Below are positions 1 through 64,000 of a DNA stretch of 64,000 nt, in pieces. The first letter of the stretch is position 1; the number at the start of each line of letters is the position of its first letter. The position numbers and the translations under genes are program-made. The DNA comes from Streptomyces ferrugineus (GTDB lineage: Bacteria; Actinomycetota; Actinomycetes; Streptomycetales; Streptomycetaceae): assembly GCF_015160855.1 (NCBI RefSeq), contig NZ_CP063373.1, forward strand, positions 4,340,001 through 4,404,000, written 5' to 3'. A model generated the notes under the pieces. It had not been told where the DNA came from and did no database searches. It worked only from the letters and a program-made list of their open reading frames with translations.

Positions 1-495
1 GGCGCGGCCGGGGTCACCATGGAGGCGGTGGCCGCGGAGGCGGGCGTGGGCAAGGGGACGGTCTTCCGCCGCTTCGGCGACCGCACCGGCCTGCTGACGG
101 CACTGCTCGACCACTCCGCGCGGAGGCTCCAGGGCGACTTCCTCGGCGGGCCGCCGCCGCTCGGCCCCGGGGCCGAGCCGATCGAGCGGCTGCGGGCGTT
201 CGGCGTGGCGGTGCTGTACCGCGCGGTCGAGCAACTGGACCTGCAACTGGCGGCCCAGCCCGAGCCCGTCCGCCGGTTCCAGCACCCCTCGTTCAAGGCG
301 CTGCACACCCATGTCACGGTGCTGCTGCGGCAGATCCAGCCGGACGCCGACTGCGACCTGCTCGCCCGGACGCTCATGGCGTATCTCGACCCCGCCCTGA
401 TCCACCACCTGACCCGGCAGTGCGGGATGCCCATGGAGCGACTGGAGAAGGGCTGGCTGGACCTGGTCGCCCGCGTGACGCGCACAGCGGCGTGA
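1..495 (+). CDS. TetR/AcrR-family transcriptional regulator, 5' end outside the window
   Basis: DNA-binding repressor, likely a dimer; ligand and targets unknown. The reading frame is open from base 1, and the first visible residues continue into EAVAAEAGVGKGTVFRRFGD, the second half of a TetR helix-turn-helix, so the true start lies upstream and the ATG at 19 is internal. The 164 visible residues include an all-helical ligand-binding region rich in Leu and Arg, and the C-terminus is complete (TGA at 493-495). The next gene starts 46 bp downstream on the same strand. Confidence 0.85.
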   Translation, partial: GAAGVTMEAVAAEAGVGKGTVFRRFGDRTGLLTALLDHSARRLQGDFLGGPPPLGPGAEPIERLRAFGVAVLYRAVEQLDLQLAAQPEPVRRFQHPSFKALHTHVTVLLRQIQPDADCDLLARTLMAYLDPALIHHLTRQCGMPMERLEKGWLDLVARVTRTAA

Positions 496-541
496 ACGGT
501 CAAGGGCCCTGAGTTCAGGCCCGAGTACAGGTTCTGCAAAG

Positions 542-1588
542 ATGCGGTGCGTCATGGTGCAGATACCGAAAACGCCCGCGCCCGCTCTCCCCGCACCGCG
601 CTCGGTACCCACGAGCGCCGATGTGGCCCGCCTCGCCGGCGTCTCGCGCGCGACCGTCTCCTACGTCCTCAACAACACCAGCGCCGTCCGGATCAGCGAG
701 CCCACCCGTCGCCGGGTCCACGAGGCCGCCAAGGAACTGGGCTACGTCCCGCACGCCGCGGCCCGCAGCCTGCGCGCCGGGCACAGCCGCATGGTCCTGA
801 TGCCCACGCCGAGCTTCGCCGCCGGCCCCCTCTACAGCCGCTTCCTCCGCGATCTCCAGTTGGCCCTCGGCCGCCTCGACTACACCGTCGTCCAGCACGG
901 CGGCGTCGGCCTGCACGGCGACGAGGCCGCCCGCGCCTGGGCCGAACTGCGCCCGGTCGCCGTCCTGGTGTCGGGCTCCGGCCTCGGCCCGAAGGGCGTG
1001 ACGGTGCTCAAGCGCTCCGGCGCCCGGGCCGTGGTCACCCTCGGCCCCGACTCCGTCGAGGGCGCCCACACCCTGCTCATGGACTTCGAGGCCGTCGGGC
1101 ACTGCGCGGGCAGCCACCTCTATCAGCGCGGCAGGCGCCGGATCGGCGTCGTCTTACCCGAGGAGGACAACCTGGAGGCCTTCTCCACCCCCCGCCTGGA
1201 AGGCGTACGCCGGGCCCTGCACGGCACGGACGCCACCGTGACCACGCTGCCCCTCGCCTACACCGAGGAGTCCGCCGCGCGGCTCGCCGCCCGCTGGCGC
1301 GACCTCGGCCTGGACGCGGTGTTCGCCTACAACGACGAGTACGCGATGCTGCTGATGCGCGCCCTCCAGGACGAGGGCGTCGACGTCCCCGCCGAGACGG
1401 CCGTCATGGGCGCCGACGACCTGATGCTCGGACGGCTGCTGCGGCCCAGGCTGAGCACCGTCCACATCGAGCTCCCGTCCAGCCGCGACCTCGCGGAACT
1501 GGTCGACCGCGCGGTGCGCGACCCTGGCGCGGCGCCCGCGACGCACCGGGTGCTCGGCGCGACGGTGGTGCACCGCGAGTCCAGCTAG
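542..1588 (+). CDS. LacI-family transcriptional regulator
   Basis: Predicted sugar- or metabolite-responsive repressor of 348 residues, the usual length for the family. An N-terminal LacI helix-turn-helix (about residues 25-50, with VARLAGVSRATVSYVLNN) is followed by a hinge and a periplasmic-binding-protein-like effector domain. Two starts are possible, ATG at 542 or ATG at 554; neither has a strong ribosome-binding site, so the start is uncertain by four residues. The gene sits 74 bp upstream of pobA on the same strand. It may control pobA and the aldehyde dehydrogenase, which would be unusual because known pobA regulators are IclR- or AraC-type. That link is inference from position only. 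Confidence 0.88.
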   Translation: MRCVMVQIPKTPAPALPAPRSVPTSADVARLAGVSRATVSYVLNNTSAVRISEPTRRRVHEAAKELGYVPHAAARSLRAGHSRMVLMPTPSFAAGPLYSRFLRDLQLALGRLDYTVVQHGGVGLHGDEAARAWAELRPVAVLVSGSGLGPKGVTVLKRSGARAVVTLGPDSVEGAHTLLMDFEAVGHCAGSHLYQRGRRRIGVVLPEEDNLEAFSTPRLEGVRRALHGTDATVTTLPLAYTEESAARLAARWRDLGLDAVFAYNDEYAMLLMRALQDEGVDVPAETAVMGADDLMLGRLLRPRLSTVHIELPSSRDLAELVDRAVRDPGAAPATHRVLGATVVHRESS

Positions 1589-1662
1589 GGCCTGTTCCGA
1601 GGCCTGCGGACAGGCCCCGGGGGCCCGGTCGACGTACCGTCGAAAGCCAGGGAGGCGTGGGA

Positions 1663-2841
1663 ATGCGTACGACGGTCGGCATCATCGGCGGCGGCCCCGC
1701 CGGGCTCCTTCTCGCCCGGCTGCTGCATCGCGCGGGCGTCGACTGCGTGGTGCTGGAGGCCAGGAGCCGGGAGTACGTCGAGCAGCGCCAGCGGGCCGGG
1801 ATGCTGGAGCAGGGCACGGTCCACGCGCTGCGCGAGGCCGGCGCCGCCGAGCGGCTGGAGGCCGAGGGCCTGGTGCACCGGGGCATCGAGCTGCGCTTCG
1901 ACCGGGAACGCCATCACATCGACTTCCCGTCCCTGACCGGCGGCCGCACGGTGACGATCTACGCGCAGACCGAGATCGTGAAGGACCTCGTGGCACTGCA
2001 ACTCGCCGACGGGCCGCCGCTGCTGTTCGAGGCCGAGGCGCTCGCCGTCGAGAAGCCGGAGAGCGCGACGCCCGTCGTACGGTTCCGGCACGAGGGCCGC
2101 GAGCGGACGCTGACCTGCGACTGGGTCGCCGGCTGCGACGGCTTCCACGGCATCTCCCGGGACGCCTTCCCCGCCGGGGCCGGAAGGTCCTTCGCGCACG
2201 ACTATCCCTACTCCTGGCTCGGCATCCTCGCCGAGGTCCCGCCGTCCTGCGAGGAGTTGATCTACGCGCGCGGTGAGCGCGGCTTCGCACTGCACAGCAT
2301 GCGCTCACCGTCCGTCTCCCGGCTCTACCTCCAGGTCCCCATCGGCACCGAGGCCGCCGACTGGCCCGACGACCGCATCTGGGACGAACTCGCCGCCCGT
2401 TTCGCGATCGACGCCGACTGGACCCTGAACCGCGGACCGATCACGTCCAAGTCCGTGACACCGATGCGCAGTTACGTCCACGAGCCGATGCGCCACGGCC
2501 GTCTCCTGCTCGCCGGGGACGCCGCCCACATCGTCCCGCCGACCGGCGCCAAGGGTCTCAACCTCGCCGTGTCGGACGTACGGGTCCTGGCCCGCGCGTT
2601 CGTCGAGCTGAACCGTACCGGGAGTACACAACTGCTCGACAGGTACTCGGAGGTCTGCCTTCAGCGCGTGTGGCAGGCCACTCGATTCTCGGATGACATG
2701 ACTAAGATGTTGCACGCTCAACCAGATGGGGATGTGTTCGACCACCGGATGCAGCTCGCACGTCTGCGCCGGATCACCGCATCCCGCCACGCCGCCGCCG
2801 AACTGGCGGCGAACTACGCGGGACTTCCACTGCCCGTGTGA
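1663..2841 (+). CDS. pobA: 4-hydroxybenzoate 3-monooxygenase
   Basis: FAD-dependent, NAD(P)H-using class A flavoprotein hydroxylase that converts 4-hydroxybenzoate to protocatechuate, the entry to the beta-ketoadipate pathway. The 392-residue protein starts at ATG 1663 after GGAGG at 1651-1655. It shows the dinucleotide-binding GIIGGGPAG near residue 6, the characteristic RQRAGMLEQGTV segment of PobA near residues 45-58, a DG motif near residue 160, and the second FAD motif GDAAHIVPPTGAKGLN near residue 284. Length and order match characterised PobA (about 394 residues). An aldehyde dehydrogenase follows after 31 bp, suggesting an aromatic aldehyde to acid to protocatechuate route. Confidence 0.93.
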   Translation: MRTTVGIIGGGPAGLLLARLLHRAGVDCVVLEARSREYVEQRQRAGMLEQGTVHALREAGAAERLEAEGLVHRGIELRFDRERHHIDFPSLTGGRTVTIYAQTEIVKDLVALQLADGPPLLFEAEALAVEKPESATPVVRFRHEGRERTLTCDWVAGCDGFHGISRDAFPAGAGRSFAHDYPYSWLGILAEVPPSCEELIYARGERGFALHSMRSPSVSRLYLQVPIGTEAADWPDDRIWDELAARFAIDADWTLNRGPITSKSVTPMRSYVHEPMRHGRLLLAGDAAHIVPPTGAKGLNLAVSDVRVLARAFVELNRTGSTQLLDRYSEVCLQRVWQATRFSDDMTKMLHAQPDGDVFDHRMQLARLRRITASRHAAAELAANYAGLPLPV

Positions 2842-2872
2842 GTCCCGCCCGGTGATCGAACGGAGAGTCGCA

Positions 2873-4309
2873 ATGCCGTTGCTCGACCCCAGGACCTGGC
2901 AGTCCCGCGCCCTGTCGGGAGGCGAGTACGCCGTCACCGAGCCCGCCACCGGCGACACACTCGGCACCGTCACCCTGGCCTCCGCCGAGGACATCGGTAC
3001 CGCCGCCGAGGCCGCCCGCGCCGCCCAGACCGAGTGGGCCCGCCTGCCGCACTTCGTGCGCGCCGCAGCGCTGCGCAAGGCCGGCGACCTGTTCACCGCG
3101 CACGCCGACGAACTGCGCGCATGGCTCGTCCGGGAATCCGGCTCCATCCCCGGCAAGGCCGACTTCGAGCTGCACGTCGCCGCGCAGGAGTGCTACGAGG
3201 CCGCCGCCCTCGCCTCCCGCCCGGCCGGGCAGGTCCTGCCCAGCGAGGCGCCCCGGCTGTCGTACACCCGCCGGGTGCCGGTCGGCGTCGTCGGCGTGAT
3301 CGCGCCGTTCAACGCCCCGCTGATCCTCTCCATCCGCTCCGTCGCCCCGGCCCTCGCGCTCGGCAACGCCGTCGTCCTGAAGCCGGACCCCCGGACGGCG
3401 GTCTGCGGCGGTCTCTCCCTCGCCGCGATCTTCGCCGAGGCCGGTCTGCCCGAGGGGCTGCTGCACGTCCTGCCGGGCGGCCCGGAGGCGGGCCAGGCAC
3501 TGGTCGCCGACCCGCGTGTGCCGGTCATCTCCTTCACCGGCTCCACGGCCGCGGGCCGGGCCGTCGGCGAGGCCGCCGGGCGCCACCTCAAGCGCGCGCA
3601 CCTGGAGCTGGGCGGCAACTCCGCCCTGGTCGTGCTGGAGGACGCCGACATCGAGGCGGTGATCTCCACGGCCGCCTGGGGTTCGTTCTTCCACCAGGGC
3701 CAGATCTGCATGACGACCGGCCGCCACCTCGTCCACGAGTCCCTGTACGAGGAGTACGTCGAGCGGCTCGCGGCCAAGGCCGACGCCCTCGCCGTCGGCG
3801 ACCCGCACCGCGCCGAGGTCCATCTCGGCCCGCTCATCGACGCCGGCCAGCTCGGCAAGGTGCACGGCCTGGTCGAGGCCAGCACCTCGCGGGGCGCCAA
3901 GCTGGCCGCGGGCGGCACCCACGAGCAGCTCTTCTACCGGCCCACCGTGCTCGCCGGCGTCGACGACGACACCCCCGCGTACGCCGAGGAGGTCTTCGGC
4001 CCGGTCGCGCCGGTGCGTTCCTTCGCCACCGCCGACGAGGCCGCCGCCCTGGCCGCGGCCGGCTCCTACGGCCTCTCCCTGGGCATCGTCACCGGCGACG
4101 CCGCCCGCGGCCTGGACCTGGCGGAGCGGATCCCGACCGGGATCGTGCACATCAACGACCAGACCGTGAACGACGAGGCCGTCGCCCCGTTCGGCGGCAT
4201 CGCCGCCTCGGGCACCGGGGCCCGGTTCGGCGGCGAGGCCAACCTGGAGGCGTTCACCGACGTGCGCTGGACGACGGTGCGCGGCGATGTGGCGGGGTAC
4301 CCCTTCTAG
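2873..4309 (+). CDS. NAD(P)-dependent aldehyde dehydrogenase, benzaldehyde/vanillin type
   Basis: Oxidises an aldehyde to the carboxylic acid in the cytoplasm. The protein has 478 residues from ATG 2873, preceded by GGAGAG. The catalytic base is the Glu in HLELGGNS (about residue 245) and the nucleophile is the Cys in GQICMTTGR (about residue 279); the GSTAAGR cofactor motif is present near residue 222. The sequence style and position right after pobA fit a benzaldehyde or vanillin dehydrogenase supplying 4-hydroxybenzoate-type acids, but substrate cannot be read from sequence. It probably shares a transcript with pobA. It converges on thioredoxin with a 3 bp gap. Confidence 0.85.
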   Translation: MPLLDPRTWQSRALSGGEYAVTEPATGDTLGTVTLASAEDIGTAAEAARAAQTEWARLPHFVRAAALRKAGDLFTAHADELRAWLVRESGSIPGKADFELHVAAQECYEAAALASRPAGQVLPSEAPRLSYTRRVPVGVVGVIAPFNAPLILSIRSVAPALALGNAVVLKPDPRTAVCGGLSLAAIFAEAGLPEGLLHVLPGGPEAGQALVADPRVPVISFTGSTAAGRAVGEAAGRHLKRAHLELGGNSALVVLEDADIEAVISTAAWGSFFHQGQICMTTGRHLVHESLYEEYVERLAAKADALAVGDPHRAEVHLGPLIDAGQLGKVHGLVEASTSRGAKLAAGGTHEQLFYRPTVLAGVDDDTPAYAEEVFGPVAPVRSFATADEAAALAAAGSYGLSLGIVTGDAARGLDLAERIPTGIVHINDQTVNDEAVAPFGGIAASGTGARFGGEANLEAFTDVRWTTVRGDVAGYPF

Positions 4310-4312
4310 GCC

Positions 4313-4699
4313 CTACTGGCCGTCCTGCTCGGCCTGCGCCTGCTGGGCGGCGACGGCCTTGTGGACCTCGTCCATGTCGAGCTTGCGGGCCTGCCCGATG
4401 ACGTCCGTGAGGGCGGCCTCGGGCAGGGCACCCGGCTGCGCGAACACGGCGACACGGTCACGGACGATCATCAGCGTCGGGATCGACTGGATACCGAAGG
4501 CGGAGGCCAGCTCCGGCTGCGCCTCGGTGTCGACCTTGCCGAACACAAGGTCCGGGTTCTCCTCGGCCGCCTTCTCGTACACCGGGGCGAACTGACGACA
4601 CGGCCCGCACCAGGACGCCCAGAAGTCGATCAGGACGAACTCGTTGTCCGTGACCGTCTGGTCGAAGTTCTCCTTGGTGAGCTCCACGGTGCTGCTCAT
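4313..4699 (-). CDS. trxA: thioredoxin
   Basis: Small cytoplasmic disulfide reductase of 128 residues. The active site WCGPC is at residues 30-34 inside a typical VLIDFWASWCGPCR context, and the cis-Pro loop is IQSIPTLMI. There is no signal peptide. The C-terminal tail of about 20 residues, ending in a Gln/Ala-rich stretch, is longer than in the minimal 105-residue form. GAGGGA precedes the ATG. The gene is divergent from the flavin disulfide-reductase gene starting at 4828, a sensible redox neighbour, though a functional link is only inferred. Confidence 0.95.
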   Translation of the reverse strand: MSSTVELTKENFDQTVTDNEFVLIDFWASWCGPCRQFAPVYEKAAEENPDLVFGKVDTEAQPELASAFGIQSIPTLMIVRDRVAVFAQPGALPEAALTDVIGQARKLDMDEVHKAVAAQQAQAEQDGQ

Positions 4700-4827
4700 G
4701 GCGTTGATCCCTCATCCCTCTTGCTGGTGTACGGGCGAAGCCGTCGGCGACAACACGACCGTACGGTCACGTATTCCGCGCGCGTACCCGTGTGGCCACG
4801 CCGCACACCACCCGTAAGACTGAGCCC

Positions 4828-6261
4828 ATGACGGAAACGGATTCCATCGCGTACGACGTCGTGGTGCTCGGAGCGGGACCGGTGGGGGAGAACGTCGCCG
4901 ACCGCACCCGTGCGGCCGGCCTGTCCACCGCGGTCGTGGAGAGCGAGCTGGTCGGCGGCGAATGCTCGTACTGGGCGTGCATGCCCAGCAAGGCACTGCT
5001 GCGCCCGGTCATCGCGCAGGCCGACGCCCGCCGCCTGCCGGGCCTCGCCGGGGCCGTGCAGGGCCCCCTCGACGCGGCCGCTGTCCTCGCCCGGCGCAAC
5101 GACTACACCTCCGACTGGCACGACGACGGCCAGGTCCAGTGGCTGACCGGCATCGGCGCCGACCTCTACCGCGGCCACGGCCGCCTCGCCGGACCCCGCA
5201 CGGTGGAGGTGACCGGCTCCGACGGCGTACGGCACGTCCTGACCGCCCGGCATGCCGTCGCCGTCTGCACCGGCAGCCGGGCCGTCGTGCCCGACCTGCC
5301 GGGAATGGCCGAGATCAAGCCCTGGACCAGCCGCGAGGCCACCAGCGCGCAGAGCGTGCCCGGCCGGCTGATCGTGGTCGGCGGGGGAGTGGTCGCCACC
5401 GAGATGGCCACCGCCTACCAGGCCCTCGGCTCGCGGGTCACGCTCCTGGTCCGCGGCAAGGGCCTGCTGAACCGCATGGAGCCCTTCGCCGGCGAACTGG
5501 TCGCCGAGGCGCTCACCGAGGCCGGCGCCGATGTCCGCACCGGGACCTCGGCCGAGACGATCACCAGGGAGAACGGCACGGTCGTGGTCGTCACCGACCA
5601 CGGCGACCGGATCGAGGCCGACGAGATCCTCTTCGCCACCGGGCGCGCCCCGCGCACCGACGACATCGGCCTGGAGACCATCGGCCTGGAACCCGGATCC
5701 TGGCTGGAGGTCGACGACAGCCTGCGCGTCACCGGCAGCGAATGGCTGTACGCCGTCGGCGACGCCAACCACCGCGCCCTCCTCACCCACCAGGGCAAGT
5801 ACCAGGCCCGTATCGCGGGCGCCGCCATCGCCGCCCGCGCCTCCGGCGTACCGCTCCTGGAGTCGGACCCCTGGGGCGCCCACGCCGCCACCGCCGACCA
5901 CGACGCCGTCCCCCAGGTCGTCTTCACCGACCCCGAGGCCGCCGCCGTCGGCCTTTCCCTGGCGGAGGCGGAACAGGCCGGCCGCCGCGTCCGCGCCGTC
6001 GACTACGACCTCGCCTCGGTGTCGGGAGCCTCGCTGTACGGCGACGGCTACCGGGGCCGCGCCCGCATGGTCGTCGACCTGGAGCGCGAGATCCTCCTCG
6101 GTGTGACGTTCGTCGGTCCGGGCGTCGGCGAACTCATCCACTCGGCGACGATCGCGGTCGCCGGGCAGGTGCCGATCAGCAGGCTGTGGCACGCGGTTCC
6201 GTCATATCCGACGATCAGCGAGGTGTGGCTGCGACTGCTGGAGTCGTACCGCGACAACTGA
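4828..6261 (+). CDS. FAD-dependent pyridine nucleotide-disulfide oxidoreductase (lipoamide dehydrogenase/mercuric reductase-like)
   Basis: Flavoprotein disulfide reductase of 477 residues from ATG 4828; an in-frame ATG at 4792 would add 12 residues that lack family similarity. The order is FAD motif VVVLGAGPVGE near residue 11, redox-active CSYWAC (Cys46 and Cys51, the C-x4-C spacing of the family), NAD(P) motif VVGGGVVATE near residue 187, and a C-terminal dimerisation domain ending with HAVPSYPTISE, where the His and Glu of the partner active site are expected. The substrate is not evident, and no pyruvate or oxoglutarate dehydrogenase genes are nearby, so it is probably not the main E3. 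It is divergent from thioredoxin. Confidence 0.88.
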   Translation: MTETDSIAYDVVVLGAGPVGENVADRTRAAGLSTAVVESELVGGECSYWACMPSKALLRPVIAQADARRLPGLAGAVQGPLDAAAVLARRNDYTSDWHDDGQVQWLTGIGADLYRGHGRLAGPRTVEVTGSDGVRHVLTARHAVAVCTGSRAVVPDLPGMAEIKPWTSREATSAQSVPGRLIVVGGGVVATEMATAYQALGSRVTLLVRGKGLLNRMEPFAGELVAEALTEAGADVRTGTSAETITRENGTVVVVTDHGDRIEADEILFATGRAPRTDDIGLETIGLEPGSWLEVDDSLRVTGSEWLYAVGDANHRALLTHQGKYQARIAGAAIAARASGVPLLESDPWGAHAATADHDAVPQVVFTDPEAAAVGLSLAEAEQAGRRVRAVDYDLASVSGASLYGDGYRGRARMVVDLEREILLGVTFVGPGVGELIHSATIAVAGQVPISRLWHAVPSYPTISEVWLRLLESYRDN

Positions 6262-6286
6262 CGTACCGGGACAACTGACGTACCGG
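6253..6286 (+). repeat. 17-bp perfect tandem duplication over a stop codon
   Basis: Two adjacent copies of GACAACTGACGTACCGG lie at 6253-6269 and 6270-6286, followed by a partial third. The first copy carries the last codons and stop of the reductase gene, so the duplication leaves the protein unchanged. It occupies the short gap between convergent genes. Confidence 0.9.
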
Positions 6287-6300
6287 CACAACCGCCGTAC

Positions 6301-6948
6301 TCAGTCCGGCAGTTCGAAGCCGAGGGCCCGAGCCGCCTCGTCCGGGGCCGGCTGGGCCCAGTACTCGGCCATCGCCTGGTTCGAGGAGAGCGAGCGCGGC
6401 TCGGCCCGGTCCAGGTAGAGCATGCCGTCGAGGTGGTCCGTCTCGTGCTGCACGATACGGGCGGGCCACCCCGAGAACACCTCGTCGAAGCCGCGCCCGT
6501 GCTCGTCCTCACCGGTCAGCCGCACCTCGGCGGGCCGGGCCACCACCGCCTGGTAGCCCGGGACGCTCAGACAGCCCTCGAAGAACGCGGCACGGACGCT
6601 GCCCACGGCTTCGTACGACGGGTTCACCAGCACCCGGAACGGCTGCGGCACCCGCCCCCGCACCAGCGCCACCTCCGCCGGCACCGGCGCCGGGTCCTCG
6701 ACCACCGCGATCCGCAGCGGCACACCCACCTGCGGTGCGGCGACGCCGACCCCTGGTGCCGCGTGCATCGTGATCCGGAGGGCCTCGACGAAGCGGGCCA
6801 GCAGCGCGGGGTCCAGCTGACCCTCGAAGCGCTCGGTGGGCCGTCGCAGCACCGGCTCACCGGCCGCCACGATGGGCAACGGGCCCTCGGCGGCCAGGAG
6901 TTGCTCGACCTGCTCGGCCAGCGGTGCGCGATGGTTCGGAAGTGCCAT
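6301..6948 (-). CDS. def: peptide deformylase
   Basis: Metalloenzyme that removes the N-formyl group from nascent proteins. The 215-residue protein has the three family motifs: GVGVAAPQVG (residues 66-75), EGCLSVPG with the metal-ligand Cys near residue 126, and QHETDHLDG with the HExxH metal site at residues 168-172. The N-terminal extension of about 25 residues is usual for actinobacterial paralogues. No clear Shine-Dalgarno precedes the ATG. The reductase gene ends 39 bp away in the opposite direction. Confidence 0.95.
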   Translation of the reverse strand: MALPNHRAPLAEQVEQLLAAEGPLPIVAAGEPVLRRPTERFEGQLDPALLARFVEALRITMHAAPGVGVAAPQVGVPLRIAVVEDPAPVPAEVALVRGRVPQPFRVLVNPSYEAVGSVRAAFFEGCLSVPGYQAVVARPAEVRLTGEDEHGRGFDEVFSGWPARIVQHETDHLDGMLYLDRAEPRSLSSNQAMAEYWAQPAPDEAARALGFELPD

Positions 6949-7094
6949 CGCGCCAGGATGCCATGACGGCCATAGCGTCGGCGGACTTCCTTGTGGCCTA
7001 CGTCACTTGAGATGGCGGGAACTCGGCGGTCCCGGCGCCCGACTACTGGACTGCCACAGCAGAGCAACGTCCCCACTCCCCGAAGAGGCCGCCG

Positions 7095-8495
7095 ATGTCC
7101 ACCGCCCCCACGACCACCAGGGACGAGGCCACGCCACCCGCCGCCCCGGCAGCGCCGAAGAACCGGTGGGCGCCGCTGCGCCCGCTGATCCTGCGCCTGC
7201 ACTTCTACGCCGGCGTGCTGGTGGCGCCGTTCCTGCTCGTCGCCGCCGTCACCGGCCTGCTCTACGCCGCCTCGATCCCGGCCGAGAAGGTCGTGTACGC
7301 CGACCAGCTCACCGTCCCCGTCGGTGAGAACAAGCTGCCGGTCTCCGAGCAGGTCGCCGCCGCCCGCAAGGCACACCCCGAGGGCACCGTCTCTGCCGTA
7401 CGGCCCTCCCCCGAGGACGACGCGACCACCAGGGTGCTGCTGTCCGGGGTGCCGGGCGTCGACGAAGGCCACACGCTCGCGGTGTTCGTCGACCCGTACA
7501 CCGCGCAGGTGCGCGGCGCCCTCGAGCAGTACGGCTCGACCGGCGCGCTGCCGCTGCGCACCTGGATCGACGAGCTCCACCGCGATCTGCACCTCGGCGA
7601 GACCGGCCGCCTGTACAGCGAGTTCGCGGCGAGCTGGCTGTGGGTGATCGCGGGCGGGGGAGTGGTGCTGTGGTTCTCCCGGCGCCGCGGCCGGCGCAAG
7701 GTGCGCGGCACCAGCGGCCGGCGCCGCACCCTCGGCCTGCACGGCAGCGTCGGCGTCTGGGCCGCGGCCGGGTTCGTGTTCCTGTCGGCGACCGGCCTGA
7801 CCTGGTCGGCGTACGCCGGCGCCAACATCGCGGACCTGCGCACCTCGCTCGGTCAGGCCACCCCGGCGGTGTCCGCCGCGGCGGGCGGCGAGCACGCCGG
7901 CCACGGCGACGCGGCGGCCTCCGGCGGCGAGGCCGCGCACGGGGTCGGTCTCGACCAGGTCCTGGCCGCGGCACGCGCCGAGGGGCTGGGCGACCCGGTG
8001 GAGATCGTGCCGCCCGCCGACGCCTCCTCCGCGTATGTCGTGAAGCAGATCCAGCGCAGCTGGCCCGAGAAGCAGGACTCGGTGGCCGTCGACCCGGCCA
8101 GCGGCGAGGTCACCGACGTGCTGCGGTTCGCCGACTACCCGGTCCTGGCCAAGCTCAGCCGGTGGGGCATCGACCTGCACAGCGGCCAACTGTTCGGCCT
8201 GGCGAACCAGATCGCGCTGATGCTGCTGACCCTCTCGCTGATCCTGCTGATCGTGTGGGGCTACCGCATGTGGTGGCAGCGCGGCCGCGGCTCGGCCTTC
8301 GGCCGCCCGCTCCCGCGTGGGGCCTGGCAGCAGGTGCCCCCGCAGATCCTCGTCCCCCTGGTGGCGGCCGTCGCGGTCCTCGGCTACTTCGTACCGCTGC
8401 TCGGCATCCCACTGGCCGCGTTCGTCGTCGTGGACGTCGTCCTCGGGGAGGTCGCTCATCGGCGGGGCGGGCGGAGGCCCACGGAAGCGAGGTAG
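7095..8495 (+). CDS. PepSY-domain transmembrane protein (PiuB family)
   Basis: Integral membrane protein of 466 residues of the PepSY-associated TM helix family, often linked to iron or heme-dependent electron transfer. Hydrophobic helices lie near residues 30-55, 180-200, 215-240, 365-400 and 415-450. The first periplasmic PepSY-like region spans about 60-160. Conserved His-containing helix motifs (RLHFYAG, ELHRDLHLG, GLHGSVG, GIDLHSG) suggest heme or metal binding. A His-rich loop with the pattern EHAGHGD near residue 260 is also visible. GAAGAGG precedes the ATG. It converges on the TPR gene. Confidence 0.85.
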   Translation: MSTAPTTTRDEATPPAAPAAPKNRWAPLRPLILRLHFYAGVLVAPFLLVAAVTGLLYAASIPAEKVVYADQLTVPVGENKLPVSEQVAAARKAHPEGTVSAVRPSPEDDATTRVLLSGVPGVDEGHTLAVFVDPYTAQVRGALEQYGSTGALPLRTWIDELHRDLHLGETGRLYSEFAASWLWVIAGGGVVLWFSRRRGRRKVRGTSGRRRTLGLHGSVGVWAAAGFVFLSATGLTWSAYAGANIADLRTSLGQATPAVSAAAGGEHAGHGDAAASGGEAAHGVGLDQVLAAARAEGLGDPVEIVPPADASSAYVVKQIQRSWPEKQDSVAVDPASGEVTDVLRFADYPVLAKLSRWGIDLHSGQLFGLANQIALMLLTLSLILLIVWGYRMWWQRGRGSAFGRPLPRGAWQQVPPQILVPLVAAVAVLGYFVPLLGIPLAAFVVVDVVLGEVAHRRGGRRPTEAR

Positions 8496-8525
8496 CGGGA
8501 ACGAGAGAAGCCCGAAACAGCCGGC

Positions 8526-8873
8526 TCAGAGCTGCTCGAAGTCACCCGCCAGCGCCGAGGCGAGGCGCATGTGCGGCTCGGCCTCCTCGTGCCGGCCCTG
8601 CCGTTGCAGGGTGCGGCCCAGCATCAGCCGGGCGTACTGCTCGACCGGGTCGCGCTCGACGATGACACGCAACTCGTTTTCGGCGCGCTGAAGTTGGGCC
8701 GAGTGGTAGTAGGCGCGCGCCAGCAGCAGCCGCGGTGCGGTCTGCTCCGGCACCTCCTCGACCAGTTGGCCGAGGACGCGCGCGGCGCCGGCGTAGTCCC
8801 GGGCGTCGAAGAACAGCCGCGCGCGCTCCCAGCGCTCGGCCGGTGTTCCGTGGTCGTAGTACCTCGTGTCCAC
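8526..8873 (-). CDS. small tetratricopeptide-repeat protein
   Basis: Cytoplasmic protein of 115 residues, nearly all TPR helices: a repeat around AGAARVLGQLVEEVPEQ, a second around LLLARAYYHSAQLQRAENELR, and a third around LMLGRTLQRQGRHEEAE. It starts at GTG 8873 with GGAGG six bases upstream. TPR proteins scaffold protein contacts; the partner is unknown. The MarR/small-protein pair lies upstream on the same strand with a 50 bp gap, so co-transcription is possible. Confidence 0.85.
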   Translation of the reverse strand: MDTRYYDHGTPAERWERARLFFDARDYAGAARVLGQLVEEVPEQTAPRLLLARAYYHSAQLQRAENELRVIVERDPVEQYARLMLGRTLQRQGRHEEAEPHMRLASALAGDFEQL

Positions 8874-8923
8874 TCGTGACCTCCTTCGACGCCGACAACG
8901 AAGGCACGTGGTTCAATATTCCA

Positions 8924-9160
8924 CTACTTGACGGCGGCGGCGAGATCCTCCGCGGGTATGCCGTCGTAGATCCGCGCGGTGATGGGGGCGGTCTCGGTGG
9001 AGGTCCGCTCGTCGACCACGGAGTCCGCCTCTGCCCCGGTGATCTTCAGCGCGCCGGTGACACCGTCGGCGAGGCGGTCCCGCTCCACCGGCCCCTCGGC
9101 GACGGCGGCGAGCCGGAGTGTGACGGACTGCTGGAAGATCGTGCCGTGGCTGGAGGTCAT
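8924..9160 (-). CDS. small protein of unknown function coupled to a MarR gene
   Basis: I do not recognise the 78-residue product. It is soluble, acidic, and has no Cys, signal peptide or membrane segment. The start ATG (9158-9160) overlaps the stop of the MarR reading frame in an ATGA arrangement, which implies translational coupling and a shared regulatory role. Codon use is normal for the window, so it is likely a real gene. Confidence 0.65.
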   Translation of the reverse strand: MTSSHGTIFQQSVTLRLAAVAEGPVERDRLADGVTGALKITGAEADSVVDERTSTETAPITARIYDGIPAEDLAAAVK

Positions 9161-9671
9161 GACTGCTCCTGCTCCTTGTCGGGCTGGCTGTCCAGCGCGA
9201 GGTCGGACTCACTGTCCGGGGTGAACGGGTCGAGAGGCGCGTCGAGCAGGATCGCCAGGTCGCGTGTGAACTCCCGGGTGCGCGCGCTGTCCAGGCCCCG
9301 AGCGGTGCCAGCAACTGCTGCAGCAGCCCCTGGACGACGGTGATCGCCTCCCGGGTCCGCGCACGTCCCTGCTCGGTCAGCGCGAGCTGCACCGCGCGCG
9401 GGTCGCGGGGATCCCGGGTGCGTTCCAGGAGGCCGGCGGTCTCCAGCGTCCGCGCCAGCTTGGAGACGTAGAGCGGTTCGAGCCCGGTGTGGTCGGCGAG
9501 GCGCCGCTGGCTGGGGCGCTCGCCGCGGCGTTGCATGCCGTACAGCGAGGCCACCAGCGCGTACTGCGCGTGGGTGAGCCCCAGTGGGCTGACGGCCCGG
9601 TCGACCGCGACCCGCCATTTCGTCGACAGACGCCACACCAGGAATCCGGGCGAAACCTTCTCGGAACGCAT
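9157..9671 (-). pseudogene. MarR-family regulator interrupted by a one-base frameshift
   Basis: The 5' part (9671 to about 9300, 124 codons) encodes a clear MarR winged-helix protein with RPSQRRLADHTGLEPLYVSK as recognition region and the ERTRDPRDPRAV wing. At a C-run on the plus strand (9296-9299) the frame shifts: the expected continuation GLDSARTREFTRDLAILLDA and the C-terminal tail lie in another frame, ending at 9157 in the ATGA overlap with the next gene. One extra G in the coding-strand G4 run would restore a protein of about 171 residues. The cause is either a true inactivation or a base-calling error in the homopolymer. The neighbouring pirin gene is divergent. Confidence 0.8.
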
Positions 9672-9693
9672 CGAGACAGCCCCGGGGCACGGA

Positions 9694-9731
9694 CTGACGA
9701 GGCGGCCCCGGCGGGGCTAGGTTGGGCGGCA
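9694..9731 (+). promoter_or_regulatory. probable promoter giving a leaderless pirin mRNA
   Basis: CTGACG at 9694-9699 and TAGGTT at 9718-9723 are 18 bp apart and resemble the vegetative -35 and -10 of streptomycetes. The pirin ATG begins at 9731, seven bases after the -10, and there is no Shine-Dalgarno, so transcription likely starts at the start codon. Confidence 0.5.
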
Positions 9732-10696
9732 TGAGCAATCTTGATCGCGAGGCGGTGCCCGCCATCTGCGGCGGCCGTGGTTTCGTCGTGGCCGAGCCCG
9801 TACGCGAACTCCTCAGCCCTCGCCGGGTCAGGCTCGGCGAATCCACCGAAGTCCGTCGCCTGCTGCCCAACCTGGGCCGTCGCATGGTCGGCGCCTGGTG
9901 CTTCGTCGATCACTACGGTCCCGACGACATCGCCGACGAACCCGGCATGCAGGTGCCGCCGCACCCACACATGGGCCTGCAGACGGTGAGCTGGCTGCAC
10001 GAGGGCGAGGTGCTGCACCGGGACTCCACGGGCAGCCTCCAGACGATCCGCCCGCGCGAGCTGGGTCTGATGACCTCCGGCCGGGCGATCAGCCACTCCG
10101 AGGAGAGCCCGAGGTCGCACGCCCGCTTCCTGCACGGCGCCCAGCTCTGGGTCGCCCTCCCGGACGGCCACCGCCACACCGACCCGCACTTCGAACACCA
10201 CGCCGAACTGCCGGTCGTCACGGCGCCGGGCCTACGGGCCACGCTGATCCTCGGCGGCCTCGACGGAGCCTCGTCGCCCGGCACGACGTACACCCCGATC
10301 GTCGGCGCGGACCTCGCCCTGTCGCACGGCGCCGACGTACGCCTCCCGCTGGAGCCGGACTTCGAGTACGCCGTGCTGTCCATGTCCGGCGAGGCCCGTG
10401 TGGACGGTGTGCCGGTACTGCCCGGCTCCATGCTCTACCTCGGCTGCGGCCGCACCGAACTCCCGCTGCGCGCCGAGTCGGACGCGGGCCTGATGCTCCT
10501 CGGCGGCGAGCCGTTCGAGGAGGAGCTGATCATGTTCTGGAACTGGATCGGGCGGTCCCAGGAGGAGATCGTGCAGGCGCGTCGGGACTGGATGGATGGG
10601 TCGCGGTTCGGGGAGGTCAAGGGGTACGACGGTGCTCCACTGCCCGCACCGGAACTGCCGCCGGTGCCGTTGAAACCGCGGGGAAGGGTGCGCTGA
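9731..10696 (+). CDS. pirin family protein
   Basis: Bicupin protein of 321 residues. The N-terminal cupin carries the metal-site signature PPHPHMGLQTVSWL near residues 75-90 and ISHSEES near residue 120, giving the expected three His and one Glu. The C-terminal pirin domain runs through LYLGCGR and FEEELIMFWNWIGRSQEEI. Bacterial pirins are quercetinase-like or regulatory; the role here is unknown. An in-frame TTG at 9722 exists, but the ATG at 9731 directly follows a -10-like hexamer and is preferred. Confidence 0.92.
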   Translation: MSNLDREAVPAICGGRGFVVAEPVRELLSPRRVRLGESTEVRRLLPNLGRRMVGAWCFVDHYGPDDIADEPGMQVPPHPHMGLQTVSWLHEGEVLHRDSTGSLQTIRPRELGLMTSGRAISHSEESPRSHARFLHGAQLWVALPDGHRHTDPHFEHHAELPVVTAPGLRATLILGGLDGASSPGTTYTPIVGADLALSHGADVRLPLEPDFEYAVLSMSGEARVDGVPVLPGSMLYLGCGRTELPLRAESDAGLMLLGGEPFEEELIMFWNWIGRSQEEIVQARRDWMDGSRFGEVKGYDGAPLPAPELPPVPLKPRGRVR

Positions 10697-10814
10697 ACTG
10701 CGGAAACGCGTCAGCGTTGGTGGCCGAGTGGTGAAGCGCTTTGACCCTGACTCATGACCTGGGCAGCCAGGCGGCTACGCGGCGAACGCCTCGGCGTGCC
10801 TGAAGTGAGCCATG

Positions 10815-10848
10815 GCGGGGCCGCCGGCCGTTGTGGCTGCGGCCCCGC
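10815..10848 (-). terminator. inverted repeat downstream of the RICIN-GH74 gene
   Basis: GCGGGGCCG at 10815-10823 pairs perfectly with CGGCCCCGC at 10840-10848 across a 16-base loop. It lies 14 bp past the stop of the minus-strand xyloglucanase gene, the right place for an intrinsic terminator; there is no U-run, as is usual in streptomycetes. Confidence 0.6.
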
Positions 10849-10861
10849 ACAGGCGTCGGGG

Positions 10862-13513
10862 TCAGGACGGGTCGCCGTACTGGAGGCCGCGTCCGTTGGT
10901 GCCGACGTAGACGCGGCCGTAGGTGTCGGGGTCGCCGGTGATGACGCCGACGCCGCCGATGGCGCCCCACTGGTGGGCGTCGTCGTTGACGCGGAGCCAT
11001 GTGGCGCCCTTGTCGGTGGAGCGGAAGACTCCGGTGACGTCCTTGACGGTGCCGATCAGGTATAGGGCCTGGTAGCCGGTGCCCGGCTTGGCCTTGCCGA
11101 AGCCGAGGGCGGAGGCGGACTGCACGGACTTCAGCGTGGTGAAGCTACGGCCGCCGTCGGTGGAGTGCAGCAGCCCCTTGCCGCCGCCGGCGATCCACAG
11201 GTCTCCGGCGATGCCGGGGACGGCCGTGAGCCGACCGGAGGGCAGGCCGGTGGCGCGGGCGGTGAAGGTCGCGCCGCCGTCGGTGCTGGCGTAGAGCGTG
11301 CCGCCGGACAGTGAGTAGAAGGTCCTGGCCGACGAGCGGTCGGCGACGACCACGGCCTCGGTGCCCAGGCCGTTGACCCTCGACCAGCTCGACCCCTTGT
11401 CGGTCGAGCGGTACGGGGCCTGACCGGCCTGGGTCCAGACGATGGTGGAACCGTCCGCCGCGAGCGCGACATGGCCGTCCTGGGCGCCGGCCACCGGCTC
11501 TGCCTTGAAGCCAGTCCAGCTGACGCCGCCGTCGGTGGAGTAGGCGCCGTCCTGCGCGCCACCACGGCCGACGCGGACCATCATCGCGGGCTTGGACTGG
11601 GCGAAGTCGATGTCGGTGCTGTTGGTCATCATCGGGTTCTTCAGCCGGCCGGAGGGCACCTTGGTCAGGTCGTCGTGCCGGAAGCCGCCCTGGTCGCCCA
11701 TGGAGGTGATGACGGTGGCGCCGCCGGGAGGGGCGATCGCGTCCAGCAGCGCGGTCTCCTCCAGCCCTCGGGCGCCCATGCTCCAGTGGCTGGTGCCGCC
11801 GCTGTCGGAGGCGTTCGCGTCCTTGCTGCGCAGGATGCCGTTGCCGGTGCCGTACAGCACGTGCCCGGAGTCGAAGGGATCGATGGCCAGGGCGGTCATC
11901 CAGTGCCCGGTGTGGGTGCCGACGTAAGGAGCGGCGGAGGCGTTGCGCACCGACTTGTCGGCCAGTGCCTTCCAGGTCGTGCCGCCGTCGGTGCTGCGGT
12001 AGATCTCGTCCTCGGGCCACCAGCGGCCCAGGGTGGTGACCATCACCGTGGAGGGCTTGCGCGGGTCGACGGCCAGACCGGAGAAGCCGTAGTCGCCCCG
12101 GGACGGGGAGATGTTCTTCCATGCCCCGCTGCCCGGCGTGTACTTCCACACCGAGCCCGCCGTCACGCCGTTGGGTCCGAGGTTGTTGGTGTACGTCAGG
12201 TACAGCGAGCCGTCACCGGACAGCACGCCGTGCTGCGGCAGTTGGCCGGTGGGCTGCCCGGGGACGGCCTGCCAGGTGCTGCCGCCGTCGGTGGAGCGGT
12301 ACAGGGAGGTGGACCTGTCGGCGACGCCGACGTAGATCGTCTTGCTGCCGGCCGGGCCGTACGTCACGAAGGAGATGCCCGCGCCGCTGCTCGCCCCGTC
12401 CTTGATGGGGAACGAGGAGACCTGACTCCACGTCACGCCGTAGTCGGTGCTGCGCCACAGGCCGTTCTTGCGGGTGCCCAGCAGCAGGGTTCCGTGGTTC
12501 GCGGGGTCGACCACCAGCCGTTCGCCCGCCCCGCGGCCGTCCTCGTTGCCGCCCAGCTTGAACGGCAGATCGGTGCGCTTGAAGGTGCGGCCCCGGTCGG
12601 TGGAGCGCAGGATCGCGCCGTTGCCCGCCCAGTCGTTGGTGTAGGTGCCCGCCCCGAGGTAGAGCCGCTTGGGGTCGACGGGGTCGGTGGCCACCGAGTC
12701 GATGCCCAGCAGGTTCCAGTCCTTCTCACCGAGCCAGTCGGTCAGCGGGATCCACTGCTCGGCCGCGGTGTCCCAGCGGTAGGCGCCGCCCATGTCGGTG
12801 CGCGCGTACAGCAGGCCCTTCTCCCGCGGGTTGAACACCAGCCCGGTGACGTAACCGCCGCCCACGACCTGGGCGTTCTGCCACCTGTACGGTCCGGCCG
12901 CGGCCGTGGTCTGCGCCCCGCCGGTCCCGGCCGCCTGGGTCTGGGCCGTCTTCACCAGCTTCCACTGCTGGTTGGTGCCGCCGTGGCCCGGATACTGGAT
13001 GACCGCCGCGCCCTGGGCCGTGGAGCCTCCGGAGACGTCCAGGACCTGGCCGCTCCGGCGGGAGGTGAAGGTGACGGCGTCGGAACCGCTCACATCGCTG
13101 ATCCGCCACTCCTGGGAGGCGGCGGAGGTGTCGGTCTGCTGCTCGGCGGCGGCCGCCCGAGCGGTCGAATTGCCCGCTATCCCCAGCACTTTGCCGCTGT
13201 TGCGGTTCACCAGCTCGTAGTAGCCGTCCCCGGTGGGTCTCAGCCTCCACTGCTGGTTGGCGGTGTCCTGGTCGGTGTACTGCTGGATACGGGTGCCGTC
13301 GGCGGTGGAGAAGCTGCTGACGTCCAGCACCTTGCCGCTGCGTACGGAGACCAGACGGTAGTAGGCATCGCCGTCGACCGTAGCGGCCTGCGAGTCCTCC
13401 TGCGCGAACAGGAGATACGGCACGACCGCGGCGGGCACGCCGAGCAGCACAGCGGTGGCGGTCCAGCGACGGCGGTGCCGGCCGCGGCGCCCGCCGTTCG
13501 TGGGGTTGTTCAT
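10862..13513 (-). CDS. secreted xyloglucanase, RICIN/CBM13-like domain plus GH74
   Basis: Secreted enzyme of 883 residues that cleaves the beta-1,4-glucan backbone of xyloglucan. The start chosen is ATG 13513, preceded by AAGGAG; a longer frame to 13600 lacks a ribosome site. An Arg-rich n-region and hydrophobic helix at residues 12-40 form the signal or anchor. Residues about 45-190 are a RICIN-type lectin domain with three QxW-type repeats (NQQWRL, SQEWRI, NQQWKL). From about residue 205 the seven-bladed double propeller of GH74 follows, with RTDMGGAYRWD probably holding one catalytic Asp and MGDQGGFRHDD the other, and repeated STDxGxTW blade motifs. An N-terminal rather than C-terminal binding domain is less common for GH74. 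Confidence 0.92.
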   Translation of the reverse strand: MNNPTNGGRRGRHRRRWTATAVLLGVPAAVVPYLLFAQEDSQAATVDGDAYYRLVSVRSGKVLDVSSFSTADGTRIQQYTDQDTANQQWRLRPTGDGYYELVNRNSGKVLGIAGNSTARAAAAEQQTDTSAASQEWRISDVSGSDAVTFTSRRSGQVLDVSGGSTAQGAAVIQYPGHGGTNQQWKLVKTAQTQAAGTGGAQTTAAAGPYRWQNAQVVGGGYVTGLVFNPREKGLLYARTDMGGAYRWDTAAEQWIPLTDWLGEKDWNLLGIDSVATDPVDPKRLYLGAGTYTNDWAGNGAILRSTDRGRTFKRTDLPFKLGGNEDGRGAGERLVVDPANHGTLLLGTRKNGLWRSTDYGVTWSQVSSFPIKDGASSGAGISFVTYGPAGSKTIYVGVADRSTSLYRSTDGGSTWQAVPGQPTGQLPQHGVLSGDGSLYLTYTNNLGPNGVTAGSVWKYTPGSGAWKNISPSRGDYGFSGLAVDPRKPSTVMVTTLGRWWPEDEIYRSTDGGTTWKALADKSVRNASAAPYVGTHTGHWMTALAIDPFDSGHVLYGTGNGILRSKDANASDSGGTSHWSMGARGLEETALLDAIAPPGGATVITSMGDQGGFRHDDLTKVPSGRLKNPMMTNSTDIDFAQSKPAMMVRVGRGGAQDGAYSTDGGVSWTGFKAEPVAGAQDGHVALAADGSTIVWTQAGQAPYRSTDKGSSWSRVNGLGTEAVVVADRSSARTFYSLSGGTLYASTDGGATFTARATGLPSGRLTAVPGIAGDLWIAGGGKGLLHSTDGGRSFTTLKSVQSASALGFGKAKPGTGYQALYLIGTVKDVTGVFRSTDKGATWLRVNDDAHQWGAIGGVGVITGDPDTYGRVYVGTNGRGLQYGDPS

Positions 13514-13692
13514 GGGGAGGCGTTCTCCTTGCATACTGTTCAACAGCGGAAAGCGGGATCCCGGCCCCGGAACTGGCCGGATCCGCTTCCTTGTCGTCAC
13601 AGGTTCCGCACAGGTTGCCGCGAGTCGGGAACTTTTTCAGATCGCCTCGTGGCGCGGTGGGCGCTGATCCAGCCGGAGGAGGGTCCTCGCCC

Positions 13693-13734
13693 CTGATCCG
13701 GCGCCGGAACCGCGCCCGAGCGGCCCCGGATCAG
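13693..13734 (-). terminator. inverted repeat at the end of the GH6 gene
   Basis: CTGATCCGG at 13693-13701 pairs with CCGGATCAG at 13726-13734 across 24 bases; the proximal arm overlaps the GH6 stop codon. It is positioned as a terminator for the minus-strand cellulase gene. Confidence 0.45.
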
Positions 13735-14696
13735 TAGCCGTAGATCATCTTGTAGGCGACCTCCGGGAGGAACTGTCCGGCCGAGGAGCCGGCTCCGACG
13801 CCGCAGTTGCCGTCGGACTCGCCCGGGACCTTGATCCACAGGAGCATCTCGGCGCCTCCGCCCAGCTGGGTGGGGGTGCCGATGCGGCGGCCTGCGGGGT
13901 TGCACCACTGGCCGTTGGAGCCATTGCCGTTGCGGCTGGTGTCCACGACGAACGGCTTGGTGTAGCCGTACCGGGCGCCGAGTTCCCTGTTGACGGCGTT
14001 GCCGTACGCGGTGTTCTCGGCCGTGGTCAGGTAGTTGGAGACGTTGAGCGAGAAACCGTGGGCCTGCCGGAGGCCGGCTTCGTGCAGGCGCTGGGCCATG
14101 GTCGCCGCGCCCGCCCAGGCCGGGTTGCCGGCGTCGAGATAGACCCAGGTGTTGGGGGCCTGACGGTTGAACTCGGCGAGCGCTCCGGTCAGCATGGCCT
14201 CGCGTTCGTCGATCTGGGCCTGGTTCATACAGCCGTAGTCCCCGAGGGAGTCCGGTTCGAGGACGACGACGGCCGGGCGGCCCGCGATCCCGCCCGCGAA
14301 CTGGGCGATCCAGCTCGCGTAGGCGGACGGCGAGGAGGCTCCTCCCGCGGAGTGCCCGCCGCAGTAGTCGCGGTTGTAGATGTTGTAGGCGACAAGGACG
14401 GGCAGCTTGTCCCGGGCGTCCGCGGCGCCCACGTACGCGCCGGTGGCGGTGCCGATGGTGCCGCTCCAGGAGCCGAACCAGCGGGCCGTCGGTGTGTTGG
14501 CGATGGAGGCGTTGATCGCTTGTGCCCGGCCGTCACCGGGGTTGGCGGCGACCCATCGCTTCGCGCTGGAGTCGGGGTCCGCGTAGAACCCGTTGGTCAT
14601 GGTCGTGGGGTCCGCCGCGTGGGCGGACGGCGCGGCGGCGAGCGCCAGCGGCAGCGAGGAGAGCGCTGCCACCAGGGCGAGGAGTTTGCGGCGCAT
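13731..14696 (-). CDS. secreted endoglucanase, GH6
   Basis: Inverting cellulase of 321 residues. A Sec signal peptide occupies residues 1-27 with a cleavage site after SAHA. The GH6 fold follows directly, with no cellulose-binding module. The proposed catalytic acid is the Asp in VVVLEPDSLGDYG; other family motifs are YNIYNRDYCGGHSAGG, WVYLDAGNPAW, FVVDTSRNGNG and the LLWIKVPGESDG substrate-binding loop near the C-terminus. The start ATG 14696 has GAGG upstream; the longer frame to 14837 would run through the operator. A CebR-like box lies 55 bp upstream, so induction by cello-oligosaccharides is likely. Confidence 0.93.
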   Translation of the reverse strand: MRRKLLALVAALSSLPLALAAAPSAHAADPTTMTNGFYADPDSSAKRWVAANPGDGRAQAINASIANTPTARWFGSWSGTIGTATGAYVGAADARDKLPVLVAYNIYNRDYCGGHSAGGASSPSAYASWIAQFAGGIAGRPAVVVLEPDSLGDYGCMNQAQIDEREAMLTGALAEFNRQAPNTWVYLDAGNPAWAGAATMAQRLHEAGLRQAHGFSLNVSNYLTTAENTAYGNAVNRELGARYGYTKPFVVDTSRNGNGSNGQWCNPAGRRIGTPTQLGGGAEMLLWIKVPGESDGNCGVGAGSSAGQFLPEVAYKMIYGY

Positions 14697-14750
14697 GACG
14701 GGTACCTCGGCTTTCTGACAGGGGTGCGTCCGAAGGTTGGCGGTGAGGAT

Positions 14751-14764
14751 GGGGAGCGCTCCCA
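14751..14764 (-). promoter_or_regulatory. CebR-like operator upstream of the GH6 cellulase
   Basis: On the minus strand the sequence is TGGGAGCGCTCCCC, matching 13 of 14 bases of the established CebR box TGGGAGCGCTCCCA of streptomycetes. It sits 55 bp upstream of the GH6 start codon. CebR is the LacI-type cello-oligosaccharide-responsive repressor; its gene is not in this window. Confidence 0.8.
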
Positions 14765-14794
14765 CCGAGGAGGTGCTCCCCACAGCACAGTCGG

Positions 14795-18354
<3,560 letters not shown>

Positions 18355-18443
18355 GATGGCGTTCTCCCTGTGTGGCTCGGCCGTTGTGTGGCGGCGCTAC
18401 CTGGAAGTGCCTTGTTTCGCCCGCGTGGAACGACTACGTCCTG

Positions 18444-18459
18444 GTTCGGTATGTCGAAC
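18444..18459. promoter_or_regulatory. GTTCG-N6-CGAAC operator, copy 1
   Basis: GTTCGGTATGTCGAAC is a 5-6-5 inverted repeat 90 bp upstream of the secreted GH43 start codon. A near-identical element (GTTCGGTATTACGAAC) lies 82 bp upstream of the RICIN-GH62 gene at 36113-36128. Shared arms, shared GTAT core and shared distance support a common regulator. Confidence 0.7.
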
Positions 18460-18485
18460 GCAGATCGATGCTCCGGGCATCCAGG

Positions 18486-18513
18486 ATGATAGGGAGCCCG
18501 TGAGTGCCGTCAA
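18486..18513 (-). promoter_or_regulatory. promoter of the secreted GH43 gene
   Basis: Reading the minus strand, TTGACG (18513-18508) and TATCAT (18491-18486) are 16 bp apart, close to the vegetative consensus. Transcription would start near 18479, so the operator at 18444-18459 would lie just downstream of it, as in a roadblock type of repression. Confidence 0.6.
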
Positions 18514-18803
18514 TACCTCTCGCATTATTCGGTTGACGATTCGAAACATTCGGTGCCGGGTGCGGTGGTCGCGGCAGGTCAACGGCGCACATGAGATGGC
18601 TGCGCGTGGCGTTGACGTGTTCTGAAGCCCCTCATTCATCCTTGGCAATGAGAGTTTCCGAATGGCGTGCGAAATTTCGGACCCGATTTCTCAACGGCAG
18701 GCCTCAACAGCGCTCGCGTGCTCCCGGCGGACGGGCTGGTGCCGTGGCTGCTGTGGTGCGCGGGTTGCCGTAACTCCTGCATGTGTGGGCCCTTTCGGTC
18801 GGT

Positions 18804-20315
18804 TCAGCCTTCGAGGGGCTCGTAGTCGAACCAGTCGAAGTGGACGGTGCCGGCAGCCGCGTACATGCCGATGACGCGGCCGGTGAAGCCGCCGGCGACC
18901 TCGGTCGACAGGTAACGGCCGTCGAGGGCGGCGAGTTCGGTGAACGTGCCGTCGGGTTGCTCGATGCCGAGGGAGACGATGTCGGGTCCGGTGCACGGCC
19001 CGTGCGGAGGCGGTGGGTCCGAGATGGTGAGGGCGAGGACCAGTGGCCCGGCGGGTACGGCTTGTTCGGCCACGACCGTGCGCAGGGAGCCGACGCGCGC
19101 GATCACCCGTACCTGCGTCCCGGACGCCTCGATCGCGTAGTGGTGCCGCTCGTCGAGGCGGACAGCGAGGCCGCCGCGACCCTGCTCCGGGTCGACCAGG
19201 GTGCGGGCCCGGCAGGTGAGGTGCTGCTGGCGGCGGCCGGTGAACACCGCGTCGGGCTCGTCCAGGGAGCCGCCCCGCGCGTGGAGCGTCAGCCATCCGG
19301 GGCGCTCCTTGGTGGTGCAGAGCCCGGTGGGGCGGTCCCGCACGGAGATCCAGGTCGGTCCGAGTGCGCTGAGCTCGAAGTCGTCGCGTCCTTCCGCGAC
19401 GGGGGCGGGGGAGAGTGGCCACGGGAGCGTGGCGAGGTCCGTGGTGACCTCGCCGACGACGGGCCAGTCGTCCTCCCAGGTCACGGGCGCCAGAAAGGTC
19501 TCCCGGCCGAGCACGTGCCAGCCGGGGGTGCCGCCGCGCGGCCGTACGCCGAGGAAGACCATCCACCACGAGCCGTCGGGACCCTGGACCAGGTCGGCGT
19601 GGCCGGTGTTCTGGACGGGGTGGTCGGTGCCGCGGTGGGTGAGGACGGGGTTGGCCGGGCACGGCTCGAAGGGGCCGGTCGGCGTGCGGCCGCGGGCGAT
19701 GGACACGCCGTGGCCGCGTTCGGTGCCGCCCTCGGCGATGAGCAGGTACCAGTAGTCGCCGATCCGGTACAGGTGCGGCGCCTCCGGGGCCTTGGCGCCG
19801 GGGCCGCCGGACCAGAGCTTGTGCGGTGTGCCGTACGTCTGCCCGGTGGACGGGTCGAGGCGGACCTGCGAGACCCCGGCGACGGTGCACCAGCAGGTGC
19901 CGTCCTCGTCCCAGGCCAGGTCGGGATCGATGCCGGGTACGCCGGGTGCGGGGATCGGATCCGACCACGGTCCGGCGGGGTCGGTGGCGGTGACGATCAG
20001 GTTGCCGCCGCCCTCGCTGCAGTTGGTGACGATCAGCCAGAAGCGTCCGTCGTGGTGGCGCAGGGTGGGGGCGTAGATGCCGCCCGAGGACGGCATGGAG
20101 GCCGGCAGGCGCAACTGCTCCGGCCGGTCCAGGGCGTTGCCGATCTGCCGCCAGTGCACGAGGTCGCGGCTGTGGAAGAGGGGTACGCCGGGGAAGTACT
20201 CGAAGCTGGAGCAGGCGAGGTAGTAGTCGTCGCCGACCCGGCAGATGCTCGGGTCCGGGTGGAACCCGGGGAGCACGGGGTTGGTGGCGCGGGCGGGCTG
20301 GTTCTGGGCGGGCAC
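18804..20315 (-). CDS. cytoplasmic GH43 beta-xylosidase/alpha-L-arabinofuranosidase
   Basis: Hydrolase of 503 residues without signal peptide, so it likely acts on imported oligosaccharides. It starts at GTG 20315 with AAAGGA nine bases upstream. Catalytic residues are the Asp in GFHPDPSICRVGDDYY (base), the Asp in PGIDPDLAWDEDG and the Glu in KAPEAPHLYRIG (acid). A C-terminal GH43_C2-like beta-sandwich starts near residue 320 and ends in VHFDWFDYEPLEG. It follows the GH36 gene after 41 bp and probably shares its transcript, pairing pentose and galactose release inside the cell. Confidence 0.9.
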   Translation of the reverse strand: MPAQNQPARATNPVLPGFHPDPSICRVGDDYYLACSSFEYFPGVPLFHSRDLVHWRQIGNALDRPEQLRLPASMPSSGGIYAPTLRHHDGRFWLIVTNCSEGGGNLIVTATDPAGPWSDPIPAPGVPGIDPDLAWDEDGTCWCTVAGVSQVRLDPSTGQTYGTPHKLWSGGPGAKAPEAPHLYRIGDYWYLLIAEGGTERGHGVSIARGRTPTGPFEPCPANPVLTHRGTDHPVQNTGHADLVQGPDGSWWMVFLGVRPRGGTPGWHVLGRETFLAPVTWEDDWPVVGEVTTDLATLPWPLSPAPVAEGRDDFELSALGPTWISVRDRPTGLCTTKERPGWLTLHARGGSLDEPDAVFTGRRQQHLTCRARTLVDPEQGRGGLAVRLDERHHYAIEASGTQVRVIARVGSLRTVVAEQAVPAGPLVLALTISDPPPPHGPCTGPDIVSLGIEQPDGTFTELAALDGRYLSTEVAGGFTGRVIGMYAAAGTVHFDWFDYEPLEG

Positions 20316-20356
20316 CCTTGGTCGTCCTTTCGTCGGGTGGGCGGCAGGGACGGCGC

Positions 20357-22492
20357 TCAGCGAGCGTCCGGCTCCGTGCGGGTGATGCGCAGCAGCGCCG
20401 CGGAGGGCGCGGTGGGCAGGGTCACGGTGAGGTCGGCGGTGTCCGGGTTCCAGACGGCAACGGCCTGACCTGCGGCGGGGTACAGCACCTCGGCACGGGC
20501 CGCGTCGCCCGCCTGTTCGGGCAGCCGGAGGGTGGTGGTGGCCGGACCGCCCGGTCGGCGCCAGACGGTGAGGTAAGTGGTGGCGGGGGTGTGCAGGGCC
20601 AGGGCGATCCAGGGGGCGTCCCAGCCGGGAAGGCCGAGCGGCCAGGACGGCACGGCCCCCGGCAGGTCGGCGCGGACGGCTTTGTACACGGCGACCGCCT
20701 CGTGGACCAGGGAGCGGGCCTCGGGCCCCAGTTCCGGCAGGTGGCCGGAGAGGTGGATGCGGCCGAGGAGGGCGCCGGCCATGGTGAAGGCGACTTCGTC
20801 GAGGGAGTCCTCCGGCTGTGGATAGGCCCACACGGCGCCTTGCTCGGGGGTGACGGCGGTGGGTGCGGAGGCCGCGATGGGCGCGTAGAGGAGCAGGTTC
20901 TGCTGGTCGCTGGTGGACTGCAGTTGCAGCCGCGACAGCAGGGCGTGGTCCCATCGCATGCCGCCCGAGGCGCAGTTCTCCACCACCAGGTGCGGATGGC
21001 GGTCCAGGATGCCGTCGAGCCAGTCGAGGTGCGCCCGGTTGTGGCCGAGCAGGCCGGCGCCCGGGGTCTCGCCGGGGTGGGCGCTGGTGCCGGAGCCGGG
21101 GTCGATGTTGTGGTCGAGCTTGAGATAGCCGACGCCCCATGCGCCGACCAGGCGGTCCACGACCTGGTCCAGGTGGGCGCGGGCGGCCGGGTGGCGCAGG
21201 TCCAGGTGGTGCCGGCCGGTCTCCGTGAGGCGGACGCCGTCGCGGCGGAAGAACGCCTCGTCGGGCAGGGACTTGGCCATGGGGCTGTCGACGCCGATGA
21301 CTTCCGGCTCCAGCCACAGGCCGGGGATCATGCCGCGCTCCCGGATGCGGTCCAGCACCTCGTGGATCCCCTTCTCGCCGGGGAAGCGGGAGGCGGCCGG
21401 TTCCCAGGCGCCGACGGTGGTCCACCAGCCGCCGTTGTCGCCGTCGTACCAGCCCGCGTCGATGACGAAGTACTCGGCGCCGGCCTCGGCCGCCGCGTCG
21501 ATCAGCGGCAGCAGCTTCTCGGTGGTGGGGTCGCCCATCAGGCAGTTCATGTAGTCGTTGAAGATGACGGGCAGCCGCCGGTGGTCGGCGTGCGGGCGGC
21601 GCTGCGCGCGGCGGTAGCGGGTCAGCGCGGCGAACGCGGCGTCGGGGCCGCCGTCGGCGCTGAAGGACAGGGCGGCGGGTACGGTGCGGAAGGCGGCGCC
21701 GGGTTCCAGGGGGTGGCGCCAGCCGTGGTGGGCGTCGGTGGGCCCGAACAGTGCCGCGTAGGCCGCCCGTTCGTGCTCCTGGCACTCCCAGCGCCAGCCC
21801 CCTCCGTTGTGCTCGATCTGCCACACCCAGGTGCGGCCGGTACGCCGGTCCGTCAGTCCGCCCATGGGCAGGTGTCCGCAACTGGACCAGGTGCCCTGGC
21901 CGTTCAGGGCGAAGCCGGCCTTGCCGTGCCCGTACTTCACGCGTCCGCTGACGCCGGGTGTGGTCCGGCGCATCGGCTGCCGCCGCCAGCGGCACTCGGC
22001 GAGCCAGTCGTTGTCCGCCCACAGCAGGTCGGCGGCGTCGACGGCCGCCGGGTCCCGCGGGGTGAGGCAGCCGACCGTGAGCGAGCTGACCGACTCCAGG
22101 TGCAGTGTGGTCCGCCCTTCGTTGCGCAGGGTCACTTCGCTGCGGAGCACGGGGATGCCGTCCGGTGACCGGTAGGTCACCTCCGCGGCCAACCCGGTTT
22201 CCGGGTCGTGGAGATGCACGGTCAGCGTGTGCCAGTCGCCGTCGCGGGCCGCGCGGTGGGCCCGGTGGCGCAGCCGCCCGCCGAGAGCGGTCCCGATCAG
22301 ACGGCTGCCCGACCAGCCACGGCCGTGACCCGCGGCCGTCACCTCGACCAGCGGTAGGGACGCACCGGGGTCGCCGCCCGCTTCGCCGGGCAGTCCGAGA
22401 TGCGTCAGGCGGGCGCCGCCGTCGTCACCGAGGACGAACTCGAGACGCAGGGCGTCGTGACCCCAGCGGAAGCTCCGCTGTTCGTTCTCCAT
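20357..22492 (-). CDS. cytoplasmic alpha-galactosidase, GH36
   Basis: Retaining alpha-galactosidase of 711 residues, the normal GH36 length, with no signal peptide. The N-terminal beta-sandwich (1-300) is followed by the TIM barrel with VIFNDYMNCLMGDPTTEKL and FVIDAGWYDGDNGGW. The nucleophile is the Asp in YLKLDHN (about residue 460) and the acid/base the Asp in QSTSDQQN (about residue 529). It would hydrolyse raffinose-type or galactomannan-derived alpha-1,6-galactosides after uptake. It is the first gene of a two-gene unit with the cytoplasmic GH43. Confidence 0.93.
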   Translation of the reverse strand: MENEQRSFRWGHDALRLEFVLGDDGGARLTHLGLPGEAGGDPGASLPLVEVTAAGHGRGWSGSRLIGTALGGRLRHRAHRAARDGDWHTLTVHLHDPETGLAAEVTYRSPDGIPVLRSEVTLRNEGRTTLHLESVSSLTVGCLTPRDPAAVDAADLLWADNDWLAECRWRRQPMRRTTPGVSGRVKYGHGKAGFALNGQGTWSSCGHLPMGGLTDRRTGRTWVWQIEHNGGGWRWECQEHERAAYAALFGPTDAHHGWRHPLEPGAAFRTVPAALSFSADGGPDAAFAALTRYRRAQRRPHADHRRLPVIFNDYMNCLMGDPTTEKLLPLIDAAAEAGAEYFVIDAGWYDGDNGGWWTTVGAWEPAASRFPGEKGIHEVLDRIRERGMIPGLWLEPEVIGVDSPMAKSLPDEAFFRRDGVRLTETGRHHLDLRHPAARAHLDQVVDRLVGAWGVGYLKLDHNIDPGSGTSAHPGETPGAGLLGHNRAHLDWLDGILDRHPHLVVENCASGGMRWDHALLSRLQLQSTSDQQNLLLYAPIAASAPTAVTPEQGAVWAYPQPEDSLDEVAFTMAGALLGRIHLSGHLPELGPEARSLVHEAVAVYKAVRADLPGAVPSWPLGLPGWDAPWIALALHTPATTYLTVWRRPGGPATTTLRLPEQAGDAARAEVLYPAAGQAVAVWNPDTADLTVTLPTAPSAALLRITRTEPDAR

Positions 22493-22621
22493 GGTGTCCT
22501 TTCCAGGTCAGTGGCGTTCAGGCCGTAGTTGAAGAACGGGGTGAGGCTGCCGGACCACCAGCCGGACTTGTGTGCTGAGTGGGGGGATCACGCAGAGTGC
22601 GGGGCGGCCGGGAGCCGAACC

Positions 22622-25036
22622 TCACTTCGGGTCGCCGTAGATGACTCCGCGTCCGTTCGTCCCGAAGTAGACGCGACCGTGGATCCGGGGGTCTCCGGTC
22701 ATGGTGTTGCCGGTCCAGGCGTACTGGTGCCGGTCGTCGTTGATGCGGATCCAGGTCCGGCCCGCGTCGTCGGACCGGAAGATGCCGCGCACGCCGCGGA
22801 TCTTGGAGCTGGTGTAGACGGCGGGGTACGGGGCGCCGGGTGCGGCCTTGCCGAATCCGACGACGTCGCCCTGGTCCACCACTTCGAACCTGGTGAAGGA
22901 CGATCCGGAGTCGGTCGACCGCCACAGCCCGTACGGTGTGGGGGTGGTGGGCTTGTCGGTGCCGCCGGCCAGCCAGATGTCGCCCTCGTGGCCCGGTACC
23001 GGCTTGAACCGGACGTTGCCCGCGGTGGGCAGACCGGTCGCCGCCGTGGCCTCGAAGCTCTTGCCGCCGTCCGTGCTGAGGTAGAAGACGCCGGAGTCGT
23101 AGGCGTAGAACTTCGCCGGGTTCACCCGGTCGGAGCGTACGGGGGCCCCGGTCGGCAGCCCCTTCGAGGCCGTCCAGGTCGCTCCGTGGTCGTCGGACCA
23201 GCTGACCGGCGCTCCGGCCGGGGACCAGACGATCCGTCTGCCGTCGGCGCTGATGGCGACGGCCTGGTCCTCGACTCCGGGCCCGGTGACGCCGGCCGGC
23301 TCACTGCGCGACGGCGTCCAGGTGTCGCCGCTGTCGGTGGAGACGGCGAAGTGCTGGGTCCAGCCGCTGGTGGGGTGGCCGACCCGCACGATGGTGTGGG
23401 GCGCCAGCTCCGCGTAGTCCAGGGCCGGGGTGCCGCCGAAGGTCGGGCTGTCGTACATCTTCGGCGCCTTGCGGAAATCCGTGTGCCGGAAGCCGCCGAC
23501 ATCGCCGACGCCGGAGAAGAGGTGCGCGCGACCGGCGGGTGGGCTGATCAGGCACAGGACCGCGGTCTCCTCCAGCCCCTGGGCCCGCACGGACAGGTGC
23601 ACCGTGCCGCCGCCGTCCCAGTCGGTCAGGTTGTCGGCGCCGTAGATCGTCGCGCCGGTGCCGTACATGAAGTGGTCGGAGTCGAAGGGGTCGATCTGGA
23701 CGGACTCCATCATCCAGCCCAACTTGGGGGCCATCTCGGGCAGCGACGGCGAGGCGTTCCAGGTCAGCCAGGGGGCGGCGGAGATGTCGATGTCGTAGCG
23801 CAGGGTGCGCTCGGAGTTCGAGCCCAGGTCCCACGCGCGGGTCCAGCTCGCGCCGCCGTCGGTGGAGCGGAAGAGGATGCAGTCGGGGTGCCACTTGACC
23901 TGGGTGGACACCATCAGGGTGTCCGGGTTCTGCCGGTCGATGGTCAGGCCGCTGTAACCGTACTGGTTGTCGTCGCTGGTGGACGGGACCGGGCTGATGC
24001 GGGTCCAGGTGCCGGTGGCGGTGTCCAGCTTCCACACGTCGCCCTTGGACCCGTCGTAGGGGCCGGCGGTGTCGCTGGTCGCCAGGTACAGGTGGCCGCC
24101 GACGTGGTCGAAGACCGCGTGGTGCGGGATGAAGCCGGTGGGCTGCCCGGGTACGCGTTCCCAGGTCGCTCCCGCGTCGGTCGACCGGTACAGGATGTTG
24201 TCCTTGTCGGCGACGGTGACGTAGAGGGTCCGGGTGGCCTTCCCCGGTCTGCCGGTGCGCTTGTCGAAGACGACCTGCAGCACGCCCAGGTTGTCGCCGT
24301 TGTAACCGTCGGGGTCGGTGGGGTCGGGCACGAAGTTGCCGACGTTGGGGAAGTCGGTCACCTTCGCGAAGGTCTTGCCGTGGTCGGTGCTGCGCCACAG
24401 CCCGTGGCCCCCGCGCACTCCCAGGTAGAGAATCTTGTTGCGGTTGGGGTCGATCACCAGCCGCTCGCCGATGCCCCGGCCGGGCATGTTGCCGCCCAGC
24501 CGGAACGGCAGCGGGGTGGTCTTCCAGGTGCGGCCGCGGTCGGTCGAGCGCAGGATCGCCGCCATGCTCGGGTCCCAGTCGGGGAGGGTGTAGGTGCCCG
24601 CCGCCAGGTAGACGCGGTCGGGGTCGACCTCGTCGGTGGCGATGCTGATGATGCCGGTGTGTCCGTACTCGTCCCAGCCGATCCAGTCGGTGAGGGGTAT
24701 CCACCGCCGGGACGCCGTGTCGAGGCGGTAGGCGCCTCCGATGTCGGTGCGCGCGTACACCAGTCCGGGCTCGCGCTGGTTGAAGACGATGCCGGTGACG
24801 AAGCCGCCGCCGACTATCTCGGCGTTGCGGAAGGTGTAGGGCGTGTGCCGGACCTTCCCGGCCATGCGGGCGGATGAGGCGGATGAGGCGAGTGTGGCGG
24901 ATGTGGCAGATGTGGCGGATGTGTGCGATGTGACGGGTGCGGCGGAGGCACCGGAGGGGGCGAGCAGGGGGAGTGCGGCCGTGGCCGCGCCTGCGGACAG
25001 CAGGCCTCGACGGGAGAGGTGCGGGGCATGGGTCAT
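22622..25036 (-). CDS. Tat-secreted xyloglucanase, GH74
   Basis: Second GH74 endo-xyloglucanase of the locus, 804 residues. A Tat signal (LSRRGLLSAGAATA) at residues 8-22 replaces the Sec-like signal of the first copy, and no lectin domain is present. The mature N-terminus has a low-complexity Thr/Ser/Ala linker (residues 35-58) encoded by imperfect GATGAGGCG/GATGTGGCG-type DNA repeats. The double propeller shows RTDIGGAYRLD and GVGDVGGFRHTDF, the probable positions of the two catalytic Asp residues, and repeated RSTDxGxTW blades. It is clearly diverged from the gene at 10862-13513, so the pair is an old duplication or separate acquisitions. Confidence 0.93.
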   Translation of the reverse strand: MTHAPHLSRRGLLSAGAATAALPLLAPSGASAAPVTSHTSATSATSATLASSASSARMAGKVRHTPYTFRNAEIVGGGFVTGIVFNQREPGLVYARTDIGGAYRLDTASRRWIPLTDWIGWDEYGHTGIISIATDEVDPDRVYLAAGTYTLPDWDPSMAAILRSTDRGRTWKTTPLPFRLGGNMPGRGIGERLVIDPNRNKILYLGVRGGHGLWRSTDHGKTFAKVTDFPNVGNFVPDPTDPDGYNGDNLGVLQVVFDKRTGRPGKATRTLYVTVADKDNILYRSTDAGATWERVPGQPTGFIPHHAVFDHVGGHLYLATSDTAGPYDGSKGDVWKLDTATGTWTRISPVPSTSDDNQYGYSGLTIDRQNPDTLMVSTQVKWHPDCILFRSTDGGASWTRAWDLGSNSERTLRYDIDISAAPWLTWNASPSLPEMAPKLGWMMESVQIDPFDSDHFMYGTGATIYGADNLTDWDGGGTVHLSVRAQGLEETAVLCLISPPAGRAHLFSGVGDVGGFRHTDFRKAPKMYDSPTFGGTPALDYAELAPHTIVRVGHPTSGWTQHFAVSTDSGDTWTPSRSEPAGVTGPGVEDQAVAISADGRRIVWSPAGAPVSWSDDHGATWTASKGLPTGAPVRSDRVNPAKFYAYDSGVFYLSTDGGKSFEATAATGLPTAGNVRFKPVPGHEGDIWLAGGTDKPTTPTPYGLWRSTDSGSSFTRFEVVDQGDVVGFGKAAPGAPYPAVYTSSKIRGVRGIFRSDDAGRTWIRINDDRHQYAWTGNTMTGDPRIHGRVYFGTNGRGVIYGDPK
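24868..24933. repeat. imperfect 9-bp DNA repeat coding a Ser/Thr/Ala linker
   Basis: About seven imperfect nine-base units of the type GATGAGGCG/GATGTGGCG on the plus strand. On the coding strand they give the SATSATSAT-like linker of the GH74 protein. Such repeats are prone to change in copy number. Confidence 0.75.
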
Positions 25037-25226
25037 GACGGGTCCTTGCCTTTCGGGTGCGGGTCCGTACGAGGCCTGCGCACAAGCAGCGGTCCGGCCG
25101 GCTCCAGAAGGCGACTGCGCAGGCCTCGTCCGGCGCGCCGAGGGTGCCGTACCGGTGAGGTGGCCGGAGTCGGGGGACCGCCGAGGCGCTCGGTGATGGA
25201 TTCTCCGTCGCTGAAGCCGGAGTTGG

Positions 25227-25281
25227 TCTCCACGCCGGCGGCTGTTCGCAGGACGACTCGGCGGTTCATCTCACGGCTCAT
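25227..25281 (-). pseudogene. 5' remnant of a Tat-secreted protein gene
   Basis: From ATG 25281 the minus strand reads MSREMNRRVVLRTAAG, the start of a typical twin-arginine signal peptide. The hydrophobic core and everything after it are absent; the frame continues into unrelated, Arg/Pro-rich sequence and ends near the GH74 start. A palindromic operator lies 97 bp upstream, as expected if this was once the first gene behind it. Confidence 0.45.
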
Positions 25282-25377
25282 GTCGTTGCGGCCCTTCGTT
25301 TGCGTCGATCCGACCGGCGGGCGGGCAGAGCCTGCGTCGTCCGGTGGTCTCATGTCCGGAGGGCGGTAGCAAACCGA

Positions 25378-25393
25378 GTCGACGCGCTTCGAC
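25378..25393. promoter_or_regulatory. LacI-type operator, imperfect copy
   Basis: GTCGACGCGCTTCGAC matches 15 of 16 bases of the perfect palindrome at 25622-25637. It lies upstream of the Tat-signal remnant and 342 bp upstream of the GH74 start codon on the minus strand. Confidence 0.65.
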
Positions 25394-25593
25394 GTTTCGG
25401 TGAGAGTAAGGCCGTGTTTCCGGGGCGACAACGGGCCATCAAGGTCACTTTTCGATAACAGGCGCGGTCGGGGGTGAGAGCACGCACCGCCCTCCATGCA
25501 GCTTTACCGCAGGTGAACTGGACTTCTAGGCGAACTCTCAACGAGGAATGCCGACGCCGGAAGAACGGCTCCCGACGACTGGGCGACCTGTGA

Positions 25594-25637
25594 TTGACAC
25601 ACGACTCGGCGTCATGTCAACGTCGAAGCGCTTCGAC
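25594..25637 (+). promoter_or_regulatory. promoter element and perfect LacI-type operator before the GH3 remnant
   Basis: GTCGAAGCGCTTCGAC at 25622-25637 is a perfect 16-bp palindrome with the central CG step and alternating arms typical of LacI-family operators. TTGACA at 25594-25599 is a good -35 on the plus strand; a -10 about 17 bp on would abut the operator. The gene it served is now a remnant. Confidence 0.65.
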
Positions 25638-25689
25638 TCACGCGACAGCGCGATCGAGAAGAGCCGTACGCCGCCCGGCTCCGCAGTCG

Positions 25690-26302
25690 CCCACCACCGA
25701 CCTGCCGTTCCGTGACCCCGCGCTACCCCTGGCCCGGCGAGTCGACGACCTGATCTCCCGGCTGACGCTCGACGAGCGCATCGAGCTGCTCTACCAGTAC
25801 TCACCAGGAGTCCCGCGCCTCGGACTCGGCCGAAGCCATCGCCCTGACAGCGCCCCTCGCCGTGACGGGGCCGGCGCTCCCCGCCCGCACTCTCCTCGGC
25901 GGACGACTGGAGGCCGTCGACTTCGACGAGTGCGAGGGCGGTACGCTCGTCGACGCCATCCGGGAGAAGGGGGAGGCGGTCACCCCGGCGACCGGTGACA
26001 TCCGCTGCGCACTGCGCTACGGGTCAGTCGACCTGGGCAGCCCGGCAGACGGGCCGCGGGTCATCACGGCCGAGGTGTCGTGCGCGACGGAGGAGGACGC
26101 GACCGTCGAGATCTACGCCGACGGCGCTCCCGGTGCCGGAACCTTGCTCGCCGCCCTCCGTGTCAGCACCGGCACCGACGGCCGGTACGACTGGCGCACG
26201 GTCAGCGCGCGGATGCCGGAGGAGGTGACCGGGGTGCACGATCTGCGTCTCGTTCTGCGGGGCGGTGTCCACCTGGCCGCGATCGCCGGCGGGACGTGGT
26301 GA
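25690..26302 (+). pseudogene. GH3 beta-glucosidase/xylosidase remnant with large internal deletion
   Basis: Two pieces of one former gene are joined in different frames. The first (about 25690-25825) gives TTDLPFRDPALPLARRVDDL and LTLDERIELLYQYSPGVPRLG, the usual N-terminus of GH3 enzymes. The second (about 25815-26302) gives a CBM6-like beta-sandwich end: VDFDECEGGTLVD, YDWRTVSARMP and GVHDLRLVLRGG. The whole catalytic barrel and the nucleophile Asp are missing, so roughly 2 kb is inferred lost. The upstream operator is intact. No start codon with a ribosome site is evident. Confidence 0.65.
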
Positions 26303-26422
26303 GGAGCGGTGGGACGCGGCGAGAAGACGGTCCGCCGCCGCGTTCCACACTTTCCGAGCGGTGACGCACGGATCTATCCTCTGCCTGAACGTCGTCCGTA
26401 CCGGAGGAGGGCCGGGGCGGGT

Positions 26423-27805
26423 ATGCGACAGACCGCACGCCATGACGTCGTCTTCGTCGCCGGCACCGCCGGAGAGCATGAACTGACCTGGTCGCAGAAG
26501 GCCCATGAACGCGAAGGATGCCACCCCCATCTCCACGGACCCCGCAACAGGAACGTACGGATGGGGCGGGCACTGGACGGCCGGCCCGACATGTCCGCGG
26601 TGCTGCATGCCTTCGCCGCGGTCATGGCTCACTTCGAGGCGCTGCGCACGCTCTACCCACGTGACGCCGACGGGCACCCGCGCGCGGTCGTCGTGGCTTC
26701 CGGAGTGCTCCGGATCGACGAATACGCCTCCGACGCCCCGCCGACCTACGACGAGCTGAGCGCCTTCACGCTCCGACTGGCCGAGCCCGGATTCGCCCCG
26801 GACGACCTGCCGTTGCGGGCCGCCGTCATCACCGTGGACGGCAGACCCATCCACATCGCGCTGTCCTTGCACCACTTCTCGTCGGACACGACGAGCGCCC
26901 GAATCGCGGCCGAACACATAGCCCGACTGGCCGCCGATCCGGGCGCCGACCTCGGCTCGGGGTGGCAGCCGCGCCAGATCGCGAGCTTCGAAGCCAGTCC
27001 CTCGGGGCGACGGCACGCCCATCGTGTCGACACCCATGACCGGGCCATGCTCCGTCGGTCCGCCATGCCCGAACTCCAGGCGCCCTCGGGCCACAGGGCC
27101 GCCGTCTACGACTTCGTATGCCTCGACTCCGCGGCGGTCGCCCTCGCGGCGGCCGGTCTGGCGAAGCAGTACCGGACATCCGCCGCCGCCGTCCTGCAAG
27201 CCGCATACGCGTGCACGCTCGCCGAGCACCTCGGCATCGGCACCTGCGTGTTCAACACCGTGATGCCCAACCGGCACACCACCTCCGCCCGCGAGGCGGT
27301 GGCCCATATCGCCGGCAGGGCCCTCGTCCCGGTCGACACGTCCCTGGGCGGCGACCGGTTCCCGGCGCTGTGCCGAGCCGTCGACGCGGCACTCGTCAGA
27401 TCCTCCTCCGTCAGCCTGCGAGAGCCCGACCGCTACGCCAGATCCCTGGACGAGGTCTCCGCCGAACTGGGCCGCTCCGCCCACAACCCGTACGTGGTCA
27501 ACATCCGCCCCATAGCGCCCCGCACGCTGATCCGGGCTCGCGCGGACAGGGCACCGCAGGACCTCGACCGAGCCATGGCATCCAGCCGTTACCGACGATT
27601 CCCCAAACCCGTCGACGCGTACTCCGGAAACCTCTCCTTCGATGTGTGGGGCATGTCCGAGACGGCCGGAATCAGTCTCGGGACGGATGCGACGTCGTTC
27701 GACGCGACGGATCTCGAACAGATCCTGCGGTCCTTCGAGAGCCGGCTGGTCGCAGCCGCGATCGGCGGTCACGCCGCAAGGAGCGGCTCCTTCGCCGACG
27801 CATAG
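26423..27805 (+). CDS. stand-alone NRPS-type condensation-domain protein
   Basis: Protein of 460 residues with the fold of a nonribosomal-peptide condensation domain (chloramphenicol acetyltransferase superfamily). The catalytic motif is LHHFSSDTTS near residues 148-157, which keeps HHxxxD but has Thr in place of the usual Gly. C-terminal features include VFNTVMPNRHT and NPYVVNIRP, like the latch and floor-loop region. The start ATG 26423 is preceded by GGAGGAGG. No adenylation, carrier or thioesterase genes are nearby, and it is the only intact plus-strand gene among the glycosidases before 31.6 kb. It may join or transfer an acyl group to an unknown acceptor. Confidence 0.75.
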   Translation: MRQTARHDVVFVAGTAGEHELTWSQKAHEREGCHPHLHGPRNRNVRMGRALDGRPDMSAVLHAFAAVMAHFEALRTLYPRDADGHPRAVVVASGVLRIDEYASDAPPTYDELSAFTLRLAEPGFAPDDLPLRAAVITVDGRPIHIALSLHHFSSDTTSARIAAEHIARLAADPGADLGSGWQPRQIASFEASPSGRRHAHRVDTHDRAMLRRSAMPELQAPSGHRAAVYDFVCLDSAAVALAAAGLAKQYRTSAAAVLQAAYACTLAEHLGIGTCVFNTVMPNRHTTSAREAVAHIAGRALVPVDTSLGGDRFPALCRAVDAALVRSSSVSLREPDRYARSLDEVSAELGRSAHNPYVVNIRPIAPRTLIRARADRAPQDLDRAMASSRYRRFPKPVDAYSGNLSFDVWGMSETAGISLGTDATSFDATDLEQILRSFESRLVAAAIGGHAARSGSFADA

Positions 27806-28229
27806 AGCGCGGCGGAGCGCGGACGGTCGGCGTCGAGGTCACTCACGACGCCGGGTGTGCCGCCTGATGCGAGCGGCCTGCCTCTCTGACTGAGCATTTG
27901 GTGCCGTTTTTCCGTACGGGCGGACATTCGCGCCGATGTGAACCGGGACGGCGCGGTCGACGTCACCGGGGATCTGGATGTCGCGGGCAAGGCGGCGTGG
28001 AACAGCGGGCGAGGTGCGATCTTCCTGCCCAACCTGACGCCCCTTGCCCTGTCGATCCGTACGGCGATTTCCACACCCGTCATCCGGAGCGTGGGCCCCG
28101 GCGGCGGGCTCTCGCTGCGGCCCCAGCTGACACGTGATCACGACTTGGTGCCGCGCACCGTCGACGGGCGGGGCGGTGCTGCGGAGGCGTAGGGGAATAC
28201 GCCGCCGCAGCGCTCGCATGTCCCGAGGA
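27806..28229. other. intergenic region with a gene fragment
   Basis: 424 bp between the condensation-domain gene and the end of the alpha-fucosidase gene. It contains the deiminase-like fragment at 27923-28036. The frame after it stays open to 28190 but matches nothing I recognise. Confidence 0.55.
27923..28036 (+). pseudogene. fragment resembling the N-terminal part of a protein-arginine deiminase-family protein
   Basis: The frame reads DIRADVNRDGAVDVTGDLD followed by AGKAAWNSGRGAIFLPNL. This calcium-site-like DxNxDGxVDV run and the RGAIFLPN motif are typical of the start of the secreted PAD-like proteins of streptomycetes. Signal peptide and catalytic part are missing. Identification rests on memory of the family and needs a search. 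Confidence 0.45.
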
Positions 28230-30461
28230 TCAGAGGGCCGTGAAGGTCCACATCAGGTTGGTGCTGGCGCCATCGGCCCACTGCTTGGTGACGGAGCCCG
28301 AGGAGACGTCGCCGCCGCCGTCGAGGACCAGGCCGGTGGTGCGGTTGGCGATCGAGTAGCTGTCGCCGCCGCGGTGGGTGATCTTCCACTGCTGGTTGGT
28401 GCCGCCGTTCCAGGCGGCCTGTCGGGCCGGAGAGCCGTTGTCGGTGGCGCCCCAGCCGTCGGCGACCATGCCGTTCGTGCGGTTGACCAGCCGGTAGTAG
28501 CCGCCTGAGACCGGCTCCGCGTGCCACTGCAGGTTGCTGCTGCCGTCCCAGGTCCACTGCTTGAGGTTGGACCCGGAGGCGACGTTGCCGCCGCTGTCCA
28601 GGGCGAGGCTGTTGGTGACGTTGCTGATCCGGAAGTACGTCGCCGGGTTGAACCGGACCCTCAGCGAGGTGATCCGGTCGTTGTTGCCGGTGACCCTGAG
28701 GTCGGGGTTGTCGGCGGTGAAGGTCCAGGAAGTGCCGGTGAAGTTGTCTCCGGAGTAGCCGATCACCTGGTAGCCGGGGGCCGGCCGGAGGGAGGAGAGA
28801 GTGGCCGCGCCCAGTCCGAGCGCGGTCAGGTCGGCCGCGGTGTGGTCGCCGAGGGGCAGCAGGGCGTAGTCGCCGGTGTAGTCGACGTCCTTGAAGCCGA
28901 TGGCGCCGGCGAGCGGCCGCAGGCCCGGGATCGTGCCGGAGAACGAGAGCTTCAGGACGTAGGCGTGCGCACTGTACGGCGCGGAGGAGAGCAGGGTGAC
29001 CGTGAGGCCGGAGGAGTTCTGCGTCGGTGTGGGCAGGTCGATGTAGGTGCCGGCGGTGGTGCCGAGGAGCTTGACCGACGACAGCGAGGAGAGGTCGATG
29101 CGGTCCGAGCTCAGGGTCTTGATCGTCAGCGAGCTGCCCGGCCAGCCCAGGATGGTGGCGTACAGGACGTTGTCGGCCTTGTTGCGGGTGAAGCGGATGT
29201 CCTGTGGCGTGCCGGCGTGCGGGGTGGTGAAGGAGCCGCCGCCCATCTTCGTCGGGCCCTCGCCGTACGCCGTCCAGGCGCGGGTCGCGTACAACGACTC
29301 GCCGAAGCGCTTCAGGTGGTCCCCGATGCCCAGCAGGATGTCCTTCTGAGCCTGCGGGATGGTGCCGTCGGCCATCGGCGCGATGTTCAGCAGCACGTTG
29401 CCGTTCTTGCTGACCCGGTCGATGAACGAGTGCAGCATCTGCTGGATCGTGTAGTAGCCGATGCCCTGGGTGTAGCACCAACTGCTGCTGGAGATGCTGT
29501 CGTCGGTCAGCCAGTACGGGGTGGTGATGTCGGCCGGGCCGCCGCGCTCGAAGTCGAAGACCTCGCCCTTGCCGTGCATGCCGTCCTTGTACGTGGTGAC
29601 GACCTCGCGGCCCCAGCTGTTGGCCTGGTTGTAGTAGTACGCCAGGAAGTTGAGGCGCTGTTGCTCGTCGACCTCGTCCAGGTTGAAGTCCTGCCACAGG
29701 ATGTCGGGCTGGGCGCGGTCGACGACCTCCTTGAGCTTGTCGAACCAGAGCTGGTTCTCCGCGGTCGAACCCAGTTGCCCGTAGAGCTTTTTGAGGCTCG
29801 GGTCGGTCTGGGCGGCGACGTGCTCGTAGAAGCCGGTGAAGTTGTACGCGTGATGCATGGCCACCAGCAGCTTGAGGCCCTTCGCACGGATGGCCGTGGA
29901 GAAGAGCTTCAGCAGGTCAAGGCCCGGGCCCTTCTTCACCGAGTTCCACTCGTTGACCTGGCTGTCCCACATCGAGAAGCCGTCGTGGTGCTCGGCGACC
30001 GGGCCGGCGAACCTGGCGCCGGCGTCGACGAACAGCTGCACCCACTCGTCGGGGTCGAACTTCCCGCCGGCCGACTTCAACTTCGGCGCGAACTTCACGA
30101 AGTTGCCCGCCAGGTCCCGAGCACCGTTGATGAAGTTGTGGTACGGCCACGCCGACGGCTGGCCGTAGGTCGCGATGTGGTGCTGGTTGGCGCCGTCTCC
30201 GGGTCGGTACATGTTGCGCGGGTACCACTCGTTGCCGAAGGCGGGAACGCTGAAGACGCCCCAGTGGAAGTAGATGCCGAACTTCGCGTCCTGGAACCAC
30301 TCCGGGGCCGGCGGGTGCTGGTCGACCGAGTCCCAGTCCGGTGTGTACGTACTGGGCGCCGCCTGGGCGACGTTCGCGCCGAAGAGACCTCCGGCAACGG
30401 CGGCCGCGGCAACGCAGGTTGCGCCGGCTAGGAAGTGGCGTCTGTTGATCGAACTCGACAT
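28230..30461 (-). CDS. Tat-secreted alpha-L-fucosidase, GH29, with betagamma-crystallin-like and RICIN domains
   Basis: Secreted 743-residue enzyme. The Tat signal INRRHFLAGATCVAAAAVAG occupies about residues 5-24. The GH29 domain (about 40-440) shows FHWGVFSVPAFGNEWY, EHHDGFSMWDS and the probable nucleophile Asp in DILWQDFN. Next comes a beta-sandwich with NVLYATILGWPG. Around 520-610 a betagamma-crystallin-like Greek-key pair is visible (FKDVDYTGDYALLPLGDH, YSGDNFTGTSWTF, NNDRITSLRVRF). The last 130 residues are a RICIN-type lectin with NLQWHA and NQQWKI repeats. The start ATG 30461 has AGGGA eight bases upstream. It would release fucose from xyloglucan or glycans. Confidence 0.9.
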   Translation of the reverse strand: MSSSINRRHFLAGATCVAAAAVAGGLFGANVAQAAPSTYTPDWDSVDQHPPAPEWFQDAKFGIYFHWGVFSVPAFGNEWYPRNMYRPGDGANQHHIATYGQPSAWPYHNFINGARDLAGNFVKFAPKLKSAGGKFDPDEWVQLFVDAGARFAGPVAEHHDGFSMWDSQVNEWNSVKKGPGLDLLKLFSTAIRAKGLKLLVAMHHAYNFTGFYEHVAAQTDPSLKKLYGQLGSTAENQLWFDKLKEVVDRAQPDILWQDFNLDEVDEQQRLNFLAYYYNQANSWGREVVTTYKDGMHGKGEVFDFERGGPADITTPYWLTDDSISSSSWCYTQGIGYYTIQQMLHSFIDRVSKNGNVLLNIAPMADGTIPQAQKDILLGIGDHLKRFGESLYATRAWTAYGEGPTKMGGGSFTTPHAGTPQDIRFTRNKADNVLYATILGWPGSSLTIKTLSSDRIDLSSLSSVKLLGTTAGTYIDLPTPTQNSSGLTVTLLSSAPYSAHAYVLKLSFSGTIPGLRPLAGAIGFKDVDYTGDYALLPLGDHTAADLTALGLGAATLSSLRPAPGYQVIGYSGDNFTGTSWTFTADNPDLRVTGNNDRITSLRVRFNPATYFRISNVTNSLALDSGGNVASGSNLKQWTWDGSSNLQWHAEPVSGGYYRLVNRTNGMVADGWGATDNGSPARQAAWNGGTNQQWKITHRGGDSYSIANRTTGLVLDGGGDVSSGSVTKQWADGASTNLMWTFTAL

Positions 30462-30793
30462 GGAGACATCCCTGATGCAGGAGGGGACAGGGGAATGCAG
30501 GGCGCCGCTTGTTACGCATGAAGGTCCGCCATGTCTCCGTGTGATGTCAACTGGCGTACAGGGATGAAAGGCCTTCTGTGGCTTGGTAATTGGCTCCACT
30601 TGCACATCGTCTGGTGCGATTTGTGGCCATCGAAACATGGCATGTCTGTCGAGGTCTCGTGGCCGATTTGGACCGTCCACCGGCGATGAAAAATGGGATG
30701 AATCTCGCGCCTTCGCGGTGTTCGGCATTCGTCCCGGACAGTCTGAACCTGCGCGACGTACCGTCGGCCGGCGTCAACGACTGATCCTCGGCC

Positions 30794-30991
30794 GACTGGT
30801 CCACCGAGACCGGCTTCGTCACCGGCCCACGGATGCCCGGCCTGCAGGTCCTGGACCGCATCGGCTCCGGCGACGGATCCGCCGCCGGCCTGGTCCACGA
30901 ACTGCTGGGCGTCGCCGGCCTGGAGCAGGCCCTGGCCTACGGCACCGCCCACGGCGGGCTCACCATGACCACGCCCGGAGACGTCGCCATG
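30794..30991 (+). pseudogene. C-terminal fragment of a PfkB-type 2-keto-3-deoxygluconate kinase-like gene
   Basis: The frame gives LDRIGSGDGSAAGLVHELL, then LEQALAYGTAHGGLTMTTPGD. This is the PfkB signature region (GSGDG anion hole and catalytic Asp) and following helix, closest in style to 2-keto-3-deoxygluconate kinases. The N-terminal two thirds are absent and the tail is cut after about 66 codons. Confidence 0.6.
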
Positions 30992-30999
30992 GATCCCGG

Positions 31000-31640
31000 G
31001 CTGCGGTGCGTCCGTGATCGGCAGCCTCTGCCGCGTCACCCCGGCCGACGACGCGGCAGCCGCCGTGGGCGCGGTCTGGGAAGCCGGCCTGCGGAGGCTG
31101 CTGGTGCCCAACGAAGAGCCACGACGCGGCGTCGACACCGAGGGCTTCGTCGTACGGGACGACCTGCGTCGGCAGTGGGACTTCAGCCAGGACGGCGTGC
31201 TCCGCTCCATCGAGGGCACGCTTGAGCGCACCGGCCTGGACCGCCTCGACATCGTCGACCTGACAGTCGGCTCTGGACGACGTCCTGCCCGCCGCCCGGG
31301 AACTGGGCAAGAGTGTGGTGGTGGGCGTGTTCAGCTCCGGACTCCTCTCCCGCGACCGGTCCGCCGCGGGCATGAAGTACGACTGCCAGGACGCCCCGCC
31401 TGCCCTGGTCCTCCGCGCTCGGGCGATCGCCGAGGTCTGCGAGGCGCACGGGACCGCCCTGCCCGCCGCCGCGATCACCTTGCCGCATACGCACCTCAGT
31501 ATCATCAACGTCACTCTCGGACTGCGGACTGCGGAACGGGCCGGACGAAACGTGCGACTCCAGGATCAGCGCGTCCCCACGGCCTCTGGGACGATCTCCG
31601 TGCTCAGGGGCTGCTCAGGTCGGACGTGCTCGCGGGGCAC
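31000..31640 (+). pseudogene. aldo/keto reductase (L-fucose dehydrogenase-like) with deletion and frameshifts
   Basis: Fragments in family order: IGSLCRVTPADDAAAAVGAV, then after a missing segment RLLVPNEEP and EGFVVRDDLRRQWDFSQDGV, then LERTGLDRLDIV. The next parts lie in a second frame (AARELGKSVVVGVFSSGLL, AEVCEAHGTALPAAAI) and a last piece (GLWDDLRAQGLL) returns to the first frame. The catalytic Tyr region is deleted. The intact genes of this type are often L-fucose or D-galactose dehydrogenases, which would suit the adjacent alpha-fucosidase. Confidence 0.7.
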
Positions 31641-31662
31641 GGTGGCGGGGGAGGGATGCGCG

Positions 31663-32385
31663 GTGTCTCTGACGGACAAGGCCATCGAGCGGATCCGTGA
31701 GCTGATCCGGACCGGTGCGCTGCCGCCCGGCTCGAAGCTCCCGCCGGAGCCGGACCTGGCCGCCCAGCTGGGACTGTCCCGCAACCTCGCCCGGGAAGCG
31801 GTCAAGGCACTGGCCGTCGCGCGGGTCCTGGAGGTCCGGCGGGGCGACGGCACCTATGTGACCAGCCTGCAGCCGAGCCTGCTCCTGGAGGGACTCGGGG
31901 GCGCGGTGGAGCTGCTCCAAGGTGACTCGGTCGCCCTTCAGGACCTCATGGAAGTACGGCGGCTCCTCGAACCGATGGCCGCGGCCCTTGCCGCCACCCG
32001 GATCTCCGACGCCCAGCTGGCCGAAGTGAAACGGCACCTGGACGCCATGCGCGAGGCCCGCGACGACGTGGAACAGCTCAACGCCCATGACGCCGCCTTC
32101 CACCGCGCCGTCGTCTCGGCCACGGGCAACGAGACCCTCCTCACTCTCCTGGAAGGGATCTCCGGCCGCACTCTGCGCGCCCGCATCTGGCGCGGTCTGG
32201 TCGACGACAAGGCCGCCGGCCGCACCCTGGCCGAACACGAGGCGATCTTCAACGCGCTGTCCACCCGGGATGCCGCCCTCAGCCAGGCCGCCGCACTGCT
32301 GCACGTGAGCAACACCGAGCAGTGGCTGAGGGAGCACCTGCGCTCGGCCGAGCCCCTCCCCGTCCGGACGACGGAGCGGAAGTGA
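31663..32385 (+). CDS. GntR-family regulator, FadR/FCD subfamily
   Basis: Apparently intact 240-residue regulator starting at GTG 31663 with GGAGGG nearby. The N-terminal winged helix has LPPGSKLPPEPDLAAQLGLS and EVRRGDGTYVTSL; the C-terminal all-helical FCD domain has the metal-ligand pattern HDAAFHRAVV and LAEHEAIFNAL. FadR-type GntR proteins usually sense sugar acids or organic acids. It stands directly behind decayed kinase and dehydrogenase genes, so its own regulon here may be gone and it may be on the way to loss or have distant targets. Confidence 0.85.
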   Translation: MSLTDKAIERIRELIRTGALPPGSKLPPEPDLAAQLGLSRNLAREAVKALAVARVLEVRRGDGTYVTSLQPSLLLEGLGGAVELLQGDSVALQDLMEVRRLLEPMAAALAATRISDAQLAEVKRHLDAMREARDDVEQLNAHDAAFHRAVVSATGNETLLTLLEGISGRTLRARIWRGLVDDKAAGRTLAEHEAIFNALSTRDAALSQAAALLHVSNTEQWLREHLRSAEPLPVRTTERK

Positions 32386-32878
32386 CGAGTGGGCGCTGCC
32401 TGCTCACTGGGTGGAGAAGGTGGCGTCGGACGCGAACTCCGCCGTCCCATCGTGCCGGTGCCGGTGCCGGTGCCGGTGCCGGGGGCGGGGGCGACGTAGA
32501 CGCCGTACGCCCTGTGGCCGCCGACGGTGACCGGTGCCTCGAAGGCGTTGCCCTTGCCGGACTGGTCGCCACCGGCGGATACGCCGACATGGGCGGCGTC
32601 AGGACCGGCGGCCGGACGGCCAAGCCGGCCGTGGTCTCCACCACGCTGCCCGGCTTTCGCAAAGACCGTGGAGATGGCCGCTTCCTCCAGCGGTCTGTCG
32701 TTCGCCGGCGTGGTGCAGGGCCGCCCGCGATCCTGGCCGAGCGCGTGGCCGGTGACCGCGGTGATGTGTTGGAAGTCCCGGTTCCGGTGCAGGAGGGGGC
32801 AGTCCCCGCAGCTTGGTCTGCTGTCGTGGGACTGCCCTCTTCCGATCGGACCTCTGCCTGTGCGGCAGGGGTGGGGGG
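32386..32878. other. intergenic, probably degenerate coding sequence
   Basis: 493 bp with no gene I can support. The minus strand has protein-like stretches in shifting frames (FEAPVTVGGHRAYGVYV near 32500, then AEFASDATFSTQ before a stop near 32405), which looks like the end of a secreted protein with a frameshift. The family is not recognisable. Confidence 0.45.
32456..32490. repeat. six-base tandem repeat (GTGCCG)
   Basis: About four perfect copies of the hexamer GTGCCG followed by a GGGGGCGGGGGC tract. On the minus strand it encodes a Gly-Thr run inside the degenerate coding sequence. Confidence 0.8.
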
Positions 32879-34525
32879 TTAGGGGAGTGTGGTCCACTTC
32901 TGGTTGTTCTGGCCGTTGCAGGTCCACAGGATGACTGGGGTCCCGTTTGCGGTTGCGGCCCCGTTGGCGTCGAGGCACAGCCCGGCGTGGACGTTGCGGA
33001 TCGACCCGTCGGCCTGCATGGTCCACTTCTGGTTGTTCTGGTTGTTGCAGGGCCAGATGATGACCGGCGTGCCGTTGGTGGTGCCCTGGTCGGAGGCGTC
33101 CAGGCACTTGTCGCCGTAGACGCGGATCTCGCCGCCTTCCCAGGTGGTCCACAGCTGGTTGGCGGCGGTGTGGCAGTCCCAGATCAGCGTCTTGGTCCCG
33201 GCCGCGGTGGAGGCACCGTCCACGTCGAGGCAGCGGCCGGATCCGGTGCCGCGCAGGCGTGCGGTGGTGGCGGCCAGGGGGCTGCCGCCGGTCACCTTGA
33301 ACACGGCGACGCCGTGCGCGGGGACGCTCGCCGAGATCTGGCCGGACGTGCTCGATGTGCCGCCGGTCCACAGGTCGGTGAGGGTGAACGAGCCGCCGGA
33401 CAGGCCGACTTGTGCAGCTGTCGTGGTGACGGTCGCGGTGCCCTCTCCGCGGTTGACCAGGCCCACGGCGACGGAGCCGTCGGACAGGGGCTTGGCGAAC
33501 ACCTCGGTGCTGCCGTCGTCGCGGACCCGGCGTCCGCCCGCGCCCAGCGAGTCCTGGTTGACCGCGAGCAGGCGCGGGTTGCGCAGGATGGCGCTGACGT
33601 CGGCGGACATGCTGCGGATGTCATTGCCGGCCATGAGCGGGGCACCCAGCAGCGCCCACAGGGCGAAGTGGGAGCGGGACTCGGTCAGGGACAGGCCGGG
33701 ACGGCCGACGACCAGCATGTCGGGGTCGTTCCAGTGTCCCGGGCCCGACTGCGCGGCCAGGGGCGCGGTGACGTCCAGGACGTTGCCCACGCCCATCGGG
33801 TAGCTGTTGGTGTTGTTGTTCTGCCAGATGTCGAGCAGGTCCTCGGTCGTCCGCCACAGGTCGGCGACCACACCCCAGTTGAACTTGTCGCCGGTGGGGG
33901 CGTGGAAGCTGTTCGGGTTGATGCTGTAGACGATCGGGCGGCCGGTGGCGCGCAGGGCGTCACGCATGATGGTGAACTGTGCGATCTGTTCGCTGAGGGT
34001 GCCGCTGCCGGAGCACCAGTCGTACTTGAGGTAGTCCACGCCCCATGAGGCGAACGTGGTGGCGTCCTGGGCCTCGTGGCCCTTGCTGCCGGTGGAGCCG
34101 GGGTAGGTGCCCACCCCCTGGGCGCACGTTTTCTCGTTGGGTGCCTGGTAGATGCCGAACTTCAGGCCCTTGCTGTGGATGTAGTCCCCGAGCGCCTTCA
34201 TGCCGCTCGGGAACTTGGTCGGGTTGGCCCGGAGGTTGCCCTGCGCGTCGCGCTGCGGGTCGAACCAGCAGTCGTCGACGACGACGTACTGGTAGCCCGC
34301 GTCCTTCATACCCGAGGACACCATCGCGTCGGCGGCCTGGCGGACCTGCGCCTCGGTGATCCCGCAGCCGAAGCTGTTCCAGCTGTTCCAGCCCAGCGGC
34401 GGGGTCAGCGCGGGGCTGCCCGGTGCGGCCTCGGCGGTCGTTCCGGCGGAGGCGGTGACGCAGGCGGTGAGGGTCAGTGCGGTGGCTGCGAGGAGACGCA
34501 GCAGTCGTCTGTGTACGGGAACCAT
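32879..34525 (-). CDS. secreted alpha-galactosidase, GH27 with C-terminal RICIN domain
   Basis: Secreted 548-residue alpha-galactosidase. A Sec signal covers residues 1-34. The GH27 barrel starts at PPLGWNSWNSFGC; the nucleophile is the Asp in YLKYDWC and the acid/base the Asp in HWNDPDML. A beta-sandwich follows (about 310-410), then a three-repeat RICIN/CBM13 lectin domain with QLWTT, NQKWTMQ and NQKWTTLP. It complements the cytoplasmic GH36 enzyme by trimming polymeric galactomannan or similar outside. AAAGGA precedes ATG 34525. A strong hairpin ends two bases before this ribosome site. Confidence 0.94.
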   Translation of the reverse strand: MVPVHRRLLRLLAATALTLTACVTASAGTTAEAAPGSPALTPPLGWNSWNSFGCGITEAQVRQAADAMVSSGMKDAGYQYVVVDDCWFDPQRDAQGNLRANPTKFPSGMKALGDYIHSKGLKFGIYQAPNEKTCAQGVGTYPGSTGSKGHEAQDATTFASWGVDYLKYDWCSGSGTLSEQIAQFTIMRDALRATGRPIVYSINPNSFHAPTGDKFNWGVVADLWRTTEDLLDIWQNNNTNSYPMGVGNVLDVTAPLAAQSGPGHWNDPDMLVVGRPGLSLTESRSHFALWALLGAPLMAGNDIRSMSADVSAILRNPRLLAVNQDSLGAGGRRVRDDGSTEVFAKPLSDGSVAVGLVNRGEGTATVTTTAAQVGLSGGSFTLTDLWTGGTSSTSGQISASVPAHGVAVFKVTGGSPLAATTARLRGTGSGRCLDVDGASTAAGTKTLIWDCHTAANQLWTTWEGGEIRVYGDKCLDASDQGTTNGTPVIIWPCNNQNNQKWTMQADGSIRNVHAGLCLDANGAATANGTPVILWTCNGQNNQKWTTLP

Positions 34526-34538
34526 GGGGGTCCTTTCC

Positions 34539-34569
34539 GGGAGGCGAAGCGGAAGCTGCTTTGCCTCCC
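34539..34569 (-). terminator. hairpin between the GH62 and GH27 genes
   Basis: GGGAGGC at 34539-34545 pairs with GCCTCCC at 34563-34569 and is extended inside by GAAGC/GCTTT including one G-U pair, leaving a seven-base loop. It lies 50 bp past the RICIN-GH62 stop and only two to three bases from the ribosome site of GH27. It could terminate the upstream gene or act as an attenuator of GH27. Confidence 0.6.
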
Positions 34570-34618
34570 TTGAGGGGCAGGGTCACGAGCTTGTGATCAT
34601 TTGTGCGCGGTGCGCGGG

Positions 34619-38498
<3,880 letters not shown>

Positions 38499-38679
38499 CT
38501 TGAACCTTTCGGTGAGGGGAGAGCGACTGCTTGGCCGTCGGTGCGTTCGCTCGTCGGATCTCCGTCCGGAGCCGACGGCATCGATACATGGGATGGATTA
38601 ACGGACATGAACGTTGCCTGTGTCTAGTCTTGCGACACGAAAGACTGGGTTACCTGCGGGTATGCGTCCGGCTAGCATC

Positions 38680-38694
38680 TTGACACTGAGTCAA
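38680..38694. promoter_or_regulatory. TTGAC-N5-GTCAA palindrome upstream of GH127
   Basis: Perfect five-base arms with a five-base centre, 182 bp upstream of the GH127 start codon. Each arm alone resembles half a -35 element. A regulatory role is possible but unproven. Confidence 0.35.
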
Positions 38695-38957
38695 ACATTG
38701 GAGTGCGCGAAGAAGTGTGAGGAGCGCGAGAGCCGGATAACGTGAACTCGTACTGTCGACAGGGCTCCCGCCCCGCCTGCGCCGCATCGGTCGTGCGTGC
38801 CGGAGCCGCGCGCGTGGTGGTGTAGCAGTGCTTGAGACCGTGGGACGAGGGCATCAGCAACGGTCGGGATGGTCCGCGCCGGCAACGATCCGACGCTGAC
38901 CATCAATGCGGACCAACTCCCTCTGCTGACCGCCCCGGTCATCACCGAGCATCCAGG

Positions 38958-38988
38958 CACCCCGCCGGGCAACTCATCCGGCGGGGTG
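38958..38988 (-). terminator. terminator of the TetR gene
   Basis: CACCCCGCCGG (38958-38968) and CCGGCGGGGTG (38978-38988) form a perfect 11-bp stem with a nine-base loop, 22 bp beyond the TetR stop codon. Confidence 0.75.
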
Positions 38989-39009
38989 TCGGCGTTGTGC
39001 GTGGCGACC

Positions 39010-39597
39010 TCAGGCCATGGCCAGGACGGCGGAGACCAGCGCCCGCAGGCAGGCGCCTTCGGCCTCCTCGTCCGGCAGGGAAAGGCGCTGCATCGTCAGC
39101 CCGTCGAAGCCCGCGAGGAAGAACCTCGCGATCGTCTCGGCGGGCTGGGCGAGCTGGTGACCGGCGCGATCGGCGGCCTCGCTGATCAGCTTCGCCGTCA
39201 CCGTCAGGATGCCGCCGTAGTGGCTGTGCAACGCCTCCTGGAGATGGGGCGTGCGCAGGGCGAACAGGGAGAGCTCGGTGAGGAGCTGGTAGGACGCGGG
39301 CTGTTCGAGCACGGTGCGCCACAGCGCCTCGGCGAGCGTGACGATCGTGTCCTCGAAGCTCGCGTCCGTGGGCGCGGCCTGCTCCACCTGGGCGACCAGG
39401 TCCTGGGTGAGCTGCTCCATGACGGCCCGGTACAGCTCCTCCTTCGTGCCGAAGGTGTAGTGCACGGTCGCCTGGGCCACACCGAGCTCGGCGGCGATGG
39501 CGCGGGTGCTGCCGGCGGCGACGCCCTCCCTGCTCATCAGTTCGATGGCCGCCTTGATCAGTTGTGGGCGGCGCTCCGCCGCGGATACATGAGCCAT
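39010..39597 (-). CDS. TetR-family repressor divergent from CYP102
   Basis: DNA-binding protein of 195 residues. The N-terminal helix-turn-helix is GSTRAIAAELGVAQATVHYTFGTKEELY (residues about 29-56), followed by a helical ligand domain. It is divergent from the P450-reductase fusion gene, as is the fatty-acid-responsive TetR-type repressor in other CYP102 systems, so autoregulation and control of the P450 by fatty acids are likely. The 173 bp intergenic region holds paired TTGTCGAGYGAC motifs. Confidence 0.88.
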   Translation of the reverse strand: MAHVSAAERRPQLIKAAIELMSREGVAAGSTRAIAAELGVAQATVHYTFGTKEELYRAVMEQLTQDLVAQVEQAAPTDASFEDTIVTLAEALWRTVLEQPASYQLLTELSLFALRTPHLQEALHSHYGGILTVTAKLISEAADRAGHQLAQPAETIARFFLAGFDGLTMQRLSLPDEEAEGACLRALVSAVLAMA

Positions 39598-39631
39598 GCC
39601 GGCATTCTACGCGACTCAGTCTGTCGAACAG

Positions 39632-39715
39632 GTCGCTCGACAAGAAACCCTGGGAATCGGTTCCGTCGATTGACTGTGTCGACCAACACAATCGACCGAC
39701 ATTGTCGAGTGACAA
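39632..39715. promoter_or_regulatory. candidate operators of the TetR/CYP102 divergent promoters
   Basis: The motif TTGTCGAGYGAC occurs on the minus strand at 39643-39632 and on the plus strand at 39702-39713, forming a long-range inverted pair. The second copy is itself a TTGTC-N4-GACAA palindrome (39702-39715). CTGTTCGACAG-like symmetry is also seen at 39621-39631. These are the only repeated elements in the divergent region. Confidence 0.6.
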
Positions 39716-39770
39716 GGTCGCCTGTATGTTTCTGGCCAGCGACAGCCTGCGCCGAATGAAAGGCAAGCTC

Positions 39771-42700
39771 ATGACTCACGAGACCGTGCGCGGAACCGAG
39801 CCGATCCCCCAGCGGCCCGCCCTGCCCTTGGTCGGCCACGCCTTCGACATCCCCAGTGGCGCCGACGGCCTGCTCTACGTGATGAAGGAGGCCAAGGAGC
39901 TGGGGCCGCTGTTCAAGCTCCGTGTCTTCGGCAACGAGATCAACTTCGCCTCCGGCCTCGACCTGGTCACCGAGCTGGCCGACGAGAGCCGGTTCCGCAA
40001 GAACGTGCACCCGGACCTCGTGGTCCTCCGGGAGATCGGTGGCGACGGGCTCTTCACCGCGTTCAACGACGAGCCCAACTGGCGCAAGGCGCACGACATC
40101 CTGATGCCGGCCTTCTCGCTCGGCGCGATGCGCGGCTACCACGCGACGATGCTCGAAGTGGCCCGGGAGCTGATCGGCAAGTGGGACCGGGCGGTCGGCA
40201 CGGAGCCCGTGGACGTGGCCGGCGACATGACGCGGCTGACCTTCGACACGATCGGTCTGTGCGGTTTCGGCTACGACTTCGAGTCGTTCAGCCGGGAGGA
40301 GCCACATCCCTTCGTCACCGCCCTCTCGCGAGCGCTCGGCTTCGCCCAGGCCAAGGGGGAGTCCATCCCCGGCACGGAACTGTTCAAGTGGAAGCAGGCC
40401 GAGCAGTTCCGCGCCGACGTGACCCTGATGAAGGATCTGGTCGACGACGTCATCCGTGAGCGCCGGGCCTCCGGAGACCCGAGCACCGACGACCTGCTCG
40501 GGCGCATGCTGCACACGCGGGACGCGGTCACGGGCGAGCCCCTGGACGATGTCAACATCCGCTACCAGGTGATCACGTTCCTCATCGCCGGTCACGAGAC
40601 CACCAGCGGGGCGCTGTCGTTCGCCCTGTACTACCTGACCAAGCATCCCGAGGTGCTGGCCCGCGCCCAGGCCGAGGTCGACGCGCTGTGGGGCGACTCG
40701 GACGCTCCCGAGCCGGACTACGGGGACATCGGCAAGCTGACGTACGTCCGCCAGGTGCTCAACGAGGGCCTGCGGCTGTGGCCGACGGCCCCCGCGTACG
40801 CCGTGGAGCCGCTGGAGGACACCGTCATCGGCGGGAAGTACGCCGTGGGCAAGGGCGAGTCGATCCAGATCCTCATCCCGCAGCTGCACCGCGACCCCGC
40901 CTGGGGCGAGAACGTGGAGCTGTTCGACCCCGACCGGTTCCTGCCCGAGCGGGAGGACGAGCGCCCGGTCCACCTGTTCAAGCCGTTCGGCAGCGGCGAA
41001 CGCGCCTGCATCGGCCGCCAGTTCGCGCTGCACGAGGCGACACTGGTCCTCGCGCTGGTGATCCACCGCTACCGCCTGATCGACCACACCGACTATCAGC
41101 TGAAGATCAAGCAGTCCCTCACCCTCAAGCCGGACGAGTTCACGCTGAACCTGGCCCGGCGCACCAGCGGGGAGCGCCGCCTGCCCACCGCCGCGGCCGT
41201 CGCCGTGAGCAGCGCTCCCGCCGACCAGGACCGGCCCGCCGTCCGGCGCGCCACCGGCACCGCGCTGACCGTCCTGCACGGCTCCAACCTGGGCACCTGC
41301 GCGGGCATCGCCCGCGACCTGGCGGCGGACGGTGACGAGCGCGGCTTCGCCCCGTCCGTGGCTCCCCTCGACGACGCCGTGGGCAAGCTCTCCGCGGGCG
41401 ACGGACCTGTGGTGATCGTGGCCGCCTCCTACAACGGCCGGCCCACCGACGACGCCACGGAATTCGTCAGCTGGCTGGAGGGCTTGGAGCCCGGCGCGCT
41501 CGACGGCCTGGAGTACGCCGTACTCGGCGTCGGCGACCGCAACTGGGCCGCCACCTACCAGCGCATCCCCACCCTCATCGACGAGCGGCTCACCGCCGCG
41601 GGCGCCACCTCACTGCTGGAGCGCGGTGCCGCGGACGCCGCCGGTGACTTCGCCGGCACGGTGGACCGGTGGACCGGCGACCTGTGGACGGCCCTGCTGG
41701 AGCGGTACGGAGCCGCCGCGGGAGCGGAAGAGGCGGAGCCCGCCGCCGACCAGGAGACGGGACTGTATGAGCTGGAGGACGCGACCGACTCGGTCATCGG
41801 CGGGCTCGCGGCACGGCACGGCGTGCAGCCGATGGAGGTGCTCGACGCGTACGAACTGGTCGACATGGAAAACGGGTTGGGCCGCTCCAAGCGATTCCTG
41901 AGGCTGCGGCTGCCCGACGGCGTCACCTACCGCACCGGCGACCACATCGCCGTACTCCCGAGGAACCCGGCCGACCTCGTGCGCCGGGTGGCCGACCGCT
42001 TCGGCCTCGATCTGGACCGCACCGTCCGGCTCCGGGCCCGTCGCCGCAGCCGGGGCGCCCTGCCCGTCGACCGGCCGCTGACCCTGCAGCGCCTCCTCAC
42101 CGACTTCGTCGAACTGCAGGACCCCGCCACCCAGGAGCAGGTCGCCGTGCTCGCCGAGCACACCGCCTGCCCGCCCGAGAAGCGGCCCCTGGCCGAACTC
42201 GCGGCGCTGGACCCGGAGACCTTCCGCGAGCAGGTCACCGCCGCCGGACGCAGCGTCCTGGACCTGCTGGAGCGCTACCGCGCCTGCGAGCTGCCGTTCG
42301 AGGTCTTCCTGGAGCTGCTGCCCGTCCTGCGCCCGCGCCACTACTCGATCTCCTCGTCCGCCGAGGCCTCTCCCGGCGAAGTCGACCTGATGGTGTCGCT
42401 GCTCACCGCGCCCCACCGCTCCGGCGAGGGCACGTTCCACGGCATCGCCTCGCACTACCTCCAGACCGTGCACGCCGGCGACACCCTCCAGGCCAGGGTG
42501 CTGCCCTGCAGCGAGGCCTTCCGCCTGCCCCAGGACGAGTCGGTGCCGGTGATCCTGGTCAGCGCGGGCACCGGTCTGGCGCCCTTCCGAGGCGCGGTCC
42601 TCGACCGCCACCACACCAGGTCGACCGGCACCCTGCTGTGCTACTTCGGCTGCGACCACCCCGACGTCGACTACCTCCACCGCGCGGAATTCGAGGCGGC

Positions 42701-42992
42701 CGAGGCAGCCGGAGCCGTCAGCATGCGGCCCACCTTCTCCTGCGCCCCCGAGGACGGCGCCCGCTTCGTCCAGGACCGCATCGCCAAGGAGAGCGACGAG
42801 GTCTGGGCGCTACTGGAGGCCGGCGGACGCGTCTACATCTGCGGCGACGGCCGCCGCATGGCCCCGGCGGTGCGGGAGGCGTTCATGAAGATCTACCGCG
42901 ACCGCACGGGCAGCGGTGATGACGAGGCGAGCGCCTGGCTGAGCGCCTTGATCGAGTCCGGCCACTACGTGGAAGACGTCTGGGCCGGCTGA
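39771..42992 (+). CDS. CYP102-type self-sufficient cytochrome P450/NADPH-P450 reductase
   Basis: Cytoplasmic fusion of 1073 residues resembling P450 BM3: fatty-acid or related substrate hydroxylase with its own diflavin reductase. The P450 part (1-460) has the I-helix AGHETTSG near residue 273, ExxR in LNEGLRLWP, and the heme ligand Cys413 in FGSGERACIG. The FMN domain starts near 500 (VLHGSNLGTCAG, ASYNGRP); FAD/NADPH motifs are RPRHYSISSS, SAGTGLAPFRG and VYICGDG, and the protein ends in DVWAG as BM3 does. The start ATG 39771 is supported by AAAGG eight bases upstream. Positions aligned with BM3 Arg47 and Tyr51 are Asn and Phe, so substrate anchoring should differ. Confidence 0.95.
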   Translation: MTHETVRGTEPIPQRPALPLVGHAFDIPSGADGLLYVMKEAKELGPLFKLRVFGNEINFASGLDLVTELADESRFRKNVHPDLVVLREIGGDGLFTAFNDEPNWRKAHDILMPAFSLGAMRGYHATMLEVARELIGKWDRAVGTEPVDVAGDMTRLTFDTIGLCGFGYDFESFSREEPHPFVTALSRALGFAQAKGESIPGTELFKWKQAEQFRADVTLMKDLVDDVIRERRASGDPSTDDLLGRMLHTRDAVTGEPLDDVNIRYQVITFLIAGHETTSGALSFALYYLTKHPEVLARAQAEVDALWGDSDAPEPDYGDIGKLTYVRQVLNEGLRLWPTAPAYAVEPLEDTVIGGKYAVGKGESIQILIPQLHRDPAWGENVELFDPDRFLPEREDERPVHLFKPFGSGERACIGRQFALHEATLVLALVIHRYRLIDHTDYQLKIKQSLTLKPDEFTLNLARRTSGERRLPTAAAVAVSSAPADQDRPAVRRATGTALTVLHGSNLGTCAGIARDLAADGDERGFAPSVAPLDDAVGKLSAGDGPVVIVAASYNGRPTDDATEFVSWLEGLEPGALDGLEYAVLGVGDRNWAATYQRIPTLIDERLTAAGATSLLERGAADAAGDFAGTVDRWTGDLWTALLERYGAAAGAEEAEPAADQETGLYELEDATDSVIGGLAARHGVQPMEVLDAYELVDMENGLGRSKRFLRLRLPDGVTYRTGDHIAVLPRNPADLVRRVADRFGLDLDRTVRLRARRRSRGALPVDRPLTLQRLLTDFVELQDPATQEQVAVLAEHTACPPEKRPLAELAALDPETFREQVTAAGRSVLDLLERYRACELPFEVFLELLPVLRPRHYSISSSAEASPGEVDLMVSLLTAPHRSGEGTFHGIASHYLQTVHAGDTLQARVLPCSEAFRLPQDESVPVILVSAGTGLAPFRGAVLDRHHTRSTGTLLCYFGCDHPDVDYLHRAEFEAAEAAGAVSMRPTFSCAPEDGARFVQDRIAKESDEVWALLEAGGRVYICGDGRRMAPAVREAFMKIYRDRTGSGDDEASAWLSALIESGHYVEDVWAG

Positions 42993-43045
42993 CCACCCAG
43001 GGCGCGGTGGCCGACGTCACCGCACTCCGCCGAGCCCGCCGACCG

Positions 43046-43088
43046 ACAGGGCCACGGACGCCCCCTCCCCCCACGTCCGTGGCCCTGT
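43046..43088 (+). terminator. terminator of the CYP102 gene
   Basis: ACAGGGCCACGGACG (43046-43060) and CGTCCGTGGCCCTGT (43074-43088) form a perfect 15-bp stem with a 13-base C-rich loop, 53 bp after the stop codon. Confidence 0.85.
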
Positions 43089-43204
43089 CTCCTTCGCAAC
43101 GTGTCCCGCCCTTCCTGAACTCGTGAGGCCCTCATGCTTCTTGCACACTCGGCGCACCGCCGAGGACCAGTGACAGTCCCCAACTCCTCGCAGAGGAGCG
43201 GCCG

Positions 43205-44401
43205 GTGAACGCGCGCGGCGGCTCCGCCCTGACCTTCGGCGTGGCGGTCGCGCTCATCGCCGGAATCACCCTCGGCAACGGCGGAGCGAACGTGATGCCC
43301 GTCTTCGTCGACGACTTCGCGTCACGCTTCGCACTGTCGGACTCCGCCGCCGGACTCGTGGCCGCGACCCAGCTGATGGCGACGGCCATCGTCACCCTGC
43401 TGCTGGCCGAGCGGGCCGCACGGCCGGGGCGGGTGCTGATGACCCGCTTCGGCCTGGCCGTCGCGGGAGCCGGCTTCCTGGGAGCGACGGCGGCCACCGG
43501 CCCGGTGACCCTGATCCTGGCCAACCTGGTCCTCGGTGCGGGGCTCGGCGCGGTCTACGCCGCGGCCACGGCGGCGCTCGCCGCAACCGACGACGCCGAC
43601 AAGGCGTCCGCGGTCACCATTTCCGGCGTGGTCGGCGTGACGGCACTGCTGATCATGGGGGTCCCCGCGGCCAACCACGACCTGGGGGAGGGCACCGGCT
43701 TCCTGCTCATGGCGCTGTGCTGTCTCGCCGCCTGGCCACTGGTACGCCGACTCCCCGACGGCCCGGCGGCTGCGGTCTCCGGAACCGCCGGTACGGGCGA
43801 GGCGGCATCGGCGAGACCGTCGGTCGTGCTGCTCCTCGGCACCGGGCTCCTGTGGGCCGTCACCCAGGGCGCATGGTCGTACGCCTCGGTCCTGGGCCGC
43901 CAGCACACCGGCATGTCCCACTCCGCCGTGTCAGCCGTCCTCGCTGTCTCCAGCGTCGTGGCGCTCGTCGGCGCGGCGGTGGGGCCCATGGCGGCGCGGC
44001 GCTTCGGACGCATGCGGTCCATGGCCGTCTTCGTCGCGGCGCAGGCCCTCGCGATGGCGGTCCTCGTCCTCACCCACGACCCCGTGCTCTTCACCGTCGC
44101 GGCCGTCCTCTGGCAGAGCTGCCAACTGGCCGTCCTGGTGCAGATGCTCGCCGCCGCGGCGCTCATCGACCCGACGGGACGCCTGGTCGCCTCCCTCAGC
44201 GGAGCGGGCGCTCTGGGCACCGGCGTCGGACCCCTGGCCGTCGGCGCCGTCCTCGACGGCGCCGGGGCCGACGTACTCGGCCTCGTCCTGGCGATCGGCA
44301 CCTTCCTCGCCTCGTTGCCCCTGCTCCGGATGACGGTGGCCGGCACGAAGGCATCGGCCGGGCGCGAGCTCGCGCCCCCGTCCGCCGCCGAGAGCGCGTG
44401 A
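43205..44401 (+). CDS. MFS transporter
   Basis: Inner-membrane permease of 398 residues with about 12 hydrophobic helices in two halves. The loop after helix 2 carries ERAARPGRVLMTRFG, a variant of the MFS motif A. GTG 43205 is preceded by GAGGAG. Substrate unknown. It follows the P450 gene beyond a strong terminator, so it is probably separately transcribed; a role in uptake or export of P450 substrate or product is only a guess. Confidence 0.85.
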   Translation: MNARGGSALTFGVAVALIAGITLGNGGANVMPVFVDDFASRFALSDSAAGLVAATQLMATAIVTLLLAERAARPGRVLMTRFGLAVAGAGFLGATAATGPVTLILANLVLGAGLGAVYAAATAALAATDDADKASAVTISGVVGVTALLIMGVPAANHDLGEGTGFLLMALCCLAAWPLVRRLPDGPAAAVSGTAGTGEAASARPSVVLLLGTGLLWAVTQGAWSYASVLGRQHTGMSHSAVSAVLAVSSVVALVGAAVGPMAARRFGRMRSMAVFVAAQALAMAVLVLTHDPVLFTVAAVLWQSCQLAVLVQMLAAAALIDPTGRLVASLSGAGALGTGVGPLAVGAVLDGAGADVLGLVLAIGTFLASLPLLRMTVAGTKASAGRELAPPSAAESA

Positions 44402-44570
44402 GTACTTCAGCCGCGTCCGTCAGGTGACGTCCCCGAGGGCGTGGCGGGCAGCAGCGGCCCGGCGCTGGCCGCTGCGGTCCTCTCCGTGGCCGCAGGGGTC
44501 AGTTCCCGCCGGCCGCGCGGTGCATAGGTTCCCCGAACAACGTGAGACATCCAAGGAAAGGAGCGGACTG

Positions 44571-45917
44571 GTGAGTGAGAACCAGTACGACACCTGTGTG
44601 ATCGGTGCGGGCCCCGCGGGGCTGGCGGTCGCGAGGGCGCTGGCCGAGCGGGACCTGCCGTACACGCACATCGAACGCCACACGGGACCGGGCGGCCTGT
44701 GGGACATCGACAACCCGGGCAGCCCGATGTACGAGTCGGCCCACTTCATCTCCAGCAAGACCCTCTCCGGCTTCGGCGGCTGTCCGATGCCGGACCACTT
44801 CGCCGACTACCCGCCGCACCGGCAGATCCTGTCCTACCTGACGTCGTTCGCCGAGGCATACGGGCTCAGGGACCGGATCGAGTTCGGCACCGAGGTCCGC
44901 GGCGTGGACAAGAACCCGGACGGCACCTGGACGGTCACCCGGGGCGACGGCCGGGCCAGTACCCACCGGCAGGTCGTCGTGTGCACGGGGGCGCAGTGGC
45001 ATCCCAACGTCCCCGACCTCCCCGGCGACTTCACCGGAGAGATCCGCCACACGGTGACCTATCGCAGCAGTGCCGAACTGCGGGGCAAGCGGGTGCTGGT
45101 GGTGGGTGCGGGGAACTCCGGGCTGGACATCGCCTGCGACGCGGCGCGGTCCGCGGACCACGCGGCGATCAGCATGCGCCGTGGTTACTGGTTCATACCC
45201 AAGCACCTGTTCGGCCGGCCCGTGGACACCATCGCCGCGGGCGGACCCCACCTTCCGATGTGGCTGCAGCAGAAGCTGTTCGGCGGCCTGCTGCGACTCC
45301 TCAACGGCGACCCGCGCAGGCTCGGTCTGCAAAAGCCCGACCACAAGCTGTTCGAGACCCACCCTGCCATCAACTCGCTGCTGATCCACCACCTCCAGCA
45401 CGGGGACATCACGGCCAGGCCCGGCATCGCGCGCACCGAGGGCCGCACGGTGCACTTCACCGACGGCACCAGCGACGACTTCGACCTGATCCTGCTGGCC
45501 ACGGGCTACGTCCACAAAGTCCCCGTGGCGCAGAAGTACTTCGGCGACGAGCAGCACCCCGACCTCTACCTGTGCTCCTTCTCCCGCGAGCACGAGGGCC
45601 TGTTCGGCGTCGGCTTCGTCGAGACCAATTCCGGGGCCTACCAGCTCTTCGACAGCCAGGCCCAGTTGATCGCGTCCTTCATCCGGGACGCGAGGGCCGG
45701 GCTGCCGACCGCCGAACGGTTCGCCCGCATGATCCGCAGCGACCGGCCGGACCTGTCCGGCGGACTGAAGTTCGTCGACTCGCCGCGCCACACCGGCTAC
45801 GTCCACAGCGAAGCCTTCGTGAAGTACCTCGGCAAGGTCGCCGAGGGGATGGGCTGGCGTACCGCCGGCCTGCCGCCTCGGGCAACGTCCGTGGGTCAGG
45901 AGGCGGTGGCGTCATGA
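44571..45917 (+). CDS. flavin-containing monooxygenase
   Basis: FAD- and NADPH-dependent monooxygenase of 448 residues, first gene of a three-gene operon. The FAD motif CVIGAGPAGLAV is near residue 8, the NADPH motif VVGAGNSGLDIA near residue 183, and an ATG-type motif LLATGYVHKVP near residue 309. The expected FMO identifier region around the central part is diverged. GTG 44571 follows AAGGAAAGGAG; TAGGTT at 44525-44530 could be the -10. Reaction could be N/S-oxygenation or Baeyer-Villiger oxidation. It overlaps the next gene by ATGA. Confidence 0.9.
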   Translation: MSENQYDTCVIGAGPAGLAVARALAERDLPYTHIERHTGPGGLWDIDNPGSPMYESAHFISSKTLSGFGGCPMPDHFADYPPHRQILSYLTSFAEAYGLRDRIEFGTEVRGVDKNPDGTWTVTRGDGRASTHRQVVVCTGAQWHPNVPDLPGDFTGEIRHTVTYRSSAELRGKRVLVVGAGNSGLDIACDAARSADHAAISMRRGYWFIPKHLFGRPVDTIAAGGPHLPMWLQQKLFGGLLRLLNGDPRRLGLQKPDHKLFETHPAINSLLIHHLQHGDITARPGIARTEGRTVHFTDGTSDDFDLILLATGYVHKVPVAQKYFGDEQHPDLYLCSFSREHEGLFGVGFVETNSGAYQLFDSQAQLIASFIRDARAGLPTAERFARMIRSDRPDLSGGLKFVDSPRHTGYVHSEAFVKYLGKVAEGMGWRTAGLPPRATSVGQEAVAS

Positions 45918-46789
45918 CGTACGACTTCCGTGACAAGGCCATCCTGGTGACCGGCGGCGCCGGAGGCATCGGCAGCGCCCTGTGCCACCGCTTCGCCGCA
46001 GGAGGTGCCCGCGTCCTCGTGGTCGACATCGACGAGGCGCGGGCCCAGCGGACCGCCGCCGAGCTGCCCGGGAGCGGGCATGCCGGGCTGGGCTGCGACC
46101 TGCTGGACGGCGCCGCCGTGCAGCGGATGCTCGACGGCGTCGCGGTCACCCACGGCCGTATCGACGTCCTGGTGAACAACGTGGGCATGACCAGCGCGGA
46201 ACGCTTCGACGAGCGCAGCGTGGCGAGCATCGAGCGGGAGATCGACGTCAACCTGGTCGCCCCGCTGGTCACGACCCGGATCGCCGTCCCGCTGCTGCGG
46301 GCCTCGGCTGACCCCCGGGTGGTCACGACCGTGTCCCTCGGCGGGATCTTCCCGCTGGGCGAGACCCCGATCTACACCGCCTCGAAGTTCGGGCTGCGCG
46401 GCGCGATGCTCGCCATCGGGCTGGACCTGCGGGGCAAGGGCATCAAGGCGGGTTCGGTGCTGCCGTCGGCGACCGACACACGGATGCTCCGTCAGGAGGC
46501 CGTCGACGGCGGGAACTCCATGCAGTTCCAGGACGCGCCGCAGCAGCCGTCCGATGTCGTCAGGGCGGTCGTGAGCCTGCTGGACAAGCCCCGCCTGGAG
46601 GCCTACGTCCGCCCCGCGGAGTCCCGGCTGGTGCGGGTCGCGATGCTGGCGCCGAACCTGCTGCCCAGGCTCTTCCCGCTGTTCCGCAAGCGGGGTGAGC
46701 GGGGCATGGCCCGCTATCTGGAGGACCTGCGCCGCCGGGGGCTGGCCCGCCAGGTCGGCGGCCGGTGGGAACTGGTGGAGGAAGCGTGA
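45914..46789 (+). CDS. short-chain dehydrogenase/reductase
   Basis: NAD(P)-dependent oxidoreductase of 291 residues with Rossmann motif TGGAGGIGSAL near residue 14, NNVG near residue 92, and the catalytic Ser and YxxxK (SLGGIF and YTASK) near 142-160. The C-terminus is extended and basic (RKRGERGMARYLEDLRRRG), suggesting membrane association. Start ATG overlaps the FMO stop; its own stop overlaps the aldehyde dehydrogenase start. Expected role is oxidation of an alcohol formed from the FMO substrate. Confidence 0.92.
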   Translation: MTYDFRDKAILVTGGAGGIGSALCHRFAAGGARVLVVDIDEARAQRTAAELPGSGHAGLGCDLLDGAAVQRMLDGVAVTHGRIDVLVNNVGMTSAERFDERSVASIEREIDVNLVAPLVTTRIAVPLLRASADPRVVTTVSLGGIFPLGETPIYTASKFGLRGAMLAIGLDLRGKGIKAGSVLPSATDTRMLRQEAVDGGNSMQFQDAPQQPSDVVRAVVSLLDKPRLEAYVRPAESRLVRVAMLAPNLLPRLFPLFRKRGERGMARYLEDLRRRGLARQVGGRWELVEEA

Positions 46790-48216
46790 GCGGGACGGAC
46801 ATCATGGGCATCGAGGAGACACTCGACGTCGTCAATCCCACGACAGGTCAGCTGATCACGACCGTACCGGCGGCGAGCGAGCAGGACGTCGTGCTGGCGG
46901 CCGAGCGGGCGCACAAGGTCTTCGACAGCGGCGTCTGGGCCGGCCGGTCCCCGCGGGAGCGAGCCGCTGTGCTGCTGCGCCTGGCCGACCTCATGGAGCG
47001 CCACGCCGCCTTCCTGGCCCGGCTGGACTGCGAGGACGCGGGCAAGCCGATCACGGAGTGCCGTACGGGAGACGTGCCCGCGGCGATCGAGTCGATCCGC
47101 TGGTTCGCGGAGGCGGCCGACAAGGTCTTCGGCCGCGTCGCCCCCACCGGTCACGGGAGCCTGGGCCTGGTGAGCCGGGAACCGGTCGGGGTGGCCGCCG
47201 CGATCCTGCCCTGGAACTACCCGCTGGCCATGGCCGCCTGGAAGGTCGGCCCCGCGCTCGCCGCGGGCAACTCCCTGCTGCTCAAGCCCGCCGAGGCCAC
47301 CCCGCGCTCCACCCTGCACCTGGCCGCCCTGGCGGCCGAGGCGGGCCTGCCGGACGGCGTGCTCACCGTGCTGCCCGGACACGGCGCCGTCACCGGCAGG
47401 GCGCTCGCCCGCAACCCGCTGGTGCGCGCACTGTCGTTCACCGGATCCACCGCCACCGGACGCCGTATCCTGGCCGACGCGGCGGAGACGAACTTCAAGC
47501 GGGTGTCCTTGGAGATGGGTGGCAAGAGCCCCCAGATCCTCATGCCGGACGCACTCGAGTACGGCGACGAACTCATCGACGACATGATCGAGGCCGCGTT
47601 CCTCACCATGGGGCAGAACTGCACCGCCGGCTCCCGCGTCCTGGTCCACCACAGCATCGCCGAGGACGTCCTGGACCGGTTCACCGCCGCCGCCGAAAGC
47701 CTCACCATCGGCGACCCCGCCGACGTAGGCACCCAGGTGGGGCCGCTCATCAACCGTGCCGCCTTCGACCGGGTCGCGGCGGCGGTGGACGCGGCCCGCT
47801 CCGCCGGAGCCCACATCCACACCGGCGGACTGCCGCACGGTCTGCCGCCGCGCGGTGCCTACTACCCGCCCACCGTGATCAGCCGGGCCCCAGAGGGCAG
47901 CGACGTGCTCACCAAGGAACTGTTCGGCCCTGTCGTCACCGTCCAGACCTTCACCTCGGAGGACGAGGCGGTGCGGTGGGCGAACGCCACCGAATACGGG
48001 CTCGCCGCCTCGGTGTGGACCCGCGACCTCGACGCCGCGTTCCGGCTCGCGCGGGGTGTCGAAGCCGGGGTGGTCTCCGTCAACGCGTACAGCGAAGGGG
48101 ACATCACCACTCCCTTCGGCGGGTGGAAGCAGTCGGGGTTCGGCGGCGCGGAGAAGTCCACGGACGGCTTCGCGCAGTGGACCAGGGAGAAGACCGTCTG
48201 GATCCGCACGCGTTGA
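46786..48216 (+). CDS. aldehyde dehydrogenase (last gene of FMO operon)
   Basis: NAD(P)-dependent aldehyde dehydrogenase of 476 residues. Catalytic Glu lies in SLEMGGKSP and Cys in GQNCTAGSR; the substrate/cofactor motif LPWNYPLAMAAWK is near residue 145. GTG 46786 overlaps the SDR stop as GTGA and has GGAGG upstream, so the three genes are translationally coupled. The order FMO-SDR-ALDH with an AraC gene recalls the mymA-type operon of mycobacteria, which acts on lipids; function here is inferred. Confidence 0.92.
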   Translation: MSGTDIMGIEETLDVVNPTTGQLITTVPAASEQDVVLAAERAHKVFDSGVWAGRSPRERAAVLLRLADLMERHAAFLARLDCEDAGKPITECRTGDVPAAIESIRWFAEAADKVFGRVAPTGHGSLGLVSREPVGVAAAILPWNYPLAMAAWKVGPALAAGNSLLLKPAEATPRSTLHLAALAAEAGLPDGVLTVLPGHGAVTGRALARNPLVRALSFTGSTATGRRILADAAETNFKRVSLEMGGKSPQILMPDALEYGDELIDDMIEAAFLTMGQNCTAGSRVLVHHSIAEDVLDRFTAAAESLTIGDPADVGTQVGPLINRAAFDRVAAAVDAARSAGAHIHTGGLPHGLPPRGAYYPPTVISRAPEGSDVLTKELFGPVVTVQTFTSEDEAVRWANATEYGLAASVWTRDLDAAFRLARGVEAGVVSVNAYSEGDITTPFGGWKQSGFGGAEKSTDGFAQWTREKTVWIRTR

Positions 48217-48246
48217 TGTTGCTGGGGAGGCCGGGGCCCCATGGCC

Positions 48247-48334
48247 GGTGACTCGGTGACTCGGTGACTCGGTGACTCGGTGACTGGGTGACTGGGTGAC
48301 TGGGTGACTCGGTGACTCGGTGACTCGGTGACTC
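48247..48334. repeat. eleven tandem copies of an 8-bp unit
   Basis: GGTGACTC repeated 11 times without interruption, the fifth to seventh copies being GGTGACTG. It lies 31 bp past the stop of the aldehyde dehydrogenase, between convergent genes. Confidence 0.95.
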
Positions 48335-48373
48335 AATGGCTTGGTGCGCCTTGGTGGCCTGGTGGCGCGGGGG

Positions 48374-48413
48374 CACTCCCGGTCAGTCCCGGTCACTCCC
48401 GGTCTCTCCCGGT
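48374..48413. repeat. four tandem copies of a 10-bp unit
   Basis: Units CACTCCCGGT, CAGTCCCGGT, CACTCCCGGT and CTCTCCCGGT run up to the stop codon of the AraC gene. Confidence 0.9.
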
Positions 48414-49474
48414 CACCGTTCCCCGGCCTCCCCGCGCAGCCGGGCCGGGGTCACCCCGTGCCAGCGGTGCACCGCCCGCCGCAGTGCCCGCACGTCGGAA
48501 AAGCCCGCCTGCCGGGCGATGTCCCGCAAGGTCAGCTCGGGCCGGCGCAGCAACTGCTCGACCCGCTCGCGGCGCACTCCGTCGACGAGCGCCTCGTACG
48601 TCGTGCCGCACTCGGCCAGACGACGGCGCAGGGTGCGCTCGCTGGACGCGTGCCGCCGGGCCTGTTCGACGAAGGACGGCACGTCGGGCAGGCTCTGCGC
48701 GATCGAGATCTCCAGCACCTCCAGCAGATCCTGCTGATCGCGCCTCGACGCCGCCTGCTCCTCCAGGAGTTCCACGACGGTGGTGAAGGTGACCCGGTCG
48801 CGGCCCGGCATCGGCCGCCCGGCCCATGCCGTGGGGAACACCAAGCGGTTCGCCACGGCGTCGAACCGTACCGGGCAGCGGAACAGCTCGGTGAACGGCC
48901 CCATGTCGCCTGGGGCGGGGAAGGCGAACTCGACGCTCTGCGGGGCGAACTCCTCCCCGGAACTCAACCGCGTGAGGGTGACGACGCTGGCGAACGCCTC
49001 CTCGGCCAGGAAGACCGCGACCGCCGGATCGAGGGCGGGATCGGGCAGTTCGGCCCGCAGCACGTAGCCGACTTCCTCCGGCCCGGCCGACCAGACCACC
49101 ATCGCTCCGGACTGGTTCTGGAAGCGCACGCCCGTCTCGATGGCCTCCCGCAGGGTGCCGGCGGCCATCTGAGCGAATCCGAGGAGCCCCCACGCCGTCA
49201 GGTGCTGCGCCGCACCCACCCGCAGGCCCAGGTGAGGGTCACCCGTGAGCTCCAGCGCACGCCGGATGACGGCACTGCCCTGGCGGTACGAGACCCGCAG
49301 CGCCGCCGAGCACATCATCGCCTCGTCCAGCCCGACCCGGCTCAGTTCGGGCCGGAGGTCGACGCCGTACCCGTCGGCGACGGGGGTGAGGCAGCGCAGA
49401 ATGTTCGGCGGGACGGTCGCCGAGGTACTGCGGCTGGTTCCCGGCGACTGCGCCGGGGCGGGGCTGTCGGGCAT
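48413..49474 (-). CDS. AraC-family transcriptional regulator
   Basis: Regulator of 353 residues with an N-terminal arabinose-binding-like domain of the OruR/ArgR-linked type (GAAQHLTAWGLLGFAQMAAG) and two C-terminal helix-turn-helices (SERTLRRRLAECGTTYEALV and LTLRDIARQAGFSDVRALRR). The start chosen is ATG 49474 with AAGGA upstream; an upstream in-frame ATG at 49564 adds residues unlike the family. It converges on the FMO-SDR-ALDH operon and is its likely activator. Confidence 0.88.
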   Translation of the reverse strand: MPDSPAPAQSPGTSRSTSATVPPNILRCLTPVADGYGVDLRPELSRVGLDEAMMCSAALRVSYRQGSAVIRRALELTGDPHLGLRVGAAQHLTAWGLLGFAQMAAGTLREAIETGVRFQNQSGAMVVWSAGPEEVGYVLRAELPDPALDPAVAVFLAEEAFASVVTLTRLSSGEEFAPQSVEFAFPAPGDMGPFTELFRCPVRFDAVANRLVFPTAWAGRPMPGRDRVTFTTVVELLEEQAASRRDQQDLLEVLEISIAQSLPDVPSFVEQARRHASSERTLRRRLAECGTTYEALVDGVRRERVEQLLRRPELTLRDIARQAGFSDVRALRRAVHRWHGVTPARLRGEAGER

Positions 49475-49823
49475 GGCGTTCCTTGTGACCGGGCGTTGCT
49501 CGCTGCACACACAGTAGAAGGGGTTCTCCGCCGGTCCGGCCAACAGGCCGGTCGCGGACGCCAAGAGCCGCGACCGGTCTTCCGGGGGCGCAGAAGATCA
49601 TCCCTGGGTCAGAACGTCAGCATTGCTAGAACAGTAGGTCGATAGATCGCTTCCGCCACCCGGCCTTGATGTGCCGCACGGCGTCGGGAGAGCGTCCGCG
49701 TCGCGCGCCTCGGGCCACAGCGGGTGTCAGAGAGGGCGAACCTGGAGGTGAACGGGGCATTCCGTTGGCAAGGGGAGCCGCCATGGCGAAGGAGGGGCGC
49801 CGCGGTTCCCCTCCCGCCCCGGG
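49475..49823. other. intergenic region between AraC and beta-propeller genes
   Basis: 349 bp. It should contain the AraC promoter (minus strand) and holds the terminator at 49772-49811. No further gene or repeat is evident. Confidence 0.5.
49772..49811 (-). terminator. terminator after the beta-propeller gene
   Basis: GGGGAGCCGC (49772-49781) pairs with GCGGTTCCCC (49802-49811), ten pairs including one G-U, 13 bp beyond the stop codon. Confidence 0.6.
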
Positions 49824-51182
49824 CTATCGACCCCCGTTCGGCAGCACGGGATCGATCCGGAAGAGTTCGGTGCCGACCTGGCCGACGAGGCCGTGGTCGT
49901 GGACCATCAGTTCGGGGGCGACCCCTCCCTCCACCGGGCCGTCCGGCACCCGTACCTCGCCGCGCCAGCGCACCGCGCCGCTGTCCAGGTCCAGGCCCAC
50001 CAGCTGCCCGGACGGATCGAGGTAGTACGCCACGCGGCTGTCGAGGTCCACCGTGGCCTCGGAGGACAGTTCCCGCATGGAGGGGTCGCGCGGGTCCTCG
50101 CGCAGACGCAGCCCGAGATCGCGCGACCACAGCCGCTCGCCGGTGTCGGCCGCGTACGCGACGGCGTTGCCGTCCCCGCCGAACGACAGCACGATGCCAT
50201 CCGCGACCACACCCGCCGGCAGCCCCTCGACGCGGTGCTGCGACACCTTGCCCGAGTCGAGGTCCACGCGGATCAGAGTGGCGGGGCCGGGGGCGCCGAG
50301 GTACCGCTGTTCGCCGGCCGCCGCGCCCAGCAGCACGGCGTCGCCGTCCGTACCGAGGTACGACGTCGGGCCGTCGACGGTCGCCACCGTGCGTGGCTCA
50401 CCGGTCTCCGGGTCCAGCCGGACGACGGTGCTGCGCTGCGGGGCCTTCTCGCTGTCCGGTGAGCACATCAGGTACGGGACGCCGTCGATCGCGTCCCGGT
50501 CGCAGTCGGCCTGCTTCCACGCGTGCGTCCACAGCGTACGGCCCGTCCTGTCGTCCAGCGCCACCACGCTCTTGAAGGTGGGGGCATTGGCGAGGATCCC
50601 GCCGTCGAACAGCACGGCGGAGGACCGGCCGCGGCTGTCGTCGGCCAGTTCGTGCTTCCACAGCACCCGCCGGCTCTCGGCGTCGAGGGCGACGAGGTCG
50701 GTGCCGGCGTCGGACGCCCCCGGGTCGTGATCGGCGTAGGTGTACAGCACGCCGTCGCGCACACCGGGCAGCGAGCCCGCCGGAGTTCTGCCGCTGTCCG
50801 CGTCCCCGGCCTTCTCCTCCCACACGATCTTGCCGCTGCGGACGTCCACGCGGATGCCGTCGTACGCCTCCCCCCGGCAGTAGACCGCGTCGGGCCCGGT
50901 GGTGCAGGCGTCCCAGGACTTGCCGGGCAGCGTGGTCTGCCACAGCACCCTGCTCCCCGAGGCCGGCGGCCGGTCCCCGTTGTCGCCGCCCGCGCCGGTG
51001 GTGAGGAACGCGCCGACGGCGATGCCGGTGAGGCCGAGCGCCGCGCCGGTGGTGCGCAGCAGCAGACGCCGCCGGCGGCGGCGCACGATGCGGTCGGCGA
51101 TGCCCGCGGGAGCGGCGGGGTCGTCGGGGGTCCAGCTCTGCAGGACGTCCCGGATCGTGCGGTCCAGCTGGTCGGCGTTCAT
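49824..51182 (-). CDS. membrane-anchored PQQ-like beta-propeller protein coupled to a sigma factor
   Basis: Protein of 452 residues. A cytoplasmic N-terminus (1-36, LDRTIRDVLQSW, ending in a run of Arg) precedes one membrane helix (about 40-62), then an extracytoplasmic eight-bladed propeller with repeated G-x-x-LW or W-R-blade motifs such as SGKIVWEEKAG and TGRTLWTHAW. No PQQ-enzyme active site is visible. The ATG overlaps the stop of the SigE-family sigma gene, so it is well placed to be its anti-sigma factor or sensor, though no zinc HxxxCxxC motif is present. Confidence 0.85.
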   Translation of the reverse strand: MNADQLDRTIRDVLQSWTPDDPAAPAGIADRIVRRRRRRLLLRTTGAALGLTGIAVGAFLTTGAGGDNGDRPPASGSRVLWQTTLPGKSWDACTTGPDAVYCRGEAYDGIRVDVRSGKIVWEEKAGDADSGRTPAGSLPGVRDGVLYTYADHDPGASDAGTDLVALDAESRRVLWKHELADDSRGRSSAVLFDGGILANAPTFKSVVALDDRTGRTLWTHAWKQADCDRDAIDGVPYLMCSPDSEKAPQRSTVVRLDPETGEPRTVATVDGPTSYLGTDGDAVLLGAAAGEQRYLGAPGPATLIRVDLDSGKVSQHRVEGLPAGVVADGIVLSFGGDGNAVAYAADTGERLWSRDLGLRLREDPRDPSMRELSSEATVDLDSRVAYYLDPSGQLVGLDLDSGAVRWRGEVRVPDGPVEGGVAPELMVHDHGLVGQVGTELFRIDPVLPNGGR

Positions 51183-51730
51183 GTGTGGGCTCCCTTCGCC
51201 AGGTTGCTGCGCTGGGTGTCGGATGCGGCCCGGGCCGGGGCACCCAACTCCGGTGCGAGGCTGCGCAGCTTGGACAGCGACCGATGGGTGGTGCTGCGCA
51301 CGGTGCCCACCGAGCAGCCCAGGGCGCCGGCCACCTCTGTCTCGGACATGTCCTCGAAGTAGCGCAGCACCAGCATCGTGCGCTGCCGCGGGGTCAGCCG
51401 GGCGAGCGCCTGGCCGACGGCGATCCGCAGATCGGCGGCGGACGTGCCGTCGGCGACGCCCGTGTCCTGCGGCAGTACGGCGAACGTCGCCTCGCGGTGC
51501 GGGCGACGCAGCCGCCAGCGGCTGATCTGATGCCGGTACATCACCTTGCGGACGTAACCCTCCGGGTCGTCGATGTGCCGCCAGCGGCCCAGCGCCTTCA
51601 TCAGCGCGATCTGCACCAGGTCCTCGGCCTCGTGCCGGTCGCCGCCGGTGAGCAGGTTCGCCAGGCGGAGCAGGGCGCTCCACCGGGCGTCGACGAAGTC
51701 CCGGAATCTCTCGTGGTCCTGTGGGTCCAT
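51179..51730 (-). CDS. RNA polymerase ECF sigma factor, SigE-family
   Basis: Sigma factor of 183 residues with region 2 (FVDARWSALLRLANLL, EAEDLVQIALMKALGRW) and region 4 (LTPRQRTMLVLRYFEDMSE, CSVGTVRSTTHRSLSKLR). The ATG at 51730 is 24 bp from the MMPL stop, and the product gene overlaps the beta-propeller protein gene by four bases. The last 20 residues are a short tail without further domain. Confidence 0.92.
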   Translation of the reverse strand: MDPQDHERFRDFVDARWSALLRLANLLTGGDRHEAEDLVQIALMKALGRWRHIDDPEGYVRKVMYRHQISRWRLRRPHREATFAVLPQDTGVADGTSAADLRIAVGQALARLTPRQRTMLVLRYFEDMSETEVAGALGCSVGTVRSTTHRSLSKLRSLAPELGAPARAASDTQRSNLAKGAHT

Positions 51731-51754
51731 GGGCCCTCCCGTTTCCTAACGCTC

Positions 51755-53863
51755 TCAAGGACGCGCGGGCCGTGGACGATCTATGCCTGCCGCTGCGGGT
51801 TTCTTCGGTTCGGGTTGCGATGAGCGTTGTCCTATCCTGCCCGGCCACCAGAACCAGCGGCCCAGGTCGAGGGCGAGGGCGGGGACGAGGACCGTACGGA
51901 CGAGGAAGGTGTCCAGGAGGACGCCGATGCCGACGAGGACGCCCATCTGGGCCATCGTCACCAGGGGCAGGCCCGCGAAGATCGCGAAGGTCGCGGCCAG
52001 GACGATGCCGGCCGAGGTGATGACGCCTCCGGTACTGGTCAACCCCTCCAGGACGCCGCGCTCGTGGCCCAGCCTCCCGGTCTCCTCCCGGACGCGGTGC
52101 ATGAGGAAGATGTTGTAGTCGATGCCGAGGGCCACCAGGAAGACGAAGCCCATCAGCGGGATCGACCAGTCGACGCCCGCGAAGCCCAGGGCGTGCTCGA
52201 AGAGCAGATTGGAGGCGCCGAGGGCCGCGAAGTACGACAGCACGACCGTGGCCAGGAGCAGGAGCGGGGCGACCAGGGCCCGGAGCAGGAGGATCAGGAC
52301 GGCCAGGACGACGAGCAGCACGATCGGGACGACCGTCGTCAGGTCGCGGTCGGCCGCCCGCTGGGTGTCGAGGGCCTCGGCGGTGGTGCCGCCGACGAGG
52401 GCGTCCATCGGGTGCACGGCCTCGCGGAGGTCGTCGATCGTGTCCTTGGCCGCCTGACTGTCGGGGGCGTCCTTCAACACCACGGTGAGAGCGGTGAGTT
52501 GGCCGTTCGGCGTGCGGTCGCCGCCCTCCTCGACGCGGGCCACCCCGGCCACCGCGGACGCGGCCGCCCGCACCTCGGCGGCCCGGTCGGTACGGGTGAT
52601 GATGTCCGCCGGGTCGGAGGCGCCCGACGGGTAGTGCGCCGAGATCCTCTCCTGTGCCACGACCGACTCGGGCTTGTCCTGGAACATCTCCGCCTGAGTG
52701 AGGCCCATGTTGATGCCGACCGCGCTCAGCGCGAGCACGCCGGTCACGGCGACGGACATCAGCCACGACCAGCGCGGGCGCAGGGCGACGGCGGCCCCGA
52801 CGCGGGACCAGATCGTGCGCGGCTTGCGGGCGGGCGTGCCCTCGTGCGGGACGAACGGCCAGAACACCCAGCGGCCGGCGATGACCAGCAGCGCGGGAAG
52901 CACCGTGACCATCGCGAGGAAGCCGCAGACCACGCCCACCGCGCCGACCAGCCCCAGCGAGCGGGAGGAGTTGATGTCGGCGAACGCCAGGCAGGACAGC
53001 CCGACGGCGATGGTGGCCGCGGAGGCCAGGATCGCCGGACCGGAGCGGCGCAGCGCGATCCGCATCGCCTCGTGGCGGTCCACGTGGCGGTGCAGTTCCT
53101 CGCGGTAGCGGGCGATGAGGAGCAGGGCGTAGTCGGTTCCGACACCGAAGACGAGGACCATGAGGACGCCCGCGCTCTGCGGGTCGACCGGCAGTCCGGC
53201 GTGCTTCGCCAGCAGGTACGTGGTGACCTGGGTGAGGACGGCCGCGAAGCCCACCGAGAACAACGGCAGCAGCCACAGGACCGGGCTGCGGTAGGTGAGC
53301 AGCAGCAGGACGGCCACCACCAGGCCGGTGGCCAGCAGCAGCGTCGTGTCGAGGCCGTCGAAGACCGCCACCGAGTCGGTGAGGGACCCGGCCGGGCCGC
53401 CGACCTCGACGGCCACGCCGGGCGGCGCGTTGGCGCCGGCCACGTCACGCAGCTCGTCGACCTTGTCGGTGATGTCGTCCTCGCTGTCCAGCGGGACGAT
53501 CGTCATCAGGGCCTCGCCGTCCTCGGACGGGATCGGCTGCGAGAGCGCCCGGCCCGCGGGGACGTACCGTGCGAAGGCGTCACGGTCGGCGGTGGCCTTC
53601 GCCCGGGCCTCGGTGCTGTCGCCGGTGTAGACGACGACGGCCGGCATCACCGTGTCGGTACGGAACTTCTCCAGCTCCGTGTTGACCCGCGCGGACTCCG
53701 CGCCGCGCGGCAGGAAGGCGTTGGGGCCGGTCTCCTCGACGTCGCCGAGTCTGCCGGCCAGCGGGCCGAGGGCGACGGCCAGGATCAGCCAGACGGCCAG
53801 GACCAGCCACTTGCCGCGGCGTCCACCGGGCGCGCGGGCGACGCGCTGGAGCAGCGCACGCAT
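51755..53863 (-). CDS. MMPL-family RND transporter
   Basis: Inner-membrane exporter of 702 residues with about 12 helices in two repeats of one helix, a periplasmic domain, and five helices. Conserved features are FGVGTDYALLLIARYRE near residue 245 and LGIDYNIFLMHRVREE near residue 585, holding the Asp-Tyr pairs of the proton relay. MMPL proteins export lipids or drugs. AAGGAG precedes ATG 53863. Upstream is the small membrane protein gene (193 bp gap); downstream is the sigma factor. Confidence 0.93.
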   Translation of the reverse strand: MRALLQRVARAPGGRRGKWLVLAVWLILAVALGPLAGRLGDVEETGPNAFLPRGAESARVNTELEKFRTDTVMPAVVVYTGDSTEARAKATADRDAFARYVPAGRALSQPIPSEDGEALMTIVPLDSEDDITDKVDELRDVAGANAPPGVAVEVGGPAGSLTDSVAVFDGLDTTLLLATGLVVAVLLLLTYRSPVLWLLPLFSVGFAAVLTQVTTYLLAKHAGLPVDPQSAGVLMVLVFGVGTDYALLLIARYREELHRHVDRHEAMRIALRRSGPAILASAATIAVGLSCLAFADINSSRSLGLVGAVGVVCGFLAMVTVLPALLVIAGRWVFWPFVPHEGTPARKPRTIWSRVGAAVALRPRWSWLMSVAVTGVLALSAVGINMGLTQAEMFQDKPESVVAQERISAHYPSGASDPADIITRTDRAAEVRAAASAVAGVARVEEGGDRTPNGQLTALTVVLKDAPDSQAAKDTIDDLREAVHPMDALVGGTTAEALDTQRAADRDLTTVVPIVLLVVLAVLILLLRALVAPLLLLATVVLSYFAALGASNLLFEHALGFAGVDWSIPLMGFVFLVALGIDYNIFLMHRVREETGRLGHERGVLEGLTSTGGVITSAGIVLAATFAIFAGLPLVTMAQMGVLVGIGVLLDTFLVRTVLVPALALDLGRWFWWPGRIGQRSSQPEPKKPAAAGIDRPRPARP

Positions 53864-54056
53864 GAGTAGTCTCCTTACGTAGGGAGCGCGCCGCCGGTCC
53901 GTCTCGACGGCCGGCGTCAGGGCGCACGGGGCCCGCACCACGGCGCTTGCAGGTGTGACGACCTGCCGTGATGTACGGGTGGGTGTGTCCGGGTCGGTGT
54001 TCTTCCTCGGTACGGCCGGGAGTTGCCGCTCCCGGCCGTACACGTGCCGTCGGCCG

Positions 54057-54371
54057 CTATTCGATCTCGCGCATCATCTTCTCCATCGAGGACACCGACA
54101 GCCGGGTCTGCGTCAGCTCGTCCAGCGTCTGGCGCTGTTCGTCGGCCATGCGGCGCTGCAACTCCACGGTGTCCTCCAGGAGTTGGGCGTACTTCGCCGC
54201 GAGGTCCTGGTACTGCTGCTCGCGCGCGGCCAGCATCCGGGCCCGCCAGGTGGCGGCGACCTGCCAGACGATCACGATCAGCAGGGTGAAGAGCCCGGCC
54301 GCACCCACCGCCCCGACCACCGCACCCACGGTGTCGGCGCTGTCGGCGAGGGTCACCTGTTCCGCATTCAC
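54057..54371 (-). CDS. small membrane protein with coiled coil
   Basis: Unrecognised 104-residue protein: one N-terminal membrane helix (about 14-41, VGAVVGAVGAAGLFTLLIVI) and a long charged coiled coil (residues 45-104). It starts in an ATGA overlap with the ArsR-like gene, so the two are coupled. It could be a signalling or assembly partner of the MMPL exporter. Confidence 0.8.
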   Translation of the reverse strand: MNAEQVTLADSADTVGAVVGAVGAAGLFTLLIVIVWQVAATWRARMLAAREQQYQDLAAKYAQLLEDTVELQRRMADEQRQTLDELTQTRLSVSSMEKMMREIE

Positions 54372-54709
54372 TTCGCTTCCTCTTTCTCGGCCTCGGTGAG
54401 CGTCGCGGCCGCCCGGGCGATGACGTCGGGCGTCAACTCGTAGACGAACGGCGTGACGTCGAAGTACTTCATCGCCTTGCCGTCCTCCGCGAGTTCGAGC
54501 GTGCCGACGACCAGTCCCGCCGCCTCCAGCCGCTGGAGATGCATGTGCAGCAGGGGCCGGCTCATGCCGATCTCACGCGCCAGTGCGCTGACGTAGTTCC
54601 GGCGCTCCAGCAGCGCGCCGACGATCCGCATGCGGTGCGGGTTGCCGAGGGCGGTGAGCACCTTCAGCAACTCGTCGCCCGTCGGTGCCGGAGGCGGGAC
54701 CTCGGGCAT
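54368..54709 (-). CDS. ArsR-like winged-helix regulator
   Basis: Regulator of 113 residues with a helix-turn-helix ALAREIGMSRPLLHMHLQRLE (about 41-61) and a wing region LELAEDGKAMKYFDV. No Cys is present, so it is not a typical metal sensor. Its upstream region has two TGTCA-N8-TGACA sites, which suggests autoregulation of the whole unit. Confidence 0.88.
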   Translation of the reverse strand: MPEVPPPAPTGDELLKVLTALGNPHRMRIVGALLERRNYVSALAREIGMSRPLLHMHLQRLEAAGLVVGTLELAEDGKAMKYFDVTPFVYELTPDVIARAAATLTEAEKEEAK

Positions 54710-54730
54710 CGCGGCCCCTTTCCGTCGTAC

Positions 54731-54782
54731 CTGTCAGAAAAGGCTGACAGTAGCCGGGAGCACCTGTCAAAGATTCCTGACA
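54731..54782. promoter_or_regulatory. paired TGTCA-N8-TGACA operators
   Basis: Two copies of the same symmetric element: TGTCA 54732-54736 with TGACA 54745-54749, and TGTCA 54765-54769 with TGACA 54778-54782. Both spacings are eight bases and the centres are 33 bp apart, about three helical turns. They lie 22-73 bp upstream of the ArsR-like start. Confidence 0.75.
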
Positions 54783-54939
54783 CATATCGGGGATGGGTCG
54801 GGGTCAGATGGGGGAGGCATGGGGGTTGTCTCAGGGTCGGCTCGGGGTCGGCCCACGCTCACCGCAGCAAACAAGCCGTTCGACTGGCGAGTTAACCCGG
54901 TGTTTCAGGAGTGGTGGTCGATCGCCGTCGGCGAGCCGC

Positions 54940-54952
54940 TAGGATCACGGCA
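54940..54952 (+). promoter_or_regulatory. -10 element placing the transcript start at the ATG
   Basis: TAGGAT at 54940-54945 ends six bases before the ATG at 54952, and no Shine-Dalgarno exists; the mRNA is likely leaderless. A clear -35 is not seen. Confidence 0.4.
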
Positions 54953-55413
54953 TGGTTACGGCTCGGTCGCCCCGGCGCATGGACCGGATCCGCTCTGATG
55001 CGGGTCCGTTGCTGCGCCTGCTGGCCTTCGCCGTGCTCCTGTTCGGCGTCCTGGTGACGCATGGCGTGCACGTGGAGAGCGTGCAGGGGCACCTGTCCAC
55101 CAGTGCGATGGCCGCTGCCGGTCCAGCGGCCGACGGGGCTCGCCATGGAGTCGTCGACCCCGTGCCGCAGTTCGCCGCGGAAGGCGACGTTCACCATGGC
55201 GGCGGCCATGAGTCGACGCAACCCGGTGAGCAGTGTGCGTCCGGGCAGCCCCAGCAGGGTTCCGCTCTGGCGCTGCCCTGCCTTGCAGCGTCGGTTCGCG
55301 CATCAGCCGGTGCCGATGACGCCTCGACCGTGCGCCTGTCCGCCGCCGATCGAGCCGTCGACGGGGCGTCACCAGCGGCGCTGAGAGCGGCCTCCGTGGT
55401 GCAGCAGGTCTAG
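54952..55413 (+). CDS. small exported or membrane protein, DUF6153-like
   Basis: Protein of 153 residues with a hydrophobic helix near residues 19-37 (LLRLLAFAVLLFGVLVTHGV) and an Ala/Ser/Gln-rich remainder with some His (DVHHGGGHES). It matches the general form of the DUF6153 proteins of streptomycetes. Function is unknown. It is followed by a second protein of similar layout. Confidence 0.65.
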   Translation: MVTARSPRRMDRIRSDAGPLLRLLAFAVLLFGVLVTHGVHVESVQGHLSTSAMAAAGPAADGARHGVVDPVPQFAAEGDVHHGGGHESTQPGEQCASGQPQQGSALALPCLAASVRASAGADDASTVRLSAADRAVDGASPAALRAASVVQQV

Positions 55414-55589
55414 AAGGACGGCGTCCTCCAACCGGCCGCCGGTTGTCACCGGTTCGGCTGGCATTGCGCGACGAGCGTCGTATCCCGTGCCCATGATGGG
55501 GCGTCACGTTCGTCGATGCTGTCCTGCCCCCCACCTGTCTGCGCCTCACTCCGGCCCTGCCGGAGACGGGGAAGCAGCGCGGAGGACCT

Positions 55590-56072
55590 GTGCCGACCCA
55601 CCCCCGTATGCCCGCGCACGCCCCGTGGGCCCCATGCGACTCATCCCGGTGGCGCCGATTCGTCTCGGCGATCCGCGCCGCGCTCGTCATGGTGTTCGTG
55701 CTGTGCGCCGTCATGCACGGTGTCGCCGAGGAGACGCACGCGTCGGCGTCCGTGCCCGCGGCTTCATCAGCGCTGAACTCGGGCGGCGAACCTCATGGGT
55801 CTCATGGACCTCATGGTCCTCACACCCCGCACGGCCCTCACGAGACCGAAGGATGCGTGGCGGACGCGTTCGTCCGTACCGCGGCCCAGTCCACGGAGGA
55901 GCTTTCCCTGGACCTGATGGCCGTGGCCCTGGCCGAGGCCCTGGCCGTGGCCGTGCTCGTCGCCCTGTCCGTGGCGCTGGGCAGACCCCTCCTGCGGCAT
56001 CAACTCCGCAGACGTCACAGCGCCCGCTCCGGCCGTGTCGCGCTCGTGCGCACATCGCGCTGGCGGATCTAG
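55590..56072 (+). CDS. small His-rich membrane protein
   Basis: Protein of 160 residues from GTG 55590, with GGAGG five bases upstream. A hydrophobic helix (about 30-48) is followed by a His/Gly/Pro run with repeats of HGPH (about residues 70-85) that could bind divalent metal, and a second hydrophobic segment (110-130). No family is recognised. Confidence 0.6.
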   Translation: MPTHPRMPAHAPWAPCDSSRWRRFVSAIRAALVMVFVLCAVMHGVAEETHASASVPAASSALNSGGEPHGSHGPHGPHTPHGPHETEGCVADAFVRTAAQSTEELSLDLMAVALAEALAVAVLVALSVALGRPLLRHQLRRRHSARSGRVALVRTSRWRI

Positions 56073-56128
56073 ACAACTCGCTCGCAGCCGGCCGACCCCA
56101 ACGGCTGCCGCGCACCCATGCCATGAAC

Positions 56129-56145
56129 GCGGACCCCTGGTCCGC
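56129..56145. other. short hairpin upstream of the PLP synthase gene
   Basis: GCGGACC and GGTCCGC form a perfect seven-bp stem with a three-base loop, 69 bp upstream of the start codon at 56214. It may end the preceding gene or act in the leader. Confidence 0.45.
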
Positions 56146-56213
56146 GCCTGTCGCCATGGCGCGCGAGACGAACCCGCACCCCGCATTCATCGAGCGAGAG
56201 TGAACACACAGAC

Positions 56214-57299
56214 ATGCAGTCATTGACCAAGGCCGCGGTCACCTCGGGCCAGGCCGCCCTGTCCGGCCTGGTGGGCAACACCCCGCTGCTACGGGTGTCG
56301 GAGCCGCTGGCCCCGGCGGAGCGAGGCTTCTGGGCCAAGCTCGAGGGGTTCAACCCCGGCGGTATCAAGGACCGTCCGGGCCTGCACATGGTGGAGCGGG
56401 CCCGGGCCCGCGGAGACCTGCGGCCCGGCGGACGGATCATCGAGTCCACGAGCGGGACCCTCGGCCTGGGGCTGGCCCTGGCCGGGATGGTGTACGGCCA
56501 CCCCGTCACCCTGGTCACCGACCCGGGACTGGAGTTGTCCATGACCCGGCTGCTGACCGCGTACGGCGCCCAGGTCAACGTCGTCTCCGAGCCGCACCCC
56601 ACGGGCGGCTGGCAGCAGGCCCGCCGTGACCGCGTACAGCGGCTGCTGGAGCAGCACCCGGACTCCTGGTGTCCGGACCAGTACAACAACCCCGACAACG
56701 TCGCCGCCTACACCCCACTGGCCCTCGAACTCGCCTCCGAGATGGGCCACATCGACGTCCTGGTGTGCAGCGTGGGCACCGGCGGCCACTCCGCGGGAGT
56801 CTCCCGGGTGCTGCGCCAGCTCTACCCGGAGCTGACCGTCGTCGGCGTGGACACCACCGGTTCGACGATCTTCGGCCAGCCCGCCCGGCCCCGGCTGATG
56901 CGCGGACTCGGCTCCAGCATCCATCCCCGCAACGTCGCCTACGAGAACTTCAGCGAGGTGCACTGGGTCGCCCCGCACGAGGCGGTGTGGACCTGCCGCC
57001 AACTCGCCGCGTCCCACTACGCCACCGGCGGGTGGAGCGTCGGCGCCGTCGCGCTCGTGGCCGGCTGGCTGGCCCGGACCATGCCGGCCGACGCACGGAT
57101 CGTCGCCGTCTTCCCCGACGGCCCGCAGCGCTACCTGGGAACGGTCTACGACGACGACTACTGCACCGCCCACGGCCTGCTGAACTCCCCACCGGCACCC
57201 GAACCGGAACTGATCGGCCACCCGGACGAGAAGGAGGTCACCCGCTGGAGCCGGTGCACCACCGTGGTCGACCCCCTCACCGCGGAGGAGGCCCGGTGA
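56214..57299 (+). CDS. PLP-dependent cysteine-synthase-family enzyme
   Basis: Fold-type II PLP enzyme of 361 residues. The PLP Lys lies in [14 protein letters not shown] (about residue 52), with one residue fewer than the usual NPGGSxKDR. The substrate loop is [13 protein letters not shown] and the phosphate cup [10 protein letters not shown]. The protein has an extra C-terminal 40 residues. It overlaps the MFS gene by GTGA. Such synthase-exporter pairs could make and export a beta-substituted alanine, but the product is unknown. Confidence 0.88.
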
Positions 57300-58597
57300 A
57301 GGGGCTGATCCCGCAGGTGCGGTCGTACGAACGCAGCGTCCAGCTGTTGATGGTGAATCAGTTCACCATCAACCTCGGCTTCTACATGCTGATGCCCTAC
57401 CTCGCCGCGCACCTGTCCGGAACGCTCGGACTGGCCGGCTGGATCGTGGGACTCGTCCTCGGCGTACGCAACTTCAGCCAGCAGGGCATGTTCCTGGTCG
57501 GCGGCACGCTCGCCGACCGGCTCGGCTACAAGCCGCTGATCATCGCCGGATGTGTGCTGCGCACCCTCGGCTTCGCCACGCTCGGGCTGGTGGACTCGCT
57601 GCCCGCGCTGCTGGCCGCGTCCGCCGCCACCGGGCTGGCCGGAGCGCTGTTCAATCCGGCCGTCCGGGCGTACCTCGCGGCCGACGCGGGCGAGCGCAGG
57701 GTGGAGGCGTTCGCCCTGTTCAACGTGTTCTACCAGGCCGGCATCCTGCTGGGCCCGCTGGTGGGCATGGTGCTGACCGGAGTGGACTTCCGTATCACCT
57801 GCCTGGTGGCGGCCGGGATCTTCGCGCTGCTGAGCGTCGTACAGATCCGGGCCCTGCCCGCCCGGCGTGCCGAGGACGCCGGAGGGCGGGCGAGCGACGG
57901 CGGTCAGGGCGTGCTCGCCCAGTGGCGCGGCATCCTCGCCAACCGGCCGTTCCTGCTGTTCTCCGTCGCCATGATCGGCTCGTACGTCCTGTCCTTCCAG
58001 GTCTATCTGGCGCTGCCGCTTCAGGTGCGCCGGCTCGGCGGGGACGGGGAGTTCGGCACGGCGGCGGTGGCGGTGCTCTTCGCCGTGTCCGGGCTGAGCA
58101 CGATCCTGGGCCAGACGCGGGTGACGGCGTGGTGCAAGGCGCGGTACGAGCCGGGGCAGGCGCTCGTGCGAGGGCTGGCGGCGATGGGGCTGGCCTTCGT
58201 CCCCCTGCTGGCGGCCACCGCCGTGCCCGTACCGGAGTCCGGGGCCGGGCTGTGGCTGCTCGCGGCGGTTCCACCGACGCTCGCCGCACTGCTGCTGGCC
58301 GTAGGCACGATGATCGCCTACCCGTTCGAGATGGACACCATCGTCCGCCTCAGCGGTGACCGGCTCGTCGCCACCCACTACGGGCTGTACAACACGATCT
58401 GCGGTATCGGCATCACCGTCGGAAACCTGGGCACGGGCGCCGCGCTCGACGCCGCCCGCGCGGCCGGGACGCCCGCGCTGCCGTGGATCACACTCATCGC
58501 GCTGGGCCTGGCCTGCGCGGCCGCCCTGTACGGCCTGCACCGCACCGGCCGACTGGCGGCACCGCCCGCGTCCGAGCCGCTGCCGACGGCCGTCTGA
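57296..58597 (+). CDS. MFS transporter coupled to the PLP enzyme
   Basis: Membrane permease of 433 residues with 12 predicted helices; motif A-like sequence [14 protein letters not shown] near residue 65. It starts at GTG 57296, inside the PLP gene stop, which implies a tight functional pairing. Substrate unknown; export of the PLP enzyme product is the simplest guess. Confidence 0.9.
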
Positions 58598-58617
58598 CCC
58601 ACCGGCCGGCCGGTGCG

Positions 58618-58647
58618 GGGGCGGGGCACCGCACTGTGCTCCGCCCC
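58618..58647 (+). terminator. terminator before the nuo operon
   Basis: GGGGCGGGGCAC (58618-58629) pairs with GTGCTCCGCCCC (58636-58647), 12 pairs with one G-U and a six-base loop. A 16-bp palindrome CACCGGCCGGCCGGTG at 58600-58615 directly precedes it. Both follow the MFS stop. Confidence 0.75.
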
Positions 58648-58789
58648 TGCCGCTCGCGGGCTACGGCGGTGCACCCGTTTTCACTAAGGTCCTTGATGAA
58701 CCTGTGCAGGGGCCGTTGGCCGTGTCTCCGCGACCTGGATCGACCGGCGGCGCACGATAGCGGATCAAAGGAACGGAGGACCGGGCCGC

Positions 58790-59140
58790 ATGGATGCGTG
58801 GCAGCCGCTGTTGGTACTCCTCGGTGTGGTCGTCGCGGGCCTGGCCGCGCTCTACGGGCTGGGGTTGTGGCTGGCCGCCGACCGGACCCCGCTCGACAGC
58901 GGTCCGTTCTCGGGTGGTCTGGCGCCGGGCGAGCACGCGGTCTCCCGGTTCCATGTCCGCTGGTACGCGGTCACCATGATCTTTCTGGCCTTCGACATGG
59001 AGATGCTCTTCATGTACCCGTGGGTGAAGGTCGTGTCGGAGGTCGGGACCCCGGCGGTGGTCGAGATGTTCCTCTTCCTCGGCATCCTGTTCGCGGGCGT
59101 CGCGTACGCATGGCGTGAGGGGGCGCTCCGATGGACCTGA
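58790..59140 (+). CDS. nuoA: complex-I-like subunit A
   Basis: Membrane protein of 116 residues, three helices. It keeps RFHVRWYAVTMIFLAFDMEMLFMYPW (quoted only in part by family: RFxVRxY and FDxExxFxxPW). The loop before it reads LDSGPFSGGL, where canonical NuoA has YECG, so the loop Cys is absent. GGAGG lies ten bases upstream of the ATG. First gene of the operon; overlaps the next by ten bases. Confidence 0.9.
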   Translation: MDAWQPLLVLLGVVVAGLAALYGLGLWLAADRTPLDSGPFSGGLAPGEHAVSRFHVRWYAVTMIFLAFDMEMLFMYPWVKVVSEVGTPAVVEMFLFLGILFAGVAYAWREGALRWT

Positions 59141-60336
59141 GAACACGGCTGCGCAGCCGAGTCGCCCGTCGACCGAGGGTGTTCCACGTGGCGGTGCCGG
59201 GCGGCACCGAGGCGCGTCTCGGCGTCGAAGCCGAACTGCGGCTGCGGGGCTGGCCGGTGTCGGGCACACCCGCGGACGCCGATCTCCTGATCGTCTGCGG
59301 CACGCCGCGCCCGCACGACGCCGAGTGGCTCGACCGGCTGGAGGCCGGGATGCCGCAGCCCGCCGCGCGCGTCGTCGTACAGGGACCCGCACGGGCTGCG
59401 CAGGCCCTCGACACGGGGGCGGCGGCGCTCCTGACTCGACCCGCGCGAGCGCACAGCCACGAAGAGGCGCGTGGCGGCGGTCACGACGGTGGCCATGCCG
59501 ATCACATGGACCACGACATGCACGACATGCACGGCATGGGCGAGGTGGCCGGGTTGCCGATGGCGGAGCGGGCCGATGACCGGGACCAGCTCCGCCTCGA
59601 CCGGCTGCACCTACCGCTGGGGCCGGGGCTGGCCGACTGGCCCGCCGGGCTCGTCCTTCACCTCGCGCTGCAAGGCGACGTCGTACAGACCGTCGAGATC
59701 GGACAACTGCCGGTGCCGGAGGCCGGGTCGCCGTACTGGAACGAGCCCTGGCTGCGGGCCGCTCAGGGCGAGGAGATCGGGCGGGGCGTGGCGGCACGCC
59801 GGCGTTGCGCCGCGCATCTGGACAGCGTGGGCCGCTTCCTCGCCGTCGTCGGCTGGGAGGACGCCGCCGCGCGGTGCCGGCGGCTGCGGGACGAAATGCT
59901 GTCGGGCGCTTCACGCGAGTCCATCGGCGGGCGGCTGCGCGCCACGATGCGCAGGGTGGAGCGGTCGCGGACGCTGCGCTGGGGGACCGCGGGGCTGGGC
60001 GGGCTGTCGGCGCGGCGGGCGCGCTCGGCCGGGGTGACGGGGCCGGCGTCCGAGGCGGGCGGGGACGCCTATGACCGGCTGCGGGTCTGGCTGCGGGAGG
60101 TCGAGCGCGGTCTCGACGAGCTCGACGACGCGGAGCTGTTGGGCTCGGGGCACGTCCTGGTGGGCCCCCGTGGGCGGCTGGACGGCGAGCGGCCGCCGTC
60201 CCGGGCCCTGCTCGACGTCCTTCCGGAGTTGCTGACGGGCGCCGAGTTCGCCTGTGCGCGGATCATCCTGGCGAGCCTGGACCCCGACCTGGACGAGCTG
60301 GCGTTCGCGCCGACGGCCGGAGCGGCACATGGCTGA
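59131..60336 (+). CDS. unusual His/Met-rich protein in the position of NuoB-C-D
   Basis: I do not recognise the family of this 401-residue soluble protein. Residues 15-100 are a Rossmann-like segment reminiscent of NuoB (VFHVAVPGGTEARL, DADLLIVCGTPRP) but without the four Fe-S cysteines. Residues about 108-140 are a His/Met/Asp run with the patterns GGHADHMDHDMHDMHGMG, a likely copper or nickel site. Residues 150-260 recall short bits of NuoD (LALQGDVVQTVEI, HLDSVGRFLAVVGWEDAA). The C-terminus (320-400) is Glu/Leu-rich helical. It sits exactly where nuoB, C and D would stand, between nuoA and nuoH, overlapping both, so it is presumably an operon component of the complex. Confidence 0.7.
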   Translation: MDLRTRLRSRVARRPRVFHVAVPGGTEARLGVEAELRLRGWPVSGTPADADLLIVCGTPRPHDAEWLDRLEAGMPQPAARVVVQGPARAAQALDTGAAALLTRPARAHSHEEARGGGHDGGHADHMDHDMHDMHGMGEVAGLPMAERADDRDQLRLDRLHLPLGPGLADWPAGLVLHLALQGDVVQTVEIGQLPVPEAGSPYWNEPWLRAAQGEEIGRGVAARRRCAAHLDSVGRFLAVVGWEDAAARCRRLRDEMLSGASRESIGGRLRATMRRVERSRTLRWGTAGLGGLSARRARSAGVTGPASEAGGDAYDRLRVWLREVERGLDELDDAELLGSGHVLVGPRGRLDGERPPSRALLDVLPELLTGAEFACARIILASLDPDLDELAFAPTAGAAHG

Positions 60337-61273
60337 TGCGGCGCCCCTGTGGGCCACGGCCGTCCTGCCGGTGGCTCTGATCCTGGCCGCCGTGTGCGCG
60401 GCGGGCTTCGACGCCGTGCTGTCGGCGGCGGCCGAGCGCGGCCGGGCGGGGACGGTCCGCGAGATGGGCGTCCGAGCGGCGGCTCCGCTGCGCGAGGGCC
60501 TGCGGTTGCTGGCCCAGCAGCCCCGGCGTACGACCGCCGCCGACACCCTCCTCATCAGGCTGGGCGTGGCGCTGGTCCCGTTGGCCGCGGTGCTCGCCGG
60601 GGCGGTGCTGCCGTGGGGTTTCCGGTCGGTGAGCGATCCGTCCGTCGGCGTCGTGTGGTTCAACGCGATGGAGGCCCTGTCCTGGGCCGCGGTGTGGCTG
60701 GCCGGGTGGGGGCCGAACTCGGCGCTGTCACTGATCGGCGGCTACCGGTTCCTGGCGCAGGGCCTGGCGTACGAGCTGCCGCACATGTTCGCGATCACCA
60801 CCGCCGCCCTGGGCGCGGAGTCGCTACGGGTGGGGGAGGTGGTCGCGGCGCAGGACGGGCTGTGGTTCGTGGTGTGGATGCCCGCCGCGTTCGTCGTCTA
60901 TCTGCTGAGCGCGCTCGCGATGGCCTTCTGGGGGCCGTTGGGGCATCCGCTCTCCCGGGACGCGGCCGGGGGTGCGGCCGCGGAGCTGACCGGCGTGGAC
61001 CGGCTGGTGCTGCTGGGCGGGCGGTGGCTGCTGCTCGTGGTGACCGCCGGATTCAGCGTGCCGCTGTTCCTCGGCGGCGGGCACGGCCCGCTGCTGCCGG
61101 GCTGGGCGTGGACGCTGCTCAAGACCGCGGCCGTACTGGCGCTGCTCGTGGTGGGGCGCCGGCTGCTGCCCGTGCTGCGGATGGAGCGGTACATGGAGTC
61201 GGCGTGGCTGGTGCTGGTGCCGTTGACGCTGCTTCAGGCGCTGTTCGTCGCCGTCGTCGTCCTCAACCGATAA
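60329..61273 (+). CDS. nuoH: complex-I-like subunit H
   Basis: Membrane protein of 314 residues with about eight helices. It keeps the YELP helix motif (GLAYELPHMFAITTAALG) but not the acidic quinone-site loop, which normally reads like ETNRxPFDxxExExELVxGxxxEYSG; here the region is MAFWGPLGHPLSRDAAG with a single Asp. The N-terminal GPNRVG-type motif is also missing. The start ATG 60329 overlaps the preceding stop by eight bases. Confidence 0.85.
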   Translation: MADAAPLWATAVLPVALILAAVCAAGFDAVLSAAAERGRAGTVREMGVRAAAPLREGLRLLAQQPRRTTAADTLLIRLGVALVPLAAVLAGAVLPWGFRSVSDPSVGVVWFNAMEALSWAAVWLAGWGPNSALSLIGGYRFLAQGLAYELPHMFAITTAALGAESLRVGEVVAAQDGLWFVVWMPAAFVVYLLSALAMAFWGPLGHPLSRDAAGGAAAELTGVDRLVLLGGRWLLLVVTAGFSVPLFLGGGHGPLLPGWAWTLLKTAAVLALLVVGRRLLPVLRMERYMESAWLVLVPLTLLQALFVAVVVLNR

Positions 61274-61283
61274 GCGAGAGGCC

Positions 61284-61847
61284 ATGCTTGATGACGTGAT
61301 CTTCTGGGCGCTGGCACTGCTGGCGGTGGCCGCCGGCGTCATGGTCTTCCGGTTCGACTCCATGGCCCGGGCGACGTACGCGCTGCTGACCTCGCTGCTG
61401 TGCGTCGGTGGCGAGGTGCTGCTGCTCGGCCTCGACTACCTCGGGGTCGTGATCGTGCTGATGATGACCATCGAGATGGCCATCATGGCCGTGTTCATGG
61501 TGATGTACATGATGAACCCGGCCGGTCTCATGCCGATGACCATGGTGCACAACAAGAAGGGCGCGGCCGTGATCTGCGCGGCGGTCTTCGCCGTACTCGC
61601 CGCCGGAATCCTGCTCGCCCCGTGGCCCTCCCGGCGCGGCAGGGCGTCGGCCGATCCGACCAGGGACCTGGGCCGGTCGCTGATGGGGCCGCAGATGCTC
61701 ACCATGATGACCCTGGGCGTGGCCCTGTTCGCCACGATCGTCGTGACCGTCGTCCTGGCCACGCGGCGCGGTCGCTACGACCGGTTCGGCGACGACCTGA
61801 AGGCACGCACCGCCGACGACCCGGTACGGGGAGGGGTGGGCCGATGA
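61284..61847 (+). CDS. nuoJ: complex-I-like subunit J
   Basis: Membrane protein of 187 residues, five helices, with the central helix containing YLGVVIVLMMTIEMAIMAV, corresponding to the pi-bulge helix of NuoJ. The C-terminal loop has an extra 20-residue soluble stretch. It follows nuoH after 10 bp and overlaps nuoK by ATGA. No nuoI lies between H and J. Confidence 0.88.
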   Translation: MLDDVIFWALALLAVAAGVMVFRFDSMARATYALLTSLLCVGGEVLLLGLDYLGVVIVLMMTIEMAIMAVFMVMYMMNPAGLMPMTMVHNKKGAAVICAAVFAVLAAGILLAPWPSRRGRASADPTRDLGRSLMGPQMLTMMTLGVALFATIVVTVVLATRRGRYDRFGDDLKARTADDPVRGGVGR

Positions 61848-62149
61848 GCCTGGAACTGTTCCTGCTGCTCGCCGCCGCCCTGTTCAGCGTAGGGCTGTTC
61901 GGCGCGCTCACCCAGCAGTCGATCGTGATGCTGATGATGGGCCTGGAGCTGATGCTGGGCGGCGTCATCGTCGGCGCCGCGGCCGTCTGGCACCACATCG
62001 CTCCGGCAGCCGCCGACGGGCAGGTGCTGGTGGTCCTGGCGGTCACGGTCATGGCGGTGGAGATGGCCGTAGGGTTCGCCGTGGTGACGGCGCTGTTCCG
62101 GGCCCGTGAGGTCGACATGACCGACATGGCCGCGGAGTTGAAGGAGTGA
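61844..62149 (+). CDS. nuoK: complex-I-like subunit K
   Basis: Membrane protein of 101 residues, three helices. The two conserved membrane Glu residues are present (MLMMGLELMLGG and VTVMAVEMAVGF). It overlaps nuoJ and nuoL by ATGA and GTGA, which implies one coupled unit. Confidence 0.92.
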   Translation: MSLELFLLLAAALFSVGLFGALTQQSIVMLMMGLELMLGGVIVGAAAVWHHIAPAAADGQVLVVLAVTVMAVEMAVGFAVVTALFRAREVDMTDMAAELKE

Positions 62150-63984
62150 GCGCGCTGCTGTGGGCGCTCATCGCGCTGCCGCTCACGGTGGGAACGCTGC
62201 TGGCGGTCGCCGGCCGCCCGGCGGACCGGTACGCCCCAGGTGTCGCGGTCGGCACGGCCGTCGCCGCGCTCGGCCTCGCCGTCACGGTGGCGTTCGAGCA
62301 CCCGAGGGTCGAGGCGCCGCTGCTCGAAGGGCTCCCCGCCGGACTCGCGGTCGACGGCCTGTCGGGCCTCATGGCCGTGACCGTCACGGCGGTGACCGCG
62401 GCCGTCCTGCTGTTCAGCGTCGCGGACATCGGACCCGGCGAGGCGCGCGCCCGCTTCTTCGGGCTGATGCTGCTCTTCAGCGGGGCGATGCTGACGACGG
62501 TCACCGCGACCACGCTGCCGGTCCTGCTGATGGCGTGGGAGGTGATGGGCGCCACCTCCTGGGCGCTGATCGGCCACTGGTGGCGCGACCCCGAGCGAGG
62601 CGACGCCGCCAACACGGCCTTCCTCACCACCCGCGCCGCCGACCTGGGCCTCTACCTCGCCGCCGGGGCGGCGCTGGCGAGCGGACAGAGCGGTTCCCTC
62701 GCCGATCTCCCGCACGCGGCGGATCCGTGGCAGGCGCTCATCACCGCCGGAGTCATCGCGGCCGCCCTCGGCAAGTCGGCCCAACTGCCCTTCAGCTTCT
62801 GGCTGTCCAGGGCCATGCAGGGCCCGAGCCCGGTCTCCGCCCTGCTGCACTCGGCGACCATGGTCGTGGCCGGGGCGTATCTGCTGCTGCGGCTCGAACC
62901 CCTTCTCGCGCGGTCCGGTTGGGGCGGGCCCGTGGTGGCGTGGACCGGCGCGGTGACGGCGGTGGTGCTCGGCCTGGTCGCCGTGGCGCAGACCGACCTC
63001 AAACAGCTGCTCGCCGCCTCGACCTGCGCCCAGATCGGCTTCATGGTGCTCGCCGCGGGCGTGGGCGCGGTCACCGGCGGCACCCTGCAGCTCATCGCCC
63101 ACGCCGCCGTGAAGAGCCTGGCCTTCCTCGTCGCGGGCGCCTGGCTGACGGCCCTCGGCACCAAGGCACTGCCCGCCCTGCGCGGTGCGGCCCGACGGCA
63201 CCGTACGGCCGGGGTCACCTTCAGCGTCGCGGCCCTGGCGCTGGCCGGCGTCCCGCCCCTGGCCCTGTGGGCGGCCAAGGACGTACTCCTCGCCGGCGCC
63301 CTCGAGGACAACACGGCGCTCTACGGCATCGGACTGGCCGGCGCGGTGATCTCCGCGGTCTACAGCGCCAAGGCCCTGTGGTTCGTCTGGCAGCCCGCAC
63401 CTGACGACCATGAGGAACCGCTGCCGCGGGCCACCTGGCTGCCGCTCGTGATCCTGGCCGTCGCTTGCTTCGCCCTGACCGCCACGTCCTTCCCGCCCGT
63501 ACGCGACGCGATCCAGCGGGTGCTCGGCGGCCCGGCCCAACCGAGCCCGCATGCAGGGGAGTTCCTTCTGTCCGGTGCCCTCGCGGTCGCCGTCTCGGCC
63601 CTGGTCTGGGTTCGCGGCCCCCGGCTCCTCACCCTGCCCGGCCGGATCACCGCCTTCGCAGCGCAGTGGCTGCACCTGGAGACCGCCACGCAGGCGATCC
63701 TCGTACGCCCGGTCCTGCGCCTCGCCGACGCGCTCGCCGCCTTCGACGACCGGGTGCTGGACCGCGCCGTGGAGGGCACCGCCCGTAGCTCGGTCCGGCT
63801 GGCGCGGTGGACCGACGCCCGGGCGGAGCGCCTCGTCGACGGCGCCGTGGAAGGTGTGGCGGGCGGCGCCCGGGCGCTCGGCCGGTGGGCGCGCCGGCCG
63901 CAGACCGGGCAGCTGCACCAGTACCTCGCCCAGGCGGTCGTCGCCTTCACCGTCCTCGCCGTCCTCCTCGTCCTCGTGAGGTGA
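62146..63984 (+). CDS. nuoL: complex-I-like subunit L (antiporter-type)
   Basis: Membrane protein of 612 residues with 14-16 helices of the Mrp/NuoL antiporter family. Key charged residues are kept: Glu in LLMAWEVMGATSW, Lys in GKSAQLPFSFWLSRAMQGPS, His and Lys in AHAAVKSLAFLVAG. A C-terminal amphipathic stretch (about 520-590) may be the lateral helix, shorter than in the canonical subunit. Start is GTG 62146. Confidence 0.93.
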   Translation: MSALLWALIALPLTVGTLLAVAGRPADRYAPGVAVGTAVAALGLAVTVAFEHPRVEAPLLEGLPAGLAVDGLSGLMAVTVTAVTAAVLLFSVADIGPGEARARFFGLMLLFSGAMLTTVTATTLPVLLMAWEVMGATSWALIGHWWRDPERGDAANTAFLTTRAADLGLYLAAGAALASGQSGSLADLPHAADPWQALITAGVIAAALGKSAQLPFSFWLSRAMQGPSPVSALLHSATMVVAGAYLLLRLEPLLARSGWGGPVVAWTGAVTAVVLGLVAVAQTDLKQLLAASTCAQIGFMVLAAGVGAVTGGTLQLIAHAAVKSLAFLVAGAWLTALGTKALPALRGAARRHRTAGVTFSVAALALAGVPPLALWAAKDVLLAGALEDNTALYGIGLAGAVISAVYSAKALWFVWQPAPDDHEEPLPRATWLPLVILAVACFALTATSFPPVRDAIQRVLGGPAQPSPHAGEFLLSGALAVAVSALVWVRGPRLLTLPGRITAFAAQWLHLETATQAILVRPVLRLADALAAFDDRVLDRAVEGTARSSVRLARWTDARAERLVDGAVEGVAGGARALGRWARRPQTGQLHQYLAQAVVAFTVLAVLLVLVR

Positions 63985-64000
63985 CCGCCGTGCTCACGGC
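63981..64000 (+). CDS. nuoM: start of complex-I-like subunit M, cut by the window edge
   Basis: GTG at 63981 overlaps the nuoL stop as GTGA and opens a frame (MTAVLT) that leaves the window. Gene identity is inferred from the fixed order L-M-N and from the overlap pattern of the operon. Confidence 0.5.

Follow-up and report, generated by a model that had tools for sequence, protein, structure and literature searches.

We describe nuo3, an eight-gene operon encoding a relative of complex I without redox chemistry, which is most likely a proton-driven Cu(I) transporter and most likely an exporter, a reading to which we assign a probability of roughly 0.6. Both Cu(I) transport and its direction are what we infer, and export is preferred over import on account of the neighbouring genes.

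Gene content and distribution of the nuo3 operon

The window analysed here is a stretch of 64,000 nucleotides from the genome of Streptomyces ferrugineus. The operon begins near its end and continues beyond it, so that the last two genes are numbered within locus L008, the window's own copy:

nuoA3: 58790..59140, + strand, 116 aa; NuoA-like by Pfam (PF00507, E 7.7e-26) and group comparison
bd3: 59131..60336, + strand, 401 aa; NuoB-like half, His/Met-rich linker and NuoD-like half, no conserved Cys
nuoH3: 60329..61273, + strand, 314 aa; Pfam PF00146, E 2.4e-39
nuoJ3: 61284..61847, + strand, 187 aa; Pfam PF00499, E 3.7e-13
nuoK3: 61844..62149, + strand, 101 aa; Pfam PF00420, E 3e-12
nuoL3: 62146..63984, + strand, 612 aa; antiporter subunit, Pfam PF00361, E 2.9e-48
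nuoM3: 63981..64000, + strand; opening bases only in the window
nuoM3, beyond the window: 5981-7498 of L008
nuoN3, beyond the window: 7495-8916 of L008

An earlier sequence-only reading of the window had given this gene order and these coordinates correctly, and had noted that the genes overlap or nearly touch; indeed, adjacent genes overlap or are separated by at most 10 bp. Following its advice to read past position 64000, we found nuoM and nuoN, which complete the operon. The membrane subunits A, H, J, K, L, M and N are all present, as judged from Pfam, NCBIfam and PDB matches, and the best matches of NuoM3 and NuoN3 were NuoM and NuoN. The same reading took the locus for a maintained operon, and 34 of the 35 loci indeed contain these eight genes in identical order, while the remaining one is cut short by a contig end before nuoN. 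Its claim that only membrane subunits are encoded, with B, C, D, E, F, G and I missing, stood in part. No genes for C, I or the NADH-oxidising module (E, F and G) were seen within the operon, but B and D are accounted for by the 401-residue protein.

The locus had been regarded as the second nuo locus known from streptomycetes. It is instead the third, as the same genome carries the known nuo2 cluster (L010, 9.23-9.25 Mb) and a full nuo operon (L009/L028, 9.27-9.29 Mb), the latter found on searching the rest of the genome as had been suggested. Different actinobacterial families share the nuo3 gene order, which is also present on plasmids from two phyla. We counted 34 distinct genome loci; 17 loci were found through peptide patterns that included linker peptides. 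From at least 33 plasmid records, 14 copies were chosen for taxonomic spread and examined, one of them from Arthrobacter FB24, a metal-resistant strain. A count derived from a phylum-wide search (260 of 396 genomes, E 1e-3) was rejected: the matches listed were mostly short, covered a NuoB-like stretch and were taken for canonical NuoB.

A NuoB-NuoD fusion

Profiles and predicted folds, rather than single-sequence searches, identify the 401-residue protein (BD) as a fusion of NuoB and NuoD that is devoid of Fe-S ligands and of the quinone motif. The NuoB-like half spans about residues 1-105 and was folded alone, since the NuoD half filled the match list of the whole protein. The NuoD-like half spans residues 154-392. 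Pfam returned only a sub-threshold NuoD match for the protein (E 0.068), and a shallow hhalign comparison of the C-terminal half with NuoD was weak (E 0.0011, probability 21); hence, the NuoD identity rests on predicted structure. A single match to bactofilin among PDB sequences (E 0.073) was attributed to chance.

Between the halves lies a linker, predicted to be disordered, which is rich in His and Met in most members and missing from those of Roseivivax and Acuticoccus. The Cys ligands of the N2 [4Fe-4S] cluster were sought in BD, and no conserved Cys was found. The best column reached 9 of 18 sequences, a ceiling that applies equally to the metal-binding Cys of the large subunit and the Fe-S ligands of the small subunit of group 4 [NiFe] hydrogenases and Ehr complexes, and the Acuticoccus protein as annotated contains no Cys at all. 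The quinone motif GPQHPSTHG is changed to GPxLPxWPAG.

Residues gained, lost and kept in the membrane core

Comparison of nuo3 with the canonical nuo of the same genomes shows that the NuoA/J/K core has been relined with invariant Met and His residues. Transmembrane helix 3 (TMH3) of NuoJ3 bears seven or more invariant methionines arranged as a ladder (Met60, 61, 65, 68, 72, 76 and 77) together with Glu64, and Met85, Met87, His89 and Met134/138/141 occur further along the protein. Confinement of the ladder to one helical face was not significant (p 0.09). The position of the key acid E706 of MrpA, which is Tyr59 in canonical NuoJ, is Met61 in 28 of 28 nuo3 sequences, and the new invariant Glu64 lies three residues past it. 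NuoK3 gained Met29, 31, 70 and 74. NuoA3 gained invariant His55, Met72 and Met75 and lost the YECG motif of the loop between TM1 and TM2, while Asp69 and Glu71 were retained. A pattern search for the NuoJ of nuo2 returned no candidate, and the methionine comparison was therefore made without nuo2.

The quinone cavity of NuoH3 is degenerate, its residues being largely lost: among polar and aromatic residues conserved in nuo1, 32 were lost and 12 kept, and Arg231 is new. The NuoD and NuoH positions concerned are those that we take to be quinone-binding.

Meanwhile, the proton paths of the antiporter-like subunits were mostly preserved, as the sequence-only reading had noted for NuoK and NuoL. 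The membrane Glu residues of NuoK are kept (Glu35 in 18 of 18 genomes, Glu73 in 17 of 18), as are Glu132, Lys210, His235, His319, Lys323 and Lys378 of NuoL, each in 18 of 18. NuoL3 matched NuoL (E 9.7e-54) far better than DabB2 (E 1.9e-22), DabB being the NuoL-like subunit of the DAB inorganic carbon transporter. Many such residues are also retained in NuoM3 and NuoN3; nevertheless, Leu replaces the TMH5 glutamate in NuoN3 (17 of 18) and Asp replaces Glu in NuoM3 (18 of 18), so that coupling differs in some respect from that of Mrp or complex I.

Copper genes beside nuo3

The link between nuo3 and copper is strong. Among neighbouring genes predicted with a codon-usage caller, copper genes adjoin 23 of the 34 distinct genome loci as compared to 1 of 20 random stretches, in a count whose seed proteins were drawn from the nuo3 flanks themselves. 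They also stand beside nine of the 14 plasmid copies examined; no copper gene was found on the other five records. These neighbours are mainly genes of copper export and resistance (CopA, CopZ, CsoR, CopB and CueR), joined by multicopper oxidase and tyrosinase genes. In addition, perfect predicted cores of the CsoR operator directly precede nuoA in 10 of the 34 loci; the locus of S. pilosus (L018) also has a core. At nine of the 34, no copper gene was seen among the predicted neighbours, and no core before nuoA even when one mismatch was allowed.

At the window's own locus, there is no CsoR core within one mismatch, and none of the neighbouring genes belongs to a recognised copper family. Because L008 begins shortly before nuoA, the neighbour count there included one upstream gene, and further upstream genes were checked separately. 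Downstream of it are a ZnuA-type protein and a P-type ATPase.

The sequence-only reading had proposed a pump or leak driven by something other than NADH, or coupled to the His/Met-rich subunit, without naming the driving partner. Our data support a drive other than NADH and confirm the His/Met-rich subunit, and the copper genes and CsoR cores point to copper as the partner.

Independence from complex I

In one family (f36), 15 of 17 nuo3 carriers have no NuoD match anywhere in the genome, suggesting that nuo3 works without complex I. The possibility, raised earlier, that catalytic subunits encoded elsewhere assemble with these membrane subunits is at odds with those 15 genomes, in the family where it could be tested. 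Canonical NuoB and NuoD did accompany nuo3 in all 18 carriers of our first set, but this is uninformative given the base rate, since 278 of 296 genomes of the class have NuoD. Among 29 additional genomes with BD, 28 contained a PF00346 match, including all 21 that are near-complete, some of these matches being BD itself.

Proposed function and alternative readings

Under the proposed mechanism, CopZ would perhaps deliver Cu(I) to BD, the cytosolic subunit rich in His and Met; the ion would then enter the ladder of methionines in NuoJ TMH3 and NuoK and exit at the outer face, close to NuoJ TMH5. This route would be the one used for Na+ by the parts of Mrp homologous to NuoJ and NuoK, and inward protons through L, M and N would power the movement as Cu+/H+ antiport. 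We give about even odds to the fuller picture, in which a whole complex I-type machine was turned from an electron-driven proton pump into a proton-driven Cu(I) exporter, its redox arm becoming a cofactor-less copper receptor, its E-channel a Met-lined copper path and its antiporter subunits the motor. In the same picture, plasmids spread the machine within copper-resistance islands in two phyla, and it functions in bacteria where complex I is absent.

Retained antiporter residues beside a relined coupling core, along with the copper genes and CsoR sites, could also indicate a copper-gated proton channel or sensor that carries no copper: Cu(I) would open or close proton flow through L, M and N, for example to guard the proton motive force under copper stress. 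However, the invariant methionines of NuoJ TMH3, added to those of NuoK and NuoA, exceed the needs of a sensor, and we consider this unlikely. Import along the same methionine path, supplying cuproenzymes such as multicopper oxidases, tyrosinase and cytochrome oxidase, would fit the oxidase and tyrosinase genes nearby. It is nonetheless doubtful, as export and resistance genes prevail among the neighbours and CsoR operators are the mark of genes induced by copper excess. Copper might instead be just one substrate of a system that handles a different soft or transition metal, such as Ag+ or Zn2+, or a number of metals. Methionine sites bind Ag+ too, and the ZnuA-type protein and P-type ATPase downstream of the window's copy, as well as the nine loci without copper genes and cores, agree with this; yet copper-specific regulators and partners predominate elsewhere, which makes it quite improbable.

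A redox role, in which copper bound to the linker of BD takes over from cluster N2 and electrons flow to quinone, would make use of the retained NuoB and NuoD folds and of the His/Met-rich linker of most members. We find it very unlikely considering that BD no longer has the quinone motif and NuoH3 has lost many conserved residues, that the linker is predicted to be disordered and is missing in some members, and that the operon has no electron donor subunit. Finally, the presence of canonical NuoB and NuoD in every first-set carrier might suggest a spare or alternative membrane arm for the same cell's complex I. That co-occurrence equals the base rate, most carriers of the f36 family lack NuoD, BD would fill the place of NuoB and NuoD, and the NuoH cavity is degenerate; this reading is nearly refuted and hardly credible. 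A proton-driven Cu(I) exporter remains our preferred explanation.

Implications

Protons, Na+ and inorganic carbon are the substrates known for the complex I superfamily. If the proposal is true, a copper-moving branch adds a new substrate to the superfamily and represents a new class of copper-resistance determinant. The nuo3 genes are annotated today as NADH-quinone oxidoreductase and hypothetical protein, and genome surveys can mistake them for complex I. They also bear on the coupling, through the E-channel and NuoJ TMH3, of an event in the peripheral arm to distant antiporters: with the redox chemistry gone and, seemingly, an ion path in its stead, coupling could be studied without quinone. 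In a literature search of titles and the beginnings of abstracts, which covered mainly open-access journal articles, none of the matches listed describes the nuo3 operon or ties complex I subunits to copper transport, which is weak evidence of novelty.

Comparison with known systems

Complex I (NDH-1, nuoA-N), represented in this genome by nuo1, shares with nuo3 homologous A, H, J, K, L, M and N subunits, the NuoB and NuoD folds predicted in BD, and largely retained antiporter proton-path residues. In contrast to it, nuo3 is without C, E, F, G, I, the N2 cysteines and the quinone motif, has a degenerate NuoH cavity, Met/His-relined NuoJ, K and A and a copper context, and is also found in genomes without NuoD.

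The Mrp Na+/H+ antiporter is non-redox like nuo3, and has antiporter-like subunits as well as NuoK-like (MrpC) and NuoJ-like (C-terminal MrpA) parts. According to PMC7419157, which covers this homology, the Mrp cation path runs through the very parts that carry methionines in nuo3. Unlike Mrp, nuo3 has NuoA, NuoH, BD and three antiporter-like subunits, with Met61 at the E706 position; no Pfam matches to MrpB, E, F or G were found among the six window genes.

Streptomyces nuo2 (nuoA2, B2, D2, H2-N2) is described, in PMC3765725 and PMC8388888, as a second nuo cluster without an N-module. By eye, it has a NuoB2 with cysteines and a NuoC-like protein, whereas the BD of nuo3 has no conserved Cys, and in our tree nuo2 forms a long separate branch, placed on the same side of the nuo3 branch as nuo1. 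Membrane-bound hydrogenases, MBS and formate hydrogenlyase likewise combine a complex I-like membrane module with NuoB/NuoD-like subunits, and BD matches their large and small subunits; nuo3 differs from them in the absence of conserved cysteines from BD, its copper context, its three antiporter subunits and its NuoA.

As for the copper transporters CusA, CTR1 and P1B-ATPases, the methionine ladder of nuo3 has a counterpart in CusA, where it serves Cu(I), as stated in PMC7558416. In CTR1, an MxxxM helix serves Cu(I). The genetic company (CopA, CopZ and CsoR) is also shared. The subunit make-up of nuo3 differs from that of all three transporters, whose folds we take to be unrelated to it.

A third nuo locus in Streptomyces ferrugineus

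The forward strand at the end of the window carries nuoA, a 401-aa ORF (bd3, a NuoB-NuoD fusion with a His/Met-rich linker, BD), nuoH, nuoJ, nuoK and nuoL, followed by the start of nuoM; neighbouring genes overlap or are separated by no more than 10 bp. The sequence-only reading had proposed reading beyond position 64,000 and searching the genome (9.96 Mb, one contig) for a full nuo operon. Past the window nuoM and then nuoN were present, and the chromosome also holds a full nuo operon (nuo1) and the nuo2 cluster. The window operon, taken earlier for the second streptomycete nuo locus, is therefore a third one, nuo3, since nuo2 stands separately on the same chromosome. Passages of PMC3765725 and PMC8388888 list the second cluster as nuoA2, B2, D2, H2 to N2, with which the cluster at 9.23-9.25 Mb agrees. 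A second NuoD-like gene (G000:C1:9478065-9478814) lies away from nuo2; published passages likewise place nuoD2 of other streptomycetes apart from that cluster. The surroundings of nuo3 in the window are as follows.

54368-54709, - strand: ArsR-type regulator, upstream of nuo3
54952-55413 and 55590-56072, + strand: two small ORFs without Pfam match, the second with a His-rich stretch
56214-58597: cysteine-synthase-like PLP enzyme and MFS transporter, directly before nuoA3

The two small ORFs, uncalled at full length by the codon-usage caller, may be similar to small Met/His proteins encoded downstream of nuoN3 elsewhere. Related MFS genes also occur near nuo3 in loci L012 and L014. The region a few genes beyond the operon (11124-15789 of L008, the stretch with the operon and its downstream sequence) encodes a ZnuA-type protein as well as a P-type ATPase.

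Distribution and phylogeny of nuo3

The BD profile matched 22 of 296 genomes sampled from the class, and the full order A-BD-H-J-K-L-M-N was found in 18 of them (17 plus S. ferrugineus). Of the other four matches, all but G034 were read: G011 carried a canonical-type NuoD, nothing could be recognised in G232, and G235 held a lone fragment. This BD-like fragment lies at 5705-6295 of L076, and nuo3 membrane subunits were not found nearby. Within Streptomyces, BD occurred in 27/199 genomes and is fragmented in at least one, G360; G446 has two BD copies (contigs C41 and C137).

We compiled 35 loci: 17 from a separate search, 17 from the class genomes and that of S. ferrugineus. L019 and L059 come from the same genome, leaving 34 distinct loci. 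Gene order was identical in 34/35, a contig end cutting L013 before nuoN. In the NuoH+L+M tree, all 18 nuo3 formed one clade (SH-aLRT 100, stem 0.94), separate from nuo1 and nuo2.

Plasmids also carry nuo3: NuoJ3 matched 20 records, BD 15 and the Halomonas NuoJ 31 (33 different records altogether), with hosts including Pseudonocardia, Curtobacterium, Arthrobacter, Rhodococcus, Gordonia, Mycobacterium, Rubrobacter, Halomonas, Roseivivax, Acuticoccus, Sulfitobacter and Paracoccus. By annotation and position, all eight genes were present in 12 of the 14 records opened; one of the other two is poorly annotated, and in the second, a Pseudarthrobacter plasmid (L185), an IS3 element lies inside bd3 (11263-12425). 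Annotation assigns heavy metal-binding domains to the BD-position proteins of Rubrobacter (L180, 10895-13057) and Sulfitobacter (L188, 10108-12069); the Rubrobacter protein contains two CPMHPEV...CGMDL repeats.

Independence from complex I

NuoD co-occurs with nuo3 in 18/18 class carriers, which is uninformative because NuoD is present in 278/296 class genomes anyway. The sampled genomes of the bacterial family f36 mostly lack NuoD. Here, 17/299 genomes, all at least 93% complete, gave a BD match with an E value of 1e-15 or lower; for 14 it was 1e-48 or lower, and three matched in the N-half only. No NuoD match was found in 15 of these 17 (12/14 of the stricter set); the other two had only a distant one each (77-85 bits). 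Ten f36 loci were read, with BD overlooked by the gene caller at two loci and NuoH at one. The methionine ladder in NuoJ TMH3 was present in 10/10, copper genes in six, and a perfect CsoR core anywhere in the 16-19 kb stretch in eight. In the f36 genomes G977 (C7) and G890 (C1), the BD frame has one internal stop codon each. Both the autonomy of nuo3 from complex I and its loss of redox parts are well supported.

Copper genes and CsoR operators beside nuo3

At least one of CopZ/HMA, CopA, DUF305, multicopper oxidase, CsoR and DUF326 was encoded within up to four called genes per side of 23/35 nuo3 loci (23/34 distinct), as compared to 1/20 random stretches of the same genomes (a DUF326; Fisher 4.4e-6). 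The seed proteins of this count came from the nuo3 flanks themselves, so Pfam was additionally run on 220 of the 232 genes in the flanks, after removal of 10 because of their size and of two further long ones. This yielded HMA 22, DUF305 10 and multicopper oxidase 5 times and, on subsets, metal-sensing repressor (3/107), DUF326 (2/107) and tyrosinase (2/113). None of these copper families was among the 25 commonest families of 120 control genes, the last of which had two members. Members of several little-known families (DUF305, DUF5134, DUF4142, F510_1955-like and DUF6153-like proteins) recur beside nuo3, and all are candidates for copper function.

Plasmid annotations, which are independent of our gene calls, placed copper genes in the 13-16 kb flanks of 9/14 copies opened. 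Examples are Halomonas (CopC, CopD, a two-component system, a copper-resistance multicopper oxidase, CopB), Roseivivax (CueR and a P-type ATPase immediately downstream of nuoN), Curtobacterium (CopZ and a P-type ATPase just upstream of nuoA) and Rubrobacter (P-type ATPase, CsoR-type regulator and copper-binding protein). None were seen in these flanks in Rhodococcus, Gordonia, Pseudarthrobacter, Vreelandella and Paracoccus.

The streptomycete operator of the copper-sensing repressor CsoR is given in a passage of PMC3902906 as ATATACCCCTNAGGGGTATAT, with core TAC-N9-GTA. A perfect TACCC-N5-GGGTA core lay at most 300 bp upstream of nuoA in 11/35 loci (10/34 distinct), and once in 643 kb of control sequence taken from 20 random stretches and 17 with canonical nuo. 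In L020, L023, L026, L027, L205 and the Curtobacterium plasmid, copA precedes nuoA on the same strand by 81-160 bp, which suggests a single copZ-copA-nuo3 unit in some loci; in L016 and L021, copA is on the opposite strand. The S. ferrugineus locus, with no CsoR core even allowing one mismatch, is among nine without recognised copper neighbour or operator core; judged by its sequence, this copy is a regular member of the family. Overall, a link between nuo3 and copper is very well supported.

Residue changes in the membrane subunits

We compared nuo3 with the canonical nuo1 found alongside it in each of the 18 class carriers. NuoL3 retains Glu132, Asp166, Lys210, His235, His319, Lys323 and Lys378; NuoM3 retains Lys223, Lys254, His347 and Glu406, with Asp139 replacing Glu (18/18); NuoN3 retains Lys159 and Lys388, with Leu135 replacing Glu (17/18) at the position aligned to the TMH5 Glu; and NuoK3 retains both glutamates. 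Of the polar or aromatic residues that are conserved in nuo1, NuoH3 has lost 32 and kept 12; it has gained Arg231.

Methionine made up 22/112 of the residues newly fixed in A, H, J and K (14/44 in NuoJ3 alone) versus 4/199 in L, M and N (Fisher 1.5e-7). A segment of 30 residues from NuoJ TMH3 and the following loop holds 11-13 methionines in nuo3 versus 2-4 in nuo1. Across 28 sequences (18 genomes and ten plasmid copies, three of them proteobacterial), invariant residues were Met27, 60, 61, 65, 68, 72, 76, 77, 85, 87, 138, Glu64 and His89 in NuoJ, Met29, 31, 32, 70 and 74 in NuoK, and Met72, 75, 93 and His55 in NuoA. The ladder outlives the BD linker, as Roseivivax and Acuticoccus keep it without a His-rich linker.

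A putative copper path

Residues, homology and genomic company together favour, at a probability of roughly 60%, a nuo3 complex that exports Cu(I) in exchange for protons. In the passages of PMC7419157 on Mrp, Na+ is carried by the NuoJ- and NuoK-homologous parts; its route passes E706, which corresponds in position to NuoJ Tyr59, continues between histidines of the NuoK homologue and the adjoining antiporter, and leaves by way of the NuoJ homologue's final helix. By alignment, the new nuo3 methionines would fall in these Na+-carrying parts, with Met61 at the E706 position. A passage of PMC7558416 describes how CusA moves Cu(I) via a methionine ladder and characterises the CusA family as antiporters driven by protons. 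Taken together, the placement of the nuo3 methionines in the cation-path parts of Mrp and the methionine ladder of CusA point to a copper path.
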